This document shows, in pieces, positions 1 to 64,000 of a stretch of DNA of 64,000 bases. This DNA is from Sulfitobacter geojensis. GTDB taxonomy: Bacteria > Pseudomonadota > Alphaproteobacteria > Rhodobacterales > Rhodobacteraceae. A model generated the notes under the pieces. It saw only the letters and a list, made by a program, of their open reading frames with translations, searched no databases and had not been told where the DNA came from. The translations under genes and the position numbers were made by a program. The stretch covers positions 2,728,001 to 2,792,000 of the forward strand of contig NZ_JASE01000005.1 of NCBI RefSeq assembly GCF_000622325.1, in the 5' to 3' direction. The stretch's first letter is position 1, and every line of letters begins with the position of its first letter.

Positions 1-1037
1 TCGCGCGTGGCCGCCAGCTGCATCCGCCCGCGCACGGTCGTGAGGTGGGGCAGCGTGTCAAATACATCCGCCGCATCCGCCCCGCAGGCAATCACCAGCC
101 CGCAGGCCAGCAAAACGTTTTCCGCCTGAAACCCGCCGATCAACTCCAGCCGTTTTTGATAGTCCTTACCGCACCAGGAAAACCGCAAATCCTGCCCCGT
201 CGCGTCAAACCGCTGGCCAGTTAGCTGCAAATCACCGCCATCACGCCCCACCGTGATCACCGCACACCCGCGTGCCCGCGCAATTGCCGCCATTTCAACG
301 CCCTTGGGGTCGTCAATGTTGACCACCGCCGTGCCATCTTCTGGCAACACGCGGGCGAATAGCCCCGCCTTGGCGTCGAAATAAGCCTCAAATGTCTCGT
401 GGTAATCCAGATGGTCCTGCGTGAAATTGGTAAATCCCGCCGCCTTCAACGTCACCCCGTCCAACCGGCGCTGGTCCAGACCGTGGCTTGAGGCCTCCAT
501 CGCGCCATGCGTAATCCCGTTCGCCGCCGCATCGGCCAATGCCCTGTGCAAGGTAATCGGTTCCGGCGTGGTATGGGCCAGCGGCGCGGTCCATGCCCCC
601 TCGACACCGGTGGTGCCAAGGTTGACGGCGCTCAACCCCATCTCGATCCAGATCTGGCGGACAAAAGTCGACACGGATGTTTTCCCATTGGTCCCCGTCA
701 CCGCCACCATCGTCGCGGGCTGCGCGCCGAACCACAATGCCGCTGTGCGCGACAAGACCTCGCGCGGGGCGTCCGTAACAATCACTGCCACGCCAGCCTC
801 TGCCATCACATCTGCCGCGATCACAGCGCCCTCGGCGTCCGTCAGAACCGCCGCCGCGCCCATGCGCACCGCATATTGAATAAACTCGGCTCCGTGCACA
901 CGACTGCCCGGCAAGGCAGCGAACAAGAACCCCTCGCGCACCAAACGGCTGTCGACCGCCAGTCCGGCAATATCGGGATTCGCGCCGCCCCGTGCCGTAA
1001 GCCCAAGGGAAGAAAGCGAAACACTTGATGGGCTCAT
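1..1037 (-). CDS. murE: UDP-N-acetylmuramoyl-tripeptide synthetase MurE (3' end cut by window)
   Basis: This enzyme adds the third residue, normally meso-diaminopimelate in Gram-negatives, to UDP-MurNAc-L-Ala-D-Glu in the cytoplasm. About 345 N-terminal residues are visible; the C-terminal ligase domain lies outside the window. The Mur ligase ATP loop GTNGKTS is present near residue 110, followed by the TTPEP and EASSHGL segments typical of MurE. The ATG at 1037 is chosen because it lies just downstream of ftsI with a 14-base gap and gives the usual short N-terminus MSPSSVSLSSLGL. It is the fifth gene of the dcw run mraZ-rsmH-ftsL-ftsI-murE and is probably translated from the same transcript. 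Confidence 0.96.
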   Translation of the reverse strand, partial: MSPSSVSLSSLGLTARGGANPDIAGLAVDSRLVREGFLFAALPGSRVHGAEFIQYAVRMGAAAVLTDAEGAVIAADVMAEAGVAVIVTDAPREVLSRTAALWFGAQPATMVAVTGTNGKTSVSTFVRQIWIEMGLSAVNLGTTGVEGAWTAPLAHTTPEPITLHRALADAAANGITHGAMEASSHGLDQRRLDGVTLKAAGFTNFTQDHLDYHETFEAYFDAKAGLFARVLPEDGTAVVNIDDPKGVEMAAIARARGCAVITVGRDGGDLQLTGQRFDATGQDLRFSWCGKDYQKRLELIGGFQAENVLLACGLVIACGADAADVFDTLPHLTTVRGRMQLAATR

Positions 1038-1051
1038 GGGGAAATCTTCTA

Positions 1052-2842
1052 TCAGTTATTGCTGCTGGTCAGCGTTACCATAGAGGGTTTCACAGGTTCA
1101 ACAGCGGGGCGCAGCCCCAGCAGGGGTGCGACGCGCCGGATCATCTCGGCCGCGACTGGAACAGCCGTCCAACCGGCGGTGCGGCGTGGCTTGTCACCAG
1201 AGTTTTCCGAAGGCTCGTCCAGCGTTACAATCAGCACATATTTCGGATCATGCGCCGGAAAGATCGAGGCAAAGGTCGCCAGCGTCTTTTTCTTGTAATA
1301 CCCGCCGCGTGGCTTGGGCTTGTCCGCCGTGCCGGTTTTGCCGCCGATGAAGTACCCCGGCACCCGTGCGAAACTTGCTGTGCCTTTCGCCACCACCTGA
1401 CGCAACATCATCCGCCCGTCCCGTGCGGCCCGTTCGGACATCACGCGCGGCCCTTGCTGGGGATTGGTCTGCTTGATCAATGTCGGGCGCACCTTGTAGC
1501 CGCCATTCGCAATCGCGGCATATCCTGCCGCCAGATGCATGGGCGAGGTCGACAATCCGTGACCGTAAGAGATTGTAACCGATGACAAATCCGTCCACTT
1601 CTTCGGCAACAACGGCTTGCCGCCGGCGGCTTCGACGATTTCGAACGGTGTCGCTTCGAAAAAGCCGAGGTTTTTCAGAAACTCCTGCTGGCGCTTTGCC
1701 CCGATCTGCAACGCCATCCGGCCCGTGCCGCGGTTCGACGACTTCACAATGATATCCGTCACCGACAAAGCACCGTAGTTTTTGCCCTGAAACTCGCCGA
1801 TCCGAAAACCGCCAACCTTCAGCGGTCCCTTGGTTTCGATCACCGTTTGCGCATTCACCAGACCCAGCTCAATCGCTTGGGTCGCGGCGAAAATCTTGAA
1901 CACCGATCCCAGTTCGTACACACCCTGCACCGCGCGGTTGAACAGCGGGCTGTCAGAGGCATCCCCCTCCACCGCCGGCCGGGGCCGGTTGTTGGGGTCA
2001 AACGTCGGCAGCGACACCATAGAAATCACTTCGCCGGTCTTCACGTCCATCAACACGCTTGTCGCGCCCTTGGCGTTCATCAACTTCATCCCGCCCCACA
2101 GGATCCGCTCCGAGGCAGCCTGTACCGTAAGGTCCAGCGACAACTCCAACGGCTTGCCCGCGTTCACCGGATCGCGCAGATAATCGTCGAAATATTTCTC
2201 GACGCCCGCCACGCCGATCACCTCGGCAGCATGCACGCCTTCCTTGCCATAAGACGCGCCGCCCATGATATGCGCCGCAAGCGATCCGTTGGGGTACAGG
2301 CGCATGTCGCGCGGCGCGAACAACAGACCAGGATCACCGATGTCATGCACCGCCTGCTTTTGCTCCGGGCTGATTTTCTTTTTGATCCACAGGAACTTAC
2401 GCTTGCCGGTGAAATCCTTGATCAGCCGCTCTTCATCCAGATCTGGGAAAACCTTGACCAACCCTTTGGCGGCCATCACCGGATCAACCATATGTTTGGG
2501 CTGGGCATAAAGCGCATGGGTGTCGAAATTCGTCGCCAATAGATTGCCGTGCCGGTCGACAATATCCGCACGGCTGGCCGAAATCACCGCACCGGGGGCA
2601 TGGGCGCGTGGCTCGACCGGATCAGTGCTGGCGAGCATCCCCATACGGGCACCGACGACCCCGAAGGCGCAAAAGAAAAATACGCCCAACACCAACAGGC
2701 GCCCCTCGGCCCGCAACCGCGCACCGTCGCGCATCTGCTCGTGGCGGATACGTTTGTTTTCATTCTCGATGGCGTCGGGATTTTCGCCCTTTTGGCGGGC
2801 ATCCAGAATACGCGCCAGCGGGCGCAGGGGCGTGCGGATCAT
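1052..2842 (-). CDS. ftsI: Peptidoglycan transpeptidase FtsI (PBP3)
   Basis: Septal transpeptidase that cross-links peptidoglycan in the divisome, 596 residues. A short cytoplasmic N-terminus is followed by one membrane anchor (LLVLGVFFFCAFGVVGA, about residues 50-66), a pedestal domain and a penicillin-binding domain. All three active-site motifs are visible: SVFK (S-x-x-K, near residue 312), SSN (near 367) and KTGT (near 501). The start ATG overlaps the ftsL stop by four bases, which suggests translational coupling. Length and order match alphaproteobacterial dcw clusters. Confidence 0.97.
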   Translation of the reverse strand: MIRTPLRPLARILDARQKGENPDAIENENKRIRHEQMRDGARLRAEGRLLVLGVFFFCAFGVVGARMGMLASTDPVEPRAHAPGAVISASRADIVDRHGNLLATNFDTHALYAQPKHMVDPVMAAKGLVKVFPDLDEERLIKDFTGKRKFLWIKKKISPEQKQAVHDIGDPGLLFAPRDMRLYPNGSLAAHIMGGASYGKEGVHAAEVIGVAGVEKYFDDYLRDPVNAGKPLELSLDLTVQAASERILWGGMKLMNAKGATSVLMDVKTGEVISMVSLPTFDPNNRPRPAVEGDASDSPLFNRAVQGVYELGSVFKIFAATQAIELGLVNAQTVIETKGPLKVGGFRIGEFQGKNYGALSVTDIIVKSSNRGTGRMALQIGAKRQQEFLKNLGFFEATPFEIVEAAGGKPLLPKKWTDLSSVTISYGHGLSTSPMHLAAGYAAIANGGYKVRPTLIKQTNPQQGPRVMSERAARDGRMMLRQVVAKGTASFARVPGYFIGGKTGTADKPKPRGGYYKKKTLATFASIFPAHDPKYVLIVTLDEPSENSGDKPRRTAGWTAVPVAAEMIRRVAPLLGLRPAVEPVKPSMVTLTSSNN

Positions 2843-3195
2843 AGCGGGTCCTCGTCATCAGCGGCTGCGCTGGAAACATCTACGGGGTTGGTGATCGGCA
2901 GCAGGGGGGCGGGCGGATAAGGCACCTCGTCCACCTGCCCGAACTGATCAGGATGTAGTGGCAACAGGCCCAAACGTTCAAAATTGATCTCCGCCAGATC
3001 GCGCAGCCGGTCGGGGCGGTTCTGATACGCCCACTCCGCCTTGAGCACCGCCAGACGGGCATGGGCCGCACGGATATTGGCGTGCAGCCTGTCCGCCTCG
3101 CTTAGGGCCTGCTGGGTCGCGTAATTCTCGCGGTAGGCCCAGAAGGCCAAAGCAATCACCGCAATTGTCGTCAGGATATGAAGCACTGCCCGCAT
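2839..3195 (-). CDS. ftsL: Cell division protein FtsL
   Basis: Small bitopic divisome protein of 118 residues. It has a cleavage-free N-terminal membrane segment (about residues 4-20, rich in I, A, L and V) followed by a predicted coiled coil with heptad-like spacing (QQALSEADRLHANIRAAHARL) and an ERLGLLPLHP segment typical of alphaproteobacterial FtsL. It sits two bases downstream of rsmH and overlaps ftsI by four bases. FtsL sequences are poorly conserved, so the call rests on length, topology and position between rsmH and ftsI. Confidence 0.93.
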   Translation of the reverse strand: MRAVLHILTTIAVIALAFWAYRENYATQQALSEADRLHANIRAAHARLAVLKAEWAYQNRPDRLRDLAEINFERLGLLPLHPDQFGQVDEVPYPPAPLLPITNPVDVSSAAADDEDPL

Positions 3196-3197
3196 CG

Positions 3198-4190
3198 TTA
3201 AAATCCTTTGACCATCGGCATCCCGATGGATTTTGCATCTAATGCACCGCTTGGCGCATCTGTTCTGATGGCCACCCGCAGCTTGGCCGAGCGCGAGCGC
3301 GGGTTCTCTTCCAGTTCCTGCGCATCCGGCCCGATGGCCTTGCGCTTCTTGACGGTGAATTGGGGCGCGTCCTGCGCCATTTCAGGGGCGAACCGGTTCG
3401 CATTACCCCCGCCGCCCGACCGCGCTGTCAGGAACCGTTTCACCATGCGATCCTCGACCGAATGAAAGGTCACAACGGCCAGCTGACCGCCGGGCTTCAA
3501 CGCCCGCTCCGCCGCCATAAGCCCCTGAAACAGTTCACCATATTCATTGTTAACCGCAATCCGCAGGCCCTGAAAACTGCGCGTCGCCGGATGGCTCTGC
3601 CCGGGCTTGGCGCGCGGCAAACACCCCTCGACCAGCTTGGCCAGCTTCAGTGTCGATACAATGGGGGCCTCATTGCGCGCCCGTACGATTGCCGCTGCAA
3701 TCCGGCGGCTCGCACGTTCCTCACCAAACTGAAACAGAATGTTGGCGATGACCTCTTCATCGGCCTCATTCACGATATCGGCGGCGGAGGGGCCGTCCTG
3801 CGACATCCGCATGTCCAACGGTCCGTCGCGCATAAAGGAAAACCCGCGCTCCGCCAGATCCAGTTGCATCGAGGACACCCCAAGGTCCAGCACCACACCA
3901 TCCAGATCGGACGCATATTCGTCCATCTTGGAAAACACACCGCGCTGCATTACCAGCCGGTCACCGTATTCTCCGGCCCATTCGGCTGCCATCTCGAATG
4001 CCAGTGGGTCGCGGTCGACTGCGATCACCTTGCGCGCCCCCGCTTCCAGAAACCCGCGCGTATAGCCACCCGCACCAAACGTCCCGTCCAGCCAGACACC
4101 CTCAACAGGTGCGACCGCCTCCAGAATGGGGCGCAACAGAACCGGGGTGTGGGGGGCAGAAGGTGTATCCGAAGAGGCCGCAGCAGCCAT
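3198..4190 (-). CDS. rsmH: 16S rRNA (cytosine1402-N4)-methyltransferase RsmH
   Basis: SAM-dependent methyltransferase that modifies C1402 of 16S rRNA in the ribosomal P site, 330 residues. Visible family features are [13 protein letters not shown] at the N-terminus, the SAM-binding stretch [25 protein letters not shown], and the C-terminal [12 protein letters not shown] and [10 protein letters not shown] segments. It lies directly downstream of mraZ with a five-base gap. Formerly called mraW. Confidence 0.97.
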
Positions 4191-4195
4191 TATCT

Positions 4196-4699
4196 CTATT
4201 CCCCCGAAGGACCGTCGAGGAACGCCATCGGATCAAAGTCTTCTGGCAAATCGTCCAGCCATTCTTCTTCTTTGGCGCGCTCGACAGTGTCATATGTCTC
4301 GGTCTTCCAAATCTGGAAGGTATCACCGGCAGCAATGAAAAACGCCTCGTTCTCAAGGTCGATCTTGTTGCGCAGCTTGGCGGGCAGAACCAAACGGCCG
4401 GTTTCATCTACATTTGTCGGGAACGACTGACCGTGGAACAGGCGCTGCAACATCTTGCGCTCCATACTGCCACGCGGCAAGGCGTCGATCTTGGCGTCCA
4501 CCTCGTCAATCGCGTTCATTGTATAACATTCAAGGTAATTGCGGCGGTGATCACCATAGACAATGACCAACTCGGGGTTTTCACCCGACTTCCAGTTCGG
4601 ATCGCCAGCCTCCAGCACACGCCGAAAAGAGGCTGGAATTGAAACCCGCCCCTTCGCATCGACCTTGTGGTGGCTTTCGCCTCTGAACCTGCGGCTCAC
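4196..4699 (-). CDS. mraZ: Transcriptional regulator MraZ
   Basis: DNA-binding regulator at the head of the dcw cluster, 167 residues, composed of two SpoVT/AbrB-like MraZ repeats. The repeats carry the family signature twice: [15 protein letters not shown] near residue 12 and [14 protein letters not shown] near residue 100. The start is GTG at 4699; no in-frame ATG gives the conserved N-terminus. In other bacteria MraZ binds TGGGN repeats and represses its own operon; candidate repeats lie about 460 bases upstream (5160-5184). The acidic C-terminal tail after residue 145 is longer than in E. coli. Confidence 0.96.
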
Positions 4700-4771
4700 T
4701 GTACTTACGTCCTACTCGCAACCTTGCGTCTTGTTGTCCGTCCCACCGGAAAACAGGGTGTTAGATGTGGA

Positions 4772-4812
4772 AACGGCGGGTCTGATCTGCTGCCACTGAT
4801 CAACCCGCCGTT
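4772..4812 (-). terminator. Candidate attenuator hairpin upstream of mraZ
   Basis: A 10-bp perfect stem (AACGGCGGGT with ACCCGCCGTT) encloses a second GATC/GATC pairing. On the mraZ strand it is followed by a short T stretch (GTTTCC) 70-odd bases before the mraZ start. It could end a leader RNA. The U tract is weak, so factor-dependent ending or RNA processing is also possible. Confidence 0.5.
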
Positions 4813-5040
4813 CCTGTCCCGCTTTGCGGGGAAGTCCGACTGCGCGCGCCACCTGGGGGGATGTCTGCTCGCTCGCGCGCCGGATCTCTTGGTCTGATGA
4901 AAGCGAGGTGCCTGTATGAAACCTGCTAGGTTTTGTTTTTGTTTGGGGTCGTTTGGTGCCCCGTAGTCCCGTTCTCATCCGATGTAATAGGGATACCGTG
5001 GGAATTCATGGGCGTCTACAAAAAGTTTGGGAATTACCCC

Positions 5041-5144
5041 CAATATCTTGTTCTACACAGGCTTTGAAAACAAGATATTGTAGCGCGAGCTGGCTCAAAA
5101 TTAGCTTAAATTGTCACTCAATTCACGTCAGGCACAAGATATAG
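5041..5144 (-). repeat. Repeated AATATCTTGT elements in the dcw leader region
   Basis: On the minus strand GCGCTACTATATCTTGT (about 5150-5134) and GCGCTACAATATCTTGT (5087-5071) are near-identical direct repeats 64 bases apart. A third copy in inverted orientation (CAATATCTTGTT, 5041-5052) forms a perfect 12-base inverted repeat with 5069-5080. A partial fourth copy, TATCTTGTTCT, lies at 5225-5235. The core resembles the NrdR-box consensus (acaCwAtATaTwGtgt), and TACTAT or TACAAT inside the motif could also serve as -10 elements. No nrd gene is nearby. Confidence 0.55.
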
Positions 5145-5159
5145 TAGCGCCAAAAGACG

Positions 5160-5184
5160 CCCCACAACGTCCCATCAATTCCCA
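5160..5184 (-). promoter_or_regulatory. Triple MraZ-box-like repeat
   Basis: On the mraZ strand the sequence is TGGGA-N5-TGGGA-N5-TGGGG, with GGG recurring every 10 bases. This is the spacing described for MraZ operators in E. coli. TTGTGG, a possible -35 element, overlaps the last box, with CTATAT 17 bases downstream. The distance to the mraZ start (about 460 bases) is long but is consistent with a long leader. Confidence 0.6.
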
Positions 5185-5203
5185 AAAAACTTCACACACA
5201 GAC

Positions 5204-5212
5204 TTATCCACA
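5204..5212 (+). promoter_or_regulatory. Single perfect DnaA box
   Basis: TTATCCACA matches the DnaA box consensus. It is isolated, so it may have no role in initiation; regulation of the flanking division promoter is conceivable but unsupported. Confidence 0.35.
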
Positions 5213-5336
5213 GGCTATGTTCTTATCTTGTTCTCAAGTCAATCTGTATTTCACCCCAAGATTCAACCGAAATCCCGCAAAAGTGATTCGAAAATCGCAC
5301 CCGTCCCATGGCCGATCCGCCCCCTATCGTACCATT

Positions 5337-5372
5337 TCCCATGCATTCCCGTGCACGTTCCCATGATTTCCC
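5337..5372 (-). promoter_or_regulatory. Second GGGA repeat cluster upstream of mraZ
   Basis: CCC triplets on the plus strand at 5338, 5348, 5360 and 5370 correspond on the mraZ strand to four GGGA boxes spaced 10, 12 and 10 bases. Two of them are full TGGGA. This may be an additional MraZ site, or it may serve the divergent gene that starts at 5475. Confidence 0.4.
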
Positions 5373-5474
5373 TAAAATCGCCCCGCACCGCAGCAAACGG
5401 CGGCAAAAACCGCCAGAGCTTGCTTCTTTACCCCCAAGACGCCACAACAGCCCCAGATTTCGACGGAGAAGATA

Positions 5475-6260
5475 GTGAACACTGCATTGGCAATTTTGGC
5501 CCACGCCCTGCGTATGCTCATCTTTGAAACCACAACGACCCTGCGCGTGATCCTGCCCGCATTGATTGTGGTGATGGGATGCAGTCTGGCCATCGCTATA
5601 TTCGCGCCGGACATGATCACGCTGATGCAGACATCACCCGACACGGCCGTGCCGCCTGCCCCGCAAACCGCGCTCGGCTTTCTGGTGTTCGGCGCGATTG
5701 GCTTGATGGGCTACGCGCTGATGGCAATCCTGTGGCATCGACACGTTTTGCTTAACGGGGCAGAACGCCCCGAACACCTGCATCCCGACAGCCGCATCTT
5801 CTTTGGTTATATCTGGCGTGCAATTCTTGTGGGGTTTGCCCAGCTGCTTGCGGCCATTCCCGTGTCCGTTCTGATTGGCGTGGCAGGTGGTGTCGCGATC
5901 CTGAACAATCCCACCGGTCCGCTGGCCACGCTTTTAGGCCTGATCGGCGGCATCATCTTTCTCTGGATCGCCATGCGGCTCAGCCTTGTCCTGCCTTCCG
6001 CGGCCATTGGCCGCCCGATGCGCATGCGCAAAAGCTGGAACATCACCAAGCCCGCCGCATCCGCGCTTTGGGGTGTAGCCCTGCTGCTGTCCGGCCTTAA
6101 CATGTGTGTCTATACAGTTACGGGCCTGCTGCTGCCCGACATCGGCAGCTTTTCGATGCTGATCCATACGCTAGTCTACGTTTTGGAAGGGCTGGTTTTT
6201 GTCTCTGTGCTGACAACGCTATATGGTTACCTGGTCGAAGGCCGATCGTTGGGCCAGTAA
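5475..6260 (+). CDS. Six-helix membrane protein of unknown function
   Basis: I do not recognise a named family with certainty. The 261-residue protein has six hydrophobic segments (about residues 23-44, 66-86, 113-143, 149-174, 194-220 and 227-252) and no signal peptide. The region around residues 168-190 (MRLSLVLPSAAIGRP, then KSWNIT) resembles the conserved loop of the membrane domain found beside glycerophosphodiester phosphodiesterases and in YciC-like proteins; this is a weak resemblance. The start is GTG at 5475, preceded by GGAGAAG at a good distance. It is transcribed away from the dcw cluster and ends before a hairpin shared with mrp. Confidence 0.8.
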   Translation: MNTALAILAHALRMLIFETTTTLRVILPALIVVMGCSLAIAIFAPDMITLMQTSPDTAVPPAPQTALGFLVFGAIGLMGYALMAILWHRHVLLNGAERPEHLHPDSRIFFGYIWRAILVGFAQLLAAIPVSVLIGVAGGVAILNNPTGPLATLLGLIGGIIFLWIAMRLSLVLPSAAIGRPMRMRKSWNITKPAASALWGVALLLSGLNMCVYTVTGLLLPDIGSFSMLIHTLVYVLEGLVFVSVLTTLYGYLVEGRSLGQ

Positions 6261-6282
6261 CCACACAGCGCTGTCAAAGAGA

Positions 6283-6302
6283 CGCCACCGCAGCCGGTGG
6301 CG
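6283..6302. terminator. Hairpin between convergent genes
   Basis: CGCCACCG pairs with CGGTGGCG around a CAGC loop between the membrane-protein gene and the convergent mrp gene. On the minus strand it is followed by TCTCTTTG. It can serve transcripts from both sides and touches the last codons of mrp. Confidence 0.6.
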
Positions 6303-6303
6303 C

Positions 6304-7389
6304 TTAGGCCATCCCGCCGCGGATCAACCCGTCCGCGATCTGCGCATAGGCTTTGGCCATCACACCCTCCCCCGCAGCAACCGGCGTGCCCGCATCCCCT
6401 GCAAGCCGTGTCTCCAGATCAATTGGCAGCGCGCCCAGCAAGGGCACATCCATCTTGGCCGCTTCCGCCGCCACACCGCCACTGCCAAAGATCTCGTGCT
6501 CCGCACCGCAATCAGGGCAGACAAACATCGACATGTTCTCGATCAACCCCAGAACCGGCGTCTTCAATGTCGCGAACATATCCAGCGCCTTGCGCGCATC
6601 AATCAGCGCCACATCCTGCGGCGTGCTGACCACAATCGCGCCGCTCAACTCGGACTTGGTGCACAGGGTCAACTGCACATCCCCCGTGCCCGGCGGCAGA
6701 TCAACCAACAACACGTCCAGCTCGCCCCATTCCACCTGACCCAGCATCTGCTGCAAAGCGCCCATCAACATCGGGCCACGCCATACAACCGCCTTGCCCT
6801 CTTCCATCATAAACCCGATCGACATCAAGGTGACCCCATGGGCGTGCAACGGGATGATCGTCTTGCCATCGGGGCTGGCCGGCTTCTTGTTCACCCCCAT
6901 CATGCGCGGAATGCTCGGCCCGTAAATATCCGCATCCAGCAGCCCCACCTTGCGCCCCGCCTTGGCCAGCGCCACGGCAAGGTTCGTACTGACGGTGGAT
7001 TTCCCCACGCCGCCTTTGCCGGAGCCGATCGCCAGAATGCGCTTTACGCCTGACGGCTTGCTTGGCCCTTCCTGCGGCTTGGGGTGCCCCCCGATCTTGA
7101 GGCTGGGCGGCGCGGCAGGTTTCGCCGCTGGCCCATGCGCGGTCAGTGCTACAGTCGCCTGCGTCACACCGGGCAGCTCCGATACCACTTTTTCAGCCGC
7201 ATCGCGCAGCGGGCCCATTTGCCGCGCCACATCCGCATTCGGGGCTTCGATCACAAACCGCACGATTCCCCCCTCGACGTTCAGGGCGCGCACCAGATCA
7301 TGGGCCAACAAACTGCGCCCGTCGGGCAAACCCACCCGCTCAAGCGCGGCTTCGACATCTGCTTTGGTGACAGGGGTGGGATCAGACAT
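6304..7389 (-). CDS. apbC: Mrp/ApbC/NBP35-type iron-sulfur carrier ATPase
   Basis: P-loop ATPase of 361 residues thought to load Fe-S clusters onto apo-proteins in the cytoplasm. Residues 7-85 form a MIP18/DUF59 domain. A Pro/Ala-rich linker leads to the ATPase with a deviant Walker A (GSGKGGVGKST, about residues 122-132), the switch DADIYGPSIP, and a CPDC pair near residue 289 that would bridge the cluster between two subunits. An AAAGGAG ribosome site precedes the ATG. Confidence 0.95.
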   Translation of the reverse strand: MSDPTPVTKADVEAALERVGLPDGRSLLAHDLVRALNVEGGIVRFVIEAPNADVARQMGPLRDAAEKVVSELPGVTQATVALTAHGPAAKPAAPPSLKIGGHPKPQEGPSKPSGVKRILAIGSGKGGVGKSTVSTNLAVALAKAGRKVGLLDADIYGPSIPRMMGVNKKPASPDGKTIIPLHAHGVTLMSIGFMMEEGKAVVWRGPMLMGALQQMLGQVEWGELDVLLVDLPPGTGDVQLTLCTKSELSGAIVVSTPQDVALIDARKALDMFATLKTPVLGLIENMSMFVCPDCGAEHEIFGSGGVAAEAAKMDVPLLGALPIDLETRLAGDAGTPVAAGEGVMAKAYAQIADGLIRGGMA

Positions 7390-7615
7390 GGCGCGGCTCC
7401 TTTAAAGTACTTGCTTGCACGTGACATCGCATTTTACGCACAGGACACAAGGGGGCGCGGCCAATTGCCCACTTATTAGGCGCGCCGCCCAAGGATCGTC
7501 CAGCGGAACCATGTTCTTGCTGCATGGCAGCATTGCAAAGAAATCCATTGTGCAAGCGCAGCAAAAAGGCGATTGTAGGTACATCGAAGCGACGCAAGTC
7601 CTTCACCAGAAAGAC

Positions 7616-7695
7616 CAGACGCGTTCATCCTCCTCCCGAACAAGTCTGTATTTTAGGCGGCGGTATCTCCTCCCAGATATCGTCGCCGTTTTTTT
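7616..7695 (+). ncRNA. Free-standing cuckoo-type small RNA with two anti-SD loops
   Basis: Hairpin 1 (7616-7648) has stems CAGAC/GTCTG and GTTC/GAAC around the loop ATCCTCCTCCC. Hairpin 2 (7656-7687) has a 13-bp stem with two G-U pairs, the hexaloop CCTCCC, and is followed by seven T residues (7689-7695), so it is an intrinsic terminator. Two CU-rich loops complementary to Shine-Dalgarno sequences, the second in the terminator, is the layout I know from the Rhodobacterales 'cuckoo' RNA family. The 5' end is unknown. It lies 200 bases upstream of a DUF1127 gene on the same strand. Confidence 0.8.
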
Positions 7696-7894
7696 ATCCA
7701 AATCACCGCTGCACCCCACCTGCCGCTTCATGCAGGTGAACTGTTTCTTTATCTATTACAGTGTATTGACCCGACGTCCCCTATGCAGAAACCGCATAGC
7801 GGCATTGTCGCCATGTCCGTTGCGCGGGGCCAGATAGGGTCTATGTACCCCTCAACGAAACGTAACGATTTACAAATTTAGACGAGGCGCCCGA
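7696..7894 (+). promoter_or_regulatory. Promoter region of the DUF1127/CcsR-like locus with a perfect inverted repeat
   Basis: No gene is visible here. CTATGC (7781-7786) and GCATAG (7794-7799) form a perfect inverted repeat with a seven-base spacer, ten bases after TTGACC (7766-7771). The stretch CTCAACGAAACGTAACGATTTACAAATTT just before the gene may hold an RpoH-type promoter, since related loci are heat-shock sigma controlled, but no clean -35/-10 pair is seen. An AT-rich ACAAATTTA precedes the GACGAGGCG ribosome site. Confidence 0.4.
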
Positions 7895-8116
7895 ATGGCA
7901 TATTTGACATCATCATCCGCAACCGGCACATCTTTTGGCATGCGTGCAACCGCAGCATTTCAGAACATGGTCGCCAGCTACAAACAGCACCGCCTGTACC
8001 GCGAGACCTTCAACGAGCTGAGCGCGCTCAGCAACCGTGAACTCGCCGATCTGGGTCTGCACCGCTCGAACCTGCACCAGATTGCACGGGAATCAGCGCA
8101 GACTGCACAGCGCTAA
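7895..8116 (+). CDS. DUF1127 protein (CcaF1/RSP_6037-like)
   Basis: A 73-residue basic protein with a C-terminal DUF1127 domain (about residues 29-62: YRETFNELSALSNRELADLG then LHRSNL). The N-terminal third is Ser/Ala/Thr-rich. In Rhodobacter sphaeroides the equivalent protein is encoded directly upstream of four CcsR RNAs in one stress-induced transcript and acts as a small RNA-binding protein. The same arrangement is present here, with the first hairpin starting only six bases after the stop codon. By analogy it should influence maturation or turnover of those RNAs. Confidence 0.93.
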   Translation: MAYLTSSSATGTSFGMRATAAFQNMVASYKQHRLYRETFNELSALSNRELADLGLHRSNLHQIARESAQTAQR

Positions 8117-8121
8117 GAGAT

Positions 8122-8295
8122 CCTGCCGCGCCACGCCTCCCCGTGGTGCTGCAGGTCACGCCGGCCGCAGCAACATCTCCTCCCTGACGTTGCAGCCCCG
8201 CCGCGTGACAAGACCCGAAGCATGATCCTCCCATCAGATTTCGGGCCTAACCAGAACAGCCGCACCTTCCTCCCAAGGTGCGGCTGCTTCTTTTT
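8122..8295 (+). ncRNA. CcsR1-4-like array: four hairpins, each with a CCTCCC hexaloop
   Basis: Four consecutive hairpins follow the DUF1127 stop. H1 8122-8155: CCTGC/GCAGG plus GCGCCACG/CGTGGTGC. H2 8170-8193: GCAAC/GTTGC with an inner TC/GA. H3 8214-8245: CCCGAA/TTCGGG plus TGAT/ATCA. H4 8258-8285: 11-bp perfect stem AGCCGCACCTT/AAGGTGCGGCT. The stems are unrelated in sequence but every apical loop contains CCTCCC, which is anti-Shine-Dalgarno. Number, loop and position match CcsR1-4 of Rhodobacter sphaeroides, which are processed from the DUF1127 transcript and act in the oxidative and heat stress response. The boundaries between individual RNAs are inferred. Confidence 0.88.
8258..8295 (+). 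terminator. Intrinsic terminator ending the CcsR-like array
   Basis: The fourth hairpin has an 11-bp perfect stem with loop CCTCCC, followed by GCTTCTTTTT. It would terminate the DUF1127-RNA transcript and at the same time form the last small RNA. Confidence 0.88.
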
Positions 8296-8452
8296 CAGGG
8301 GGCCCACAATTCAACCGGCCCGCAGTCCATTCGATTGTCCGTCGATCAGAGCAGCGCAGAACAGGCCCGCGCAACCACCCTTGCCCATCACAAACGGGTC
8401 GCCCCCAAACCGACAAATGTCGCGTGATCGACACCCATACCCCAAACGCGGA

Positions 8453-10870
8453 TTAAAACGGCACGTCGTCACATCCAGTGACAAAGCGGGAGACAACTTT
8501 CTTTGTTCCCGCTTTTTCAAATTCAATCTCCAGCTTGTCGCCTTCGATTCCCACAACCGCGCCATAGCCGAATTTCTGGTGGAACACCCGTTCCCCCATA
8601 CTGAAGCTGCTGACGGCCTGCATATCAATCGTCGCATTCTTGGCCTCTGACGGTTGCGACACCCCGCGTTCGCCCGCGCGCGATTGCAACCGCCGCCATC
8701 CGGGCGAATTGTAAACATTCGCCTCTGCCGCCGCTTCATGCAGGTTGCTGGTCGGCATCGCTGCCCCAAAACCGCCGCCATATAATCCGGGCGGGGTCAG
8801 CACCTCCACATGCTCCTCGGGCAATTCGTCAACGAACCGTGACGGCATCGCGCTTTGCCACTGCCCGAACACCCGCCGGTTCGCCGCAAAACTGATCGTG
8901 CACAGCGCCTCTGCCCGTGTGATTCCCACATAGGCCAGCCGGCGCTCTTCCTCTAACCCTTTGATCCCGCTCTCATCCATCGAGCGTTGCGACGGGAACA
9001 ACCCGTCTTCCCAGCCGGGTAAAAACACCGCCGGAAACTCCAGCCCTTTCGACGCATGCAGGGTCATGATCGACACTTTCGCGCCGCCCTCGTCGCTTTC
9101 GTTGTCCATGATCAGGCTGACGTGTTCCAGAAAGCCTTGCAGGTTCTCGAATTGCTCCAAGGCCTTCACCAGCTCTTTGAGGTTCTCAAGCCGCCCCGGT
9201 GCTTCGGGTGTTTTGTCATTCTGCCACATGCCGGTATAGCCGGATTCGTCCAGAATGATCTCGGCAAGCTCCACATGGCTCATTTCGGGCGGGCCGTATT
9301 CCACCCGTGCCGGACCGCTCTCGTTGTCCAGCACCTCGTTGTCCACCTGCACCGGCATCACCGGCCCGCGCAGCTTGCTGTTCCAGCGTTCGATCCCGTC
9401 GATCAACAGCCGCAGCTGCGCCCCGCCCTTACCGCCAAGCCCGCCATTCGCCAGCAAGATCCGCGCGCCCTCAACAAGGTTCACGCCGTTTTCGCGCGCC
9501 GTCATCTGGATTTTCTGCTGCGCCTTATCGCCAAGCCCGCGCTTGGGCGTGTTCACAATCCGCTCGAACGCCAGATCATCATCAGGGCTGGTCACGACGC
9601 GGAAATACGCCATCGCATCGCGGATCTCCAAGCGCTCGTAAAACCGCGGCCCGCCAATCACACGGTACGGTAAGCCAATCGTCAAAAACCGGTCCTCGAA
9701 TGCGCGCATCTGGTGGCTTGCGCGCACCAGAATCGCCATATGATCAAGGCTTACCGCCTCCATCCCGCGCGTCCCGCGTTGCATCGCCTCGATCTCGTCG
9801 CCGATCCAGCGCGCCTCTTCCTCGCCGTCCCAATGGCCGATCAGGCGCACCTTCTCGCCGTCCTCGCGATCCGTCCACAGGGTCTTGCCCAACCGCCCCT
9901 GATTGCCCGCAATCACACCGGACGCCGCTGCCAGAATATGCGGCGTTGAGCGGTAATTCTGTTCCAGCTTGACCACATGGGCACCGGGGAAATCCGTCTC
10001 GAAGCGAAGGATATTGCCCACCTCGGCCCCGCGCCAGCCATAGATTGACTGATCATCATCACCCACACAGCAGATGTTCTTATGCCCCTGCGCCAGCAGG
10101 CGCAGCCACAAGTACTGCGCCACGTTGGTATCCTGATACTCGTCCACAAGAATGTATTTGAACCAGCGCTGATACTGTTCCAGCACGTCACCGTGGGTCT
10201 GGAAAATCGTGACCATATGCAACAGCAAGTCACCGAAATCCGTCGCGTTCAGCTCGATCAGCCGCGCCTGATAGGCCGCGTAAATCTCCGCCCCGCGATG
10301 GTTATAGGCCGCCGCATCCGCCGCTGGCACCTTGTCCGGCGTCAACGCACGGTTTTTCCAGCCGTCAATGATCCCCGCCAACATCCGTGCCGGCCACCGC
10401 TTGTCGTCAATGCCCTCGGCGCGGATCAACTGCTTGAGCAACCGCAACTGATCGTCCGTGTCCAGAATGGTGAAATTGCTCTTCAACCCCACCAGTTCCG
10501 CATGACGGCGCAACAGTTTCACACAGATCGCGTGAAACGTCCCCAGCCACGGCATGCTCTCGATGCTCTGCCCCAACATGCCGCCAACGCGGGTCTTCAT
10601 CTCCCGCGCCGCCTTGTTGGTAAAGGTCACTGCCAGAATCTCGTTCGGCCGCGCCCGTCCGGTATTCATCAAATGCACGATCCGCGCCGTCAGTGCCTTG
10701 GTCTTGCCGGTGCCCGCCCCCGCCAGCATCAGGACAGGTCCGTCCATCTGCTCGACCGCCGCGCGCTGCGCAGGGTTCAATCCATCCAAATAGGGCTGAG
10801 GCCGCGCGGCCATGGCGCGCGCGGACAGCGATGCGCCTTCAAAGGCGTCCATCTCATCAAAACTGCTCAT
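8453..10870 (-). CDS. uvrD: ATP-dependent DNA helicase UvrD/PcrA
   Basis: Superfamily 1A 3'-5' helicase of 805 residues used in nucleotide-excision and mismatch repair. Motif Q region LNPAQRAAVE (about 31-40), Walker A AGAGTGKT (50-57), DEYQDTN, DDDQSIYGWRGA, QNYRST, and late motifs TLHASKGLEF and RRLAYVGITRA are all present in order. The C-terminus carries a FHQKFGYGAVVGIEGDKLEIEFEKAG segment-type Tudor-like tail (about residues 755-790) typical of PcrA/UvrD. It is a single gene convergent with the CcsR-like array. Confidence 0.97.
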   Translation of the reverse strand: MSSFDEMDAFEGASLSARAMAARPQPYLDGLNPAQRAAVEQMDGPVLMLAGAGTGKTKALTARIVHLMNTGRARPNEILAVTFTNKAAREMKTRVGGMLGQSIESMPWLGTFHAICVKLLRRHAELVGLKSNFTILDTDDQLRLLKQLIRAEGIDDKRWPARMLAGIIDGWKNRALTPDKVPAADAAAYNHRGAEIYAAYQARLIELNATDFGDLLLHMVTIFQTHGDVLEQYQRWFKYILVDEYQDTNVAQYLWLRLLAQGHKNICCVGDDDQSIYGWRGAEVGNILRFETDFPGAHVVKLEQNYRSTPHILAAASGVIAGNQGRLGKTLWTDREDGEKVRLIGHWDGEEEARWIGDEIEAMQRGTRGMEAVSLDHMAILVRASHQMRAFEDRFLTIGLPYRVIGGPRFYERLEIRDAMAYFRVVTSPDDDLAFERIVNTPKRGLGDKAQQKIQMTARENGVNLVEGARILLANGGLGGKGGAQLRLLIDGIERWNSKLRGPVMPVQVDNEVLDNESGPARVEYGPPEMSHVELAEIILDESGYTGMWQNDKTPEAPGRLENLKELVKALEQFENLQGFLEHVSLIMDNESDEGGAKVSIMTLHASKGLEFPAVFLPGWEDGLFPSQRSMDESGIKGLEEERRLAYVGITRAEALCTISFAANRRVFGQWQSAMPSRFVDELPEEHVEVLTPPGLYGGGFGAAMPTSNLHEAAAEANVYNSPGWRRLQSRAGERGVSQPSEAKNATIDMQAVSSFSMGERVFHQKFGYGAVVGIEGDKLEIEFEKAGTKKVVSRFVTGCDDVPF

Positions 10871-10929
10871 CCCGCTAACCTACCCAATTCCGCGAAAAAG
10901 GAAAACCCGTGTTCGCCACATGTTCCCCT

Positions 10930-10953
10930 CCTCTTTTTGGCCTTAAATACTGC
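10930..10953 (+). repeat. Intergenic repeat, copy 1 of CTCTTTTTGGCCTTAAATACTGC
   Basis: One of three near-identical 24-base elements in the window, all intergenic and all in this orientation (others at 56371-56394 and 62978-63002). Here it lies between the divergent uvrD and pyc genes. Read on the minus strand it gives GCAGTATTTAAGGCCAAAAAGAGG. I associate this string with dispersed extragenic repeats in Rhodobacteraceae; its function is not known to me. Confidence 0.7.
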
Positions 10954-11143
10954 TGCGCGCCGCTTACCTGCTGCGCTAGCGTCAGGATTGCCCACCCCGT
11001 GACCTGCCGCGCTTTGTACCGCCAGCCCCTGATTCAGTCCGAAATGTTACAGAATTGTTGCGCCTTTCGCGGATCTCCCTATTGCGCTGCACCGCAGCAC
11101 GGCTAGAGTGCGCCAAATTCGACAATCAAAGGACCAATTGCCC

Positions 11144-14100
11144 ATGCCCGATTTCTCGAAGATCCTCATCGCCAACCGCGGTGAAATCGCCATCCGCATC
11201 ATGCGGGCCGCCAACGAGATGGGTAAAAAAACGGTTGCCGTTTACGCCGAAGAAGACAAACTCGGCCTGCACCGCTTTAAAGCGGACGAAGCTTACCGCA
11301 TCGGCGAAGGGCTCGGCCCCGTTGCCGCCTACCTTGCGATCGACGAAATGATCCGCGTCGCGAAAGCCTCCGGCGCGGATGCCATCCACCCGGGCTACGG
11401 TCTCTTGTCGGAAAACCCTGACTTCGTCGACGCCTGCGAGAAAAACGGCATCACCTTCATCGGCCCTCGTGCCGAAACCATGCGCGCCCTTGGCGACAAG
11501 GCCTCCGCGCGCCGCGTCGCGGTTGAGGCTGGCGTACCCGTCATCCCCGCCACCGAAGTCTTGGGCGACGACATGAACGCCATCCGCAAAGAAGCCAAAG
11601 AAGTCGGCTATCCCTTCATGCTCAAGGCGTCATGGGGCGGTGGCGGCCGTGGCATGCGGCCGATCTACGACGAAAGCGAACTCGAAGAAAAAGTCCTCGA
11701 AGGCCGGCGCGAAGCCGAAGCCGCATTCGGCAACGGCGAAGGCTACCTTGAGAAAATGATCCTCAAGGCCCGCCACGTCGAAGTGCAAATTCTGGGCGAC
11801 AAACACGGCGAAATCTACCACCTGTTTGAACGCGACTGCTCCGTCCAGCGGCGCAACCAGAAAGTGGTCGAACGTGCCCCTGCCCCTTACCTGACCGATG
11901 ATCAACGCGCCGAAATCTGCGAACTGGGCCGCAAGATCTGTGCCCATGTCGGGTATGAATGCGCCGGTACTGTCGAATTCCTGATGGATATGGCCGACGG
12001 CAAGTTCTACTTCATCGAAGTGAACCCGCGTGTGCAGGTTGAACATACCGTCACCGAAGAAGTCACCGGCATCGACATCGTGCAGGCACAAATCCTGATC
12101 GCCGAGGGCAAAACCATTGCACAGGCCACCGGCAAGGCGTCACAGGACGACATTCACCTCACCGGCCACGCCTTGCAAACCCGCATCACGACCGAAGATC
12201 CACTGAACAATTTCATCCCAGATTACGGCCGCATTACAGCGTTCCGCGAGGCGACCGGCATGGGCATCCGTCTGGACGGCGGCACCGCCTATTCCGGCGG
12301 CGTGATCACGCGCTACTACGACTCCCTCTTGATGAAGGTCACCGCCAAGGCGCAAACACCCGAAGCGGCCATCGCCCGCATGGACCGCGCCCTGCGTGAA
12401 TTCCGCATCCGCGGTGTCGCCACCAACATCGCCTTTGTCGAGAACCTGCTGAAACACCCCACCTTCCTCGACAACACCTATCACACCAAATTCATCGACG
12501 AGACGCCGGATCTTTTCACCTTTACCAAACGCCGCGACCGCGCGACCAAGGTGTTGAACTACATCGCCGATATCTCGGTCAACGGGCACCCCGAAACCAA
12601 AGGGTTCCCGCGCCTGTCCCCCAGCACCCGCCAGCCCAAACCACCGGCCAATCGCGCCGAACCGCAAATGGGCACCCGCAACCTACTGGAGCAAAAAGGC
12701 CCGGCCGCCGTCGCCGACTGGATGGGCAAACAGCAACAACTGCTGATCACCGACACCACCATGCGCGACGGGCATCAAAGTCTGCTCGCCACCCGCATGC
12801 GTTCACATGACATGATCAAGGTCGCACCGGCCTATGCGGCAAACCTGCCGTCGCTCTTCTCCGTTGAATGCTGGGGTGGGGCCACTTTTGACGTTGCCTA
12901 CCGTTTCTTGCAGGAATGCCCGTGGCAGCGCCTGCGCGACCTGCGCGAAGCCATGCCAAATGTGATGACCCAAATGCTGCTGCGCGCCTCCAACGGTGTC
13001 GGCTACACCAACTATCCCGACAACGTAGTGCAGTTCTTTGTCAAACAGGCCGCAGAATCCGGTGTCGATGTCTTCCGTGTGTTCGACAGCCTCAACTGGG
13101 TGGAAAACATGCGCGTGGCCATGGACGCCGTGATCGACGCGAACAAGGTCTGCGAAGGCACGATCTGCTACACTGGCGATATCTTCGACCCTGATCGCGC
13201 GAAATACGACCTGAAATACTATGTCGCCATGGGCAAGGAACTCAAAGCCGCTGGTGCGCATATTCTTGGCCTCAAAGACATGGCCGGATTGCTCAAACCC
13301 GCCCAAGCCCGCGTGTTGGTCAAAGCGTTGAAATCAGAGGTCGGCCTGCCGATCCACTTCCACACCCACGACACCGCAGGCATCGCAACCGCCACCATCC
13401 TCGCCGCCTCCGAAGCGGGCGTAGATGCGGTTGATTGCGCGATGGATGCGTTTTCGGGCAACACGTCCCAAGCCACCCTCGGCTCCGTCGTTTCCGCGCT
13501 GCAACACACCGACCGCGACACCGGCTTGTCGATGGATGCGATCCGCGAAATCTCGGATTATTGGGAGGACGTGCGCCACCAGTACGGCGCTTTTGAATCC
13601 GGCATGCAGGCCCCCAGTTCCGAAGTGTACCTGCACGAAATGCCCGGCGGCCAGTTCACCAACCTCAAGGCGCAGGCGTCCTCGCTTGGCCTTGACGACC
13701 GTTGGCCCGAGGTTGCGCGCACCTATGCAGACGTGAACCAGATGTTCGGCGATATCGTCAAAGTCACCCCCTCCTCCAAGGTTGTCGGCGACATGGCCCT
13801 GATGATGGTCTCCCAGGGGCTGACCCGCGCCCAAGTCGAAGACCCCGAAACCGATGTCGCCTTTCCTGATTCCGTCATCGACATGATGCGCGGCAATCTG
13901 GGCCAACCCCACGGCGGGTTCCCCAAAACCATCATGAACAAGGCGCTCAAAGGCGAAAAACCCAACCTCGAACGCCCGGGCAAGCACCTTAAACCCGTCG
14001 ACCTTGAAGCAACCCGCGCGGACCTGTCCAAACAGCTCGACGGGCTTGAAATCGACGACGAGGATCTCGCCGGATACCTGATGTACCCCAAGGTCTTCCT

Positions 14101-14584
14101 TGATTACATGGGCCGCCACCGCCAATACGGCCCCGTGCGTACCCTGCCCACGCAAACCTTCTTCTACGGCATGGACCCTTCCGAGGAAATCTCCGCCGAA
14201 ATCGACCCAGGCAAGACACTGGAAATCCGCCTGCAAGCCATTGGCGAGACCAGCGAAGACGGCGAGGTCAAAGTATTCTTCGAGCTCAACGGCCAGCCGC
14301 GTGTGATCCGCGTGCCCAACCGTCTGGTCAAAGCCACCACACAGCAACGCCCCAAAGCCGACCCCGCGAATGAGAACCACATCGGCGCCCCCATGCCCGG
14401 TGTCGTCGCCTCTGTCGGTGCCGTTGTTGGCCAACAGGTCCACGCCGGCGATCTACTGCTGACCATCGAAGCCATGAAGATGGAAACCGGCATCCATGCC
14501 GAACGTGACGCCATCGTAAAAGCCGTGCATGTGACAGCAGGCGGGCAGATCGACGCCAAGGATCTGCTGGTGGAATTGGAGTAA
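11144..14584 (+). CDS. pyc: Pyruvate carboxylase
   Basis: Biotin enzyme that carboxylates pyruvate to oxaloacetate to refill the TCA cycle; 1146 residues in one chain. The biotin carboxylase domain comes first (KILIANRGEIAIRI at about residues 5-18, glycine-rich ATP loop KASWGGGGRGMR near 165-177, FIEVNPRVQVEHTVTEE). The carboxyltransferase domain follows (DTTMRDGHQSL near residue 545). The C-terminal biotinyl domain carries EAMKMET with the biotinylated Lys at 1112. The start is placed at 11144 rather than the upstream in-frame GTG because AAAGGA precedes it and the product matches usual family length. Its last 382 bases are duplicated at 15505-15887. Confidence 0.97.
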   Translation: MPDFSKILIANRGEIAIRIMRAANEMGKKTVAVYAEEDKLGLHRFKADEAYRIGEGLGPVAAYLAIDEMIRVAKASGADAIHPGYGLLSENPDFVDACEKNGITFIGPRAETMRALGDKASARRVAVEAGVPVIPATEVLGDDMNAIRKEAKEVGYPFMLKASWGGGGRGMRPIYDESELEEKVLEGRREAEAAFGNGEGYLEKMILKARHVEVQILGDKHGEIYHLFERDCSVQRRNQKVVERAPAPYLTDDQRAEICELGRKICAHVGYECAGTVEFLMDMADGKFYFIEVNPRVQVEHTVTEEVTGIDIVQAQILIAEGKTIAQATGKASQDDIHLTGHALQTRITTEDPLNNFIPDYGRITAFREATGMGIRLDGGTAYSGGVITRYYDSLLMKVTAKAQTPEAAIARMDRALREFRIRGVATNIAFVENLLKHPTFLDNTYHTKFIDETPDLFTFTKRRDRATKVLNYIADISVNGHPETKGFPRLSPSTRQPKPPANRAEPQMGTRNLLEQKGPAAVADWMGKQQQLLITDTTMRDGHQSLLATRMRSHDMIKVAPAYAANLPSLFSVECWGGATFDVAYRFLQECPWQRLRDLREAMPNVMTQMLLRASNGVGYTNYPDNVVQFFVKQAAESGVDVFRVFDSLNWVENMRVAMDAVIDANKVCEGTICYTGDIFDPDRAKYDLKYYVAMGKELKAAGAHILGLKDMAGLLKPAQARVLVKALKSEVGLPIHFHTHDTAGIATATILAASEAGVDAVDCAMDAFSGNTSQATLGSVVSALQHTDRDTGLSMDAIREISDYWEDVRHQYGAFESGMQAPSSEVYLHEMPGGQFTNLKAQASSLGLDDRWPEVARTYADVNQMFGDIVKVTPSSKVVGDMALMMVSQGLTRAQVEDPETDVAFPDSVIDMMRGNLGQPHGGFPKTIMNKALKGEKPNLERPGKHLKPVDLEATRADLSKQLDGLEIDDEDLAGYLMYPKVFLDYMGRHRQYGPVRTLPTQTFFYGMDPSEEISAEIDPGKTLEIRLQAIGETSEDGEVKVFFELNGQPRVIRVPNRLVKATTQQRPKADPANENHIGAPMPGVVASVGAVVGQQVHAGDLLLTIEAMKMETGIHAERDAIVKAVHVTAGGQIDAKDLLVELE

Positions 14585-14611
14585 ACCCATACCACCACGA
14601 TGCGCGACGTG

Positions 14612-14630
14612 AGGGGGGGTCACCCCCCCT
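14612..14630. terminator. G7/C7 hairpin between pyc and the convergent response regulator
   Basis: Seven G residues (14613-14619) and seven C residues (14623-14629) flank a three-base loop, TCA. On the minus strand that loop is exactly the TGA stop codon of the response regulator gene. A very stable bidirectional stem, but with no T tract on either side. Confidence 0.6.
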
Positions 14631-15408
14631 TGCGCCTGAACAACCTTGCCTTTTGCGACTTCCGCTCGGCCATCTGTGCTGGATCGACCCGCTCCAGCGC
14701 GAAATCGCCCACAGTCAGCAGCACCTCATCCTTGCGCTCTTGATCCTCGATATCCTTGACGAAATCGAACATCCGCTCGCAGGCCCGCTCGATCTTGCCG
14801 ACGGCGATGGCATATTTCGTCTCGTCCAGCCGCACTGAATGCAGCCCGCGCACCTGTCGCATCATGTTGAACAGCAGCGGATTGAACTCTTCCGCGCATT
14901 GCCGCGTGAACTGGTTTAGAACCGTTTCGATGTTGGTCCGCAGGCTTGTCTCGATCTCCAGTCCGCGGTTCAATGCCGCCTTTTGCAGCGCATTCAACGT
15001 TGCCCGCCGGATCGCCTCGGGTGACACGGTGTCCTTTTTCACAAAATCGCTGCAGCCGTTCTTCATCGCGGCAATCGCCACGTCGACGTCATCATCCCCT
15101 GTCACCATGATCACAGCGACAGAGCGGTGTCGCTCATCGTTGGCAATCGCATCCAACGCCATCAAACCATCGCCATCAGGCATGTTAAAATCCAAAAAAA
15201 TCAGATCAAACCGATCATTTTGCAGCGCCGTTCCCATCGCTTCCAGCGTGTCCGCTTCGGTGATGATCGCCTCAAAATCCAGATTGTCGCAGATGCGCCG
15301 CAATCGCGCGCGGTCAAAGCGTTCGTCATCAACGATCAAGATACTGACGACACTGGGTATCTTCACGGTCGATTTCAGCGCCGATATCTGAATCTTCTGC
15401 ATCGACAT
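14620..15408 (-). CDS. Response regulator with an unclassified C-terminal domain
   Basis: A 262-residue single-receiver protein. Residues 22-140 form a REC domain: acidic pair DD at 27-28, phospho-acceptor Asp73 (FLDFNMPDGDG), Thr103 (MVTGD) and Lys124 (FVKKD). The remaining 120 residues are helical and charged, with no DNA-binding, HisKA or enzymatic motif that I recognise, and end in a basic tail (KSQKARLFRRKGG). No sensor kinase is adjacent. The gene lies in inverted orientation between pyc and a broken copy of the pyc 3' end, so it probably arrived in the rearrangement that made that copy. A possible alternative start is the Met at residue 3. Confidence 0.88.
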   Translation of the reverse strand: MSMQKIQISALKSTVKIPSVVSILIVDDERFDRARLRRICDNLDFEAIITEADTLEAMGTALQNDRFDLIFLDFNMPDGDGLMALDAIANDERHRSVAVIMVTGDDDVDVAIAAMKNGCSDFVKKDTVSPEAIRRATLNALQKAALNRGLEIETSLRTNIETVLNQFTRQCAEEFNPLLFNMMRQVRGLHSVRLDETKYAIAVGKIERACERMFDFVKDIEDQERKDEVLLTVGDFALERVDPAQMAERKSQKARLFRRKGG

Positions 15409-15504
15409 CGGTGGGACCTCTCCTTGGACTGAAACGCTTCAGACCACAGCAGCCTTAAAGAAAGCTCAATATTTCGCGCCTTAGCGAAAACTTTTTCACC
15501 AAAG

Positions 15505-15887
15505 CGACCCAGGCAAGACACTGGAAATCCGCCTTCAAGCCATTGGCGAGACCAGCGAAGACGGCGAAGTCAAAGTGTTCTTCGAACTCAACGGCCAGCC
15601 GCGTGTGATCCGCGTGCCCAACCGCCTGGTCAAAGCCACCACACAGCAACGCCCCAAAGCCGATCCCGCGAATGAGAACCACATCGGCGCCCCCATGCCC
15701 GGTGTCGTCGCCTCTGTCGGTGCCGTTGTTGGCCAACAGGTCCACGCCGGCGATCTACTGCTGACCATCGAAGCCATGAAGATGGAAACCGGCATCCATG
15801 CCGAACGTGACGCCATCGTAATAGCCGTGCATGTAACCGCGAGCGGGGCAGATCGACGCCAAGGATCTGCTGGTGGAATTGGAGTAA
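15505..15887 (+). pseudogene. Truncated duplicate of the 3' end of pyc (biotinyl domain)
   Basis: This stretch aligns base for base with 14203-14584 of pyc, with about 11 substitutions and one inserted G near 15848. Nine changes are synonymous (for example GAG to GAA, CGT to CGC, GAC to GAT); the two amino acid changes (K to I, G to S) lie in the last 60 bases, just before the frameshift. The 5' boundary is abrupt at CGACCCAGGCAAGACACTGG with no start codon or ribosome site. The biotin motif EAMKMET is intact, but the frame is lost shortly after it, so a functional product is unlikely. It lies immediately upstream of marC. Confidence 0.92.
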
Positions 15888-15944
15888 ATCCTATAGGCAG
15901 GCGCGAACCCGCGCTGCCGCCAACACTGAAACAGGATTCCTTAC

Positions 15945-16619
15945 GTGATCTTCGACTGGACCTCGCTTATCCGCGAATTTGTGACCCTTCTGGTGGTCAT
16001 TGACCCCGTCGGAACTGTGCCGGTCTATCTGTTCGCGGTGCAAAGCGTGCCCGCACGGCTGCACCGCAATTTTGCTATCCGTGCCGTCGCCATCTCAACG
16101 CTGGTGCTGCTGGTCTTCCTGGTTGGCGGTCAATATCTGCTCGAAACCCTCGGGTTGCGGCTGGGATCGTTCCAGATTGCGGGTGGCATCGTGCTGTTCC
16201 TGTTCGCCATGACGATGATCTTTGGCGATTCCAAACCCGCCCGCGAGATCGAGGAGGCAGAACGCGACCACCTTGCCGGCGCGGTTTTTCCCCTTGCCAT
16301 GCCCTCTATCGCGTCGCCGGGGGCCATGCTGGCCATCGTGGTACTGACAGACAACCACACTGAAACCCTCGGCGAACAGGCGGTTACCGCCGCCATGCTG
16401 GTCGTTGTCCTTTTGCTGACGCTGGCCATCCTGCTGGCGGCCAACGTCGTCTACAAGGTCATCGGCAACACGGGCGTCAGTGTGATCAGTCGGGTCATGG
16501 GCATCGTCCTTGCGACGATCGCCGTTGATTCCATTCTGGGCGGGTTCGACGCGCTGGGTGTGCTGGATGTCTCACCGCCCACGCTGGACAGCCCGCTGGG
16601 GCAAACCGCTTCCAACTGA
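15945..16619 (+). CDS. MarC family integral membrane protein
   Basis: A 224-residue protein of the MarC (UPF0056) family, whose transport substrate is unsettled. Six hydrophobic segments are visible, with the family's N-terminal FVTLLVVIDPVGTVPVYL, a central GGIVLFLFAMTMIFG and PLAMPSIASPGAMLAIVVL in the second half. The start is GTG at 15945 with AGGA upstream. It follows the broken pyc copy by 57 bases, so before the rearrangement it probably stood directly downstream of pyc. Confidence 0.9.
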   Translation: MIFDWTSLIREFVTLLVVIDPVGTVPVYLFAVQSVPARLHRNFAIRAVAISTLVLLVFLVGGQYLLETLGLRLGSFQIAGGIVLFLFAMTMIFGDSKPAREIEEAERDHLAGAVFPLAMPSIASPGAMLAIVVLTDNHTETLGEQAVTAAMLVVVLLLTLAILLAANVVYKVIGNTGVSVISRVMGIVLATIAVDSILGGFDALGVLDVSPPTLDSPLGQTASN

Positions 16620-16728
16620 TCCGCCCTTTTGTGGCTCAAGGCACCCTTTCGCAAAGCCACGCACCCCAAAGATCAATATTCCCCTCTTCGCCCTCGTCAC
16701 CGCCGCCCCTTCATGTCATTCTGCCCTT

Positions 16729-17109
16729 ATGAAACTTTCCGCCCTCACCCTCATCGTGCCCGATTATGACGCCGCCATCGCCTATTATTGCGGGACGATG
16801 GGCTTTGTGCTGGAACTGGATATCGACCAAGGCGACAAACGCTGGGTCCGCATCGCCCCGTCCAAAGGGGCGCAAACCGGCTTTATCCTCGCACGTGCAG
16901 CATCGCCCGAACAAACAGCCGCCATTGGCAATCAGGGTGCGGGCCGCGTCTGGCTGTTTCTGGAATCCGACGACTTTGCAGCCGATCACGCCCGCCTGAG
17001 CGCCGCAGGTGTCCAGTTCGAGGAAGATCCACGCCATGAACCCTATGGCACAGTCGCCGTTTTTGCCGATGCTTTCGGCAATCGCTGGGATTTGATCGAA
17101 TACAGCTGA
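16729..17109 (+). CDS. VOC (glyoxalase/bleomycin-resistance) family protein
   Basis: A single-domain vicinal-oxygen-chelate protein of 126 residues. It shows the beta-alpha-beta repeat pattern with LTLIVPDYDAAIAYYCGTMGF at the start, RVWLFLESDDF in the middle and AVFADAFGNRWDLIEY at the end, the last carrying the usual metal-ligand Glu. The substrate cannot be deduced. The ATG at 16729 gives the usual length; the longer upstream reading frame overlaps marC and has no ribosome site. Confidence 0.88.
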   Translation: MKLSALTLIVPDYDAAIAYYCGTMGFVLELDIDQGDKRWVRIAPSKGAQTGFILARAASPEQTAAIGNQGAGRVWLFLESDDFAADHARLSAAGVQFEEDPRHEPYGTVAVFADAFGNRWDLIEYS

Positions 17110-17182
17110 CCCTGTCCAACCTGTCGCATTGCCTCTGCCCTTCGCGCTGCTACCTTTGATCCACACGATCAAGAGAAACGCG

Positions 17183-17665
17183 ATGCCCTATAAATGGATC
17201 ACCCCGCCCGACACGTCCCACCAGCAGATGCGCCTGTGGCCGCACCAGTCCCTGTCGCCCCGTGGATTTGCCGGTTTCATCCTCGCCACCTTCGTGATGA
17301 TTCTGATCCCGACCCTGGCGCTTTTGGGTACAACCCTGCTGTGGGGCTTGCTGCCCTTTGTTCTGCTGGCGGTGGCAGGCATCTATTTCGCGCTGCAATC
17401 CAACCACAGGTCACGCCAGATCGAAGAACTGCTGACCCTTGATCCCGAAACCGCACGGCTGGTCCACACCACCCCCAAGGGCGAGGTCAAGGAATGGCAG
17501 TGCAACCGCTATTGGGTAACGATCAACAAATACGCAACCGACGGTCCGGTGCCGCAGTATATCACCCTGCGCGGCGAAGGACGCGAGGTCGAAATCGGCA
17601 CCTTCCTCAGCGAGGAAGAACGCATCGCCCTTTACGACGACCTACAGCGCAGCCTGCGCCAATGA
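17183..17665 (+). CDS. DUF2244 domain-containing membrane protein
   Basis: A 160-residue protein common in alphaproteobacteria. Two adjacent hydrophobic segments (about residues 32-52 and 55-72) anchor it; the C-terminal soluble half holds conserved WQCNRYWV and TLRGEGREVEIGTFLSEEER segments typical of DUF2244. Members are often found near cytochrome oxidase or endonuclease III genes; neither is here. The start at 17183 follows AAGAGAAACGCG. Function unknown. Confidence 0.85.
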   Translation: MPYKWITPPDTSHQQMRLWPHQSLSPRGFAGFILATFVMILIPTLALLGTTLLWGLLPFVLLAVAGIYFALQSNHRSRQIEELLTLDPETARLVHTTPKGEVKEWQCNRYWVTINKYATDGPVPQYITLRGEGREVEIGTFLSEEERIALYDDLQRSLRQ

Positions 17666-17799
17666 GGCGCCGCATGGTGCATCAAAGGTGTACAGGGGGT
17701 GCACGGGGGATGACGTTTAACACAAGGTTAAGCGCAGCTTATGCAAAACATGAGGTACGGCGCACAAGTATTTGATGTATATTGACATAATGAGGGCCG

Positions 17800-17844
17800 T
17801 AAAAAGAAAAAGGCCCCAAAGAACGCGCAACACGTTCGGGGCCT
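17800..17844 (-). terminator. Intrinsic terminator of yqeY
   Basis: AGGCCCC/GGGGCCT outer stem with an inner CGTTC/GAACG pairing. On the minus strand it is followed by TTTTTCTTTTT. It lies 50 bases downstream of the yqeY stop. Confidence 0.88.
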
Positions 17845-17896
17845 CTATCTCTAATAACTTTGTAAATATCGCAGTGCGAAAACAGCCACCGGCTGT

Positions 17897-18355
17897 TTAG
17901 CTTAGGCGATCTTTTACCATTGGGCCGACTTTGCCGAAATCCATCTGGCCGGTATATTTGCCCTTCAACGCGCCAATCACCTTGCCCATGTCGCGGATGC
18001 TCTCCGCGCCGATCTCGCTAATCGCCGCCTCGACAGCCGCGGCCGTTTCTTCTTCGTTCAACTGGCGCGGCAGGTATTCTTCGATGATCACAATCTCCGA
18101 GCGCTCCCGCTCGGCCAGATCAAGGCGTCCGCCTTCTTCGTAGGCGCGGGCGGATTCAAGCCGCTGCTTTGCCATTTTCCCAAGGATCGCAAGCACTTCG
18201 CTATCAGGCACACCTTCGTCAGTGCCGGTCGCACGGGCGGCGATGTCTTTGTCTTTGATCGCCGCATTGATCAGGCGCAAGGTGGACAGCCGTGCTGCGT
18301 CCTTGTCTCTCATTGCCTGTTTCAAAGCATCCGTGATGCGGGTGCGCAGAACCAT
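17897..18355 (-). CDS. GatB/YqeY domain-containing protein
   Basis: A 152-residue YqeY-family protein, related to the tail domain of amidotransferase subunit GatB and possibly tRNA-associated; the molecular role is unsettled. Recognisable segments are LRTRITDALKQAMRDKD at the N-terminus, RLSTLRLINAAIKDKDI, and IREMGKV-like SIRDMGKVIGALKGKYTGQMD near the end. The ATG at 18355 is chosen because AAGGCGG precedes it; the upstream in-frame ATG at 18409 has no site. It is divergent from carA, a frequent arrangement in this group. Confidence 0.92.
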   Translation of the reverse strand: MVLRTRITDALKQAMRDKDAARLSTLRLINAAIKDKDIAARATGTDEGVPDSEVLAILGKMAKQRLESARAYEEGGRLDLAERERSEIVIIEEYLPRQLNEEETAAAVEAAISEIGAESIRDMGKVIGALKGKYTGQMDFGKVGPMVKDRLS

Positions 18356-18482
18356 TGATATGCCGCCTTGTTCTATGGAATTCTCAAGATTGCGACCATA
18401 GCTAAACAATCCCTGCGAAGCAATGCCATTGCCCCGAGGTTAAGGCCCTGAAATCACGCGATATCTTATTTACCGCTGATCC

Positions 18483-18511
18483 TTGACCCTGCCCCAGCGG
18501 ACCAGTATCTA
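18483..18511 (+). promoter_or_regulatory. Candidate sigma-70 promoter of carA
   Basis: TTGACC (18483-18488), a 17-base spacer, then TATCTA (18506-18511), 43 bases before the carA start. This is a good match to the housekeeping consensus; no operator was recognised. Confidence 0.5.
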
Positions 18512-18553
18512 CGGCATCGTTTACCCGATACATTCATGCCCCGGAGACTGCCC

Positions 18554-19711
18554 ATGCGCCCTACCGCCTGCCTAGCCCTTGCTGACGGATCGCTGTTTTT
18601 CGGGATGGGGTTCGGGGCCACCGGCCAGACCGTCGCAGAGCTTTGTTTCAACACCGCGATGACCGGCTATCAGGAAATCATGACCGACCCTTCTTATGCG
18701 GGCCAGATCGTGACCTTCACCTTCCCTCATATCGGCAATACCGGCACCAACCCGCAAGACGATGAAACCGCTGATCCTGTCGCGGCGGGCATGGTCGTCA
18801 AATGGATGCCGACGGACCCGTCCAACTGGCGCAATGTACAGCCCATCTCAGAATGGCTCGCCGCGCGCGGTCGGATCGCCATCGGCGGCATCGACACACG
18901 CCGGTTGACCCGTGCGATCCGCCAGCAGGGTGCGCCGCACGTTGCCCTGGCCCATGACCCCGACGGCAATTTCGACATCGAAGCCTTGGTGAATGCCGCG
19001 CGCGAATTCGCCGGTCTGGAAGGCATGGATCTGGCACGCGAAGTCACCTGCGCGCAATCTTACCGCTGGGATGAAATGCGTTGGGCCTGGCCGGACGGCT
19101 ATGCGCAACAGACTGACCCGAAACACAAAGTTGTCGCCATCGACTATGGTGCCAAGCGCAACATCCTACGCTGTCTTGCCTCTGCCGGTTGTGACGTTAC
19201 TGTTCTGCCTGCGACGGCAACCTATGACGATATCATGGCCCACAACCCCGATGGCGTGTTTCTGTCCAACGGTCCGGGCGATCCCGCGGCAACCGGTGCC
19301 TATGCCGTGCCGATGATCCGCGATGTGCTGGACAAAACCGAACTGCCGGTCTTTGGCATTTGTCTGGGTCACCAGATGCTGGCCCTGACCCTTGGAGCCA
19401 AAACCATCAAGATGAGCCACGGTCATCATGGTGCGAACCATCCCGTCAAAGACAATGACACCGGCAAGGTCGAGATCACGTCGATGAACCACGGTTTCGC
19501 AGTCGATGCGCAAACCCTGCCGAAGGGCGTGGTGGAAACCCATGTTTCGCTGTTTGACGGGTCAAACTGCGGCATCCGCATGGAAGGCCGTCCCGTCTGG
19601 TCCGTCCAGCACCACCCTGAGGCATCGCCCGGCCCGCAGGACAGCTATTACCTGTTCGAACGCTTCGCCGCGGCCATGCAGGATAAGAAATCCGTAACAG
19701 AAACCGCATAA
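18554..19711 (+). CDS. carA: Carbamoyl-phosphate synthase small (glutaminase) subunit
   Basis: Hydrolyses glutamine and passes ammonia to CarB for carbamoyl phosphate used in pyrimidine and arginine synthesis. The product is 385 residues, with the N-terminal CarA fold (LADGSLFFGMGFGA, FNTAMTGYQEIMTDPSY) and a class I glutamine amidotransferase domain. The catalytic Cys270 lies in GICLGHQML, and the His/Glu partners in SVQHHPEASPGP. The start at 18554 follows CCGGAGA; an ATG 18 bases earlier is less well placed. carB is not in the window. Confidence 0.97.
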   Translation: MRPTACLALADGSLFFGMGFGATGQTVAELCFNTAMTGYQEIMTDPSYAGQIVTFTFPHIGNTGTNPQDDETADPVAAGMVVKWMPTDPSNWRNVQPISEWLAARGRIAIGGIDTRRLTRAIRQQGAPHVALAHDPDGNFDIEALVNAAREFAGLEGMDLAREVTCAQSYRWDEMRWAWPDGYAQQTDPKHKVVAIDYGAKRNILRCLASAGCDVTVLPATATYDDIMAHNPDGVFLSNGPGDPAATGAYAVPMIRDVLDKTELPVFGICLGHQMLALTLGAKTIKMSHGHHGANHPVKDNDTGKVEITSMNHGFAVDAQTLPKGVVETHVSLFDGSNCGIRMEGRPVWSVQHHPEASPGPQDSYYLFERFAAAMQDKKSVTETA

Positions 19712-19796
19712 AACAGCGGCTATAGGGGTGCCATTAACCCCGCGTTAACCAACCCCTGCCAACGTCACCTTATGTTTAATGCGTAAGGCGTCTTTG

Positions 19797-21803
19797 ATGA
19801 GTAATCTGCGGCTACACCTGAACGATCCGCAAGCGGCGCGGCCTGCCCGCCCGTCAATGCCGCTTGGCCGGCATCTGATCGAAGCAGGTGCGATTAAAGA
19901 TAGCGACCTGATACATGCGCTCGATTTACAAAACCATATTGATGCGCCCTTAGGCGAAATCCTGATGGCCGAAGGCCTAGCCAAACCGCTCGATGTGCTA
20001 CAGGCGCTGGCAGACCAGCATAACACCCAGTTGATCGACCTGCGCGATGATCCCCCGCAACCCGGACTAGGGCATCGCCTGCCGGCAAGCCTGTGTCTTG
20101 AATACCGCGCGGTTGCATGGCTGGACATGGGCGGTTCGCTGATTGTCGCGACCAGCCAACCCCATCGTTTTGCCACCCTGCGCCGCGCCTTGGGGGATCG
20201 CGCGCCAGCCATCCTGCCGGTGATCGCAAGTGATCAGCAAATCCAGGATGCAATCACCCGAACCTACGGTGACGAACTTGCCCATATGGCCGCCAACCGC
20301 GTGCCTGCAGCGATCAGTTGCCGCAATTGGACAATGGCGGGGCGCAGCAGACAAATCTGGGCGCTTGCCCTGCTCGCCCCTGCCATGATCGCGCTGTTTG
20401 CTGCTCCGATGCTGACCTTGACCCTTGCCACCCTGTTTGCCTTTGTTACCCTATTGATGACGACGGTGCTTAAGGCCTCTGCCCTCTGGTCCCAGATCAC
20501 GCACAAGACCCCGGATGCTCCTTTGCCCTTTGTTGCCCAACGGGCCATGCCTTATCGCCTGCCAAGGGTGTCGATCATGGTGCCCTTGTTGAAAGAAAAA
20601 GAAATTGCTGGCGCTTTGGTCACGCGGTTGAACAAGCTGACCTATCCCAAATCCCTGCTCGACGTGGTGCTGGTGCTGGAAGAAAGCGACGCCACGACCA
20701 AGGAAACCCTTGCCCGCACCACATTGCCGCCATGGATCAGCGTGATCAGCGTGCCTGCGCGCGGTGGATTGACCACCAAACCCCGGGCGTTGAATTATGC
20801 GCTGGATTTCTGCAAGGGCAGCATCATCGGCGTTTGGGATGCCGAAGACGCCCCCGAACCGGACCAATTGGAACGCGTGGTCAGCCGCTTTCACACAGCC
20901 CCTGAAAACGTCGCCTGTTTGCAAGGGATACTGGATTACTACAACCCGCGCGCCAACTGGCTGGCACGGTGTTTCACCATCGAATATGCCGCGTGGTGGC
21001 GGGTGTTGCTGCCTGGTGTGGCGCGTTTGGGCCTCGTCATTCCGCTGGGCGGTACCACCCTGTTTTTCCGCCGCAAAATCCTGGAAAAACTGGCCGGTTG
21101 GGACGCGCATAATGTCACCGAAGACGCGGATCTCGGCGTGCGTCTGGCGCGAGCGGGCTATGTCACGGAACTGCTGCCCACGGTCACCTTTGAAGAAGCA
21201 AACTGCCGCCTTTGGCCCTGGGTGCGGCAACGCTCACGCTGGCTCAAGGGGTTTCTGATCACATGGTGTGTCCATATGCGTGACCCTGTGCAGTTGCTGC
21301 GGGATCTGGGCTGGGTCCGTTTTATGGGTGTGCAAACGATGCTGCTGGCCACGGTCGCGCAATTCACCTGTGCGCCGCTGCTTTGGTCCTTCTGGCTCGC
21401 GGTTTTTGGCGCGCGCCATCCGGTCGAGCAAACCCTTGGCAGTGGCGCGCTCTGGTCTATGGTGGTGGTGTTCATCCTGTCCGCGACGCTGAACCTTGGC
21501 CTGTCACTGGTGGCGGTTCACGGCAAGACGCATCGCCATCTGATGTGGTGGGTCTTCACGACCCCGTTCTACTATCCACTGGGCGCTTTGGCCGCGTTCA
21601 AAGCCCTGCATGAATTTGTGGTCAGCCCGTTTTTCTGGGATAAAACCGAACATGGTGTTACCCCGTTACAAGCCCCGCAAGCACCGGCACTGCCCAAGGC
21701 TGCGCCGCAAGTGATCCCGACAGCCCCCTATCCGCAACTGGTATTTCGCCGGCATGACCAGATGCACAGACCGGACGACATCCCCGAACGCGCCCGCGCC
21801 TAA
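19797..21803 (+). CDS. Membrane glycosyltransferase family 2 with N-terminal MshEN-like domain
   Basis: A 668-residue protein with three parts. Residues 1 to about 160 resemble the GspE/MshE N-terminal domain, with two 24-residue MshEN-like motifs in tandem (LGRHLIEAGAI..L..AL..Q and LGEILMAEGLA..L..AL..Q). Two membrane helices follow near 185-230. A processive GT2 domain then shows VLVLEESDA, WDAEDAPEPDQL, TEDADLGVRLARAGY and QRSRWLKG. Further hydrophobic segments lie in the last 180 residues. It probably makes or exports an extracellular polysaccharide. MshEN domains can bind cyclic di-GMP, so such control is plausible here. The start at 19797 is favoured by AAGG upstream; 19779 is an alternative. 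The 3' end overlaps the convergent GntR gene by four bases. Confidence 0.88.
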   Translation: MSNLRLHLNDPQAARPARPSMPLGRHLIEAGAIKDSDLIHALDLQNHIDAPLGEILMAEGLAKPLDVLQALADQHNTQLIDLRDDPPQPGLGHRLPASLCLEYRAVAWLDMGGSLIVATSQPHRFATLRRALGDRAPAILPVIASDQQIQDAITRTYGDELAHMAANRVPAAISCRNWTMAGRSRQIWALALLAPAMIALFAAPMLTLTLATLFAFVTLLMTTVLKASALWSQITHKTPDAPLPFVAQRAMPYRLPRVSIMVPLLKEKEIAGALVTRLNKLTYPKSLLDVVLVLEESDATTKETLARTTLPPWISVISVPARGGLTTKPRALNYALDFCKGSIIGVWDAEDAPEPDQLERVVSRFHTAPENVACLQGILDYYNPRANWLARCFTIEYAAWWRVLLPGVARLGLVIPLGGTTLFFRRKILEKLAGWDAHNVTEDADLGVRLARAGYVTELLPTVTFEEANCRLWPWVRQRSRWLKGFLITWCVHMRDPVQLLRDLGWVRFMGVQTMLLATVAQFTCAPLLWSFWLAVFGARHPVEQTLGSGALWSMVVVFILSATLNLGLSLVAVHGKTHRHLMWWVFTTPFYYPLGALAAFKALHEFVVSPFFWDKTEHGVTPLQAPQAPALPKAAPQVIPTAPYPQLVFRRHDQMHRPDDIPERARA

Positions 21804-22453
21804 CCTTCGCCTTCCAACCCTTCGGCGACCTGTTTCAACCGGGTCACAAAAGCGACCGAGATATGGGCCCGTAACGCTTCGCTTGCACCCTCTTCGTCGC
21901 GCGCCTCGATCATCGACACGATCCGCGCATGTTCCGCCTGCGCGATCTCGCCGCGCCCCTCCGCCGCCAGCGATGTGGTCGCCATCAACGCCATAGAGCG
22001 GTACACAAGGTCCAGCTGCTGCACCAGATACCGGTTGTGCGAGGCCAGATGCACCTGCTTGTGAAACCGACGGTTGCTGCGGGACAAGGCCTGCGGCTGG
22101 TCAATCAACGCGTCATCCGCCTCGACCATCTCGCGCAGCACACGCACCTCTTCGGTTGTGGCGTGGCGTGCCGCCAACCGTGCCGCCAGCCCCTCCAGCT
22201 CGCCGCGCACCGCATAAAGTTCTGCCGTCTGGTTGTGATCCAGTGATGCCACAATCAGGCTACGCCCCTCGCGTGCCAGCAGGGATTGCGTTTCAAGACG
22301 CTGCAACGCCTCGCGGATCGGTGTGCGCGACACGGCGAACCTTTCGGCCAGCTCGCTTTCCACCAGCCGGTCGCCGGGCCGAAAGGTGCCGCCGTCAATC
22401 GCATCCAGTATCAGCGAATAGGCATCTGTTGATCCGGGTTTAGGCGCGGGCAT
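21800..22453 (-). CDS. GntR family transcriptional regulator, FadR/FCD subfamily
   Basis: A 217-residue regulator. The N-terminal winged helix-turn-helix spans about residues 8-68, with the recognition stretch LAERFAVSRTPIREALQRLE. The C-terminal all-helical FCD domain holds the metal-binding pattern seen in FadR/VanR types (FHKQVHLASHN near residue 130). The effector is unknown; many relatives sense carboxylic acids. The start at 22453 follows AAAGGA by eight bases; earlier in-frame Met codons up to 22510 lack a site. Confidence 0.9.
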   Translation of the reverse strand: MPAPKPGSTDAYSLILDAIDGGTFRPGDRLVESELAERFAVSRTPIREALQRLETQSLLAREGRSLIVASLDHNQTAELYAVRGELEGLAARLAARHATTEEVRVLREMVEADDALIDQPQALSRSNRRFHKQVHLASHNRYLVQQLDLVYRSMALMATTSLAAEGRGEIAQAEHARIVSMIEARDEEGASEALRAHISVAFVTRLKQVAEGLEGEG

Positions 22454-22550
22454 TGCGAAATTCCTTTTAGATTGGCGCATCCTACCGAGCGCGGCCATTT
22501 GCGCAACCACCTGCCTTGCACGATCCTTGCGAACAGCCTAACGATGCCCC

Positions 22551-23213
22551 ATGCCACGCACTGCTTTCACACATGTCGACACTTGGGTCTTTGACCTTGA
22601 TCATACGCTCTATCCGCCTTCTGCGCGGCTGTTTGACCATATCGAAGTGCGCATGACCGCATGGGTCATGGACGTTCTCAAGGTCGACAAAGCCGAGGCC
22701 GACCGGCTGCGGGTCCATTACTGGCGCACCCACGGGACGACTTTGGCGGGCCTCATGCGCGAACATGACGTCGATCCCGAACCCTATCTGGTCGATGTAC
22801 ATGACATTCCGATGGACAGTTTGATCCCTGATCCCCTGCTCGCCGACCGCATTCGCGCGCTGCCGGGGCGGCGGATTGTCTATACCAACGGGTCTGCCCC
22901 ATATGCAGAACGGGTGCTGGACGCGCGCGGGCTGTCGGGGTTGTTCGATGCCATCTACGGGGTCGAACATGCGGGTTTCCTGCCCAAACCGGAACGCGCC
23001 GCCTTTGACCGCGTTTTCGCCACCGACGGTGTCATTCCCACCCGCGCCGCCATGTTCGAGGATGATCCGCGCAATCTTGCCGCTCCTTTTGCCATGGGCA
23101 TGCGCACCGTTCACGTCGCCCCTGACCCTCTTGCACCCGATCACGCCGAAGCGGGCCATGTGGAATATCACACGGACGATTTGTCTCACTTCCTTAGCCG
23201 CCTGACAGGTTAG
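22551..23213 (+). CDS. HAD-family pyrimidine 5'-nucleotidase
   Basis: A 220-residue haloacid-dehalogenase hydrolase. Motif I is VFDLDHTLYP (catalytic Asp pair near residues 15-17), motif II VYTNGS, motif III Lys in LPKPE, and motif IV FEDDPRNL. This combination fits the SDT1-like pyrimidine 5'-nucleotidase branch that dephosphorylates UMP and CMP; other phosphoesters are possible. It is followed after nine bases by the FAD hydroxylase gene and is probably co-transcribed with it. Confidence 0.88.
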   Translation: MPRTAFTHVDTWVFDLDHTLYPPSARLFDHIEVRMTAWVMDVLKVDKAEADRLRVHYWRTHGTTLAGLMREHDVDPEPYLVDVHDIPMDSLIPDPLLADRIRALPGRRIVYTNGSAPYAERVLDARGLSGLFDAIYGVEHAGFLPKPERAAFDRVFATDGVIPTRAAMFEDDPRNLAAPFAMGMRTVHVAPDPLAPDHAEAGHVEYHTDDLSHFLSRLTG

Positions 23214-23222
23214 ACTGCTGCC

Positions 23223-24419
23223 ATGAAATATGATTGCGATATCCTGATTTCCGGGGGCGGCATCGCGGGTCTGACCGCTGCTGCTGTCTTTGGCACTGCC
23301 GGCTTTGATGTCATCTGTGTCGATCCTGCCCCGCCCATCACCGAGCGCGACGCCGAGGGGGCGGACATGCGCTCTACCGCAATGCTGCAACCGGCGCGCG
23401 CAGTACTGGAAACCGCCGGTGTCTGGGACAGACTGGCCCAGCATGCCGCACCGCTACAGATCATGCGGGTGATCGACGCGGGCGGCGATGTGCCCGAACC
23501 GCGCGTGACCCGCGATTTCAACGCATCAGAGATATCCGAACAGCCTTTCGGCTGGAACTTCCCCAACTGGCTGCTGCGCCGAGAGTTGCTGGAACGTATC
23601 AAACTGCTGAGCAATGTGGATTTCCGGGCCGGCACCGGCACGACATCCCTGTTCACCCGCACCGCCAGTGCCAAAGTGGGGCTGACCGATGGCAGCCGCA
23701 TTGTCACGCGCTTGGTGATCGCCGCCGATGGCCGTGACAGCCCGATGCGCGCAGCCGCAGGAATAAAGGTATCAACGCGCCGCTACGGGCAAAAGGCGCT
23801 GGCCTTTGCCGTCACCCACCCCATTCCGCATGAGCATGTCTCGACCGAAATCCACCGCACCGGCGGGCCTTTCACGCTGGTCCCCCTGCCGGATCGTGAC
23901 GGGGTGCCGTCATCGGCGATTGTCTGGATGGATGATGGGCCCAAGACCCAAGAACGCGCCGCGATGGACGTCCCTGCCTTTGAAGCTGCAATGTCGGAAC
24001 GGTCCTGTCACATTCTTGGCCCGCTCACCCTTGCCAGCCCGCGCAATGTCTGGCCGATCATCAGCCAGCACGCGGACCGCCTGTCCGGTGAACGCATTGC
24101 CCTGATTGCCGAAGCCGCCCATGTGCTGCCCCCCATCGGGGCGCAGGGGCTGAACATGTCGCTCCAAGACCTCGCTACGCTGCTGGCGCTTGCACAAACG
24201 CACCGCGAGGACTTGGGCAATGCGGCCATGCTGGACGCCTATCACAGCGCGCGTTACCGCGATGTACAACTGCGCATCAACGGCATCGACCTGTTGAACC
24301 GCGTGTCCCAAGCCAGCAACCCGATGGCGCGGGATTTGCGCGCGAAAGGGCTGGATGCGCTTTATGCGATGGCACCGGTGCGCAAATTGCTGATGCAGAT
24401 GGGGCTGGGCGTCCGTTAA
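23223..24419 (+). CDS. UbiH/UbiF/VisC-family FAD-dependent hydroxylase
   Basis: A 398-residue aromatic-ring hydroxylase of the ubiquinone-biosynthesis type. It has a Rossmann dinucleotide fold (ISGGGIAGLTAAA near residues 9-21), the middle DGRDSPMR motif (near residue 172) and the second FAD motif GAQGLNMSLQDLATL with the GD-like ALIAEAAH segment (near 295-325). Such enzymes add hydroxyl groups to the ubiquinone ring. Which carbon is modified cannot be told, because Rhodobacteraceae carry several paralogues. Confidence 0.9.
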   Translation: MKYDCDILISGGGIAGLTAAAVFGTAGFDVICVDPAPPITERDAEGADMRSTAMLQPARAVLETAGVWDRLAQHAAPLQIMRVIDAGGDVPEPRVTRDFNASEISEQPFGWNFPNWLLRRELLERIKLLSNVDFRAGTGTTSLFTRTASAKVGLTDGSRIVTRLVIAADGRDSPMRAAAGIKVSTRRYGQKALAFAVTHPIPHEHVSTEIHRTGGPFTLVPLPDRDGVPSSAIVWMDDGPKTQERAAMDVPAFEAAMSERSCHILGPLTLASPRNVWPIISQHADRLSGERIALIAEAAHVLPPIGAQGLNMSLQDLATLLALAQTHREDLGNAAMLDAYHSARYRDVQLRINGIDLLNRVSQASNPMARDLRAKGLDALYAMAPVRKLLMQMGLGVR

Positions 24420-24437
24420 CGCCCTGCCCCGCCTGAT

Positions 24438-25562
24438 TTACAAAACCTTATCAATTACCGCGCCCAAACGGCCCAGCGTGGCATCCACATCATAAAGCTT
24501 GTCGAGGCCGAACAGCCCCAGACGGAAGGTGCTGAAGCCGTCCGGCTCGCCCACTTGCAAGGGCACACCGGCGGCGATCTGCATGCCCTCAGCGGCGAAT
24601 TTCTTGCCGTTCTGAACGTCGCGATCACTGGTATAGGCCACCACCACACCGGGTGCGCCAAACCCATCAGCGGCAACCGAGGTCACGCCCTTATCCGCAA
24701 GCATCTTACGCACCCCGTCGCCCAAGGCCCACTGCGCCTCTTTCAAGCGGCCAAAGCCATATTCCTTGGTCTCGAGAATCGTATCGCGAAACGCCCGCAA
24801 GGCATCCGTTGGCATCGTCGCGTGATAGGCGTGACCGCCATCCTCATAGGCTTTCATGATCGCGCGCCATTTGCCCAGATCAATCGCAAAGCTGTCAGAG
24901 GTTGTTTCGGCCAACCGCGCCTCAGCCCGCGCCGACATCATCACCAGACCCGCGGAAGGCGACGCCGACCAGCCCTTTTGCGGGGCGGAGATCAACACAT
25001 CGACGCCCAACGCCTTCATATCGACCCAGATACAGCCCGACGCGATGCAATCCAGCACCATCAGCGCACCAACCTCATGCGCCGCGCGTGCCATCGCCGC
25101 AATATAGTCATCCGGCAGGATCACACCTGCGCTGGTTTCCACATGGGGGGCAAAGACCACCTGCGGTTTTTCGTCCTGTATCGCTGCGACAACATCTTCG
25201 ATCGGGGCCGGCGCAAAGGGGCTGACCGGCGCATTGCCCTCCGGGCGCGCCTTCATCACCGTGGCTTTGGCCGTCAGACCGCCGGTTTCGATGATCTGCG
25301 ACCAGCGATAGGAAAACCAACCGTTGCGCACGACCAGAACATCCGCACCGCGCGCAAACTGACGCGCGACCGCCTCCATCCCGTAAGTGCCGCCACCGGG
25401 CACAAGCGCGACCGCATCCGCATTATAGACCTCGCGCAGCAGTTCGGAAATGTCACGCATCACCTGCTGGAAGCTGCCGCTCATGTGGTTCAGCGACCGG
25501 TCGGTGAAAACAACCGAAAATTCTTCAAGACCCGTCGGGTCCACAGTATCAAGCAATGCCAT
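24438..25562 (-). CDS. Class V aminotransferase (alanine-glyoxylate/serine type)
   Basis: A 374-residue PLP enzyme of the alanine-glyoxylate or serine-pyruvate aminotransferase fold. Visible features are VPGGGTYGMEAVARQ near the N-terminus, LDCIASGCI for the cofactor-stacking region, and the Schiff-base Lys in SAPQKGWSASP. The C-terminus carries an FRLGLFG segment where the family binds substrate carboxylate (RxG). The amino donor is not deducible. The ATG at 25562 is preceded by GAAGGAAAG. Confidence 0.88.
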   Translation of the reverse strand: MALLDTVDPTGLEEFSVVFTDRSLNHMSGSFQQVMRDISELLREVYNADAVALVPGGGTYGMEAVARQFARGADVLVVRNGWFSYRWSQIIETGGLTAKATVMKARPEGNAPVSPFAPAPIEDVVAAIQDEKPQVVFAPHVETSAGVILPDDYIAAMARAAHEVGALMVLDCIASGCIWVDMKALGVDVLISAPQKGWSASPSAGLVMMSARAEARLAETTSDSFAIDLGKWRAIMKAYEDGGHAYHATMPTDALRAFRDTILETKEYGFGRLKEAQWALGDGVRKMLADKGVTSVAADGFGAPGVVVAYTSDRDVQNGKKFAAEGMQIAAGVPLQVGEPDGFSTFRLGLFGLDKLYDVDATLGRLGAVIDKVL

Positions 25563-25685
25563 TTTCTTTCCTTCATGCAGATGTTTGTTGCGGACTATAC
25601 CGCCCCGTCCCCTAGCGCCAACGCAAATCGGCCCCCACCTTTCGCCCCGCCGGTCATTCGCGTTTCCTTTGAAAACACAGGTTTC

Positions 25686-26141
25686 CTAAAGCGGCCCCGC
25701 AAGCCGTTCCTCGCTCAGCAAAACATTCGCCTCCACCTCGCCTGCACCGGGCAAGGTCATGATCCGGCGGCGCAACACCCGTTCAAAGTCGGGTAAATCC
25801 CGCGCCACCACCCGTAGGCGATAGTCATAGAGCCCCAGAATATGCTCCACCGTCTGCACTTCGGGGATCGCCGCCACGGCGCGCTCGAAATCCTCTAGCG
25901 ACACATGTGCCTTGCGGGCCAGTTTGATCCCCAGAAATACCGTCACTCCGAACCCCAGCATTTGCGCATCCAGCCGCAATCGCTGATCGCCCAGCACGCC
26001 CGCCTCTTCCAATCGCTTGATCCGCCGCCAGGTCGCCGGTTGCGACAACCCGTATCGTTTGCCCAAAGCGCTGGCCGACTGGCGGGCATTGCGCGCCAGA
26101 CTTGCGATCAGTTTTCGGTCAATGTCATCAAGCTCAATCAT
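25686..26141 (-). CDS. Lrp/AsnC family regulator (second of pair)
   Basis: A 151-residue feast/famine regulator. It has an N-terminal helix-turn-helix (DDIDRKLIASLARNARQSA, then LSQPATWRRIKRLEEAG) and a C-terminal RAM ligand-binding domain with EVQTVEHILGLYDYRLRVV. The start overlaps the stop of the upstream paralogue by four bases, so the two are co-translated and may form a hetero-oligomer. The pair is divergent from ilvC. Confidence 0.93.
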   Translation of the reverse strand: MIELDDIDRKLIASLARNARQSASALGKRYGLSQPATWRRIKRLEEAGVLGDQRLRLDAQMLGFGVTVFLGIKLARKAHVSLEDFERAVAAIPEVQTVEHILGLYDYRLRVVARDLPDFERVLRRRIMTLPGAGEVEANVLLSEERLAGPL

Positions 26142-26593
26142 ATCGGCAAAACCTCGTCTGCCTTGATCCGCGCCACATGCATCAAGGCCTCAATGTCGGC
26201 GATATGCGGCAGGGTCAGAATACGGGCACGGTAGATTTGCTGGTAATGCGCCATGTCGCGTGCGATCACCGACAGGCGCACATCCACCCGCCCCAGAAAA
26301 GTCTGGATTTCGATCACCTCGGGCACTTGGCGCGCCTCTGCCAGGAACACATCAAAGGCATTGCCTTGCGTCTTGTCCAATGTCACCCGCAACGACACCT
26401 CGACCGCATAACCAAGCGCGCTCCAGTTCACATCGCGGCCCAAACCCTGAATGATGCCCTCTTCTTCCATCCGCGCAATCCGCCGCCCCGCCTTGCCCGC
26501 GGTCATCCCACAGCGTTGCGCCAACTCCCCGGGCGACAGACTCGGCTCCGCCTGCCAATACCGCAACAACCGTCGATCCAGATCATCAAGCAT
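26138..26593 (-). CDS. Lrp/AsnC family regulator (first of pair)
   Basis: A 151-residue paralogue of the adjacent regulator. The helix-turn-helix is DDLDRRLLRYWQAEPSL plus MTAGKAGRRIARMEEEG; the RAM domain follows with EVIEIQTFLGRVDVRLSVI. It is transcribed divergently from ilvC across a 134-base intergenic region, which makes branched-chain amino acid control of ilvC and of itself a reasonable guess. Confidence 0.93.
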   Translation of the reverse strand: MLDDLDRRLLRYWQAEPSLSPGELAQRCGMTAGKAGRRIARMEEEGIIQGLGRDVNWSALGYAVEVSLRVTLDKTQGNAFDVFLAEARQVPEVIEIQTFLGRVDVRLSVIARDMAHYQQIYRARILTLPHIADIEALMHVARIKADEVLPI

Positions 26594-26595
26594 GA

Positions 26596-27750
<1,155 letters not shown>

Positions 27751-27771
27751 GCCCTGCGCTTGAGACAGAAG

Positions 27772-27798
27772 AAAGGCCCGCAGCAGTGCGGGCCTTTT
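27772..27798 (+). terminator. Intrinsic terminator of ilvC
   Basis: AAAGGCCCGCA pairs with TGCGGGCCTTT around GCAG, ending in TTTT, 21 bases after the ilvC stop. Confidence 0.93.
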
Positions 27799-27871
27799 GC
27801 GTTTCTGGCTCTGTGTCTCCTGTGGTCCAGCGGCCATTGACCCTACTCGCTGCGCCGCCTAGTTCGGTGGG

Positions 27872-28795
27872 ATGAATGCATCTCCCGAGATTACCTATAA
27901 AAGCTGGCTGATGATCGCCGTTCTGGCCTTTGTCTGGGGCGGTACCTTCATGGTGACGGAGATCGCGCTGACCGGCATGACCCCTTTCTGGATCGCCGCC
28001 GCCCGCATCGGTTTTGCAGCGCTTGTGATGACCGCGATTTGGGGGTGGCGTGGTTTTATCCTGTTCCAAGCCGCGCCCATTGGATCGGAAAAACTGATCC
28101 TGATCGCCGTCGGTGCGTTCAGTGGTGCAATTCCCTTTGCCTTGCTTGCATGGGGCCAGCAACATGTGACATCCGGCTTTGCCGGCGTTTCCATGGCATC
28201 GACAGCCCTGATCATTCTTCCGATGGCGCATTTTCTGGTGCCGGGGGAACGGATGACATGGCGGCGTGCCTTGGGGTTTTTCATCGGGTTCTGCGGGGTG
28301 GTGGTGTTGATTGGCGGTCAGGCCTTTGAAACGACGGGGGCCCGTCTGGAAACCGCCGGGCGCATGGCCTGTGTCGCGGCGTCGGCCTGTTACGCGGCCT
28401 CTTCGATCATGATGCGCCGCTTGCCGCAGGTGGATGCCATCGGGCTTGCCACGGTCTTGTTGCTGATCGGGGCCTGTTTCAGCATCCCCCTTGCCTATGT
28501 CATCGAAGGAGCACCCGAAATGCCGGAAACCGACATTTTGTTGGTGCTGGTCTTTCTGGGCCTTGTCCCCACGGCCGCTGCAAACTTCCTGCGGGTCTTG
28601 GTGGTGCGCAGCGCAGGCCCGGTGTTTATGAGCCTTGTGAACTATCAGGTGCCGGTCTGGTCGGTGGTGCTGGGCGCGTTGATCCTGTCCGAACCGCTGC
28701 CCCCCGCACTGCTTTATGCGATGGGGCTGATTTTGGCAGGGGTCGGGGTCAGCCAGTACGGGGCGCTGCGCAGGTTGTTCGGCACACGCCCCTGA
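27872..28795 (+). CDS. EamA/DMT family transporter
   Basis: A 307-residue drug/metabolite-type exporter with ten predicted helices formed by two EamA repeats. The first repeat begins at VLAFVWGGTFMVTEIAL (about residues 16-32) and ends near residue 140; the second runs to GLILAGVGVSQYG near residue 295. The substrate is not deducible. It is convergent with glmM, with only nine bases between stops. Confidence 0.9.
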   Translation: MNASPEITYKSWLMIAVLAFVWGGTFMVTEIALTGMTPFWIAAARIGFAALVMTAIWGWRGFILFQAAPIGSEKLILIAVGAFSGAIPFALLAWGQQHVTSGFAGVSMASTALIILPMAHFLVPGERMTWRRALGFFIGFCGVVVLIGGQAFETTGARLETAGRMACVAASACYAASSIMMRRLPQVDAIGLATVLLLIGACFSIPLAYVIEGAPEMPETDILLVLVFLGLVPTAAANFLRVLVVRSAGPVFMSLVNYQVPVWSVVLGALILSEPLPPALLYAMGLILAGVGVSQYGALRRLFGTRP

Positions 28796-28804
28796 ACCGG
28801 CAGA

Positions 28805-30148
28805 TTAATTCACCGCCTGTTCAACCGCTGCCACGACACTGTCGACGACCTGCTCCATAAAGCTTGCGTCCTCGTGTTCTGCCATTACTCGCACCAAAGG
28901 TTCGGTGCCGGACTTGCGGATCAACAGACGCCCGCCCCCTGACAAATCAGCCTCGGCCTGCTTGATCGCGGCAAGCACCTGCGCATCTTCAAGTGGCAGC
29001 TGCCCCGCATCAAAGCGCACGTTCTTCAGCAGTTGCGGCACTTTTTCGAATTGGTTCAACAGAGTGGATGCCGGTTTCTGCGCGCGCACCATTTCCGCCA
29101 GAAACTGCAACCCCGCCATAAGCCCGTCACCGGTTGTGGCGTGATCGGTCATCACGATATGGCCCGATTGTTCACCGCCAAGGTTAAAGCCGCCCTGCCG
29201 CATCCGTTCCACCACATAGCGGTCGCCCACATTGGTACGTTCCAGACGCAATCCGCGCCCGTTCAGGAAATTCTCCAACCCGAGGTTGCTCATCACCGTA
29301 GCAACCAGCGCACCGCCCTTGAGCCGGTCCTCTTCGGCCCAACGCGCCGCCATCAACGCCATAAACTGATCGCCGTCCCCGACTTTACCGTTCTCGTCGA
29401 TTAGGATCACGCGGTCAGCATCGCCATCCAGACAGATGCCCACATCCGCCCCGTGCGCCACTACCATTTCGGCAGCGGACTGCGGATGGGTTGAACCACA
29501 GCCCTCGTTGATGTTGTTGCCGTTTGGCGCAATCCCCATCGGGATCACGTCCGCGCCCAATTCCCATAGGGCATCCGGCGCCACGCGGTGCGCCGCGCCA
29601 TTCGCGCAATCAAGCACGACCTTCAACCCGTCCAGACGCATCCGGCGCGGGAACGTCGATTTGACCCGCTCGACATAACGATAGCGCCCGTCGTCAATGC
29701 GCTTTGCACGACCGATTTCCGCAGCAGGGGCCGGATCAACACCAGACGCAACCAGCGCTTCGATCTCGGCTTCTACGCTATCGGACAATTTGAACCCGTC
29801 AGGTCCGAAAAACTTGATCCCGTTGTCATGCGCCGGATTATGGCTGGCGGAAATCATCACCCCCAGATCCGCCCGCATCGAGCGCGTTAGCAAGCCCACC
29901 GCTGGGGTCGGCACCGGCCCGAGCAGCAACACATTCATGCCGGTGCTGGTCAGACCGGCAGTCAGCGCATTTTCAAACATATAGCCCGACAGGCGCGTGT
30001 CCTTGCCGATCACCACCCGGTGCACGGAAGAGCCGTCATTGCGAAAATACCGCCCCACGGCCGCGCCGATGCGCAGCGCCATCTCGGGGGTCATCGGGTG
30101 AATATTGGCCGTGCCACGCACGCCGTCTGTACCAAAAAGTTTGCTCAT
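28805..30148 (-). CDS. glmM: Phosphoglucosamine mutase
   Basis: Converts glucosamine-6-phosphate to glucosamine-1-phosphate for UDP-GlcNAc, the precursor of peptidoglycan and lipopolysaccharide; 447 residues. The N-terminus is [13 protein letters not shown]; the phospho-serine is Ser102 in [18 protein letters not shown]; the Mg loop is DGDADR; the C-terminal phosphate loop is [12 protein letters not shown]. The start at 30148 follows AGGAAG, and the folP stop overlaps it (ATGA). The gene order folB-folP-glmM is the same as in many Rhodobacterales. Confidence 0.97.
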
Positions 30149-31170
30149 GTCTGTCTTCCTGCCATGGCGGATCGCCAAAGCGCTATTGCCTGAATCGTCT
30201 CCGCCACATCATGCACCCGCAGAATTTGCGTGCCATGGGAAAGCGCGGCCAATGCGACCCCTAAACTTCCCGCCATCCGCGCATCTGCTTTCGCTTCACC
30301 ACCTATAGTGCCAACAAACCGTTTACGCGAGGCCCCCAGCAGGACAGGCACGCCAAGGCTGTGAAACAGGCTGAGGCGCGCGAGGATCGTCAGATTGTGC
30401 TCAAGGGTTTTTCCAAAGCCGATGCCCGGATCCGCGATGATCCTGCCCCGCGCGATCCCGCCTTGCACCAAAGCGTCGATCTGCACGTCAAGGAAATCGT
30501 AAACATCCAGCAAAACATCATCATATTGTGGATCAACCTGCATTGTCGCGGGATCCCCCAGCGCGTGCATCACACAGACCGGCACGTCCTGTTGCGCGGC
30601 CAGCGGGGACAATGCCGCGTCGAACGTAAAACCGGATACATCGTTGATCAGCCCTGCACCCGCCTCCAGCGCCGCCTGCGCCACGGCGGCTTTGCGGGTA
30701 TCTACGGAAATCAGCGTTTTCACACCCGCGCGGCGCAATCCGCTGATCACTGGCACAACGCGGCCAATTTCGGCGTCAATCGCCACGGTTTCGGCCCCCG
30801 GACGGGTGGATTCGCCGCCAACATCCAGCAGATCAACACCGGCATCGCGCATCGCCTGCCCCGCGCGCACCGCGTCATCAGCCGCAGCATGCCGCCCGCC
30901 GTCAGAAAAACTGTCAGGTGTCGCGTTCAAAATCCCCATCACACGTGGCGACGACATGGAGAGACCGCCGATATCCGCGCGAGGGGCCGCCAGACGGTCG
31001 ATGACCTCAGACGGGGCCTCGGTCAGCGGGATCACCTTTGGAATGCGCCCGCGGGCCAGAACTTCTAGGTGGGTGAACCAGCCCCACCCGCCTGCCAAGG
31101 CCACAGCCCCAGCCGGACGGATCGGCCCGGTTTGCACAAGCGGGCGGAAATAATCAGACGAACCGCTCAC
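30145..31170 (-). CDS. folP: Dihydropteroate synthase
   Basis: Condenses 4-aminobenzoate with the pterin pyrophosphate in folate synthesis; the target of sulfonamides. The chain is 341 residues. The catalytic TIM barrel shows [15 protein letters not shown] (near residue 78), [10 protein letters not shown] and the late GASRKRFVG phosphate site. The first 70 residues form an extra N-terminal segment present in alphaproteobacterial homologues. Both ends overlap their neighbours by four bases. Confidence 0.96.
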
Positions 31171-32102
31171 AGCTGCGCCTGTTCAACATCCATAGCGCGC
31201 AGAGGCACCGAACTGTCGGCAGGCATATCTGCCCCGACAACCAGCATCTCCTGTGCATCAAAGCTGGCCGCGAACCACGCTGCCAAAGCCACGGCATCAC
31301 GCGGCTGCGCCGACGGCGTATCGACCGCATCGAGCACAATCTTGGACGGGGCCCACACACAGGTCTGGCCGTTTTTCATCGCCCAATCCAGCTCGGTTCG
31401 GGTTTCGACCACCACACAACGGTCATCCTTTGACGCCAAAACCCACGCATTCTGTTCAATCGCCAATAGATCAATGCGCCGCTGCGCCATTTTATGGGGG
31501 ACTTGGGGCGCAGTGGCCTCGGCCGCACCAACACAAAGGATCAGCGGGCGGCCCAGTTTTTCCAACTGATCCAGCCAGCCCTTAAGGTGGGGCGACGTGA
31601 TGGCTGCGTTGCTGAGATACACCAGCTCCGGTTGGGGCGTGCCCTCTGCGACCAACTCGCCAGCGGCCTCTTCTGCCCGTGTGCGGACAATTTCCACACC
31701 CAAGGCCCCCGGACCGCGGTCCAGCTTTTCGATCCGCACAAAAGCCCGCACCGCTTGCGGTTCCAGCAGAATACGTTCCGCCACCCGTTCAGCCAAGGTT
31801 TCCAGCAGCGCCAAGCGTTCAACCGCCAGCTCGGCCGCAATCGCCTCGGTGACGCGATCATAGCTCAGGATGCGATCAACATCGTCGTCAATCGGGCCGG
31901 TCAAGGGACGCACTTCGACCACTACGTTGAAACAAATACGCTGGGTGACACCGCGTTCCGCCTGAAAGGCACCGATTTCGACCTCTACAGTGTGGTCGCG
32001 TAGGGAAATCCGGTCAAGCGGGTCGCCTTCGGGCAGCGTTTCGGACATCGCATCAGCGCGTTCGGACGGATGGGCAAAGGCCAGTCGGACTTCGTTCGGC
32101 AT
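31167..32102 (-). CDS. folB: Dihydroneopterin aldolase with extra C-terminal domain
   Basis: The N-terminal part (about residues 25-145) is a FolB aldolase domain: DRISLRDHTVEVEIGAF, the YDRVTEAI segment, ALLETLAERVAERIL and the late VRIEKLDRGPGALGVEI. FolB proteins are normally about 120 residues. This one is 311, and residues 150-311 form an additional domain that I cannot assign; it has an alternating strand/helix look (ELVYLSNAA, RPLILCVGAA, QNAWVLASKDDRCVVVETRTE, EMLVVGADMP). It is coupled to folP by a four-base overlap, so at least the aldolase role in the folate operon is clear. Confidence 0.9.
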   Translation of the reverse strand: MPNEVRLAFAHPSERADAMSETLPEGDPLDRISLRDHTVEVEIGAFQAERGVTQRICFNVVVEVRPLTGPIDDDVDRILSYDRVTEAIAAELAVERLALLETLAERVAERILLEPQAVRAFVRIEKLDRGPGALGVEIVRTRAEEAAGELVAEGTPQPELVYLSNAAITSPHLKGWLDQLEKLGRPLILCVGAAEATAPQVPHKMAQRRIDLLAIEQNAWVLASKDDRCVVVETRTELDWAMKNGQTCVWAPSKIVLDAVDTPSAQPRDAVALAAWFAASFDAQEMLVVGADMPADSSVPLRAMDVEQAQL

Positions 32103-32196
32103 AGGAGCACCCCTTGGTGATGGAACTGTTTACCCCTCTACCGATCCTGTCGTCAAAGGAACAGTCCGGTTTCCGGCAGACCAAGGCCGCAAAACG

Positions 32197-32850
32197 TCAG
32201 TTGGATGCGGTACGCCATGTGTGACGGTAAAACAGATGCACCCCGATCTTGGCCGTGCGGGTATAGACGCGCGCCCACCGCGGGTTTACGGCTGTGGTGT
32301 GGTAATGCGTGGCCCCTTCGGTCAGGGCGGGCACCTTGCCGTCCATCATCAACCGGGCAATTTTGCCCACACGGGCAAAGGCCTGCGGCTCGGCAATCAC
32401 TTCGGCATGGCCATCACAGGTATAGGTGAATTGGCACTGGTATTTCTTGCCCGTGCCCTGATTGATTACCGCGCAAAGCGATCCGGGGAAACGCGCACTT
32501 TTGACGCGGTTCGAGATGACCTCTGCCACGGCAAACTGGCCTTTGACCGTCTCGCCACGTGCCTCGAAATACAGTGCTTCGGCCAGACAACGCCACTGGG
32601 CGGAACCGGTGGCTTTGGGCTGCGCATCGATCCAGCTGCGCGAGAATTTCACACTGCCCTTCGCAGCCGCCGGTTGTACCAGCAATTCATTCAGTCGGTT
32701 TTCGCCGGTCGATTTAAGACCTTTTTGTTCAACGCGGGCCAGATCCTTGGCTTTGTCGGATGACGCATCTGCCCCCATAGGAACAAGGGTCATTGTGCCC
32801 AACATCAGGGCGATGAACATGTGGCGAATCGGAAACATCAAGGATCTCAT
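32197..32850 (-). CDS. SleB-like cell wall hydrolase
   Basis: A 217-residue exported protein. A hydrophobic signal segment (about residues 9-28, ending near GADAS) is followed by a spacer and a Hydrolase_2 (SleB) domain from about residue 84, starting RCLAEALYFEARGE with the catalytic Glu, then VAEVISNRV, CQFTYTCDG and THYHTTAVNPRW. Relatives cleave peptidoglycan glycan strands. It is upstream of folB on the same strand across 94 bases. Confidence 0.9.
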   Translation of the reverse strand: MRSLMFPIRHMFIALMLGTMTLVPMGADASSDKAKDLARVEQKGLKSTGENRLNELLVQPAAAKGSVKFSRSWIDAQPKATGSAQWRCLAEALYFEARGETVKGQFAVAEVISNRVKSARFPGSLCAVINQGTGKKYQCQFTYTCDGHAEVIAEPQAFARVGKIARLMMDGKVPALTEGATHYHTTAVNPRWARVYTRTAKIGVHLFYRHTWRTASN

Positions 32851-32968
32851 AGGTCATTTCAATTGGGTCTGCGCTTAGCACAAATCCCAAAATGGTAAAG
32901 CGCAGCGCCCCCGATGCGCACGCAAACCCGCTATGCGCCACACTCCGTGGCGAAATCCCGCCGGTTCC

Positions 32969-35536
32969 CTACCCGATCTTGTGTTTGATCGCCAACTGCG
33001 CCGCTGCCAATCTTGCAACCGGAACGCGAAATGGCGAACAGGAAACGTAGTCAAACCCCGCATCGCGGCAAAAAGCGATTGATTCGGGGTTGCCGCCATG
33101 CTCGCCACAAAGCGAAATCGTGATGCCCGGTTGCGCTGCGCGCCCGCGTTCCGCCCCCAGCTTCAGCAGCTCTCCGACGCCCTGCGTATCAAGCATGTGA
33201 AACGGGTCTTCGGCGAACACCCCCTGCTGCACGTAGTCCGACATGAACCGCCCCGCATCATCGCGCGACAAGCCGTAAGTCATCTGCGTCAAATCGTTGG
33301 TGCCAAAACTAAGGAAGGCACAATGCGGCGCAATTTCGCCCGCCATCAAAGCCGCACGCGGGGTTTCGACCATGATGCCCAGACGATATTCAAAACTGCT
33401 GTCCTGTTCCGTGCGCACGGCTGCGGCAACCGCGTCGATGGCGGTTTTAACCAACTCGACCTCGCGGCGCGCCGACACCAGCGGTATCATGATCTCGGGC
33501 ACGACCGGATCGCCGTCGCGGCTGACCTCTACGGTTGCTTCAAAGATCGCGCGCGCCTGCATTTCGTAGATTTCCGGCACCGTCACCCCAAGGCGCACGC
33601 CGCGCAGACCCAACATCGGGTTATATTCCGACATCGCTTCGATCCGACGTGTCACATCCGACAAGGGCAGGTTCAGCGCATCGGCCAATTCGCGCTGGCC
33701 CGCTTTATGCATCGGCAGGAATTCATGCAGCGGGGGGTCAAACAAGCGGATACAGACCGATTGCCCCTGCATGATGCGAAACAGCTCTTTGAAATCATCG
33801 CGCTGCATCGGCAGCAGGCGTTCCAGCACCGCGCGCCGGTCCTCGCCGGTTTCGGCAAAGATCATTTCGCGCATCACCGTCAGACGCCCAGGTTCAAAGA
33901 ACATGTGTTCCGTGCGGCATAGCCCGATACCATGGGCGTTGAAGTTGCGCGCAGTCTGCGCATCCGCCGGCGTGTCCGCATTGGCCCGCACACCAATGTC
34001 TGCAACATCTTCGGCCCAGCCCATCAATCGCGTGAAATTTTCGTCCAGCGCGGCTTCGATCATCTGGGCAGAGCCGGCAAGGACAGCGCCGCTGGACCCG
34101 TCCACGGTGATCTCATCACCTTCACCAAAAACGCGGCCATCTTTTGTGGTCATCTGTTTTTTGATCAGATTGAACTTGATATCCGATACCCCCACCACGC
34201 AGGGCAAGCCAAGGCCACGCCCGATGACTGCCGCGTGACTGGTCACACCGCCGCGTTCGGTCAGAACGCCGGCTGCGGCATGCATGCCGCGAATGTCCTC
34301 GGGGGATGTCTCGCGCCGGATCAGGATACAGGCCTCGCCACGTGCCGCCAGCGCCTGTGCCTCGGTCGCCGAAAACACGATCCGCCCTGTCGCCGCACCG
34401 GGGCTTGCGGCAATGCCCCGACCGATCACGTCACGGGTAAAGCGCGGATCAATCTGGCGGTGCAGCAATTCCGTCAAGGTGCGCGGCTCGACCCGCATCA
34501 GGGCTTCTTCACGCGGAATGATGCCCTCGTCCGCCAAAGCCACGGCAATCTTGACCGAAGCCCGCGAGGAGCGGGCCACAACCACACCGTCCAGAATATG
34601 CAGCTTGCCGTCTTCGATCACAAATTCGACCTGCATTTCGGCCCGCAGCTTGCGGCGCATCAGGGCCGCATGTTCGGTCAGTTCTTTAAAGGCCTCGGGG
34701 GCGAGTTCCTCCAAGGAGGGACCGCGCGCATCCCGTGTCAGATAAAGACTGCCCGCGCCCGAGGCCAAGGCGTCCCGCCCCTGCGACTGGCTGAGATAGC
34801 GACCGGTGATCTGGCGCAACCCCGTATCGGAATCCACCAGTTGCAACACACCGGAGCCACATTGACCGTTGCCCACACCAAAGGCCATTTCCTGCACGAC
34901 CAACCCCAGACCCGCATCCGCCGGCGCGCCCTTGGCCTGACGCAACAACCGCGCCGAGGTCCCGTTCCACGCCCGCGCCATGGAGCGCAATACACCGGTC
35001 AGCTGCACTTCGGGATCTTGGGGGAATTGCTCTTCTGTTTCAATCTCATAGGCGCGCAAGGACTGGGTCAGCGCGGCGCGCCCCTGCCCCGACACATCGT
35101 CAAACATATCCGGGTCCAGACGGGCCACATTGATCGAATAGCCTTGCACAAAGCGCGTATAAAGCCGCGCGGCGGCTTCTTCGCCGATGCTGTCGCACAG
35201 CTCTTCGAAACGGGTGTCGTTGATACCGATGTTAAGCACAGCGCCCGGACCGCCCCAATCGGGGTCCTGACTGGACGGGCGCACACACATCAGCGCCCCG
35301 TCGGGCATGGCCGCGACCACGCTGGCCACATCGGGCATTTCGCCCTTGGCAATCTTGTGCACTGCGTCAAAGGACAGGGCGACCGTGCGCGGCACCGGCA
35401 AATCCAGCCGCACCAGACGTTGCAAGCATTTCGCCCGCCCGCCGTGGGTCACATTTGCGATCGGGCCGGTCGCTGTGACCAGCGTTGTATCGGGATCATT
35501 CTGCACTGCAGCACCTTTGGCTTTCGGGTGCAGCAT
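32969..35536 (-). CDS. ppdK: Pyruvate, phosphate dikinase
   Basis: Interconverts pyruvate, ATP and phosphate with phosphoenolpyruvate, AMP and pyrophosphate. The chain is 855 residues, slightly shorter than usual at the N-terminus, where the nucleotide-binding half lacks some of the first strand. The swivelling domain carries the phospho-His in LTERGGVTSHAAVIGRGLG (near residue 440), the barrel has PEIMIPLV, and the proton-donor Cys lies in ISLCGEHGG near the end. With pyc in the same window it gives the cell both anaplerotic and gluconeogenic steps. It lies just downstream of glyS. Confidence 0.95.
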   Translation of the reverse strand: MLHPKAKGAAVQNDPDTTLVTATGPIANVTHGGRAKCLQRLVRLDLPVPRTVALSFDAVHKIAKGEMPDVASVVAAMPDGALMCVRPSSQDPDWGGPGAVLNIGINDTRFEELCDSIGEEAAARLYTRFVQGYSINVARLDPDMFDDVSGQGRAALTQSLRAYEIETEEQFPQDPEVQLTGVLRSMARAWNGTSARLLRQAKGAPADAGLGLVVQEMAFGVGNGQCGSGVLQLVDSDTGLRQITGRYLSQSQGRDALASGAGSLYLTRDARGPSLEELAPEAFKELTEHAALMRRKLRAEMQVEFVIEDGKLHILDGVVVARSSRASVKIAVALADEGIIPREEALMRVEPRTLTELLHRQIDPRFTRDVIGRGIAASPGAATGRIVFSATEAQALAARGEACILIRRETSPEDIRGMHAAAGVLTERGGVTSHAAVIGRGLGLPCVVGVSDIKFNLIKKQMTTKDGRVFGEGDEITVDGSSGAVLAGSAQMIEAALDENFTRLMGWAEDVADIGVRANADTPADAQTARNFNAHGIGLCRTEHMFFEPGRLTVMREMIFAETGEDRRAVLERLLPMQRDDFKELFRIMQGQSVCIRLFDPPLHEFLPMHKAGQRELADALNLPLSDVTRRIEAMSEYNPMLGLRGVRLGVTVPEIYEMQARAIFEATVEVSRDGDPVVPEIMIPLVSARREVELVKTAIDAVAAAVRTEQDSSFEYRLGIMVETPRAALMAGEIAPHCAFLSFGTNDLTQMTYGLSRDDAGRFMSDYVQQGVFAEDPFHMLDTQGVGELLKLGAERGRAAQPGITISLCGEHGGNPESIAFCRDAGFDYVSCSPFRVPVARLAAAQLAIKHKIG

Positions 35537-35591
35537 AGGGTTTATCGCCTGTCTGACAAGGGCGCGCGGTGCCCTTTGTCATTCCAGCGTT

Positions 35592-35619
35592 ACAAAGGTG
35601 GTTAACCATCCACCTTTGT
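35592..35619. terminator. Hairpin overlapping the glyS stop
   Basis: ACAAAGGTGG and CCACCTTTGT pair around the bases that contain the glyS stop codon. It may end glyS transcripts or separate them from ppdK; no long T tract follows. Confidence 0.45.
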
Positions 35620-37665
35620 CAAATCGGCAACCGAGGTACAGAGCGTGCGGATGCGGCTGAGCAGGTTCAGACGGTTGCGCCGCACGGCCCCGTTGTCGCT
35701 GTTCACCTGCACCGCATCAAAGAACGCATCGACCGGCGCACGCAGCGTGGCCATTGCGGACATGGCGGTGGTGAAATCTTGCGACGCCATCGCAGGGGTG
35801 ATCACCGCCTCGGCCTCATCAAGCGCCTTGAACAAGGCGCGCTCTTCGTCGGTTTCGCTGAACTTCACATCCGCGCCGTAGGAGTATTCGACGCCGTCGG
35901 CCTCTTCCGCTTGAGTGAGGATGTTATTGGCGCGTTTGAAACCCTGGATCAGGTTTTCGCCGTCATCGGTTTTGAGGGTTTCGGAAAGCGCTTTGGCACG
36001 TTTGACGAGGAGGGTCAGGTCGTCGTTACCTTCCATCGCGATGCAGGCGTCGATGATGTCGTGACGGACGCCTTGGTCCTTGAGGTAGACTTTGAGGCGG
36101 TCGTGGAGAAATGCGAGAAGGTCGTCAACATCGGCCGCATCATTGGCGCTCTGTACTGGCTCGGAAATTCGAAGGGAAACATCGTTCTCGATGAGGATAC
36201 GAATAACCCCCAAAGCAGCCCGCCGCAGCGCAAAGGGATCCTTCGACCCAGTAGGCTTCTCGTCGATCGCCCAGAAACCGGTCAGTTTGTCGATCTTCTC
36301 TGCCAGCGCCACGGCCACGGACACGGGCGCGGTTGGCACATCATCGGACGGCCCCAAAGGGGCGTAGTGTTCCTGCGCTGCCGCAGCAACCGCATCGGAC
36401 TTGCCCGCCGCAGAGGCATAGTAGCGCCCCATCAAGCCCTGCAATTCGGGGAATTCATAGACCATTTCGGACGACAAATCGGCCTTGGCCACACGCGCCG
36501 CCGCTTCGGCCTCATCCGCATCGGCACCCACCATCGGGGCCAGTTCGCGGGCCAGCACGGCCATGCGTTCGATCAGCTCGGCCTGTGTGCCCAGCTTGTT
36601 GTGGAAGGTGACGTTCTCCAACGCTTTGACCCACGTGGCCATTCCGGTGTCCGATTGCGCGACGCGCAGATCGTTTTCCCAAAAAAACTTGGCATCCGAC
36701 AAACGCGCCGACAGCACCTTTTCATTGCCGGCCAGAATTGTCGCGCCATTGTCCGCCGTGGTGCGGTTGGCAACGGTGATGAATTTCTCGATCCGCCCCG
36801 TCTTTGGATTGCGTACGGAGAAAAACTTCTGGTGCTCTTTCATCGAGGTTTGCAGCACCTCGGGCGGCAGGCCAAGGAAATCGTCGGCAATATTGCCCAT
36901 CAACACGACCGGCCATTCGACCAGCCCTGCGACTTCGGCCAGCAAACCGGCGTCCTCGACCACTTCCATGCCAGAGGCGAAAGCCACATTCGTCGCATCG
37001 TTCCAGATTGTTTCGGCCCGTGCATCGGCGCGCAGCACCACATTGGCGCGCGCGAGTTTGGCCTCGTAGTCTTCGAAAGACGTGACCTTGATCGCGTCGG
37101 GCGCAAGGAAGCGGTGGCCAAAGGTGGTGTCACCGGACGTGATGCCGTCCACATCCATCGGCACCACTTCGGCACCGTCTTCGGCAGAAAGGATGCAGAT
37201 GATCGAATGCAACGGACGCACCCATTTCAAGGCACCCGCGCCCCAGCGCATGGATTTGGGCCATGGGAAGTTGCGGATCGTCTGTTCCAGCACTTCCGCG
37301 ACGATCTTTGCCGCGGGACGGCCCGGTTTGTCGATTTTGGCGAACAGGATTTTGCCCTTGGGCGTGTCGCGTTCCTCAAGCTGGTCGCGCGTCACCCCTG
37401 CCCCGCGCAGAAACCCCTCGATGGCTTTCTCCGGCGCGTCGGCCTTGGGGCCTTTGCGCTCTTCGACCACGGACGGGCTTTCGGCCAGCATCCCCTCAAG
37501 CGTCAGGGTCAGACGGCGCGGCGTGCTGAATGCGGCAGCGGAGGCATAGGTCAATCCGGCATCGACCAGACCGTTCGTCACCAGCTTTTGCAAATCCTGC
37601 GCAGCACGCGTTTGCATACGGGCGGGGATTTCTTCGGAGAAGAGTTCGATCAGCAGGTCGGGCAC
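35602..37665 (-). CDS. glyS: Glycyl-tRNA synthetase beta subunit
   Basis: Beta subunit of the bacterial alpha2-beta2 glycyl-tRNA synthetase, 687 residues. It begins with PDLLIELFSEEIPARM, a segment typical of GlyS, and continues through KSMRWGAGALKWVRPLHSI and MKEHQKFFSVRNP; the C-terminal region carries the HD/anticodon-binding-like part. The start is GTG at 37665 with AAGGA upstream. Leu codon use changes to mostly CTC in the stretch 35940-36130 compared with the rest of the gene. Confidence 0.96.
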   Translation of the reverse strand: MPDLLIELFSEEIPARMQTRAAQDLQKLVTNGLVDAGLTYASAAAFSTPRRLTLTLEGMLAESPSVVEERKGPKADAPEKAIEGFLRGAGVTRDQLEERDTPKGKILFAKIDKPGRPAAKIVAEVLEQTIRNFPWPKSMRWGAGALKWVRPLHSIICILSAEDGAEVVPMDVDGITSGDTTFGHRFLAPDAIKVTSFEDYEAKLARANVVLRADARAETIWNDATNVAFASGMEVVEDAGLLAEVAGLVEWPVVLMGNIADDFLGLPPEVLQTSMKEHQKFFSVRNPKTGRIEKFITVANRTTADNGATILAGNEKVLSARLSDAKFFWENDLRVAQSDTGMATWVKALENVTFHNKLGTQAELIERMAVLARELAPMVGADADEAEAAARVAKADLSSEMVYEFPELQGLMGRYYASAAGKSDAVAAAAQEHYAPLGPSDDVPTAPVSVAVALAEKIDKLTGFWAIDEKPTGSKDPFALRRAALGVIRILIENDVSLRISEPVQSANDAADVDDLLAFLHDRLKVYLKDQGVRHDIIDACIAMEGNDDLTLLVKRAKALSETLKTDDGENLIQGFKRANNILTQAEEADGVEYSYGADVKFSETDEERALFKALDEAEAVITPAMASQDFTTAMSAMATLRAPVDAFFDAVQVNSDNGAVRRNRLNLLSRIRTLCTSVADLTKVDG

Positions 37666-37745
37666 GGCAGGTATCCTTGGATGAAACGCAAATGATGCGG
37701 CAGTGTTTGCCGCCTGATACCGATACCGCGCGGGCGGGTCCAGCC

Positions 37746-38579
37746 CTAGGTCAACCGTTGCGCGGCGCGGCGCATGGTTTCTACATCCGGCCCGTCAATG
37801 GTTGGCACGATCCGCCAGACCGCTTCGGCAAGGTTATAAAGCGCGAATGCAATAAGCCCAAGGCCCGCAAACCCCAGCAGCACGCGGCCAAACGCCAGAT
37901 CACGCAGGCTTTGCAAGGCCTGTCCCAGACCGCCCGACTGCGCGGCCTCGCCGTTCCACGCCGCAAACCCGAAAGAGACGGCCACCAGCACCAGCAATCC
38001 GCCATAAATGATCAGCCCGTATTTCAACAGCGGATCAATCCGCGACAGTAAATGGGCCGAGGCAAGGTGATCCTGATATTCCGAAAACGCACCTTTCTTG
38101 ACATAATACACCCCTGCCCCCGCCAGAACCAGCGCGCCGGTTGCAACAATCGGGCGCCCGCCGGGCAGATCCAGCAGGGCCTGAATCCACGCGATTTGGC
38201 TGTTTTGCCCGTCGCGGGCACTGCCAATGGCCAATGCCATGACCCATAGGCCAATTCCGCCGTGAATGACCCCTGTAACGATTTGCCCCGCTCTGGCGAA
38301 GATGCCCTTGGCCCCGCGCCCGTGTTCTTCGACATCCGCGATACCCGCAACGATGCGCCATATCATGTATGCAAAAAGACCGATGGCGATAAAGGACAGC
38401 ATCGCAATACCAAGGGGGGCCGCCCGCAATTGGGAGAGTGCGTCCTTGGTCCCTTCCGGTTGGGACGGGCTGAAAGCGGCCCAAAACGCCAGACTGCCAA
38501 CAAGGACGTAAATCACGCCACGTGCGGCATACCCCGCCCGCATCGTCCATTTTAGTGCTTCATGAGATGCGGATACCAT
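37746..38579 (-). CDS. DUF1206 domain membrane protein
   Basis: A 277-residue polytopic protein of the DUF1206 family, function unknown. It contains three repeats of a two-helix unit, each beginning with an aromatic/Arg-Gly motif (RAGYAARGVIYVLVG; ARAGQIVTGVIHGGIG; FGRVLLGFAGLGLIA), a hallmark of the family. It lies between glyS and the DUF6446 gene on the same strand, inside the glycyl-tRNA synthetase cluster. Confidence 0.9.
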   Translation of the reverse strand: MVSASHEALKWTMRAGYAARGVIYVLVGSLAFWAAFSPSQPEGTKDALSQLRAAPLGIAMLSFIAIGLFAYMIWRIVAGIADVEEHGRGAKGIFARAGQIVTGVIHGGIGLWVMALAIGSARDGQNSQIAWIQALLDLPGGRPIVATGALVLAGAGVYYVKKGAFSEYQDHLASAHLLSRIDPLLKYGLIIYGGLLVLVAVSFGFAAWNGEAAQSGGLGQALQSLRDLAFGRVLLGFAGLGLIAFALYNLAEAVWRIVPTIDGPDVETMRRAAQRLT

Positions 38580-38652
38580 TTGTGCCCCTTTGCCAATCTA
38601 AGTCGGCACAGGGGCAATTGGTTCCCTTTCACAATGTCTTTGCTGCGTCGGC

Positions 38653-39174
38653 TTACTGGGTTGCCTCTGGCAAAACGGGGCATTCTTCGCCCACCACCGT
38701 GCCGTCATAGGCTTTTTCACCACAATCGTTCAGCTCGTGCCAGACATATCCGCGCCCGTCATCGGTGATGGCAACAATGCGGTCGACGCCGTAATGGACG
38801 TTTTTCGCGCCCATAAATGTCAGCGCGGTGCCGGCGGTGATTTCGGCCCCGATGGCGGCGGCATCGAAACAGTCAAACCAGTCGGGCGCATTGCGCGGTT
38901 CGGCACCGTCGATCAACACATAGCTTTCGGTCAGAAAGGCAAGGCTTTGCGTGGTGGTGAAACAGGCGCGATAGCGGATCGGCGAGCTTTCCGCGTCGAT
39001 CGCTTGGAAGCTGTCGAACAGGATCGGTTCGGGCGCGTCCGTGTTCAGTGACACAAGGGTGACTTCTTCTTCGGCCACGGCTTCGTAAAAGCCGTAGATT
39101 TGCAGGTAATACAGCCCCGCGCCGGCGATGAGTGCTGATATCAAGATCACGACCCCTACGATTTTGCCATTCAT
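38653..39174 (-). CDS. DUF6446 family membrane-anchored protein
   Basis: A 173-residue protein that I know only as a conserved Rhodobacterales neighbour of glyQ. One N-terminal helix (about residues 5-24) anchors a periplasmic domain with two Cys in conserved contexts (YRACFTT and WFDCFDAAAIG) and two more near the end (NDCGEKAYDG, EECPVLP). The start at 39174 follows AAGGGCGGG; the longer frame upstream overlaps glyQ. Function unknown. Confidence 0.82.
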   Translation of the reverse strand: MNGKIVGVVILISALIAGAGLYYLQIYGFYEAVAEEEVTLVSLNTDAPEPILFDSFQAIDAESSPIRYRACFTTTQSLAFLTESYVLIDGAEPRNAPDWFDCFDAAAIGAEITAGTALTFMGAKNVHYGVDRIVAITDDGRGYVWHELNDCGEKAYDGTVVGEECPVLPEATQ

Positions 39175-39229
39175 GACTGCAGGCCCGCCCTTACGGGACG
39201 TTTGGCCGATGACTGGCACGCGGCCCTGT

Positions 39230-40186
39230 TCATGCTGCGTCCTCGGACCAGCCGCCCGCGCGGGTCTGTACAAAGGCATCCGCGCACATCTTGGACAGGG
39301 TGCGCACCCGCCCGATATAGGCCTGGCGTTCGGTCACGGAAATCACGCCCCGCGCGTCCAGCAGGTTGAACATATGGCTGGCCTTGATGCATTGGTCATA
39401 GGCCGGATGCGCCATGATGATGCGCTTGCCGGTCTTGGGGTCCTGGGCAGGCTCTTCAAGGATGGCCTTGCAATGGGCCTCTGCCTCTTCAAACTGGCGG
39501 AGCAGTACCTCGGTGTTGGCCGTGTCGAAATTCCAGCGCGCGTATTCTTCTTCGGTCTGTTTGAACACGTCGGCATAGGTCAGCGGGATCAGCGCATCGG
39601 GATCGTTGAACGGCATGTCCATCACGTGATCAACACCGAGCACATACATCGCCAGACGTTCCAGACCATAGGTCAACTCGCCGCTGACCGGATGGCAGTC
39701 GTGCCCGCCGACCTGCTGGAAATAGGTGAACTGGCTGACTTCCATACCGTCACACCAGACTTCCCAGCCCAAGCCCCACGCGCCGAGTGTCGGGCTTTCC
39801 CAATCGTCCTCGACAAAACGGATGTCGTGCAGATCCATGTTAATGCCGATGGCCTCAAGGCTGCCAAGATACAGTTCTTGCAGGTTCGGCGGGCTGGGTT
39901 TGATCAAGACCTGATACTGGTAATAATGCTGCAACCGGTTGGGGTTCTCCCCATAGCGCCCGTCTGTAGGACGGCGCGAGGGCTGCACGTAGGCGGCGGC
40001 CCAAGGTTGCGTGCCAAGCGAGCGCAGCGTGGTTGCGGGGTGGAACGTCCCTGCCCCGACTTCCATGTCATAGGGCTGCAACACAGCGCAGCCTTTGGAG
40101 GCCCAATAGTTCTGCAACGCCAGTATGATCGCCTGAAACGATTGCGGTTTTGCGCGGCTTTGGGTGTTCTCGGGGGTCTGGGACAT
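39230..40186 (-). CDS. glyQ: Glycyl-tRNA synthetase alpha subunit
   Basis: Catalytic alpha subunit of 318 residues. Family blocks are [18 protein letters not shown] near residue 16, [38 protein letters not shown] (around 88-109) and [20 protein letters not shown] short C-terminal extension (after [14 protein letters not shown]) makes it slightly longer than in E. coli. First gene of the run glyQ-DUF6446-DUF1206-glyS. Confidence 0.97.
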
Positions 40187-40355
40187 CTCATTTGCCTCTC
40201 ATTGGCTTTGCCGTCTACCTACGGTCCACGCCCTTGGGCGTCAATTGCATCACACCTACAAAATCGCGTGGCAAAATCACTCATGCCACCATGGCATTTC
40301 CATCGGTTTCCTGCTTAATCTCCGCAACCCGTGATTTAAGTGAGAAACTTCCCCT

Positions 40356-42143
40356 ATGACGCGTATTTTTTCGGCTTTGTTGGCTGCGGTGTTCACCCTG
40401 TCCGTTCTTTCGGCGTCAACCGCAGGGGCACAATCCCCGGATGACGTGGTCTGGGTCCAGATTGAAGCGCAGCCGCAACTGTCAGAGGCGACAGCCCGCG
40501 CACGCGATTATGCGGACCTTGTCGAAGATGTGAACGGCTTCTCGCTGGGCGGGGGCTGGTACGCAATTGCAGTGGGCCCCTACCGCCGTGCAGATGCCGA
40601 ACAGGTCTTGCGCCAATATGTGCGCAGCCGCATCGTGCCGCGCGACAGCTTTATCCAGCTTTCCGAAAACTTCCGCCAGCAATTCTGGCCAGTCGGAGCA
40701 AATGTTCTGAACCGCGATGTGATCGCCGCACCCGGCGCTGTCGATATTGCGACCGCCCCCGCTGAACCGGCTGACACCGCACCAGAACCTGCCGTCCCTG
40801 ACGTTCCTGTACTGGAACCCACGGACGAGACCCTTGCACAAGCGCGGCGCAGTGAACGCAGCTTAAGTGCGCAGGACCGCAAGGATCTGCAAATTGCGTT
40901 GCAATGGGCAGGCTTTTACAACGCGGCAATTGACGGGTCTTACGGGCGCGGCACCCGCAATTCGATGGCCGCGTGGCAAGAGGCCAATAATTTCGAGGTC
41001 ACTGGCGTTTTGACCACCCAGCAACGCGCCGCCTTGCTCAAGCAATATAACGCAGTCCTCGACGGGCTGGGATTGCAAATGGTGCGTGACGATCAGGCGG
41101 GAATCGAAATGGTGATGCCAACGGCAGAAGTCGGTTTTGCCAAATACGAAGCGCCCTTTGCGCAGTACGACAGCACCGGCGATATCGGCGCACGTATCTT
41201 ATTGATCTCGCAGGCCGGTGACCAGAACACGCTGTTCGGCCTCTACGATATTATGCAAACGCTCGAGATTGTACCGTTGAACGGGCCGCGGGAACGCAAC
41301 AAATCCTCCTTCACACTGGTGGGTGAAAACGACCGGATCATCAGCGAAACCCGCGCCTCTTTGCAAGACGGGCAGGTCAAGGGCTTTACCCTGATCTGGC
41401 CGGCAAATGACGAAGCACGGCGCAGCCGCGTGATGGACGAGTTGGTCAAAAGCTTTACCCGCCTGCCCGGCGCGCTGGACCCCGCAGCGGGTGGCGATGC
41501 CGAGCAAGCGATTGATCTCGTGTCGGGCCTTCAGGTCCGTCAGGCCAAACTGGCGCGCTCGGGCTTTTTCGTCGATGGCAGCGGCACCGTGGTCACCACC
41601 GCCGAGGCTGTGGCGTCCTGTGGGCGGTTGACCGTGGACGGCGATACCGATGCGGATGTGCTGGCGCAGGACGCCGACACCGGCCTTGCGATCCTGAAAC
41701 CCCGCAGCGCCCTTGCCCCTTTAGCGGTTGCGGCCTTTGATCTCGGCACGCCGCGTCTGCAATCGGAAATCTCTGTTGCGGGCTTCTCTTACGAGGGCGT
41801 TCTGTCGGCCGCGACCCTGACCTTTGGCAAGGTCGCCGATGTGCGCGGACTGGCAGGTGAGGAAAACCTCAACCGCCTGTCCCTCAAAGCACAGGCCGGT
41901 GATGCGGGCGGACCAGTGTTTGATGCCAGCGGCAATGTCGTGGGGATGTTACTGCCCAAACCCACAGGGGCACAGGAACTGCCCGAAGACGTCAGCTTTG
42001 CGCTGGACGGCGATTCCATTGCGACACTGGCGACACAGGCCGGCGTGCAACTGACGGCCTCTGATCGCACCGGCAGCGTCGCACCGCGCGATTTGCGGCT
42101 TGCCGCGCAAGGCATGACCGTGCTGGTCAGTTGCTGGGAGTAA
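40356..42143 (+). CDS. Secreted peptidoglycan-binding protein with degenerate trypsin-like domain
   Basis: A 595-residue exported protein. A signal peptide (about residues 1-25, ending TAGAQS) leads to a SPOR-like region (30-115), a Pro/Ala-rich linker and a PG_binding_1 domain (about 170-228: LQIALQWAGFYNAAIDGSYG). After a novel middle region, a trypsin-like domain begins near residue 405 with GFFVDGSGTVVTT. The usual His is missing (TTAEAV in place of T-x-x-HV), the Asp is kept (DTGLAILK), and the nucleophile Ser is Ala (AGDAGGPVFD). It is therefore expected to be catalytically inactive, acting as a binding or scaffold protein in the periplasm. Confidence 0.88.
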   Translation: MTRIFSALLAAVFTLSVLSASTAGAQSPDDVVWVQIEAQPQLSEATARARDYADLVEDVNGFSLGGGWYAIAVGPYRRADAEQVLRQYVRSRIVPRDSFIQLSENFRQQFWPVGANVLNRDVIAAPGAVDIATAPAEPADTAPEPAVPDVPVLEPTDETLAQARRSERSLSAQDRKDLQIALQWAGFYNAAIDGSYGRGTRNSMAAWQEANNFEVTGVLTTQQRAALLKQYNAVLDGLGLQMVRDDQAGIEMVMPTAEVGFAKYEAPFAQYDSTGDIGARILLISQAGDQNTLFGLYDIMQTLEIVPLNGPRERNKSSFTLVGENDRIISETRASLQDGQVKGFTLIWPANDEARRSRVMDELVKSFTRLPGALDPAAGGDAEQAIDLVSGLQVRQAKLARSGFFVDGSGTVVTTAEAVASCGRLTVDGDTDADVLAQDADTGLAILKPRSALAPLAVAAFDLGTPRLQSEISVAGFSYEGVLSAATLTFGKVADVRGLAGEENLNRLSLKAQAGDAGGPVFDASGNVVGMLLPKPTGAQELPEDVSFALDGDSIATLATQAGVQLTASDRTGSVAPRDLRLAAQGMTVLVSCWE

Positions 42144-42146
42144 CGC

Positions 42147-42180
42147 ACAGGGTAAGACTTTTACAAAAGTCTTACCCTGT
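42147..42180. terminator. Perfect 16-bp hairpin between convergent genes
   Basis: ACAGGGTAAGACTTTT is followed by its exact complement with two bases between. It starts four bases after the stop of the peptidoglycan-binding protein and can serve both converging transcripts. Confidence 0.7.
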
Positions 42181-42233
42181 CCTGTTCTTAAAAGACGGAC
42201 GTGGCTTGCGGCGCGGACTTTTAAAGTAAACGC

Positions 42234-43841
42234 CTACCCCAGAATCGCTGGCGTCAGGTAGATCAGGGTCGGCCCCTCCGCCGCGAAAGCTTCGGTCACA
42301 GCGTCTTGCATCTGCGACAGGTCTGCCGGTGCCACAGCCCGCGCGCCAAACGCTTCGGCCAGCTTCACAAAATCAGGGTTGCGGGCCACCACCGCATTCG
42401 GCGCGATTTGCGCACGCACCATGCTGTCCTCGATCTCGCCCAGCTTGCCATTGTCCCACAGGATGATCGGCACGCTCAGCCCTAGTTCCACCGCCACGCC
42501 CAGTTCCTGCATGGTGTAGTGAAAGCCGTAATCCCCGATGATCGCCATCGTCGGTTTGCCCTGCCGTGCCACAGCCCCGCCAATGGCCGCAGGGGTCGCA
42601 TAGCCCAGTGTGCCAAAGCCATAGGGGTGATGCCAATGCCCCGGCCGGTCCATGTCCCAGACTTCCTTGGCGACATAGGCGAATTGGGTCATGTCGGAAT
42701 AGATCATCGTATCGGGTGGCGTGACCTCGCGCAGGGCATCGCAGACCGGCACGATGCCGGGGCGCTCTGCGTCCGTCTCGGACCGCCAGCGTGCGCGGGT
42801 TGCCGCGACCACATCTGCGCGCCATTCTGTTTGACCTGCGTCTTGTGGCAGCGCCGCCGCCAATGCGGTCAGAAAGGCACCGGCCTCGGCTTGCATAGGA
42901 TGGCTGGCGCGCTGGGGGTCGGACAGCACTTCGGGATCAAGATCAATGCGTACCAGATCACCAGTATGCCCCAGATGTGGGCGCCAAAGGTCAACCTCTG
43001 CCAGCTCGGTGCCAATGGCGATGACCAGATCGGCCTGCCCCACAACATTTGCACTGTCGCCCCGTGCCAGACAGGAACCGAAATTCAGCGATGCATCACC
43101 TGCGATGATACCGCGCCCCGCATAGGTCGACATGCTGGCCGCACCACAAGCGGCCACAACCTGCCGCGCGGCTTCTGACGCATGTGCTGCACCGCCGCCA
43201 AAGACGAACAGCGGTTTTTGCGCATCCCCCAACATGCTGACCAGTTGCGCCACATCTGCGGCGCGGTACCCTGCCGGTGTGACAGGGGTCAGCTTTGCCG
43301 GTGCCGGATTTGCCAACCCTTCGAGCTGTGCAATCGGCACCTGAATATGTTTCGAACGCGGACGTGCGCCGGTGAATTCGGCAAAAGCACGATCAACCAG
43401 CCCATAGGCGGCATCCGCCCCCACCGCGACCTCGGACCAGTCACAGACCGTAGCGGCAGCCGTCTGCTGGTCTTTCATCTGGTGCAATTGGCCACGCCGC
43501 GCCGCGACTTCGTCCAGACACGAAGAGATCACCAGCATCGGCACGGAATCCGAATAGGCCTGCCCCATTGGCGTCATCACATTGCACAACCCCGGTCCGG
43601 TGATCACATAGGCCACCCCCGGTTTGCCCGTTGCGCGCGCATAGCCGTCAGCCATGAACCCCGCGCCCTGTTCGTGACGGGCCAGCACATGCTGGATGCC
43701 CGCCTCTTCGATGCCGCGGTACATTTCCTGATTGTGCACACCGGGGATGCCGAAAATCACATCCACCCCGCGTTCTTTCAACATATGTGAAATTTGCGCA
43801 CCCAGTGGTTTTGCATCATGGGCCAGTGTGTGATCCGCCAT
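42234..43841 (-). CDS. Thiamine pyrophosphate-dependent decarboxylase/synthase, AruI-like
   Basis: A 535-residue enzyme of the acetolactate synthase fold: N-terminal TPP-binding PYR domain, central Rossmann-like domain, C-terminal PP domain. The N-terminal block FGIPGVHNQEMYRG, RHEQGAGFMADGYARATGKPG and ITGPGLCN is close to what I remember of AruI, 5-guanidino-2-oxopentanoate decarboxylase of arginine transamination, more than to IlvB. The catalytic Glu of the PYR domain is in RHEQGA; the metal site is GDYGFHYTMQELGVAV. No FAD-linked ilvH or arginine gene is adjacent, so the substrate is open. Its ATG overlaps the trkH stop (TAATG). Confidence 0.82.
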   Translation of the reverse strand: MADHTLAHDAKPLGAQISHMLKERGVDVIFGIPGVHNQEMYRGIEEAGIQHVLARHEQGAGFMADGYARATGKPGVAYVITGPGLCNVMTPMGQAYSDSVPMLVISSCLDEVAARRGQLHQMKDQQTAAATVCDWSEVAVGADAAYGLVDRAFAEFTGARPRSKHIQVPIAQLEGLANPAPAKLTPVTPAGYRAADVAQLVSMLGDAQKPLFVFGGGAAHASEAARQVVAACGAASMSTYAGRGIIAGDASLNFGSCLARGDSANVVGQADLVIAIGTELAEVDLWRPHLGHTGDLVRIDLDPEVLSDPQRASHPMQAEAGAFLTALAAALPQDAGQTEWRADVVAATRARWRSETDAERPGIVPVCDALREVTPPDTMIYSDMTQFAYVAKEVWDMDRPGHWHHPYGFGTLGYATPAAIGGAVARQGKPTMAIIGDYGFHYTMQELGVAVELGLSVPIILWDNGKLGEIEDSMVRAQIAPNAVVARNPDFVKLAEAFGARAVAPADLSQMQDAVTEAFAAEGPTLIYLTPAILG

Positions 43842-45325
43842 TAGGCTCTCCAGAATTTAACGGTAAGAATGACATAGACGGCCAGCAGTTCCAGCCGGCC
43901 AATCAGCATGGCGACGGTCAGGATCCACTTGGCGGTGTCGTTGAGGCTGGCAAAGTTGCCGGCTGGCCCGATGATCGGCCCCAAGCCGGGCCCGATATTG
44001 GCCAAAGCTGCTGCCGCACCAGACACGGATGTGATGAAATCGAGTCCCGTCAGGCTAAGCGCCACTGCCACCAGCCCCAGCGTCACGATAAAGAACATGA
44101 AAAACGACATCACCGAGGACAGCACATCGGGGCCGACGGGGCGTCCTTCGTATCGGGGGGTAAAGATGCCGTGGGGCGAACGGATGCGGCGCAACTGGGC
44201 GCGGATGGAGGCGAACAACAGCTGATAGCGGAAGATCTTGATTGAACAGGCGGTAGATCCCGCACAACCGCCAATCAGACCGATAAAGAAGAAAAGGGTA
44301 ACCGCAAAGCCGCCCCATTGCATATAATCGACCGAGGCATATCCGGTGCCCGAAATGATCGACGTGATGTTGAACAGCGCCTCGCGAAAGTTTTTTTCCC
44401 ACGCATGCGGAAAAACCTGATGCAGGACGATGATCGTCACCCCGACCAGCGCAAGCAACGTCATCATAAAGCCGCGCACCTGCGGATCACGGTGCAGCGC
44501 CATTGTATTGCCGTTCAGCAATTGCACGTAGCGTACAAATGGCAAGGCCGCGAGGATCATAAACAGCGATGCTACATATTCCGCGTTGCCCGAAAACGCC
44601 CCGAACGACGCATCATAATTGGCAAACCCGCCTGTCGAGATGGTCGTCAAAGAATGCACTGTCGCGTCAAAAATGCTCATGCCGACTGTTACATAGCACA
44701 GCACACAAGCAAGCGTCAGCCAGAGGTAGATGACCGAAATCTGGGTGGCAATCTGACCGGCGCGTGGCAGAATTTTCCCAAAGGTGTCAAAGCCTTCGGA
44801 CTTAAAGATCTGCATGCCGCCGACTTTGAGTTCGGGCAGGAACACCATCGCGACAACAATGATGCCGACGCCCCCGAGCCATTGCAGAATACCGCGCCAC
44901 AACAGCAAACCTTTGGGCAGTGTCTCAAGCCCGCTCAGCACGGTCGAACCGGTGGTGGTCAGCCCCGACATCGCCTCGAAAAACGCATCCGTGAACCCCG
45001 AACCGGTGGCCCCCAACATAAAGGGAAGCGCCCCGAACAGCGGCAACATCAGCCAGACGCCCGTGGTCAGCAGAAAGGTTTGCTGAATGGTTAACCCTTC
45101 GCGCACACCGTTGGCACAGGCCAATGCAATCATGCCTCCGGCCAGCGTGGTGATCAGTGCGGATTCAGCAAAGACACGCCAATGTCCGCGCCCTTCGGCC
45201 ACATCCACCAGCATTGGCAGGATCATGGCCACACCCAGCACGGCCACCAACAAGCCGACAACATATCCAACAGGGCGCAAATCCAACATAGGCGCAGCGT
45301 TGGCGCGGGGGCTGTGAAGTGTCAA
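43841..45325 (-). CDS. trkH: Trk system potassium uptake protein TrkH
   Basis: Membrane pore subunit of the Trk K+ transporter, up to 494 residues. It has four selectivity-filter loops typical of the family: SGLTTTGSTVLSG, TTISTGGFANYD, IISGTGYASVDY and GGCAGSTACSIK. The N-terminal start is uncertain: TTG at 45325 or ATG at 45289 are both in frame, and neither has a strong ribosome site. trkA is not in the window. It is linked to the downstream TPP enzyme by a one-base overlap. Confidence 0.94.
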   Translation of the reverse strand: MTLHSPRANAAPMLDLRPVGYVVGLLVAVLGVAMILPMLVDVAEGRGHWRVFAESALITTLAGGMIALACANGVREGLTIQQTFLLTTGVWLMLPLFGALPFMLGATGSGFTDAFFEAMSGLTTTGSTVLSGLETLPKGLLLWRGILQWLGGVGIIVVAMVFLPELKVGGMQIFKSEGFDTFGKILPRAGQIATQISVIYLWLTLACVLCYVTVGMSIFDATVHSLTTISTGGFANYDASFGAFSGNAEYVASLFMILAALPFVRYVQLLNGNTMALHRDPQVRGFMMTLLALVGVTIIVLHQVFPHAWEKNFREALFNITSIISGTGYASVDYMQWGGFAVTLFFFIGLIGGCAGSTACSIKIFRYQLLFASIRAQLRRIRSPHGIFTPRYEGRPVGPDVLSSVMSFFMFFIVTLGLVAVALSLTGLDFITSVSGAAAALANIGPGLGPIIGPAGNFASLNDTAKWILTVAMLIGRLELLAVYVILTVKFWRA

Positions 45326-45340
45326 GCGATCACCGATCTG

Positions 45341-45395
45341 TAAAAACGAAAATGGCCCGCCCTTCCCCGAAAATCAGGGGCAGGAACGGACCATT
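45341..45395 (-). terminator. Intrinsic terminator of the DUF1127 gene
   Basis: On the minus strand AATGGTCCG pairs with CGGGCCATT (one G-U) with an inner CCCC/GGGG, followed by TTTCGTTTTTA. The loop does not contain CCTCCC, so this is not a CcsR-type hairpin. Confidence 0.85.
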
Positions 45396-45420
45396 TACCG
45401 GATTGAACTGCGGCGCAGCT

Positions 45421-45684
45421 TCAGAGGTAATACAGATCGCGGAATACGTAGTTGACGATCTCGTCGCGCTTGATGCCCATCTCGGCAAGCTGCGCGTCTG
45501 ATTTTGACTGCAGATAGTGAACTTGATCCACACGGCGCTGGCCGGTCGAGGCCATTGCGAGCGTGTTGATGAAACCTTCGAATTTTGCCCCGAGGCGGGC
45601 AAAGAAGTTGCGGGTCGCTGTGATCTCGTTGCTCAGGATCGCGGAGGCATCAGCAGCGTTGGTCGCGAAGTCGTTGTAAGCCAT
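45421..45684 (-). CDS. Second DUF1127 domain protein
   Basis: An 87-residue protein with an N-terminal part rich in Ala/Asn (MAYNDFATNAADASAILS) and a C-terminal DUF1127-like segment (about residues 50-83: RVDQVHYLQSKSDAQLAEMG then IKRDEIVNYVF). It differs from the shorter protein at 7895 by its long head and acidic middle. No small RNAs with CU-rich loops follow it. On its strand CTTGAT and CAATAA, 17 bases apart, lie upstream and could be a heat-shock type promoter. Confidence 0.88.
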   Translation of the reverse strand: MAYNDFATNAADASAILSNEITATRNFFARLGAKFEGFINTLAMASTGQRRVDQVHYLQSKSDAQLAEMGIKRDEIVNYVFRDLYYL

Positions 45685-45810
45685 GATATGTGCTTCTTTA
45701 TTGTGTGTTACTTTTCATCCATCAAGATAGGGACATGCTGCATCGCAGAAAACACACAATACTGCATAGCCGCTGCCTGTGAAACGCATGCCGCGACGCA
45801 GCGTAAAGCA

Positions 45811-45838
45811 AAACGGCGCGCCCGAAGGCACGCCGTTT
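45811..45838. terminator. Terminator downstream of folE2
   Basis: AAACGGCG pairs with CGCCGTTT with an inner GCC/GGC; on the folE2 strand the loop is TTCG and the stem is followed by TTTTGCTTT. On the plus strand it is followed by GAAATTTTT. Confidence 0.8.
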
Positions 45839-45917
45839 GAAATTTTTCCGGTTGGCTCAAAACGTCGCATTACACCGCGATCAGCCTTATTCTTTGGAAG
45901 ATCAGGACACGGATGCC

Positions 45918-47012
45918 CTAGCCGACATGGAACAGGGTATTGAACAGCTTGGGATCAATGCTTTGCATTTCGAAGGTGGGTCCTTCGGTCAGGACAGAGA
46001 TCGCGTCGTGGCTGTGCAGGCTTTCCTGATGGCTGGCGATCACGCGAAAATCGCCGATGCGGGGCTCTGCCTGCAATTGTTCGCAAAACAGACGCGCCGC
46101 ATCTTCAACAAAAATCGGATTGGCCGCGTTAAGTTCGGCAAAGGCTTGTTCGTCCTCGCGTTTGACCATCACTTGGGTTTCCGTTGGCACCGCGCGGCGG
46201 CACGCATCGATCAGGTCCTCGAACCACAGGCAACTGTCGTCCTCATTGATCACCGCAGACACCCGCGCAACCGAGCGCTGCGAGTGCGGCGTGGCAAGCT
46301 GCCCCCGCGTCGCGCGGGCATGTTCGGACAGCTCCAGCGAACAGGGACAGGTGCTGGAATAGACGTAATCAAGGTGGATCATTTTACGCCGCACCCCGTC
46401 TTTTTCCACCAACTCCAGCGCGACATCGTAATACTGATAGCCCGACAGACCGGAGCGCAGGCTTTCGATTCTCATCGGAAAACTGAACCGCATCTGAATG
46501 CGCGCATCCATGCTTTCCAGATCCGCCTTGTAATCGTCCAACGCCGCTTCGATCACTTCAAAGCTGAACGTGCGCTCAGCATGTTTGTAAAAGCTGCGCA
46601 TGATGCGGGACATATTGATGCCCTTCTTGTCCGCCTCAAGGCTGACCGATCCTGTCACCGAGGTTTCCAGCGTCAGATCGCCGTTATCACGGGTGTGGAA
46701 GCCGATGGGCAAACGGAAGTTCGATATGCCCACATGCTGGATTTGCTGCTTTGCGCCGCGGATCAGACTAGAGGGACCGTTTTGCAGATCCGGCAGGCTG
46801 GCGTGATAGGTATCACCGACGGCAAAATCATCAGGATAGACCCGGTTGAATTCGGGATAAGCACCGGTCTGCGACAGCAGCCGGGTGACGGCGGGATCAA
46901 GTGCGTCGATCTCGGCCGCAGTGGCGCTTGTCGCCCATGCCTTGAGCGTGGCAAGCGCCTGCTCTGCCTGCGCCCGTTCGGGAGCCTTTTCAACAGACGT
47001 TATGACATTCAT
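45918..47012 (-). CDS. folE2: GTP cyclohydrolase FolE2 (type IB)
   Basis: Converts GTP to dihydroneopterin triphosphate, the first step of folate synthesis, using the zinc-independent form; 364 residues. Conserved blocks include GISNFRLPI, KGINMSRIMRSFY (near residue 135), and the metal-site Cys region STCPCSLELSEH near residue 215. Together with folB and folP in this window it covers three folate steps. FolE2 genes are often under Zur control when a FolE1 also exists, but I see no clear Zur palindrome upstream. Confidence 0.96.
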   Translation of the reverse strand: MNVITSVEKAPERAQAEQALATLKAWATSATAAEIDALDPAVTRLLSQTGAYPEFNRVYPDDFAVGDTYHASLPDLQNGPSSLIRGAKQQIQHVGISNFRLPIGFHTRDNGDLTLETSVTGSVSLEADKKGINMSRIMRSFYKHAERTFSFEVIEAALDDYKADLESMDARIQMRFSFPMRIESLRSGLSGYQYYDVALELVEKDGVRRKMIHLDYVYSSTCPCSLELSEHARATRGQLATPHSQRSVARVSAVINEDDSCLWFEDLIDACRRAVPTETQVMVKREDEQAFAELNAANPIFVEDAARLFCEQLQAEPRIGDFRVIASHQESLHSHDAISVLTEGPTFEMQSIDPKLFNTLFHVG

Positions 47013-47098
47013 CGGCTTCGCCCCCTCTGGCCGCTACACCATCCATACTTAGGACGTCGTACCAGGATTACCAACACCGATGTAACATAGGCGGTTCA

Positions 47099-47117
47099 AC
47101 GGGGGATAAGCCCCCGT
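47099..47117 (-). terminator. Hairpin downstream of metZ
   Basis: ACGGGGG and CCCCCGT pair around a five-base loop, 14 bases after the metZ stop. T residues after the stem are few (TGAACC), so ending may need Rho. Confidence 0.55.
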
Positions 47118-47130
47118 AAAACCGACATAA

Positions 47131-48321
47131 TCAGTGCGAAAGCGCCGCCATGAAATCTGCGATCAGATCATCAGGGTCTTCCAGACCAATCGAAATACGC
47201 ACCAAACCCGGTGTGATCCCCAACGCGTCCTTCTGATCCTGCGGCAAGCGCTGGTGGGTGGTAAAGGCCGGCGGCGTAAGGATGGTTTTCGCATCCCCAA
47301 GGTTGTTGGAGATGATACCGATCTTGCAGGCATTCAGGAACCGGTAGGACGCTTCCTTGCCGCCTTTCACTTCGATGGCAAGCATGGTGCCCCCTGCCCC
47401 CATCTGCGACATGGCCAAGGCGTGCTGTGGATGGCTGTCCAGACCGGGATAGATGACCTTGCTCAGCTGCGCATGCCCCTGCAACGCCTGCGCAACCTGT
47501 GCTGCTGCTGCGGTCTGCGCCTTGACCCGCAGCGCCATGGTTTCCAGCCCCTTCAACATGATCCACGCGGTAAACGGGCTCATCGAGCCGCCCGTGTGCT
47601 TCATGAAAGGTTCAACCGTTTTACGGATTAATTCACGGCTGCCCAGGATCACCCCGCCAAGGGCGCGGCCCTGTCCGTCAATGTGTTTCGTGGCAGAATA
47701 GATCACCAGATCAACGCCCTGCGCGATGGCATTCGAATAGACCGGTGTGGCAAAAACATTGTCGCAGACCACCAGTGCCCCGTTTTCATGGGCCAGTTCT
47801 GCTACCGCTTTGATATCAACCAGCTCCAACGCCGGATTCGACAGGGATTCAAAAAACACGGCCCGCGTGTCAGGGCGGATCGCCGCCTCCCACTGGGCCA
47901 GATCGCCGCCGTCGACCAATGTCACCTCGACGCCGAAACGCGGCAGGATTTCCTCGGCAATGTACAGGCACGATCCAAACAATGCGCGCGCCGACACAAC
48001 ATGATCGCCCGCCTTGAGGATCGACATCAAAGCGCCGTTAACCGCCGCCATGCCGGACGCCGTGGCAAAGGCATCTTCGGCCCCTTCCAGCGCTGCAATG
48101 CGTTCTTCGAACATTGCCACCGTCGGGTTGCCGTAGCGCGCATAGATGAATTCATCCGGCCCGATGCTTTCAAAACGCGCTTCTGCCTGTTCGGCCGTGT
48201 CATACACAAAGCCCTGCGTCATGAAGATCGCCTCGGACACCTCGCCGTACTGGCTGCGTCTTGTACCGGCGTGCACGGCCTTGGTGGCCTTGTTCCATGT
48301 ATTTCGGGTGTCGTCGCTCAT
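47131..48321 (-). CDS. metZ: O-succinylhomoserine sulfhydrylase
   Basis: PLP enzyme that makes homocysteine from O-succinylhomoserine and sulfide, 396 residues. Typical segments are TKAVHAGTRRSQYGEVSEAI near the N-terminus, YARYGNPTV, TASGMAAVNGAL and the Schiff-base Lys in YSATKHIDGQGR (near residue 205). The start at 48321 follows GGAAGGA. A SAM-II riboswitch and a terminator hairpin lie in its leader, so expression should fall when SAM is plentiful. Confidence 0.97.
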   Translation of the reverse strand: MSDDTRNTWNKATKAVHAGTRRSQYGEVSEAIFMTQGFVYDTAEQAEARFESIGPDEFIYARYGNPTVAMFEERIAALEGAEDAFATASGMAAVNGALMSILKAGDHVVSARALFGSCLYIAEEILPRFGVEVTLVDGGDLAQWEAAIRPDTRAVFFESLSNPALELVDIKAVAELAHENGALVVCDNVFATPVYSNAIAQGVDLVIYSATKHIDGQGRALGGVILGSRELIRKTVEPFMKHTGGSMSPFTAWIMLKGLETMALRVKAQTAAAAQVAQALQGHAQLSKVIYPGLDSHPQHALAMSQMGAGGTMLAIEVKGGKEASYRFLNACKIGIISNNLGDAKTILTPPAFTTHQRLPQDQKDALGITPGLVRISIGLEDPDDLIADFMAALSH

Positions 48322-48353
48322 GTGCTTATCCTTCCGTCCCGACCAAGCGGGCA

Positions 48354-48393
48354 ATAAAAAACCCCAGACGCGGTCAAGCGAAAGGGGGCTTTC
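48354..48393 (-). terminator. Riboswitch-controlled terminator of metZ
   Basis: On the metZ strand AAAGCCCC is followed 20 bases later by GGGGTTTTTTA. The 5' arm region can alternatively pair GGTCA with TGACC, which would suit an antiterminator switch with the preceding SAM-II aptamer. Confidence 0.6.
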
Positions 48394-48400
48394 ATCCTGA

Positions 48401-48452
48401 CCTTTTAGCAGATTGTTTAACGTGGCCCGCAATCCGGTAACAAATCACCACA
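48401..48452 (-). promoter_or_regulatory. SAM-II riboswitch aptamer
   Basis: On the metZ strand the sequence contains the ordered conserved elements GGTGATTT, TTACCGGATTGC, the P1 partner GCCAC, GTTAAACAA and GCTAAAA, with P1 formed by GTGG and CCAC. This matches the SAM-II (metA-type) consensus of alphaproteobacteria, including the 3' GCTAAAA that forms the pseudoknot. It lies 80 bases upstream of metZ, a known SAM-II target. Confidence 0.92.
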
Positions 48453-48578
48453 GCGTTCAGTTACGCCTGTCACGCGGTTTCGTCAATCCGCGACCTGACA
48501 CAGCGGTACGATTTCGCCGCCCCATGCCAAAAGCGCGTGCCGATTGAGGAACAGGCGAAACGCGCAAGACCGCAGCAT

Positions 48579-48621
48579 GTTTTCTTTGAAAGAAAACGGG
48601 CGGAAATTTTAAAAATTTCCG
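48579..48621. repeat. Double palindrome downstream of yciB
   Basis: GTTTTCTTT-G-AAAGAAAAC (48579-48597) is followed after three bases by CGGAAATTT-TAA-AAATTTCCG (48601-48621). Both are near-perfect palindromes just after the yciB stop on its strand. A related palindrome occurs at 52953-52979. They probably act as terminators. Confidence 0.7.
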
Positions 48622-48622
48622 G

Positions 48623-49228
48623 CTACTCCGCCTCGTCTGTTTCGGTAAAGCGCTCAAGGGCGACGATCTGCGTCCAGAGAAACACGAACATCAACAGTGG
48701 AAATCCGAAGGTTTCGATCTTGACCCAGGCATCTGTCGACATCGTTCGCCAGACCACTTCGTTCGCAACGGCCAGAGCGATAAAGAACACCGTCAAGCGG
48801 CGCGTCAGCAGCATCCAGCCCTCATGTTTCATCGGGATCATTTCCGACATGACATAGGCCAGATAGCTTTGCCCCCGGATCAGCCCGATCGACAGGATCG
48901 CTGCAAAAAACGCATAAACAATCGTGGTTTTCATTTTGAAAAACCGTTCGTCATTGAACCAGGCCGTCAACCCGCCAAAGAAGATCACCATAAAGGCTGT
49001 GAAAATCTGCATCCGGCTAAGTTGCCCTGTCAGCATCCATAGTACTGCCATCGACACCAGCAGGATGGGCACAAACACCAGTGTCGCAACGATAAATCCG
49101 CTATATTCTGTGCCGCCAAAGGTGAACAGATCGTCGCGGATGCGCAGGTAGATCACAAAGAACAGCAAGGGCGGGCCCAGCTCAAGCACCTGTTTCAGGA
49201 TCGGATTAATCGTCTTTGGTTCACTCAT
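48623..49228 (-). CDS. Inner membrane-spanning protein YciB (septation protein A family)
   Basis: A 201-residue membrane protein with about five helices. Family blocks include the N-terminal LELGPPLLFFVIY, GGLTAWFNDERFFKMKTTIVY near residue 90 and TRRLTVFFIALAVANEVVWR near 145. In E. coli YciB affects envelope and septum behaviour. The start at 49228 is supported by the family N-terminus; the longer frame upstream is not. It is followed downstream by the double palindrome. Confidence 0.93.
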   Translation of the reverse strand: MSEPKTINPILKQVLELGPPLLFFVIYLRIRDDLFTFGGTEYSGFIVATLVFVPILLVSMAVLWMLTGQLSRMQIFTAFMVIFFGGLTAWFNDERFFKMKTTIVYAFFAAILSIGLIRGQSYLAYVMSEMIPMKHEGWMLLTRRLTVFFIALAVANEVVWRTMSTDAWVKIETFGFPLLMFVFLWTQIVALERFTETDEAE

Positions 49229-49337
49229 GACTGCTCTCTTTTTACGTTTCCGGAAAACCCGCAGCGCGGTTGCCGCGCAAGCGGTGTCGCCGCGCCGAGG
49301 GCGCAATGCGCCGTTTTGCGGGGTTTTCCAATACGCT

Positions 49338-50240
49338 TTATCCGCCCATCTCCACTATCACAGCGCCCAGCGCAATCAATGCCATCAGCGCGACACGGCG
49401 CGGGCCGACGGTTTCTTTCAAAAACACCACCCCAATGACGGCGGCAAACACCGTTGATGTTTCGCGCAAAACAGCCGCTTCGCCGACCTTATCCAGCCGC
49501 GTCGCCATCATGATCGCGCCAAAGCTGAGGAACGCGATGATACCGCCGGCAAATCCGCGCGTCATCAGCGGCCAAAGCGCCGGTGCGTCCGGCATCCGCC
49601 GCCAACGGCGCACCGCGATGAACGGCATGACCAGCCCGTCAATCATGAAAAACCATGCGAGGAACGTGAAAGGGTTCTGTGTCGCGCGGATGCCGTAGGC
49701 GTCAAACGTGGTGTAAAGGGCGACGAACAGCCCTGTCAGCACCGCAATCCCGAGGGCCGCGTTCAGCGTATCCCGCTCGGCCACCAGATTGCGCATGTTA
49801 TAAAGCGCAAGACCGAAGATGCCCGCCAACAACACGCCAACCCCCAACCATTGCGTACCGGTAAAGCGTTCCTCAAAGATCAGATAGGCACCAATCACAG
49901 CGAACAGCGGTCCCGTGCCGCGCACCACCGGATAGACCACCGTATAGGCCCCTTTGGTATAGGCCCAAGCCTGCAAGCACTTGTAAATAATATGAATAAC
50001 GAAGGCCCCGAAAAAGACCGCCCACATGTGAGGCTCGGGCCAGGGCACAACGAACAGGGCAAAAGGCGCAGCCATGATGCAATAGGAAAAATCAATCGCG
50101 CCGCGCGTCAGCCACGGATCATGACGCCCCTTTTGCAGCGCACCAAAGACGGCGTGCAGGATCGCCGCCATGATGGCGAGGAACAGCGCAACAGTATGAC
50201 CGGTTTCGGTCCCTTCAATGGAAAGCAGCCAGTCGGTCAT
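49338..50240 (-). CDS. EamA/DMT family transporter
   Basis: A 300-residue transporter with about ten helices in two halves. Recognisable elements are AILHAVFGALQKGRHDPW in the first helix pair, YPVVRGTGPLFAVIGAYLIF at the end of the first half, and ETSTVFAAVIGVVFLKETVG in the second. The start at 50240 lies 11 bases after the ftsY stop; no better site is visible. It is probably co-transcribed with ftsY and yciB. Substrate unknown. Confidence 0.88.
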   Translation of the reverse strand: MTDWLLSIEGTETGHTVALFLAIMAAILHAVFGALQKGRHDPWLTRGAIDFSYCIMAAPFALFVVPWPEPHMWAVFFGAFVIHIIYKCLQAWAYTKGAYTVVYPVVRGTGPLFAVIGAYLIFEERFTGTQWLGVGVLLAGIFGLALYNMRNLVAERDTLNAALGIAVLTGLFVALYTTFDAYGIRATQNPFTFLAWFFMIDGLVMPFIAVRRWRRMPDAPALWPLMTRGFAGGIIAFLSFGAIMMATRLDKVGEAAVLRETSTVFAAVIGVVFLKETVGPRRVALMALIALGAVIVEMGG

Positions 50241-50250
50241 CAGGGTGCAT

Positions 50251-51936
50251 TCACCGCTCGTACCCGACCAGCGCGTCGGCAAATTCCTGAGGATCGAACG
50301 GCGACAGATCATCAATCTGTTCGCCCACACCAATCGCATGGATCGGCAGGCCGAATTTATCTGCCAGTGCCACCAGTACGCCACCTTTGGCCGTGCCATC
50401 CAGCTTGGTCATCACCAAACCGGACACATCCGAAATATCCTGAAACACCTTTACCTGATTAAGCGCGTTCTGACCGGTCGTGGCATCCAGCACCAACAGG
50501 GTGTTATGCGGCGCGGTTTCGTCTTTCTTACGAATAACCCGCACGATCTTGGCCAGTTCTTCCATCAGATCGCTGCGGTTTTGCAACCGCCCTGCCGTGT
50601 CGATCAGCAACAAATCGGCCCCTTCCGCTTCGGCCTGTGCCATCGCATCAAAGGCAAGGCTGGCGGGGTCCGACCCCTGCGCCGCCGTCAACACCGGCAC
50701 GCCTGCGCGTTCGCCCCAGACCTGCAATTGTTCCACCGCAGCGGCGCGAAACGTGTCACCGGCAGCAATCACCACGGATTTGCCCGCGGCCTTGAACTGG
50801 CTGGCCAGCTTTCCGATCGTTGTCGTTTTGCCCGATCCGTTGACACCCACGACCAGAACCACCTGCGGCGTCTTGGGATAGAGAGGTAAGGGGCGCGCCA
50901 CGGGGTCCATGATCCGCGCGATTTCATCTGCCATCAGGGCTTTGATCTCTGACACCGACAGCTTTTTACCGAAACGCCCTTCGGCCATGTTCGCCGTGAC
51001 CCGCAGAGCGGTGTCCACCCCCATGTCGGCGGCGATCAACAGCTCTTCGAGCTGCTCAAGCATGTCGTCATCCAAGACGCGGCGCACCACCGTTTTCGGA
51101 GCGGCGCGACCCATAAGGCGCCCCAGCAGTCCGCGTTTGTCAGCGGGGGTGGATGCGGTGTCGCTCAGGTCGGAGGCGAGATCAGGCGCTACGGGTGTGA
51201 GTGTGGTCTTCAACGGTTCGGGTGGTGTCGGCGCGGCCTGCGCTGCCGCGTCTTTCGCCGCTTCAGCCTCACGCTGTATCTGCTCCGCTGCTGCCTCTGC
51301 TTCAGCCGCGCGCTGTTTCTGCTCCGCTGCCGCCTGCTCTGCCGCCTCGCGCCGGGACTGCTCTTGTGACTTGCGTGCTTCCTCTTGCTGGCGCGCGGTA
51401 ATTTCCTCTTGAGCCGCTTGCGCGGCGCGGCGCTGCTCTTCGGCCTGTCGCGCGACCTCGGCCAAGGCTTCTTCCTCGCGCAAACGCGCCGCCTCTGCCT
51501 CACCGGCGGCATCCTCTTCCGCCTGCTTGGCCGCTGCATCTGCGGCTTCGCGAATTTTCTGCGCCTGCGCGGCGCGCTCCAGCTCTGCCGCTTGAACACG
51601 TGCTGCCGCTTGTGCCGCCGCGCGCGCCTCCTCCTGTGCCAACTCCTCTGCCGCCAGCCGCGCCTCTCGCTGCGCCGCTTCTACCTCGGCAGCCACGCGG
51701 GCGGCTTCCGCTTGCGCCGCCTGCTCTATCAGAACGGCCTCGGCCTCTTCCTTTTCGGCCTGCACTGCCGCATCAGCTGCTTTCGCTTCGGTCTCGATTG
51801 ATGCTGCGGCCTCTTGCGGTGCCAGCTCTTCGGCCTGCTCCTGAGTGCCGCCATCACCAACAATCGCTTCAAGCCCCTCGTCAATCTTGGACGAGGATTT
51901 GAACAAACGGTCTTTTAGTTTCTTGAAAAACGCCAA
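50251..51936 (-). CDS. ftsY: Signal recognition particle receptor FtsY
   Basis: GTPase that docks the SRP-ribosome complex at the membrane. The C-terminal NG domain starts near residue 250 and shows GVNGSGKTTTIGKLA, DTFRAAAVEQL, DTAGRLQN and TKLDGTAKGG. The first 240 residues form a long acidic, Ala/Glu-rich coiled-coil A domain. The start is placed at a TTG (51936), because CGGAGA lies seven bases upstream and the product then begins MAFFKKLKDRLFKSSSK as in relatives; an ATG at 51951 is an alternative with a weaker site. Confidence 0.92.
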   Translation of the reverse strand: MAFFKKLKDRLFKSSSKIDEGLEAIVGDGGTQEQAEELAPQEAAASIETEAKAADAAVQAEKEEAEAVLIEQAAQAEAARVAAEVEAAQREARLAAEELAQEEARAAAQAAARVQAAELERAAQAQKIREAADAAAKQAEEDAAGEAEAARLREEEALAEVARQAEEQRRAAQAAQEEITARQQEEARKSQEQSRREAAEQAAAEQKQRAAEAEAAAEQIQREAEAAKDAAAQAAPTPPEPLKTTLTPVAPDLASDLSDTASTPADKRGLLGRLMGRAAPKTVVRRVLDDDMLEQLEELLIAADMGVDTALRVTANMAEGRFGKKLSVSEIKALMADEIARIMDPVARPLPLYPKTPQVVLVVGVNGSGKTTTIGKLASQFKAAGKSVVIAAGDTFRAAAVEQLQVWGERAGVPVLTAAQGSDPASLAFDAMAQAEAEGADLLLIDTAGRLQNRSDLMEELAKIVRVIRKKDETAPHNTLLVLDATTGQNALNQVKVFQDISDVSGLVMTKLDGTAKGGVLVALADKFGLPIHAIGVGEQIDDLSPFDPQEFADALVGYER

Positions 51937-52042
51937 GGAGGGTCTCCGCATCAGTTTCGTTCAGGCTTACCCGCTCAGCCCGAGGGATGGAAGTGCGCCT
52001 GTCGCAATTGACATAGGTGCCCAACCCCCGCAACAACACCCC

Positions 52043-52939
52043 ATGCGATATGCTCTGACCCTTATCACCGCCCTGTTCATCACGGGTTTTGGCCCTGCGG
52101 CGCACGCCGATCCCGGTCGCATGTGTTCCTCGCAAAAATGGGGGCATGCGCACTGCATCCGGCCGGCGCATTTCGTTTATGATACCTGCAACGCGATCAG
52201 AGAATTCTCGCGACGCCACGGGTTGGACAGCGGTTTCTTTGCGCGGCTGATCTGGCAGGAAAGCCGGTTTGATCCCAACGCCCTAAGCCATGCCAATGCA
52301 CGAGGGATTGCGCAGTTCATCCCGTCAACCGCGAAACTGCGTGGATTGAAAGACCCTTATAATCCGGCCGACGCGCTCGAACACTCCGCGCAATATCTGG
52401 CCGAGATGCTGCGCAAATACGGCAATGAGGGTATGGCTGCGATTGGCTATAACGGGGGCGAACGGCGCGCCGAAGGGTTCTTGAAAGGCAAAGGGCTGGC
52501 CCCGGAAACCGTGAACTACGTGCCCGTCATCACAGGTTTGAATGCCGAAGACTGGCGCGATGGTAAACCCAAAGACCAAGATATGCGGCTGTCCAAAACC
52601 CAAAGCTTTCTGCCGGCGTGCTATGCAATGGCGCAGAAACGCCGGATCACCCCCTTGGCAAGGCCGAAGCCACCAGCGCCCGCTTTCAAACCTTGGGGTG
52701 TGCAAGTCGGGTTTGCCCAATCCAGAAAGGGAGCACAAGCAGCAGCGCGGTCAAAAACCGCCCGTTGTCGGGGGGTCCTGGGACGTGAGAAAGCGGAACT
52801 GATTTACAAGCCCCATAAAGTGGCGCGCAAAAAGGGCTATTATTTCGCACGGTTCGGGCGCAACAGCAAAAACGGTGCGCGTCAGCTGTGCAGCGCCATG
52901 CGCCGCAGCGGCTGTTCCTGTCGTGTGATGCAGAACTGA
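52043..52939 (+). CDS. Lytic transglycosylase (SLT domain)
   Basis: A 298-residue exported muramidase-like enzyme. A signal peptide (about residues 1-22, ending AAHADP) is followed by a lysozyme-like SLT domain at about residues 50-165 with the catalytic Glu in LIWQESRFDPNALS, then ARGIAQFIPSTAK and AIGYNGGERRAEGF. The C-terminus has a basic region and a SPOR-like stretch (VQVGFAQSRKGAQ, YYFARFGRNSKNGARQLC) that may bind septal peptidoglycan. The start at 52043 gives a clean signal peptide; the longer frame upstream overlaps ftsY. Confidence 0.9.
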   Translation: MRYALTLITALFITGFGPAAHADPGRMCSSQKWGHAHCIRPAHFVYDTCNAIREFSRRHGLDSGFFARLIWQESRFDPNALSHANARGIAQFIPSTAKLRGLKDPYNPADALEHSAQYLAEMLRKYGNEGMAAIGYNGGERRAEGFLKGKGLAPETVNYVPVITGLNAEDWRDGKPKDQDMRLSKTQSFLPACYAMAQKRRITPLARPKPPAPAFKPWGVQVGFAQSRKGAQAAARSKTARCRGVLGREKAELIYKPHKVARKKGYYFARFGRNSKNGARQLCSAMRRSGCSCRVMQN

Positions 52940-52952
52940 GGTTTTGCAGCGG

Positions 52953-52979
52953 GGTCGGAATTTTTGAAAAATTCCGACC
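52953..52979. terminator. Perfect 27-base palindrome between convergent genes
   Basis: GGTCGGAATTTTT and AAAAATTCCGACC flank a single G. It lies between the lytic transglycosylase and the formate dehydrogenase-type gene and resembles the palindrome at 48601-48621. Likely a bidirectional terminator. Confidence 0.7.
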
Positions 52980-53006
52980 GATATCTTTCAAAGGAATCGC
53001 GCCCCC

Positions 53007-54719
53007 CTAAATCTCGTCCGCAAAATGTTTCATGACCATGCGGATCGGGTTCGGTGCCGCCTGCCCAAGCCCGCAGATCGAGGCATCGACCATCGCGCTC
53101 GACAGCTCTTCCAGCAATCCGGTGTCCCAGCTGTCCGCCTGCATCAGCTTGACCGCTTTTTCACAGCCAACCCGACAGGGCGTACACTGCCCACAGCTTT
53201 CATCCTCGAAAAACCGCAACATATTCAGCGCAGCCGCGCGTGCAGAATCATCCTCGGACAGAATGACAACCGCCGCAGACCCGATAAATGTGCCATGCGG
53301 TTGCAAGGTATCGAAATCCAGTGGCACATCGTCCATGCTTGCCGGCAACAACCCCGAGGACGGCCCGCCCGGTTGATAGGCCTTGAACACCTGCCCCTCG
53401 GCCATACCACCCGCCGCCGCAATGACGTCCGTGATCGTTGATCCCGCCGCCAGCAGATACACCCCCGGATGCGCCACCCGTCCCGAAACAGAATAGGACC
53501 GCAAGCCCTTGCGCCCGTTCAGCTCTGTCCCCGACAGAACCTCCGGCCCTTCGCGGCAAATGCGCGTCACCCAATGCAGGGTTTCGACGTTATGCACCAA
53601 TGTCGGCTGTCCGAATATTCCGACCTGCGCCACAAACGGCGGTCGGTGACGCGGCAAGCCGCGCTTGCCCTCGATGCTTTCGATCATCGCGGATTCCTCA
53701 CCGCAGATATAGGCCCCCGCGCCGCGCCGCAGGTCGATATAGCCCGCCTCGACAATACCCGCGTTTTCCAAGGCCTTGATCTCGCGCGCCAAAATCTCCA
53801 GCACCGCCGGATATTCATCGCGCATGTAGATAAACACTTTTTCCGCCTCGACTGCCCAAGCGGCGATCAACATGCCCTCAAGAAACAAATGCGGCACACG
53901 CTCGAGGTAATGGCGATCCTTGAACGTGCCGGGTTCGCCCTCGTCGCCGTTCACGGCCATGTAACGCGGCCCCTCATTGGCCCGCACAAATCCCCATTTC
54001 TTGCCCGACGGGAACCCCGCCCCGCCAAGCCCGCGCAGCCCAGATGACAACACCTTGTCCTGCACGGCTTCCCAATCGCCATCCTTGCGCAGCTCTTTCA
54101 GCGTTTCATAGCCGCCTGCCGCCGCATAGGCATCAAAGCCTTCGTATTCCGGCATATGCGCATGGGTATGGCCGGCTTTGATCGCAGCCTCGACCTTCTC
54201 GACGGTCGCGTGATCAATATGATGATGCCCCAGCTCCAGCACCGGCGCGGTATCACAACGCCCCATGCAGGGCGCGCGCAGCACACGCACTTCACTGGCA
54301 TCCAGCCCATCCTCCAGCGCGGCCTTCAGCGCCTGCGCACCCGCCAGTTCACACGAAAGGGAATCACAGACACGGATCGTCAAGGCAGGCGGTGGCGCCT
54401 CCCCCTCCTTGACCACATCGAAATGCGCATAAAAGGTCGCAACCTCATAAACCTCGGCCATCGACATGCGCATCTCTTCGGCCAATGCGCGCAAATGCGC
54501 CGCAGAAAGGCAACCATACTTGTCCTGAATGAGATGCAGAAACTCGATCAACAAATCTGCGCGGCGCGGCTGTTCGCCCAAAAGCGCACGCACCTCTTCC
54601 CAAGGACCATCAACCAGCTGGCGCCCCTTGGTGTGATGGCGCCCTTTGCCCTTGCCGGACTTCCAAACGCCCTTTTCAGGGCCTTTGCCCGCCGCTTTGT
54701 CGTGCTGATCCAGCGCCAT
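53007..54719 (-). CDS. NuoE/NuoF-fused formate dehydrogenase beta-type subunit
   Basis: A 570-residue NADH-binding electron-transfer subunit. Residues about 35-190 are a NuoE-like thioredoxin-fold [2Fe-2S] domain (Cys in CDSLSCELAG and CMGRCDTAP). The rest is NuoF-like: FMN/NADH sites GLGGAGFPSGKKW and NGDEGEPGTFKDR, IYMRDEYP, and the [4Fe-4S] ligands ESCGQCTPCR with a fourth Cys in SICGLG. The NuoE-NuoF fusion is typical of the beta subunit of NAD-dependent tungsten or molybdenum formate dehydrogenases (FdwB/Fdh1B type), not of complex I. No catalytic alpha subunit gene lies on either side in this window. Confidence 0.88.
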   Translation of the reverse strand: MALDQHDKAAGKGPEKGVWKSGKGKGRHHTKGRQLVDGPWEEVRALLGEQPRRADLLIEFLHLIQDKYGCLSAAHLRALAEEMRMSMAEVYEVATFYAHFDVVKEGEAPPPALTIRVCDSLSCELAGAQALKAALEDGLDASEVRVLRAPCMGRCDTAPVLELGHHHIDHATVEKVEAAIKAGHTHAHMPEYEGFDAYAAAGGYETLKELRKDGDWEAVQDKVLSSGLRGLGGAGFPSGKKWGFVRANEGPRYMAVNGDEGEPGTFKDRHYLERVPHLFLEGMLIAAWAVEAEKVFIYMRDEYPAVLEILAREIKALENAGIVEAGYIDLRRGAGAYICGEESAMIESIEGKRGLPRHRPPFVAQVGIFGQPTLVHNVETLHWVTRICREGPEVLSGTELNGRKGLRSYSVSGRVAHPGVYLLAAGSTITDVIAAAGGMAEGQVFKAYQPGGPSSGLLPASMDDVPLDFDTLQPHGTFIGSAAVVILSEDDSARAAALNMLRFFEDESCGQCTPCRVGCEKAVKLMQADSWDTGLLEELSSAMVDASICGLGQAAPNPIRMVMKHFADEI

Positions 54720-54901
54720 GTCGCGTTCCTCTCATCCGATGTTCCTGCCCTTCTATCAAAAACCCTGCCTGTGCCGCGATCCGAAAACGACAATTCCCTA
54801 ACGCTTTGCGCGTAGATTCTCCCCCGGCACAGGCCCGATTTCTCCTTTGACGCGCCGGATTTCGCCTATAAGAAACAGACCTGATCTGAGGAAAGACACA
54901 G

Positions 54902-55912
54902 ATGCTCTGGTATGCCATCGCCAGCCTGACCCCCGCCGCCCTGCTCGGACTTGCTGCGCTGTTTGGCGGGCCCTTCCCGCTGCTTGGCCTCATGTCGATC
55001 ACCGTGCTGGTGTTCTTCATGGACAAGCTGACGCGCCAGCTTCCCGACACGACCTCAACAGGCCGCCGCCTCAGCTTGGTGCTCGCTGCGGTGCATTTCC
55101 CGCTCTTGGTCCTTGGTGTCTGGGCCTTGGGCGCACATACCGCCCTTACCCTGATCGACAAGCTGCTGATTTTCACCGGTCTCGGCCTCTATTTCGGACA
55201 GGTCTCCAACTCGAACGCGCACGAGCTGATCCACGCCAGCGCCCGCCTGCCCCGCCGCATCGGCATCGCAATCTACATCTCGCTGCTGCACGGGCATCAT
55301 GTTTCCGCCCATCTGCGCGTCCACCACATTTTTGCCGCGACAGACGCCGATCCCAATTCCGCCCGCGCGGGCGAAGGGTTCTGGGCCTTTGCCCTACGCG
55401 CGCTGCGCGGTGAATTTGTCGCGGGCTGGCATGCAGACAGCCGACATCGCAGCCGCACACCAGCGCGCTCCCCGCTGTCCCACCCTTATGTCGCCTATAT
55501 CGCCGGTGGCATATTGATGCTGATCTGCGCTTTGCTGATCGGCGGTTTCAAAGGCCTCATCCTTTATCTCTGCCTCGCGCTATATGCCCAACTACAGCTG
55601 CTGCTCTCGGATTATGTGCAGCACTACGGCTTGCGCCGCGCCCCCCAATCCAACGGCAAACCCGAACCTATGGGCTCGCAGCACAGCTGGAATGCCCCCA
55701 AATGGTACTCCAACGCCATGATGCTGAACGCACCCCGACATTCCGATCACCACATGCACCCTGCCCGCGCGTTTCCGGCTCTGCGCATCCAACCCAACCA
55801 CATGCCGATGCTACCCCACTCCCTGCCGGTGATGGCCGTCCTTGCCTTGTTCCCACCGCTCTGGCGGCGCGTCATGGACCGCCGACTCGCAAAATGGCAA
55901 AATCCCGCCTGA
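54902..55912 (+). CDS. AlkB-like membrane fatty acid/alkane hydroxylase
   Basis: A 336-residue membrane di-iron enzyme of the alkane monooxygenase/fatty acid desaturase family. Four or more helices lie in the first half. The histidine clusters are NAHELIH (HExxH type), HGHHVSAHLRVHH, DYVQHYGL and HSDHHMHP, in the order expected for AlkB. Roseobacters carry AlkB-like genes for alkanes, but some homologues act on other lipids. No rubredoxin gene is adjacent. A TATAAG -10 element lies 25 bases upstream of the ATG, with TTTGAC a little too close for a standard -35. Confidence 0.88.
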   Translation: MLWYAIASLTPAALLGLAALFGGPFPLLGLMSITVLVFFMDKLTRQLPDTTSTGRRLSLVLAAVHFPLLVLGVWALGAHTALTLIDKLLIFTGLGLYFGQVSNSNAHELIHASARLPRRIGIAIYISLLHGHHVSAHLRVHHIFAATDADPNSARAGEGFWAFALRALRGEFVAGWHADSRHRSRTPARSPLSHPYVAYIAGGILMLICALLIGGFKGLILYLCLALYAQLQLLLSDYVQHYGLRRAPQSNGKPEPMGSQHSWNAPKWYSNAMMLNAPRHSDHHMHPARAFPALRIQPNHMPMLPHSLPVMAVLALFPPLWRRVMDRRLAKWQNPA

Positions 55913-55952
55913 GCCTCTGGCCGCGCGCTGCAATTTCTGCCAGTCTCCCCCT

Positions 55953-56345
55953 ATGAAAACGCTCGCTCTTCTCCTCGCCCTCTGTGCTGCCCCCCTTGCC
56001 GCACAACAGACCATGACGGCCGATGAATTTGACGCCTATACCAAAGGCAAAACCCTGTTCTACGGCAAAACAGGTCAGGCCTACGGCGCTGAAATATATC
56101 ATGAAAACCGCCGCGTTGAGTGGTCTTTTCTGGATGGCGATTGCAAAGAAGGCGAATGGTACGAAGCGGACGGGCTGATCTGCTTTGTCTACGAAAACAA
56201 CCCGAACCCGCAGTGCTGGAGCTTTATCAAAGGGGCCAACGGGCTGATCGCAAGGTTCGAAAACCGCCCCGACACCACCGAACTATATGAAGCAAACGAA
56301 GGGGCTGAGAAAATGCTCTGCCTCGGCCCCAAAGTCGGCGTCTAA
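55953..56345 (+). CDS. Small secreted protein of unknown function
   Basis: A 130-residue exported protein: signal peptide about residues 1-17 (LALLLALCAAPLAAQ), then a domain with FDAYTKGKTLFYG, GAEIYHENRRVEW and three Cys (DGDCKEGEW, LICFVY, PQCWSF) plus one near the end. I do not recognise a named domain with certainty; similar proteins are common in roseobacters. It follows the AlkB-like gene by 40 bases. Confidence 0.78.
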   Translation: MKTLALLLALCAAPLAAQQTMTADEFDAYTKGKTLFYGKTGQAYGAEIYHENRRVEWSFLDGDCKEGEWYEADGLICFVYENNPNPQCWSFIKGANGLIARFENRPDTTELYEANEGAEKMLCLGPKVGV

Positions 56346-56370
56346 CATCACCGCCTGAACGCTGCCTCTC

Positions 56371-56394
56371 CCCTCTTTTTGGCCTTATATACTG
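56371..56394 (+). repeat. Intergenic repeat, copy 2
   Basis: CCCTCTTTTTGGCCTTATATACTG, two mismatches from copy 1 across the shared core, between a small secreted-protein gene and convergent xseA. Confidence 0.68.
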
Positions 56395-56437
56395 TCCGCA
56401 CTATCAACCGACACCGCCCGCTGCGGCACCCACATCC

Positions 56438-57994
56438 TTACAACAATGACCCCTGCTCGGGCGGGGTTTCAACCGGCTTTTTGCGCGGTGCCGTCTTCCC
56501 ACCCACACTCATCCGCCCGTCCGCAAATTCGATCTCCAACGCCGCGGCCTGTTTCGCCGAATTGGTATCGGTCACCACCGCGCCATCCCCGCGCACCACC
56601 GCATACCCCCGCGCCAGTGTCGCCTTGTAACTCATCGTTTCGCGCAACCGCTCAAGCCCCGCGAGCCGCTCGCGCCATCCGCGCGTTTGCCGTGTGCCGG
56701 CATCCGACAGGCGCACCGACAATTTGCCAAAGGCCTCGGCCTTAGCCGACCGCTCCCGCGCCAAAGCAGACGGCCTAAACCCCTGCGCGCGGCTTTCGTA
56801 GCGGTCGCGTTTCGCGGCCACACCACGGGCCAACGCAGGCGCAAGCCGCACCGACAAGGCGTCCAGCCGCCGCCGGTCATTGGCGATCCGCTGGCGCAAC
56901 GTTGCCGGCCGCAAAGACCCCGACGCATCAGCCAATCGCACGCGACGGCGCTGCACACCGGCAATCAACGCCGGCCCCAGCTGTTCGCCCGCACGATCCA
57001 GCCGCTGACGCGGCCCGTCCAGCAAGGTGTCCGCACGCGGCAAAGCCCGCGCCATATCGCGCAGGCGTTGTCCCCGCGCGCTCAGGCCATTGCTCACCAA
57101 CTGCCCCATCCGCGCCGATTGTCCCTCTAGCCAAGCCGCCAGTTCGTGACGCACGGGCACCGCCAGTTCAGCCGCCGCCGTCGGCGTTGGCGCGCGCATG
57201 TCCGAGACAAAGTCAATCAGGGTCGTATCCGTCTCATGCCCCACCGCAGAAATCAGCGGAATCGCACTTGCCGCCGCTGCTCGCGCGACGACTTCTTCGT
57301 TAAATCCCCATAGATCCTCAACCGACCCGCCGCCCCGCGCCACGATCAACAAATCCGGACGGGGCAGCGCCCCACCGGGCGTCATCGCGTTGAACCCGTC
57401 AATCGCGCGGGCCACTTCGGGCGCGCATTTTGCGCCTTGCACCGCTACCGGCCAGATCAGCACCTTGCGCGGAAACCGGTCGCGCAACCGGTGCAGGATG
57501 TCACGGATCACCGCCCCCGAGGGCGAGGTCACCACCCCGATGACCTCCGGCAGGTAGGGAAGAGGCCGCTTGCGCGCCGGATCAAACAAGCCTTCCGCCG
57601 CCAGCAGTTTCTTGCGTTTCTCAAGCAGCGCCATCAACGCGCCCATGCCCGCCGGTTTTATGTCTTCAATCACGATCTGATACTTTGACTGCCCGCCAAA
57701 GGTCGTTATCCGCCCCGTGGCAATCACCTCCATGCCCTCTTCGGGCTGGGTCTCAAGCCGCGACGACACGCCTTTCCAGATGACACCGGAGATTACCGAT
57801 TTGTCGTCTTTCAGATCCAGATAGATATGCCCCGAACGCGGTCGGCTGACGCGCCCGACCTCGCCCTTGATGCGCACATGGGAAAACTCGCCCTCGATCA
57901 CCCGCTTGATCGCGCCGGACAGTTCTGTGACCGAAAACTCGGGGCTGTTCTGCCCGGGCTCCACGCCCTCTGGTGTATCGTCAAACATGTCCAT
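56438..57994 (-). CDS. xseA: Exodeoxyribonuclease VII large subunit
   Basis: Single-strand exonuclease subunit, 518 residues. It has an N-terminal OB-fold (FSVTELSGAIKRVIEGEF, then VRIKGEVGRVSRPRSGHIYLDLKD) and the catalytic region with GVVTSPSGAVIRDIL, RGGGSVEDLWGFNEE and SAVGHETDTTLIDFV, followed by a long helical Arg/Leu-rich region and the C-terminal LARGYAVVRG. The start at 57994 (MDMFDDTPEG) is chosen because GGCGAGGCG precedes it and upstream codons are poorly conserved in type. xseB is not adjacent. It is divergent from purD. Confidence 0.95.
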   Translation of the reverse strand: MDMFDDTPEGVEPGQNSPEFSVTELSGAIKRVIEGEFSHVRIKGEVGRVSRPRSGHIYLDLKDDKSVISGVIWKGVSSRLETQPEEGMEVIATGRITTFGGQSKYQIVIEDIKPAGMGALMALLEKRKKLLAAEGLFDPARKRPLPYLPEVIGVVTSPSGAVIRDILHRLRDRFPRKVLIWPVAVQGAKCAPEVARAIDGFNAMTPGGALPRPDLLIVARGGGSVEDLWGFNEEVVARAAAASAIPLISAVGHETDTTLIDFVSDMRAPTPTAAAELAVPVRHELAAWLEGQSARMGQLVSNGLSARGQRLRDMARALPRADTLLDGPRQRLDRAGEQLGPALIAGVQRRRVRLADASGSLRPATLRQRIANDRRRLDALSVRLAPALARGVAAKRDRYESRAQGFRPSALARERSAKAEAFGKLSVRLSDAGTRQTRGWRERLAGLERLRETMSYKATLARGYAVVRGDGAVVTDTNSAKQAAALEIEFADGRMSVGGKTAPRKKPVETPPEQGSLL

Positions 57995-58166
57995 CAGATC
58001 GCCTCGCCTCTCCGCCGACCCTTCGATAGCTTGCCCGAGCGTCACCGCGCCTGGGACATTGTCGATATGGGTCGGTTCTATCAAACGGCGCAGGGCCTAG
58101 ATTGCCTTGCCCCTCGCCGCCCCACAGCTTAGAACGCCCGCAATCAAAGGCCAAGGGAGCACGCCC

Positions 58167-59432
58167 ATGAATATCCTCATCTTAGGCAGCGGCGGACGCG
58201 AACACAGCCTTGCTTGGGCGACTTTGCAGAACCCCAAATGTGACAAGCTGATTGTCGCACCGGGCAATGCAGGCATCGCGAAAATTGCCGATTGCGCCAA
58301 GATCGACATCATGGATGGCCCCGAAGTCATCAATTTTTGCGAAGAAAACAGCATCGATTTTGTCATCGTCGGACCCGAAGCGCCCCTTGCAGCGGGTGTG
58401 GCCGATGATCTGCGCGGTGCGGGGTTTCTGGTGTTCGGCCCCTCCAAGGCCGCGGCACAGTTGGAAGCCTCCAAAGCCTTTACCAAAGAGATCTGCGCGG
58501 CCAGCAATGCGCCCACCGCCGGTTATGCACATTTCACCGACCACGCCAGCGCCAGCGCCTATGTCACCCAAACGCCTGCCCCCTTGGTGATCAAAGCAGA
58601 CGGTCTGGCCGCGGGCAAGGGCGTGATCATCGCCATGACCGACGCCGAAGCCGCCGCAGCGGTGGACGAAATGTTCGACGGTGCCTTTGGCGATGCGGGT
58701 GCCGAGGTGGTGATCGAAGAATTCATGGAAGGCGAAGAGGCCTCGTTTTTTGTCCTGTGCGACGGCGAAAACGTCCTGCCTATCGGCACTGCACAGGATC
58801 ACAAACGTGTTGGCGACGGCGACACGGGTCCCAATACCGGCGGCATGGGGGCCTATTCCCCGGCACCTGTGCTGTCGGATGAAATTGCGCAAAAGGCGCT
58901 CGATGAAATCATCCGCCCCACCATGGCCGAAATGGCAAAACGCGGCATGCCCTATCAGGGTGTGCTTTATGCCGGTCTGATGATTAAAGACGGCCAGCCC
59001 CGTCTGGTGGAATACAACGCACGTTTTGGCGACCCTGAATGTCAGGTCCTGATGATGCGACTTGGCGCACAGGCGTTTGATCTGATCCATGCCGCCTCCG
59101 AAAGCCGTTTGTCGGACATGCGGGTGAACTGGGCCGCCGATCACGCCATCACGGTGGTGATGGCGGCCAAGGGATACCCCGCAGCCTATGAAAAAGGGTC
59201 TGTGATCAAAGGGCTGAACGAAATGTCCGAGGACAGCAGCAATATGGTGTTCCATGCGGGCACGACGGCCAAGGACGGTGCCATCACCGCCACCGGCGGG
59301 CGCGTATTGAACGTCACAGCCCGTGGTGCCAGCCTGCAAGAAGCCCGCAACCGCGCCTATGATATGGTCAGCCGGATCGACTGGCCCGAAGGGTTCAACC
59401 GCAGTGACATCGGCTGGCGGGCGTTGGATTAA
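58167..59432 (+). CDS. purD: Phosphoribosylamine-glycine ligase
   Basis: Second step of purine synthesis, joining glycine to phosphoribosylamine; 421 residues of ATP-grasp fold. The N-terminus is NILILGSGGREHSLAW; the middle shows VIKADGLAAGKGVIIA and EEFMEGEEASFFVLCDG; the metal site is LVEYNARFGDPECQ. The start at 58167 follows AAGGGAG. It is transcribed alone, divergently from xseA. Confidence 0.97.
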   Translation: MNILILGSGGREHSLAWATLQNPKCDKLIVAPGNAGIAKIADCAKIDIMDGPEVINFCEENSIDFVIVGPEAPLAAGVADDLRGAGFLVFGPSKAAAQLEASKAFTKEICAASNAPTAGYAHFTDHASASAYVTQTPAPLVIKADGLAAGKGVIIAMTDAEAAAAVDEMFDGAFGDAGAEVVIEEFMEGEEASFFVLCDGENVLPIGTAQDHKRVGDGDTGPNTGGMGAYSPAPVLSDEIAQKALDEIIRPTMAEMAKRGMPYQGVLYAGLMIKDGQPRLVEYNARFGDPECQVLMMRLGAQAFDLIHAASESRLSDMRVNWAADHAITVVMAAKGYPAAYEKGSVIKGLNEMSEDSSNMVFHAGTTAKDGAITATGGRVLNVTARGASLQEARNRAYDMVSRIDWPEGFNRSDIGWRALD

Positions 59433-59511
59433 ACAGCAAATACGGCACGGGCTGAACTGGCATTCCCTGCGCAACGTGCGGCGCAAGAATGGCCGTTAAA
59501 GGTAATCAGCT

Positions 59512-60650
<1,139 letters not shown>

Positions 60651-60653
60651 TTA

Positions 60654-61253
60654 ATGTCCGCGCAAAACCAGACCCAAAGGCAGCGGGCGATGAGACAGGC
60701 AAATTTGCGAAACACGAACGCGTGGCGTCTTGCGCTGACCGCTGTGGCCTGCATGGCACTTGCAGGCTGTGACAGTGTCGCCACCGCGCCTGCGGCCGAG
60801 CCCCCCGAACCTGGTGTGCTCGAGGCGACGCGCAACGGTCCCGCCAACGCGCCAGAGGGCAGCTGTTGGGGCAAGACTGTCAGCCCCGCAGTGGTGGAGC
60901 GTGTCACCGAACAGGTCCAGATCAAACCGGCGTCGGTGAACCCCGATGGCACCATCGGCAGCCTGCCGGTTTACCGGACCGAAGAACGACAGGTCATCGT
61001 CACCCCGCGCCGCGACAACTGGTTCGAAACCCCCTGCCCCGATGTGTTGAATGTCGAATTTGTCTCATCATTGCAGCGCGCCCTGTTGGCGCGCGGGGGC
61101 TATAGCGGGACCATCACCGGCAAACTCGACACCAAGACCCGCGCCGCCGTCGAACAGTTTCAACGCGCCGAAGGCCTTGACAGTGCCGTCTTGTCCCTAA
61201 GCACTGCGCGCACCTTGGGCCTGATCGCCGTCCCCCGCGAACCGGCCGAATAA
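60654..61253 (+). CDS. Peptidoglycan-binding lipoprotein
   Basis: A 199-residue putative outer-membrane lipoprotein. A basic N-terminus is followed by a hydrophobic stretch ending in the lipobox LAGC (Cys near residue 39). The C-terminal 65 residues form a PG_binding_1 domain (LQRALLARGGYSGTITGKLD, then TKTRAAVEQFQRAEGL). The middle region holds one further Cys pair (GSCWGKT, ETPCPD). The start at 60654 follows AACAGG; 60690 is an alternative with a more compact signal. Confidence 0.85.
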   Translation: MSAQNQTQRQRAMRQANLRNTNAWRLALTAVACMALAGCDSVATAPAAEPPEPGVLEATRNGPANAPEGSCWGKTVSPAVVERVTEQVQIKPASVNPDGTIGSLPVYRTEERQVIVTPRRDNWFETPCPDVLNVEFVSSLQRALLARGGYSGTITGKLDTKTRAAVEQFQRAEGLDSAVLSLSTARTLGLIAVPREPAE

Positions 61254-61257
61254 CGCA

Positions 61258-61283
61258 AAAGGGCACCCGCAAAGGTGCCCTTT
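61258..61283. terminator. Terminator between convergent genes
   Basis: AAAGGGCACC pairs with GGTGCCCTTT around CGCAAA, five bases after the lipoprotein stop. On the minus strand it is also followed by a short T run (TTTTGCG), so it can end the protease transcript too. Confidence 0.88.
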
Positions 61284-61305
61284 GTTCATTCCGGTTTCTT
61301 CGGGA

Positions 61306-62817
61306 TCAGTCGCCCAAGGTCAGCGCCACAAACCGTGGATCACCCGCACGCCGCACCAGCAACAACAAGGACTTGCGCCCCGCGTCTTTTGCCGCTGCAA
61401 CCCGCTTTTCCAGATCCGCGATATCCGCAACCTTCTGCTGGCCGGCTTCGGTAATAACGTCCCCCGTGCGCAGTCCCTTTTCGAAGGCCTCCGAGGTTTC
61501 ATCAATGCCTGTCACGGCCAGACCGGCCATGTCGCCCTCGATGCCCAACTCCTTGCGGATGGCATCGTTCAACGGTGACAGGGTCAACCCCAACAGATCC
61601 TTGGTCTCCGGCTCTGCCTCGGCTTCCGGGGTACCTGCACCGGGTGTTTCGCCGTTGGCATCCTCGCGCCGGCCCAACACAACCTTGATCGTCTGGCTCT
61701 TGCCCTCGCGCATCACGGTCACCCGCACGGCGGCCCCGACTGCGCTGTTACCGACCTGACGGACCAACCCCCGCGTATCAGCGACCTCGACACCATCAAA
61801 GGACAGGATCACATCACCGGTCATCAATCCCGCTTCTTTAGCGGGGCCGTCAGGCACGTCGGTGATCAGGGCGCCGGTCGCCTTGGCCAACCCCATCGCA
61901 TCCGCCACATCTTCGGTCACATCCTGAATGCGCACACCCAACCAGCCGCGCCGCGTCTCGCCGAATTCTTTCAACTGATCAACCACCCGTGTCACCACGT
62001 TGGACGCCATCGAAAAACCGATACCGATCGAGCCACCGTTCGGCGACAGGATCGCCGTGTTCACGCCAATCACGCCACCATCCATATTGAACAACGGCCC
62101 GCCCGAATTGCCCCGGTTGATCGCAGCATCGGTCTGGATGTAGTCGTCATAGGTGCCCGACAGCGCGCGGTTGCGCGCCGATACGATGCCCGCAGAGACC
62201 GAAAATCCCTGTCCCAACGGGTTGCCCATGGCAATCACCCAATCACCCACGCGCGCCGCATCGCTATCGCCGAAACTGACAAAGGGCAGCGGTTCACTTG
62301 CTTCGACCTTCAGCAGCGCGATGTCCGTGTTGGGATCCGTGCCGATCACCTTGGCCTTCAACTCACGCCCCGAGAAAAACTCGATGGTGATCTCGTCCGC
62401 GCCTTCAATCACATGATTGTTGGTCACAACATAACCGTCTTCGGAGATCACAAAACCTGACCCCAACGCAGACGACCGGCGCGGCTTTGGCCCCTCGCCG
62501 TCGCCGCCATTGTTACGATCCTGAAACTCGCGAAAGAAATCTTCAAACGGAGAACCTTCCGGCACGATGCCGCGCGGGCCGGTGCGCCCCTCAACCACAG
62601 TCGAGGTCGTGATGTTCACCACCGACGGGCTGATCTTTTCTGCCAAAGGTGCCAAGCTCTCCGGCTTGGCAAACGCGACCAAAGCCTGCGCCAGAACCAA
62701 TACAAAAGCCAGCACCGTCAGCATCATCGCCTTGAATGCGAACCCTTCTTGCATCCGCTTTGCCTGCACCTTGACCTGCGCATCGCTACGCTGCCGCGAA
62801 TTGGCCTGTGATTGCAT
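61306..62817 (-). CDS. Do/DegP-type periplasmic serine protease
   Basis: A 503-residue HtrA-family protease and chaperone. A membrane or signal segment lies at about residues 28-50 (MMLTVLAFVLVLAQALVAFA). The trypsin-like domain has the intact triad: His in VVTNNHVIEGADE, Asp in NTDIALLKV and Ser in NRGNSGGPLF. Two PDZ domains follow (from about residue 285 and 405), separated by an acidic linker. The start at 62817 follows AGGAGA. It lies downstream of hflC and DUF2065, with which it shares a membrane quality-control role in this family. Confidence 0.95.
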   Translation of the reverse strand: MQSQANSRQRSDAQVKVQAKRMQEGFAFKAMMLTVLAFVLVLAQALVAFAKPESLAPLAEKISPSVVNITTSTVVEGRTGPRGIVPEGSPFEDFFREFQDRNNGGDGEGPKPRRSSALGSGFVISEDGYVVTNNHVIEGADEITIEFFSGRELKAKVIGTDPNTDIALLKVEASEPLPFVSFGDSDAARVGDWVIAMGNPLGQGFSVSAGIVSARNRALSGTYDDYIQTDAAINRGNSGGPLFNMDGGVIGVNTAILSPNGGSIGIGFSMASNVVTRVVDQLKEFGETRRGWLGVRIQDVTEDVADAMGLAKATGALITDVPDGPAKEAGLMTGDVILSFDGVEVADTRGLVRQVGNSAVGAAVRVTVMREGKSQTIKVVLGRREDANGETPGAGTPEAEAEPETKDLLGLTLSPLNDAIRKELGIEGDMAGLAVTGIDETSEAFEKGLRTGDVITEAGQQKVADIADLEKRVAAAKDAGRKSLLLLVRRAGDPRFVALTLGD

Positions 62818-62977
62818 CCGTGTTCTCCTGCTGTAATCTATTGGAGCGCGCGCGCCCGGAAATCTATTGCAAACAGACTGCAACGCCCTTGCCCCTGCCG
62901 CAATATGAAAGATGTGGCTTATCACAGGGAATTCAACAGCCCTCGCAGCCCCAATCTCGCGCGACGCTGCAACACGC

Positions 62978-63035
62978 CCCTCTTTTTGGCCTTAAATGCT
63001 GCGGGGGGTCATCTTTGATGACGGGGCAGAGCCCC
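62978..63035 (+). repeat. Intergenic repeat, copy 3, with adjoining hairpins
   Basis: The shared core CCCTCTTTTTGGCCTTAAATGCTGC (62978-63002) is followed by GTCATC-TTT-GATGAC (63008-63022) and GGGGC-AGA-GCCCC (63023-63035). The extended form with the GGGGCAGAGCCCC stem is the layout I associate with dispersed elements of Rhodobacteraceae. The stems also lie just after the DUF2065 stop on the minus strand and may end that transcript. Confidence 0.72.
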
Positions 63036-63072
63036 TAAATAAATAGCATGCAGGCGTGCCTGCACCTTTGGA

Positions 63073-63267
63073 TCACACCCCGATTTGAAACGCGACCCAA
63101 ACAAAAATCAAGCCACCAACAATCACCAGAAATCCAATCTGGCGCACGGCCGCTTCGGGAATCTGGCGCAGCGCTTCCAACATGCGCTCCAAAAGCGAAG
63201 GGGCCAGTGCGTACACCAGCCCCTCGAAAATCATTACCAACCCGAGGGCCAGAAGGATTAAGCTCAA
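63073..63267 (-). CDS. DUF2065 family small membrane protein
   Basis: A 64-residue protein with two helices (about residues 2-20 and 41-61) flanking a short charged loop, ending FLVIVGGLIFVWVAFQIGV. DUF2065 genes commonly follow hflC in proteobacteria. The start overlaps the hflC stop by four bases. Function unknown; an accessory of the HflKC complex is a reasonable guess from position. Confidence 0.9.
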   Translation of the reverse strand: MSLILLALGLVMIFEGLVYALAPSLLERMLEALRQIPEAAVRQIGFLVIVGGLIFVWVAFQIGV

Positions 63268-64000
63268 TTGCGCTCTCCCTCAACCGACCGGCTGCCCTGA
63301 TCGGAACGCAGGTAGTTGAAGAACTCGCTGTCCGGCGACAACACCATGGTCGAGTTGTTGCCTTTCAGCGCCTCCTCATAGGCAGTCAGCGAGCGGTAGA
63401 ATTCAAAGAACTCCTGATCCTTGCCGTAAGCTTGGGCAAAGATCTTGTTGCGCTCCGCATCCGCTTCACCTTCGATGATGCGCGCGTCACGGCGGGCTTC
63501 CGACAGGATCTCTTCATAGGTACGATCCGCCAAAGCAGTGACCCGCTGCGCCGCTTCGCGACCGCGTGCCCGTTCGTCCGTGGCTTCACGGTCCCGTTCG
63601 GCGATCATCCGCTGCAATGTCGCGGCAAAGTTCTGTTCCGGCAGGTTGGTCTGACGCAGGCGCACATCCACAACCGCAAGGCCCAGCGCATCGGCACGCG
63701 CGTCTGCACGCTCGCGGATCTGCTCCATCAGCGACGAACGTTCTGGCGACAGAATGGTGTTCGACGTCACCCCTTGCGCACCAAGCACGGCACGGATTTG
63801 CGATTCCATGATACCGCTCAGGTCGTTGATCGCCTGACGTTCGCCGCCCGCACCAATCGCCTTGCGATATTGTTCGATGTCATCAATCCGGTAAAGGACG
63901 AAAGCGTCGATCTCAAGACGCCGGTCATCCGCTGGCGTGACTTCGATCAGCTCGGTTTCCAAGGACAAGATACGGTCCTCGAACCGCACCACCTCGTCCA
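63264..64000 (-). CDS. hflC: HflC, FtsH-associated SPFH-domain protein (5' end cut by window)
   Basis: The visible 245 residues are the larger C-terminal part of HflC, which with HflK forms a membrane cage around the FtsH protease. The stomatin/prohibitin-like core shows RFEDRILSLETE, DDRRLEIDAFVLYRI and the long helical ERDREATDERARGREAAQ to ARRDARIIEGEADAERNKI region. The start codon and membrane anchor lie beyond the window. hflK is expected just upstream. Confidence 0.95.
   Translation of the reverse strand, partial: DEVVRFEDRILSLETELIEVTPADDRRLEIDAFVLYRIDDIEQYRKAIGAGGERQAINDLSGIMESQIRAVLGAQGVTSNTILSPERSSLMEQIRERADARADALGLAVVDVRLRQTNLPEQNFAATLQRMIAERDREATDERARGREAAQRVTALADRTYEEILSEARRDARIIEGEADAERNKIFAQAYGKDQEFFEFYRSLTAYEEALKGNNSTMVLSPDSEFFNYLRSDQGSRSVEGERN

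Follow-up and report, generated by a model that had tools for sequence, protein, structure and literature searches.

What is a row of hairpins with nearly identical loops doing immediately behind a small DUF1127 gene in Sulfitobacter geojensis? We addressed this question in a window of 64 kb (the whole stretch of DNA analyzed, C5:2728001-2792000) taken from the 4.23 Mb, 5-contig genome of this species. The gene encodes a 73-aa protein of the family that also includes CcaF1 (7895-8116, plus strand; PF06568, 47.6 bits against a cut-off of 23.3) and is followed on the same strand by four single hairpins spaced 42-48 nt apart, hereafter array B. Hairpins 1 (8123-8154) and 3 (8214-8245) display an exact CCTCCC hexaloop at 8136-8141 and 8227-8232, respectively. 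Hairpin 2 (8170-8193) is the core of a longer outer stem and carries an 8-nt loop, TCCTCCCT, that holds TCCTCCC at 8178-8184. Hairpin 4 (8257-8286), with its hexaloop at 8269-8274, runs into a T-rich tail and together with it forms an intrinsic terminator (8257-8295). Folding left CCTCCC unpaired in all four apical loops, and the segment 8100-8310 (211 nt) reached -94.8 kcal/mol (z = -6.97), an energy matched by 0 of 200 shuffled sequences. The initial annotation had placed four hairpins at 8122-8295 and read the last of them as an intrinsic terminator, and we recovered both. It had also given all four the same CCTCCC hexaloop, which is exact in hairpins 1, 3 and 4 but not in hairpin 2, where the word sits unpaired in the larger loop.

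The annotation made no mention of a second array. Array A lies upstream of the gene on the plus strand and consists of two hairpins, the first (7616-7648) with the full motif CCTCCTCCC in its loop at 7629-7637 and the second (7656-7687) with a CCTCCC hexaloop at 7669-7674 and a T run that completes an intrinsic terminator (7656-7697). Six CCTCCC loops in two arrays therefore surround one DUF1127 gene. CCUCCC is present in 6/6 loops, UCCUCCC in 5/6 and the full CCUCCUCCC motif in 1/6, in array A. Between array A and the gene, a third terminator-like hairpin without a CCTCCC loop was found at 7717-7738 (plus strand). The word itself is not in excess: TCCTCCC was observed 6 times against 7.09 expected, and genome-wide CTCCTCCC showed no enrichment, with 33 sites compared to 51 for the reversed word. 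Its arrangement is a different matter. Of the nine plus-strand CCTCCC words in the window, six begin in a span of 638 bp, a cluster that uniform placement reproduced in 0 of 200000 trials, and all six occupy the loops of hairpins with an energy of -8 kcal/mol or lower, as opposed to 3/10 (plus strand) and 0/4 (minus strand) for the reversed control word CCCTCC. A mere surplus of the word CCTCCC can thus be ruled out as the source of the loops.

We compared the locus across 110 DUF1127 entries, 108 of them distinct (L061 is identical to L032, and L062 to L039), of which 33 (31 distinct) were from Sulfitobacter and 77 carried other labels. A match was obtained in 35 genomes, of which the 30 best supplied loci (G004, G005, G010, G033 and G034 were left out), one further genome (G006) having no match to the locus, and 80 of 112 loci were kept from the other collection. 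The initial annotation had stated that its reading would fall if relatives lacked the CCTCCC loops. The comparison did not bear this out: at least one CCTCCC hairpin loop was present within 700 nt downstream of the gene in 107 of the 110 entries listed and two or more in 105, as compared to 17 and 5 for the reversed word, and of the three entries lacking them (L075, L079 and L092) two had less than 230 nt of sequence left. In most Sulfitobacter loci CCTCCC occurs four times at intervals of about 43 nt, deviating loci having between 1 and 5 words, and among the 77 entries listed for other labels the loop number varies from 0 to 14, often in pairs. Two loci, L093 and L139, carry 14 CCTCCC loops behind a single DUF1127 gene. 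One record (L085) titled Nocardioides marinus shows a typical Rhodobacteraceae Mrp-DUF1127-array-UvrD locus, and its assembly has probably been mislabelled or contaminated. Upstream of the gene, loops within 800 nt were confined almost entirely to one genus, being found in 33/33 Sulfitobacter entries (31 distinct) versus 2/77 others, each with a single loop, and array A therefore looks like an addition in the genus Sulfitobacter.

The stems of both arrays differ by position and covary among relatives. For array B, 84.1% of cells were paired across 27 of the 30 genus loci (L047, L048 and L050, with fewer loops, were excluded), and covariation reached 0.436 versus 0.212 after shuffling and 0.10-0.16 for slid pairings. 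Array A, assessed in 25 of the 30 loci (L035, L036, L037, L041 and L060 fell outside the limits of the analysis), was 90.5% paired with a covariation of 0.344 versus 0.201 and 0.06-0.13, respectively, its number of further pair types being matched in 41 of 500 shuffles. Unlike stems that covary around constant loops had been taken in the annotation as a sign of selection for loop display, an argument that these data sustain.

Are these arrays members of a known RNA family? At cut-off, an Rfam scan of the window matched neither CcsR1 nor ar14. The only match at that level was a SAM_alpha riboswitch (RF00521, 62.5 bits) at 48385-48461 on the minus strand. The covariance search with the CcsR1 model (RF02791) that the annotation had suggested gave at best 20.2 bits over array B (8224-8292) and 18.0 bits at 7611-7691, far under the gathering score of 65.3, and ar14/NfeR1 (RF02344) gave 34.2 bits at 7596-7691 and 26.7 bits at 8160-8291 against a gathering score of 58.8. 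A CcsR1 unit, as modelled, is 83 nt long and consists of two hairpins that each carry CCUCCUCCC. Array A does have two hairpins, with the full motif in one of them, whereas array B is made of single hairpins without it, and for this reason we did not file the arrays under RF02791. A one-to-one copy of CcsR1-4 is likewise ruled out, since four single hairpins scoring 20.2 rather than 65.3 bits stand in place of four two-hairpin units. Such a tandem does exist elsewhere: L142 comprises four CcsR1 units of 104.1, 65.6, 65.3 and 64.3 bits. As for the cuckoo RNA family, it is defined by 2-4 adjacent hairpins, a range into which both array A (two) and array B (four) fall, but the CCUCCUCCC motif expected in every hairpin loop occurs here in a single one.

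Array B sits directly 3' of the DUF1127 gene between the same neighbors as in loci of the ccaF1-CcsR type. The window holds both an Mrp and a UvrD gene, which were found in 57/110 and 87/110 of the entries listed, respectively, over flanks of unequal length. CcsR1 matches at E<=0.001, a level not free of chance hits (1/14 control genomes matched), were obtained in 120 of 149 family genomes and in none of the sequence of the S. geojensis genome; they exceeded the cut-off in 8. All 8 of these loci combine an Mrp-type gene, an operator (see below), a DUF1127 gene and a CCTCCC array, as does the window. We inspected two loci below the cut-off: L149 has Mrp, operator and DUF1127, and L150 has UvrD and loops with none of those three. 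The initial annotation had described the locus as a copy of the Rhodobacter sphaeroides CcsR1-4 arrangement; it is indeed a locus of the CcsR/ccaF1 type by place and gene order, yet in unit structure and score it is neither a copy nor a member of RF02791.

Both arrays are preceded by a shared sequence element that resembles a LysR-type operator. Putative operator A (7510-7535, plus strand) lies before array A and putative operator B (7782-7807, plus strand) before the DUF1127 gene. In aligned upstream regions the element takes the fullest form ATGC-N7-GCAT(A/G)nCnGCATTG about 100-200 nt before the gene, with a second copy in Sulfitobacter about 370 nt before the gene, preceding array A. It was found in 30/31 Sulfitobacter gene promoters, 30/31 array-A promoters and 72/77 gene promoters of other genera, whereas the reversed motif was found in 0, and 0/77 loci of other genera had the second copy. 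Promoter features follow each operator. Before array A, a second conserved element, TTGTGCA-N3-GCAGCA (7548-7563, plus strand), occupies the -35 region and the -10 region is indistinct; before the gene, a promoter-like TTGCGC-N16-TATGTA (7820-7847, plus strand) shows the conserved columns TTG and TA-n-A-T-A. A scan with the sigma-70 consensus matched neither promoter region in the window. In R. sphaeroides, ccaF1-CcsR is reported to be transcribed from an RpoHI/RpoHII promoter (PMC10253847).

On the opposite strand, these operators resemble the 15-nt box of the Brucella regulator VtlR, CAATGCAGCCATGCA, and VtlR is reported to control three DUF1127 genes in addition to AbcR2 (PMC12595884). Operator A matches the box at 14/15 positions (7521-7535 on the minus strand, CAATGCTGCCATGCA) and is the sole genome site with one mismatch or fewer; allowing two mismatches yields 16 sites versus 1 for the reversed control. 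Operator B matches at 12/15 positions (7793-7807, minus strand), and its three mismatches are a level met by chance within the window. Operator B also contains TGCA-N6-GCAT, described as the LsrB motif of the NfeR1 promoter (PMC10746234), and this motif occurs in 30/31, 14/31 and 74/77 of the three promoter sets in the order given above, the reversed motif in 0. The stricter VtlR consensus GCAT-N3-TG-N3-T (PMC7486931) is absent from most of them (present in 4/31, 8/31 and 13/77, same order), which lowers our trust in the main reading given below.

We then looked for the putative regulator. The vtlR/lsrB gene is described as adjoining trxB (PMC7486931, PMC11975290), and a LysR gene was found in that position in 19 of 29 alphaproteobacterial trxB loci (the loci covered came from 29 of the 100 other genomes with a match). 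In the S. geojensis genome no LysR gene was found beside trxB, and identification by synteny thus failed for this species. A profile built from 16 of the 19 trxB-adjacent LysR neighbors located the predicted orthologue elsewhere, at C5:2566372-2567235 and away from trxB, with 365.9 bits as compared to 178.1 for the next gene. It groups with the VtlR/LsrB clade with a support of 98/97, this clade being named by trxB synteny and not by a characterized protein. The profile matched in 96 of 100 family genomes, which, given a clade assignment by synteny, disagrees with the statement that LsrB is apparently unique to Rhizobiales (PMC11975290).

Another factor could nevertheless bind these operators, the chief candidate being the polyhydroxybutyrate (PHB) regulator PhaR. 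The operators are rich in TGC, CTGC-N3-GCAG coincides with the operator in 28/30 array-A, 8/30 Sulfitobacter gene and 48/72 other gene promoters, and similar tandem repeats lie between phaC-like and phasin-like genes. However, YGCRNYGCR, reported as the PhaR palindrome of Sinorhizobium meliloti (PMC12542648), was found only in 3/31 and 8/77 gene promoters and in 5/31 array-A regions, and most gene promoters keep ATGC-N7-GCAT together with its TTG flank. We therefore regard PhaR, or another factor in place of a VtlR/LsrB-type LysR protein, as unlikely.

PhaR-like repeats also occur at a second DUF1127 locus of the same genome (L190; C5:119500-125500, near 122-124 kb). Here a divergent LysR gene is followed by tandem TGCA-N2-GCAGCA repeats, a DUF1127 gene, a small ORF of 88 aa and then CCTCCC words, of which, upon folding, one forms a loop and one does not. 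The locus is partly conserved in the genus, with its type of LysR gene in 10/20 and its DUF1127 gene (DUF1127b) in 13/20 fetched regions. The L190 repeats fit YGCRNYGCR, as do 14/14 hand-chosen strings of the second-locus/phaP type versus 0/3 of the window type, a comparison that is partly circular, since A or G at the discriminating position is already required by the definition of the window motif. The LysR gene of L190 falls in a separate clade and has no match in the 110 first-locus entries listed, and a role for it as regulator of the window operators was not supported. Given its PhaR-like repeats and the different LysR clade, the control of L190 is treated here as presumably separate from that of the window. 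A single motif uniting the two loci was rejected as well, for the pattern in question mixes the window type with the second-locus/phaP type. This pattern also matched three other regions (L234, L238 and L239), in which tandem TGCA-N2-GCAGCA repeats lie between phaC-like and phasin-like genes beside a phaR-like gene, and one site (L240) that has neither DUF1127 nor loops. In L229 and L233, CCTCCC loops come after a LysR gene and tandem repeats, and no DUF1127 match lies in between.

Having described the arrays and their putative control, we turned to what the loops may recognize. The best pairing partner of a UCCUCCC loop is GGGAGGA. There are 60 sites of the form GGGAGGA-N3-8-ATG in the genome; all were read, and 53 open an ORF of at least 60 aa while 7 open none. 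Solute-binding proteins account for 25 of the 53 (Pfam; DctP, TctC, Peripla_BP, SBP_bac_1 and NMT1 types and phosphonate-binding), as compared to 0/25 behind the control site AAGGAGA-N3-8-ATG (Fisher p = 5.8e-6; the first 30 of 87 control sites were taken, 4 without an ORF of 60 aa and 1 duplicate leaving 25). The annotation had named no target for the loops; the mRNAs of solute-binding proteins are now candidates, although, with the enrichment coming from one genome and one control site of which 30/87 instances were read, it may reflect a preference of solute-binding genes in general for such start sites. A dehydrogenase E1 component and a P-II protein are also encoded behind GGGAGGA sites (L353 and L346, respectively). 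The pyruvate dehydrogenase complex is reportedly modulated by CcsR RNAs (PMC8625941). In Sinorhizobium, the anti-Shine-Dalgarno (aSD) loops of NfeR1 are described as silencing mRNAs at the start site, and the two targets tested with reporters were periplasmic components of ABC transporters (PMC10746234).

Such loops might instead act as a general brake, many aSD copies covering strong ribosome-binding sites under stress without any special class of target. The loops do match the aSD core, which in the tail of 16S rRNA is CCUCC, and a locus can carry up to 14 copies. The loop-complementary start sites are nonetheless skewed to solute-binding proteins in the proportions just given, and GGGAGGA is unlike the canonical AAGGAGG-type site. 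On this evidence an indiscriminate brake seems quite unlikely.

The positions of operators and terminators suggest how the two arrays would be transcribed. Most likely, array A (7616-7697) is a short RNA in its own right, with an operator, a promoter and a terminator to itself, and array B shares a single transcript with the DUF1127 gene (7895-8295). Alternatively, the DUF1127 transcript could start at operator A and read through a regulated terminator, which would make array A its leader or attenuator. In 33/33 Sulfitobacter entries array A has the orientation of the gene and lies 210-280 nt upstream of it, a placement that would suit a leader. Against it, a second operator and promoter-like columns intervene between array A and the gene, and other genera have operator B without array A, which makes this alternative distinctly improbable. 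Slightly less probable still is that the hairpins are 3' UTR stabilizers and terminators whose common loop binds a protein (the DUF1127 protein or Hfq), the RNA then acting by sequestering protein or in autoregulation and without base pairing: CcaF1 is reported to bind RNA and to affect CcsR maturation (PMC10253847) and 2/6 hairpins are terminators, but, judged by operator and terminator positions, array A appears to lie outside the DUF1127 transcript, and published relatives are described as working through aSD seeds (PMC10746234).

Overall, we consider it reasonably probable that the window contains a two-array, LysR-switched locus of anti-Shine-Dalgarno RNAs of the cuckoo type that curbs the synthesis of solute-binding proteins. 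This reading builds on the observed hairpins, their covariation and conservation, synteny, the operators, the presence of the regulator gene and the solute-binding enrichment; we infer transcription, processing, the pairing mechanism and regulator binding from published relatives. On expression in Ruegeria pomeroyi, the main text of PMC4809877 speaks neither for nor against this reading. A VtlR/LsrB-type LysR regulator would likely activate both transcripts by binding operators A and B. Processing, probably by RNase E aided by the DUF1127 protein as published for ccaF1-CcsR, would release a single hairpin RNA or a small number of them from the 3' part of the longer transcript. The stems would merely present the loops, and base pairing of UCCUCCC/CCUCCC loops with GGGAGGA ribosome-binding sites would prevent translation, chiefly of periplasmic solute-binding proteins.

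More tentatively, and with somewhat less than even confidence, this may extend across Rhodobacteraceae: a VtlR/LsrB-type LysR protein would command an operon of DUF1127 and an aSD array, with GGGAGGA as the "address" that sets solute-binding protein synthesis; CcsR and NfeR1/AbcR would be offshoots of a single ancient regulon for nutrient uptake; and Sulfitobacter would have doubled it with a second, separately controlled array. The shared operator type, the regulator gene (96/100 family genomes) and the target class would tie the work on CcsR/CcaF1 and RpoH in Rhodobacter to that on NfeR1, AbcR and VtlR/LsrB in rhizobia, which the cited accounts keep separate. It would also yield an easily tested rule, with GGGAGGA at the start site as the mark of a target, by which marine heterotrophs could tune many uptake systems together, and the regulatory targets of CcsR-like arrays become directly testable. 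Loci of this kind are known. As far as our literature search shows, novelty lies in the array upstream of the gene, the use of single hairpins, the proposed connection between operators and regulator and the candidate class of targets. In the titles and abstract openings covered by that search, none linked CcsR-type arrays with VtlR/LsrB, which does not prove that such a report is absent.

Among known systems, the locus is most readily compared with ccaF1-CcsR1-4 of R. sphaeroides (the "CIN1" arrangement), where a DUF1127 gene is likewise followed by CCTCCC hairpins with a terminator last, and its neighbors and operator are those of the loci scoring above the CcsR1 cut-off. Unlike ccaF1-CcsR1-4, it has four single hairpins, a shorter loop motif and an extra array upstream of the gene. 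With alpha-r14/NfeR1 of Sinorhizobium and the cuckoo family it shares adjacent hairpins of unlike stems and an unpaired aSD motif of the CCUCCUCCC type. It differs from NfeR1/ar14 in reaching 34.2 of 58.8 bits, in showing the full 9-nt motif in 1/6 loops and in its linkage to DUF1127. The VtlR/LsrB regulon of Rhizobiales differs from the predicted regulatory link proposed here in that the regulator gene of the window's genome is not beside trxB, and to our knowledge AbcR is not a CCUCCC array. A LysR gene of the same clade is nevertheless present in S. geojensis, the window operators resemble the VtlR box, and, as in NfeR1, a TGCA-N6-GCAT LsrB box lies upstream (PMC10746234).
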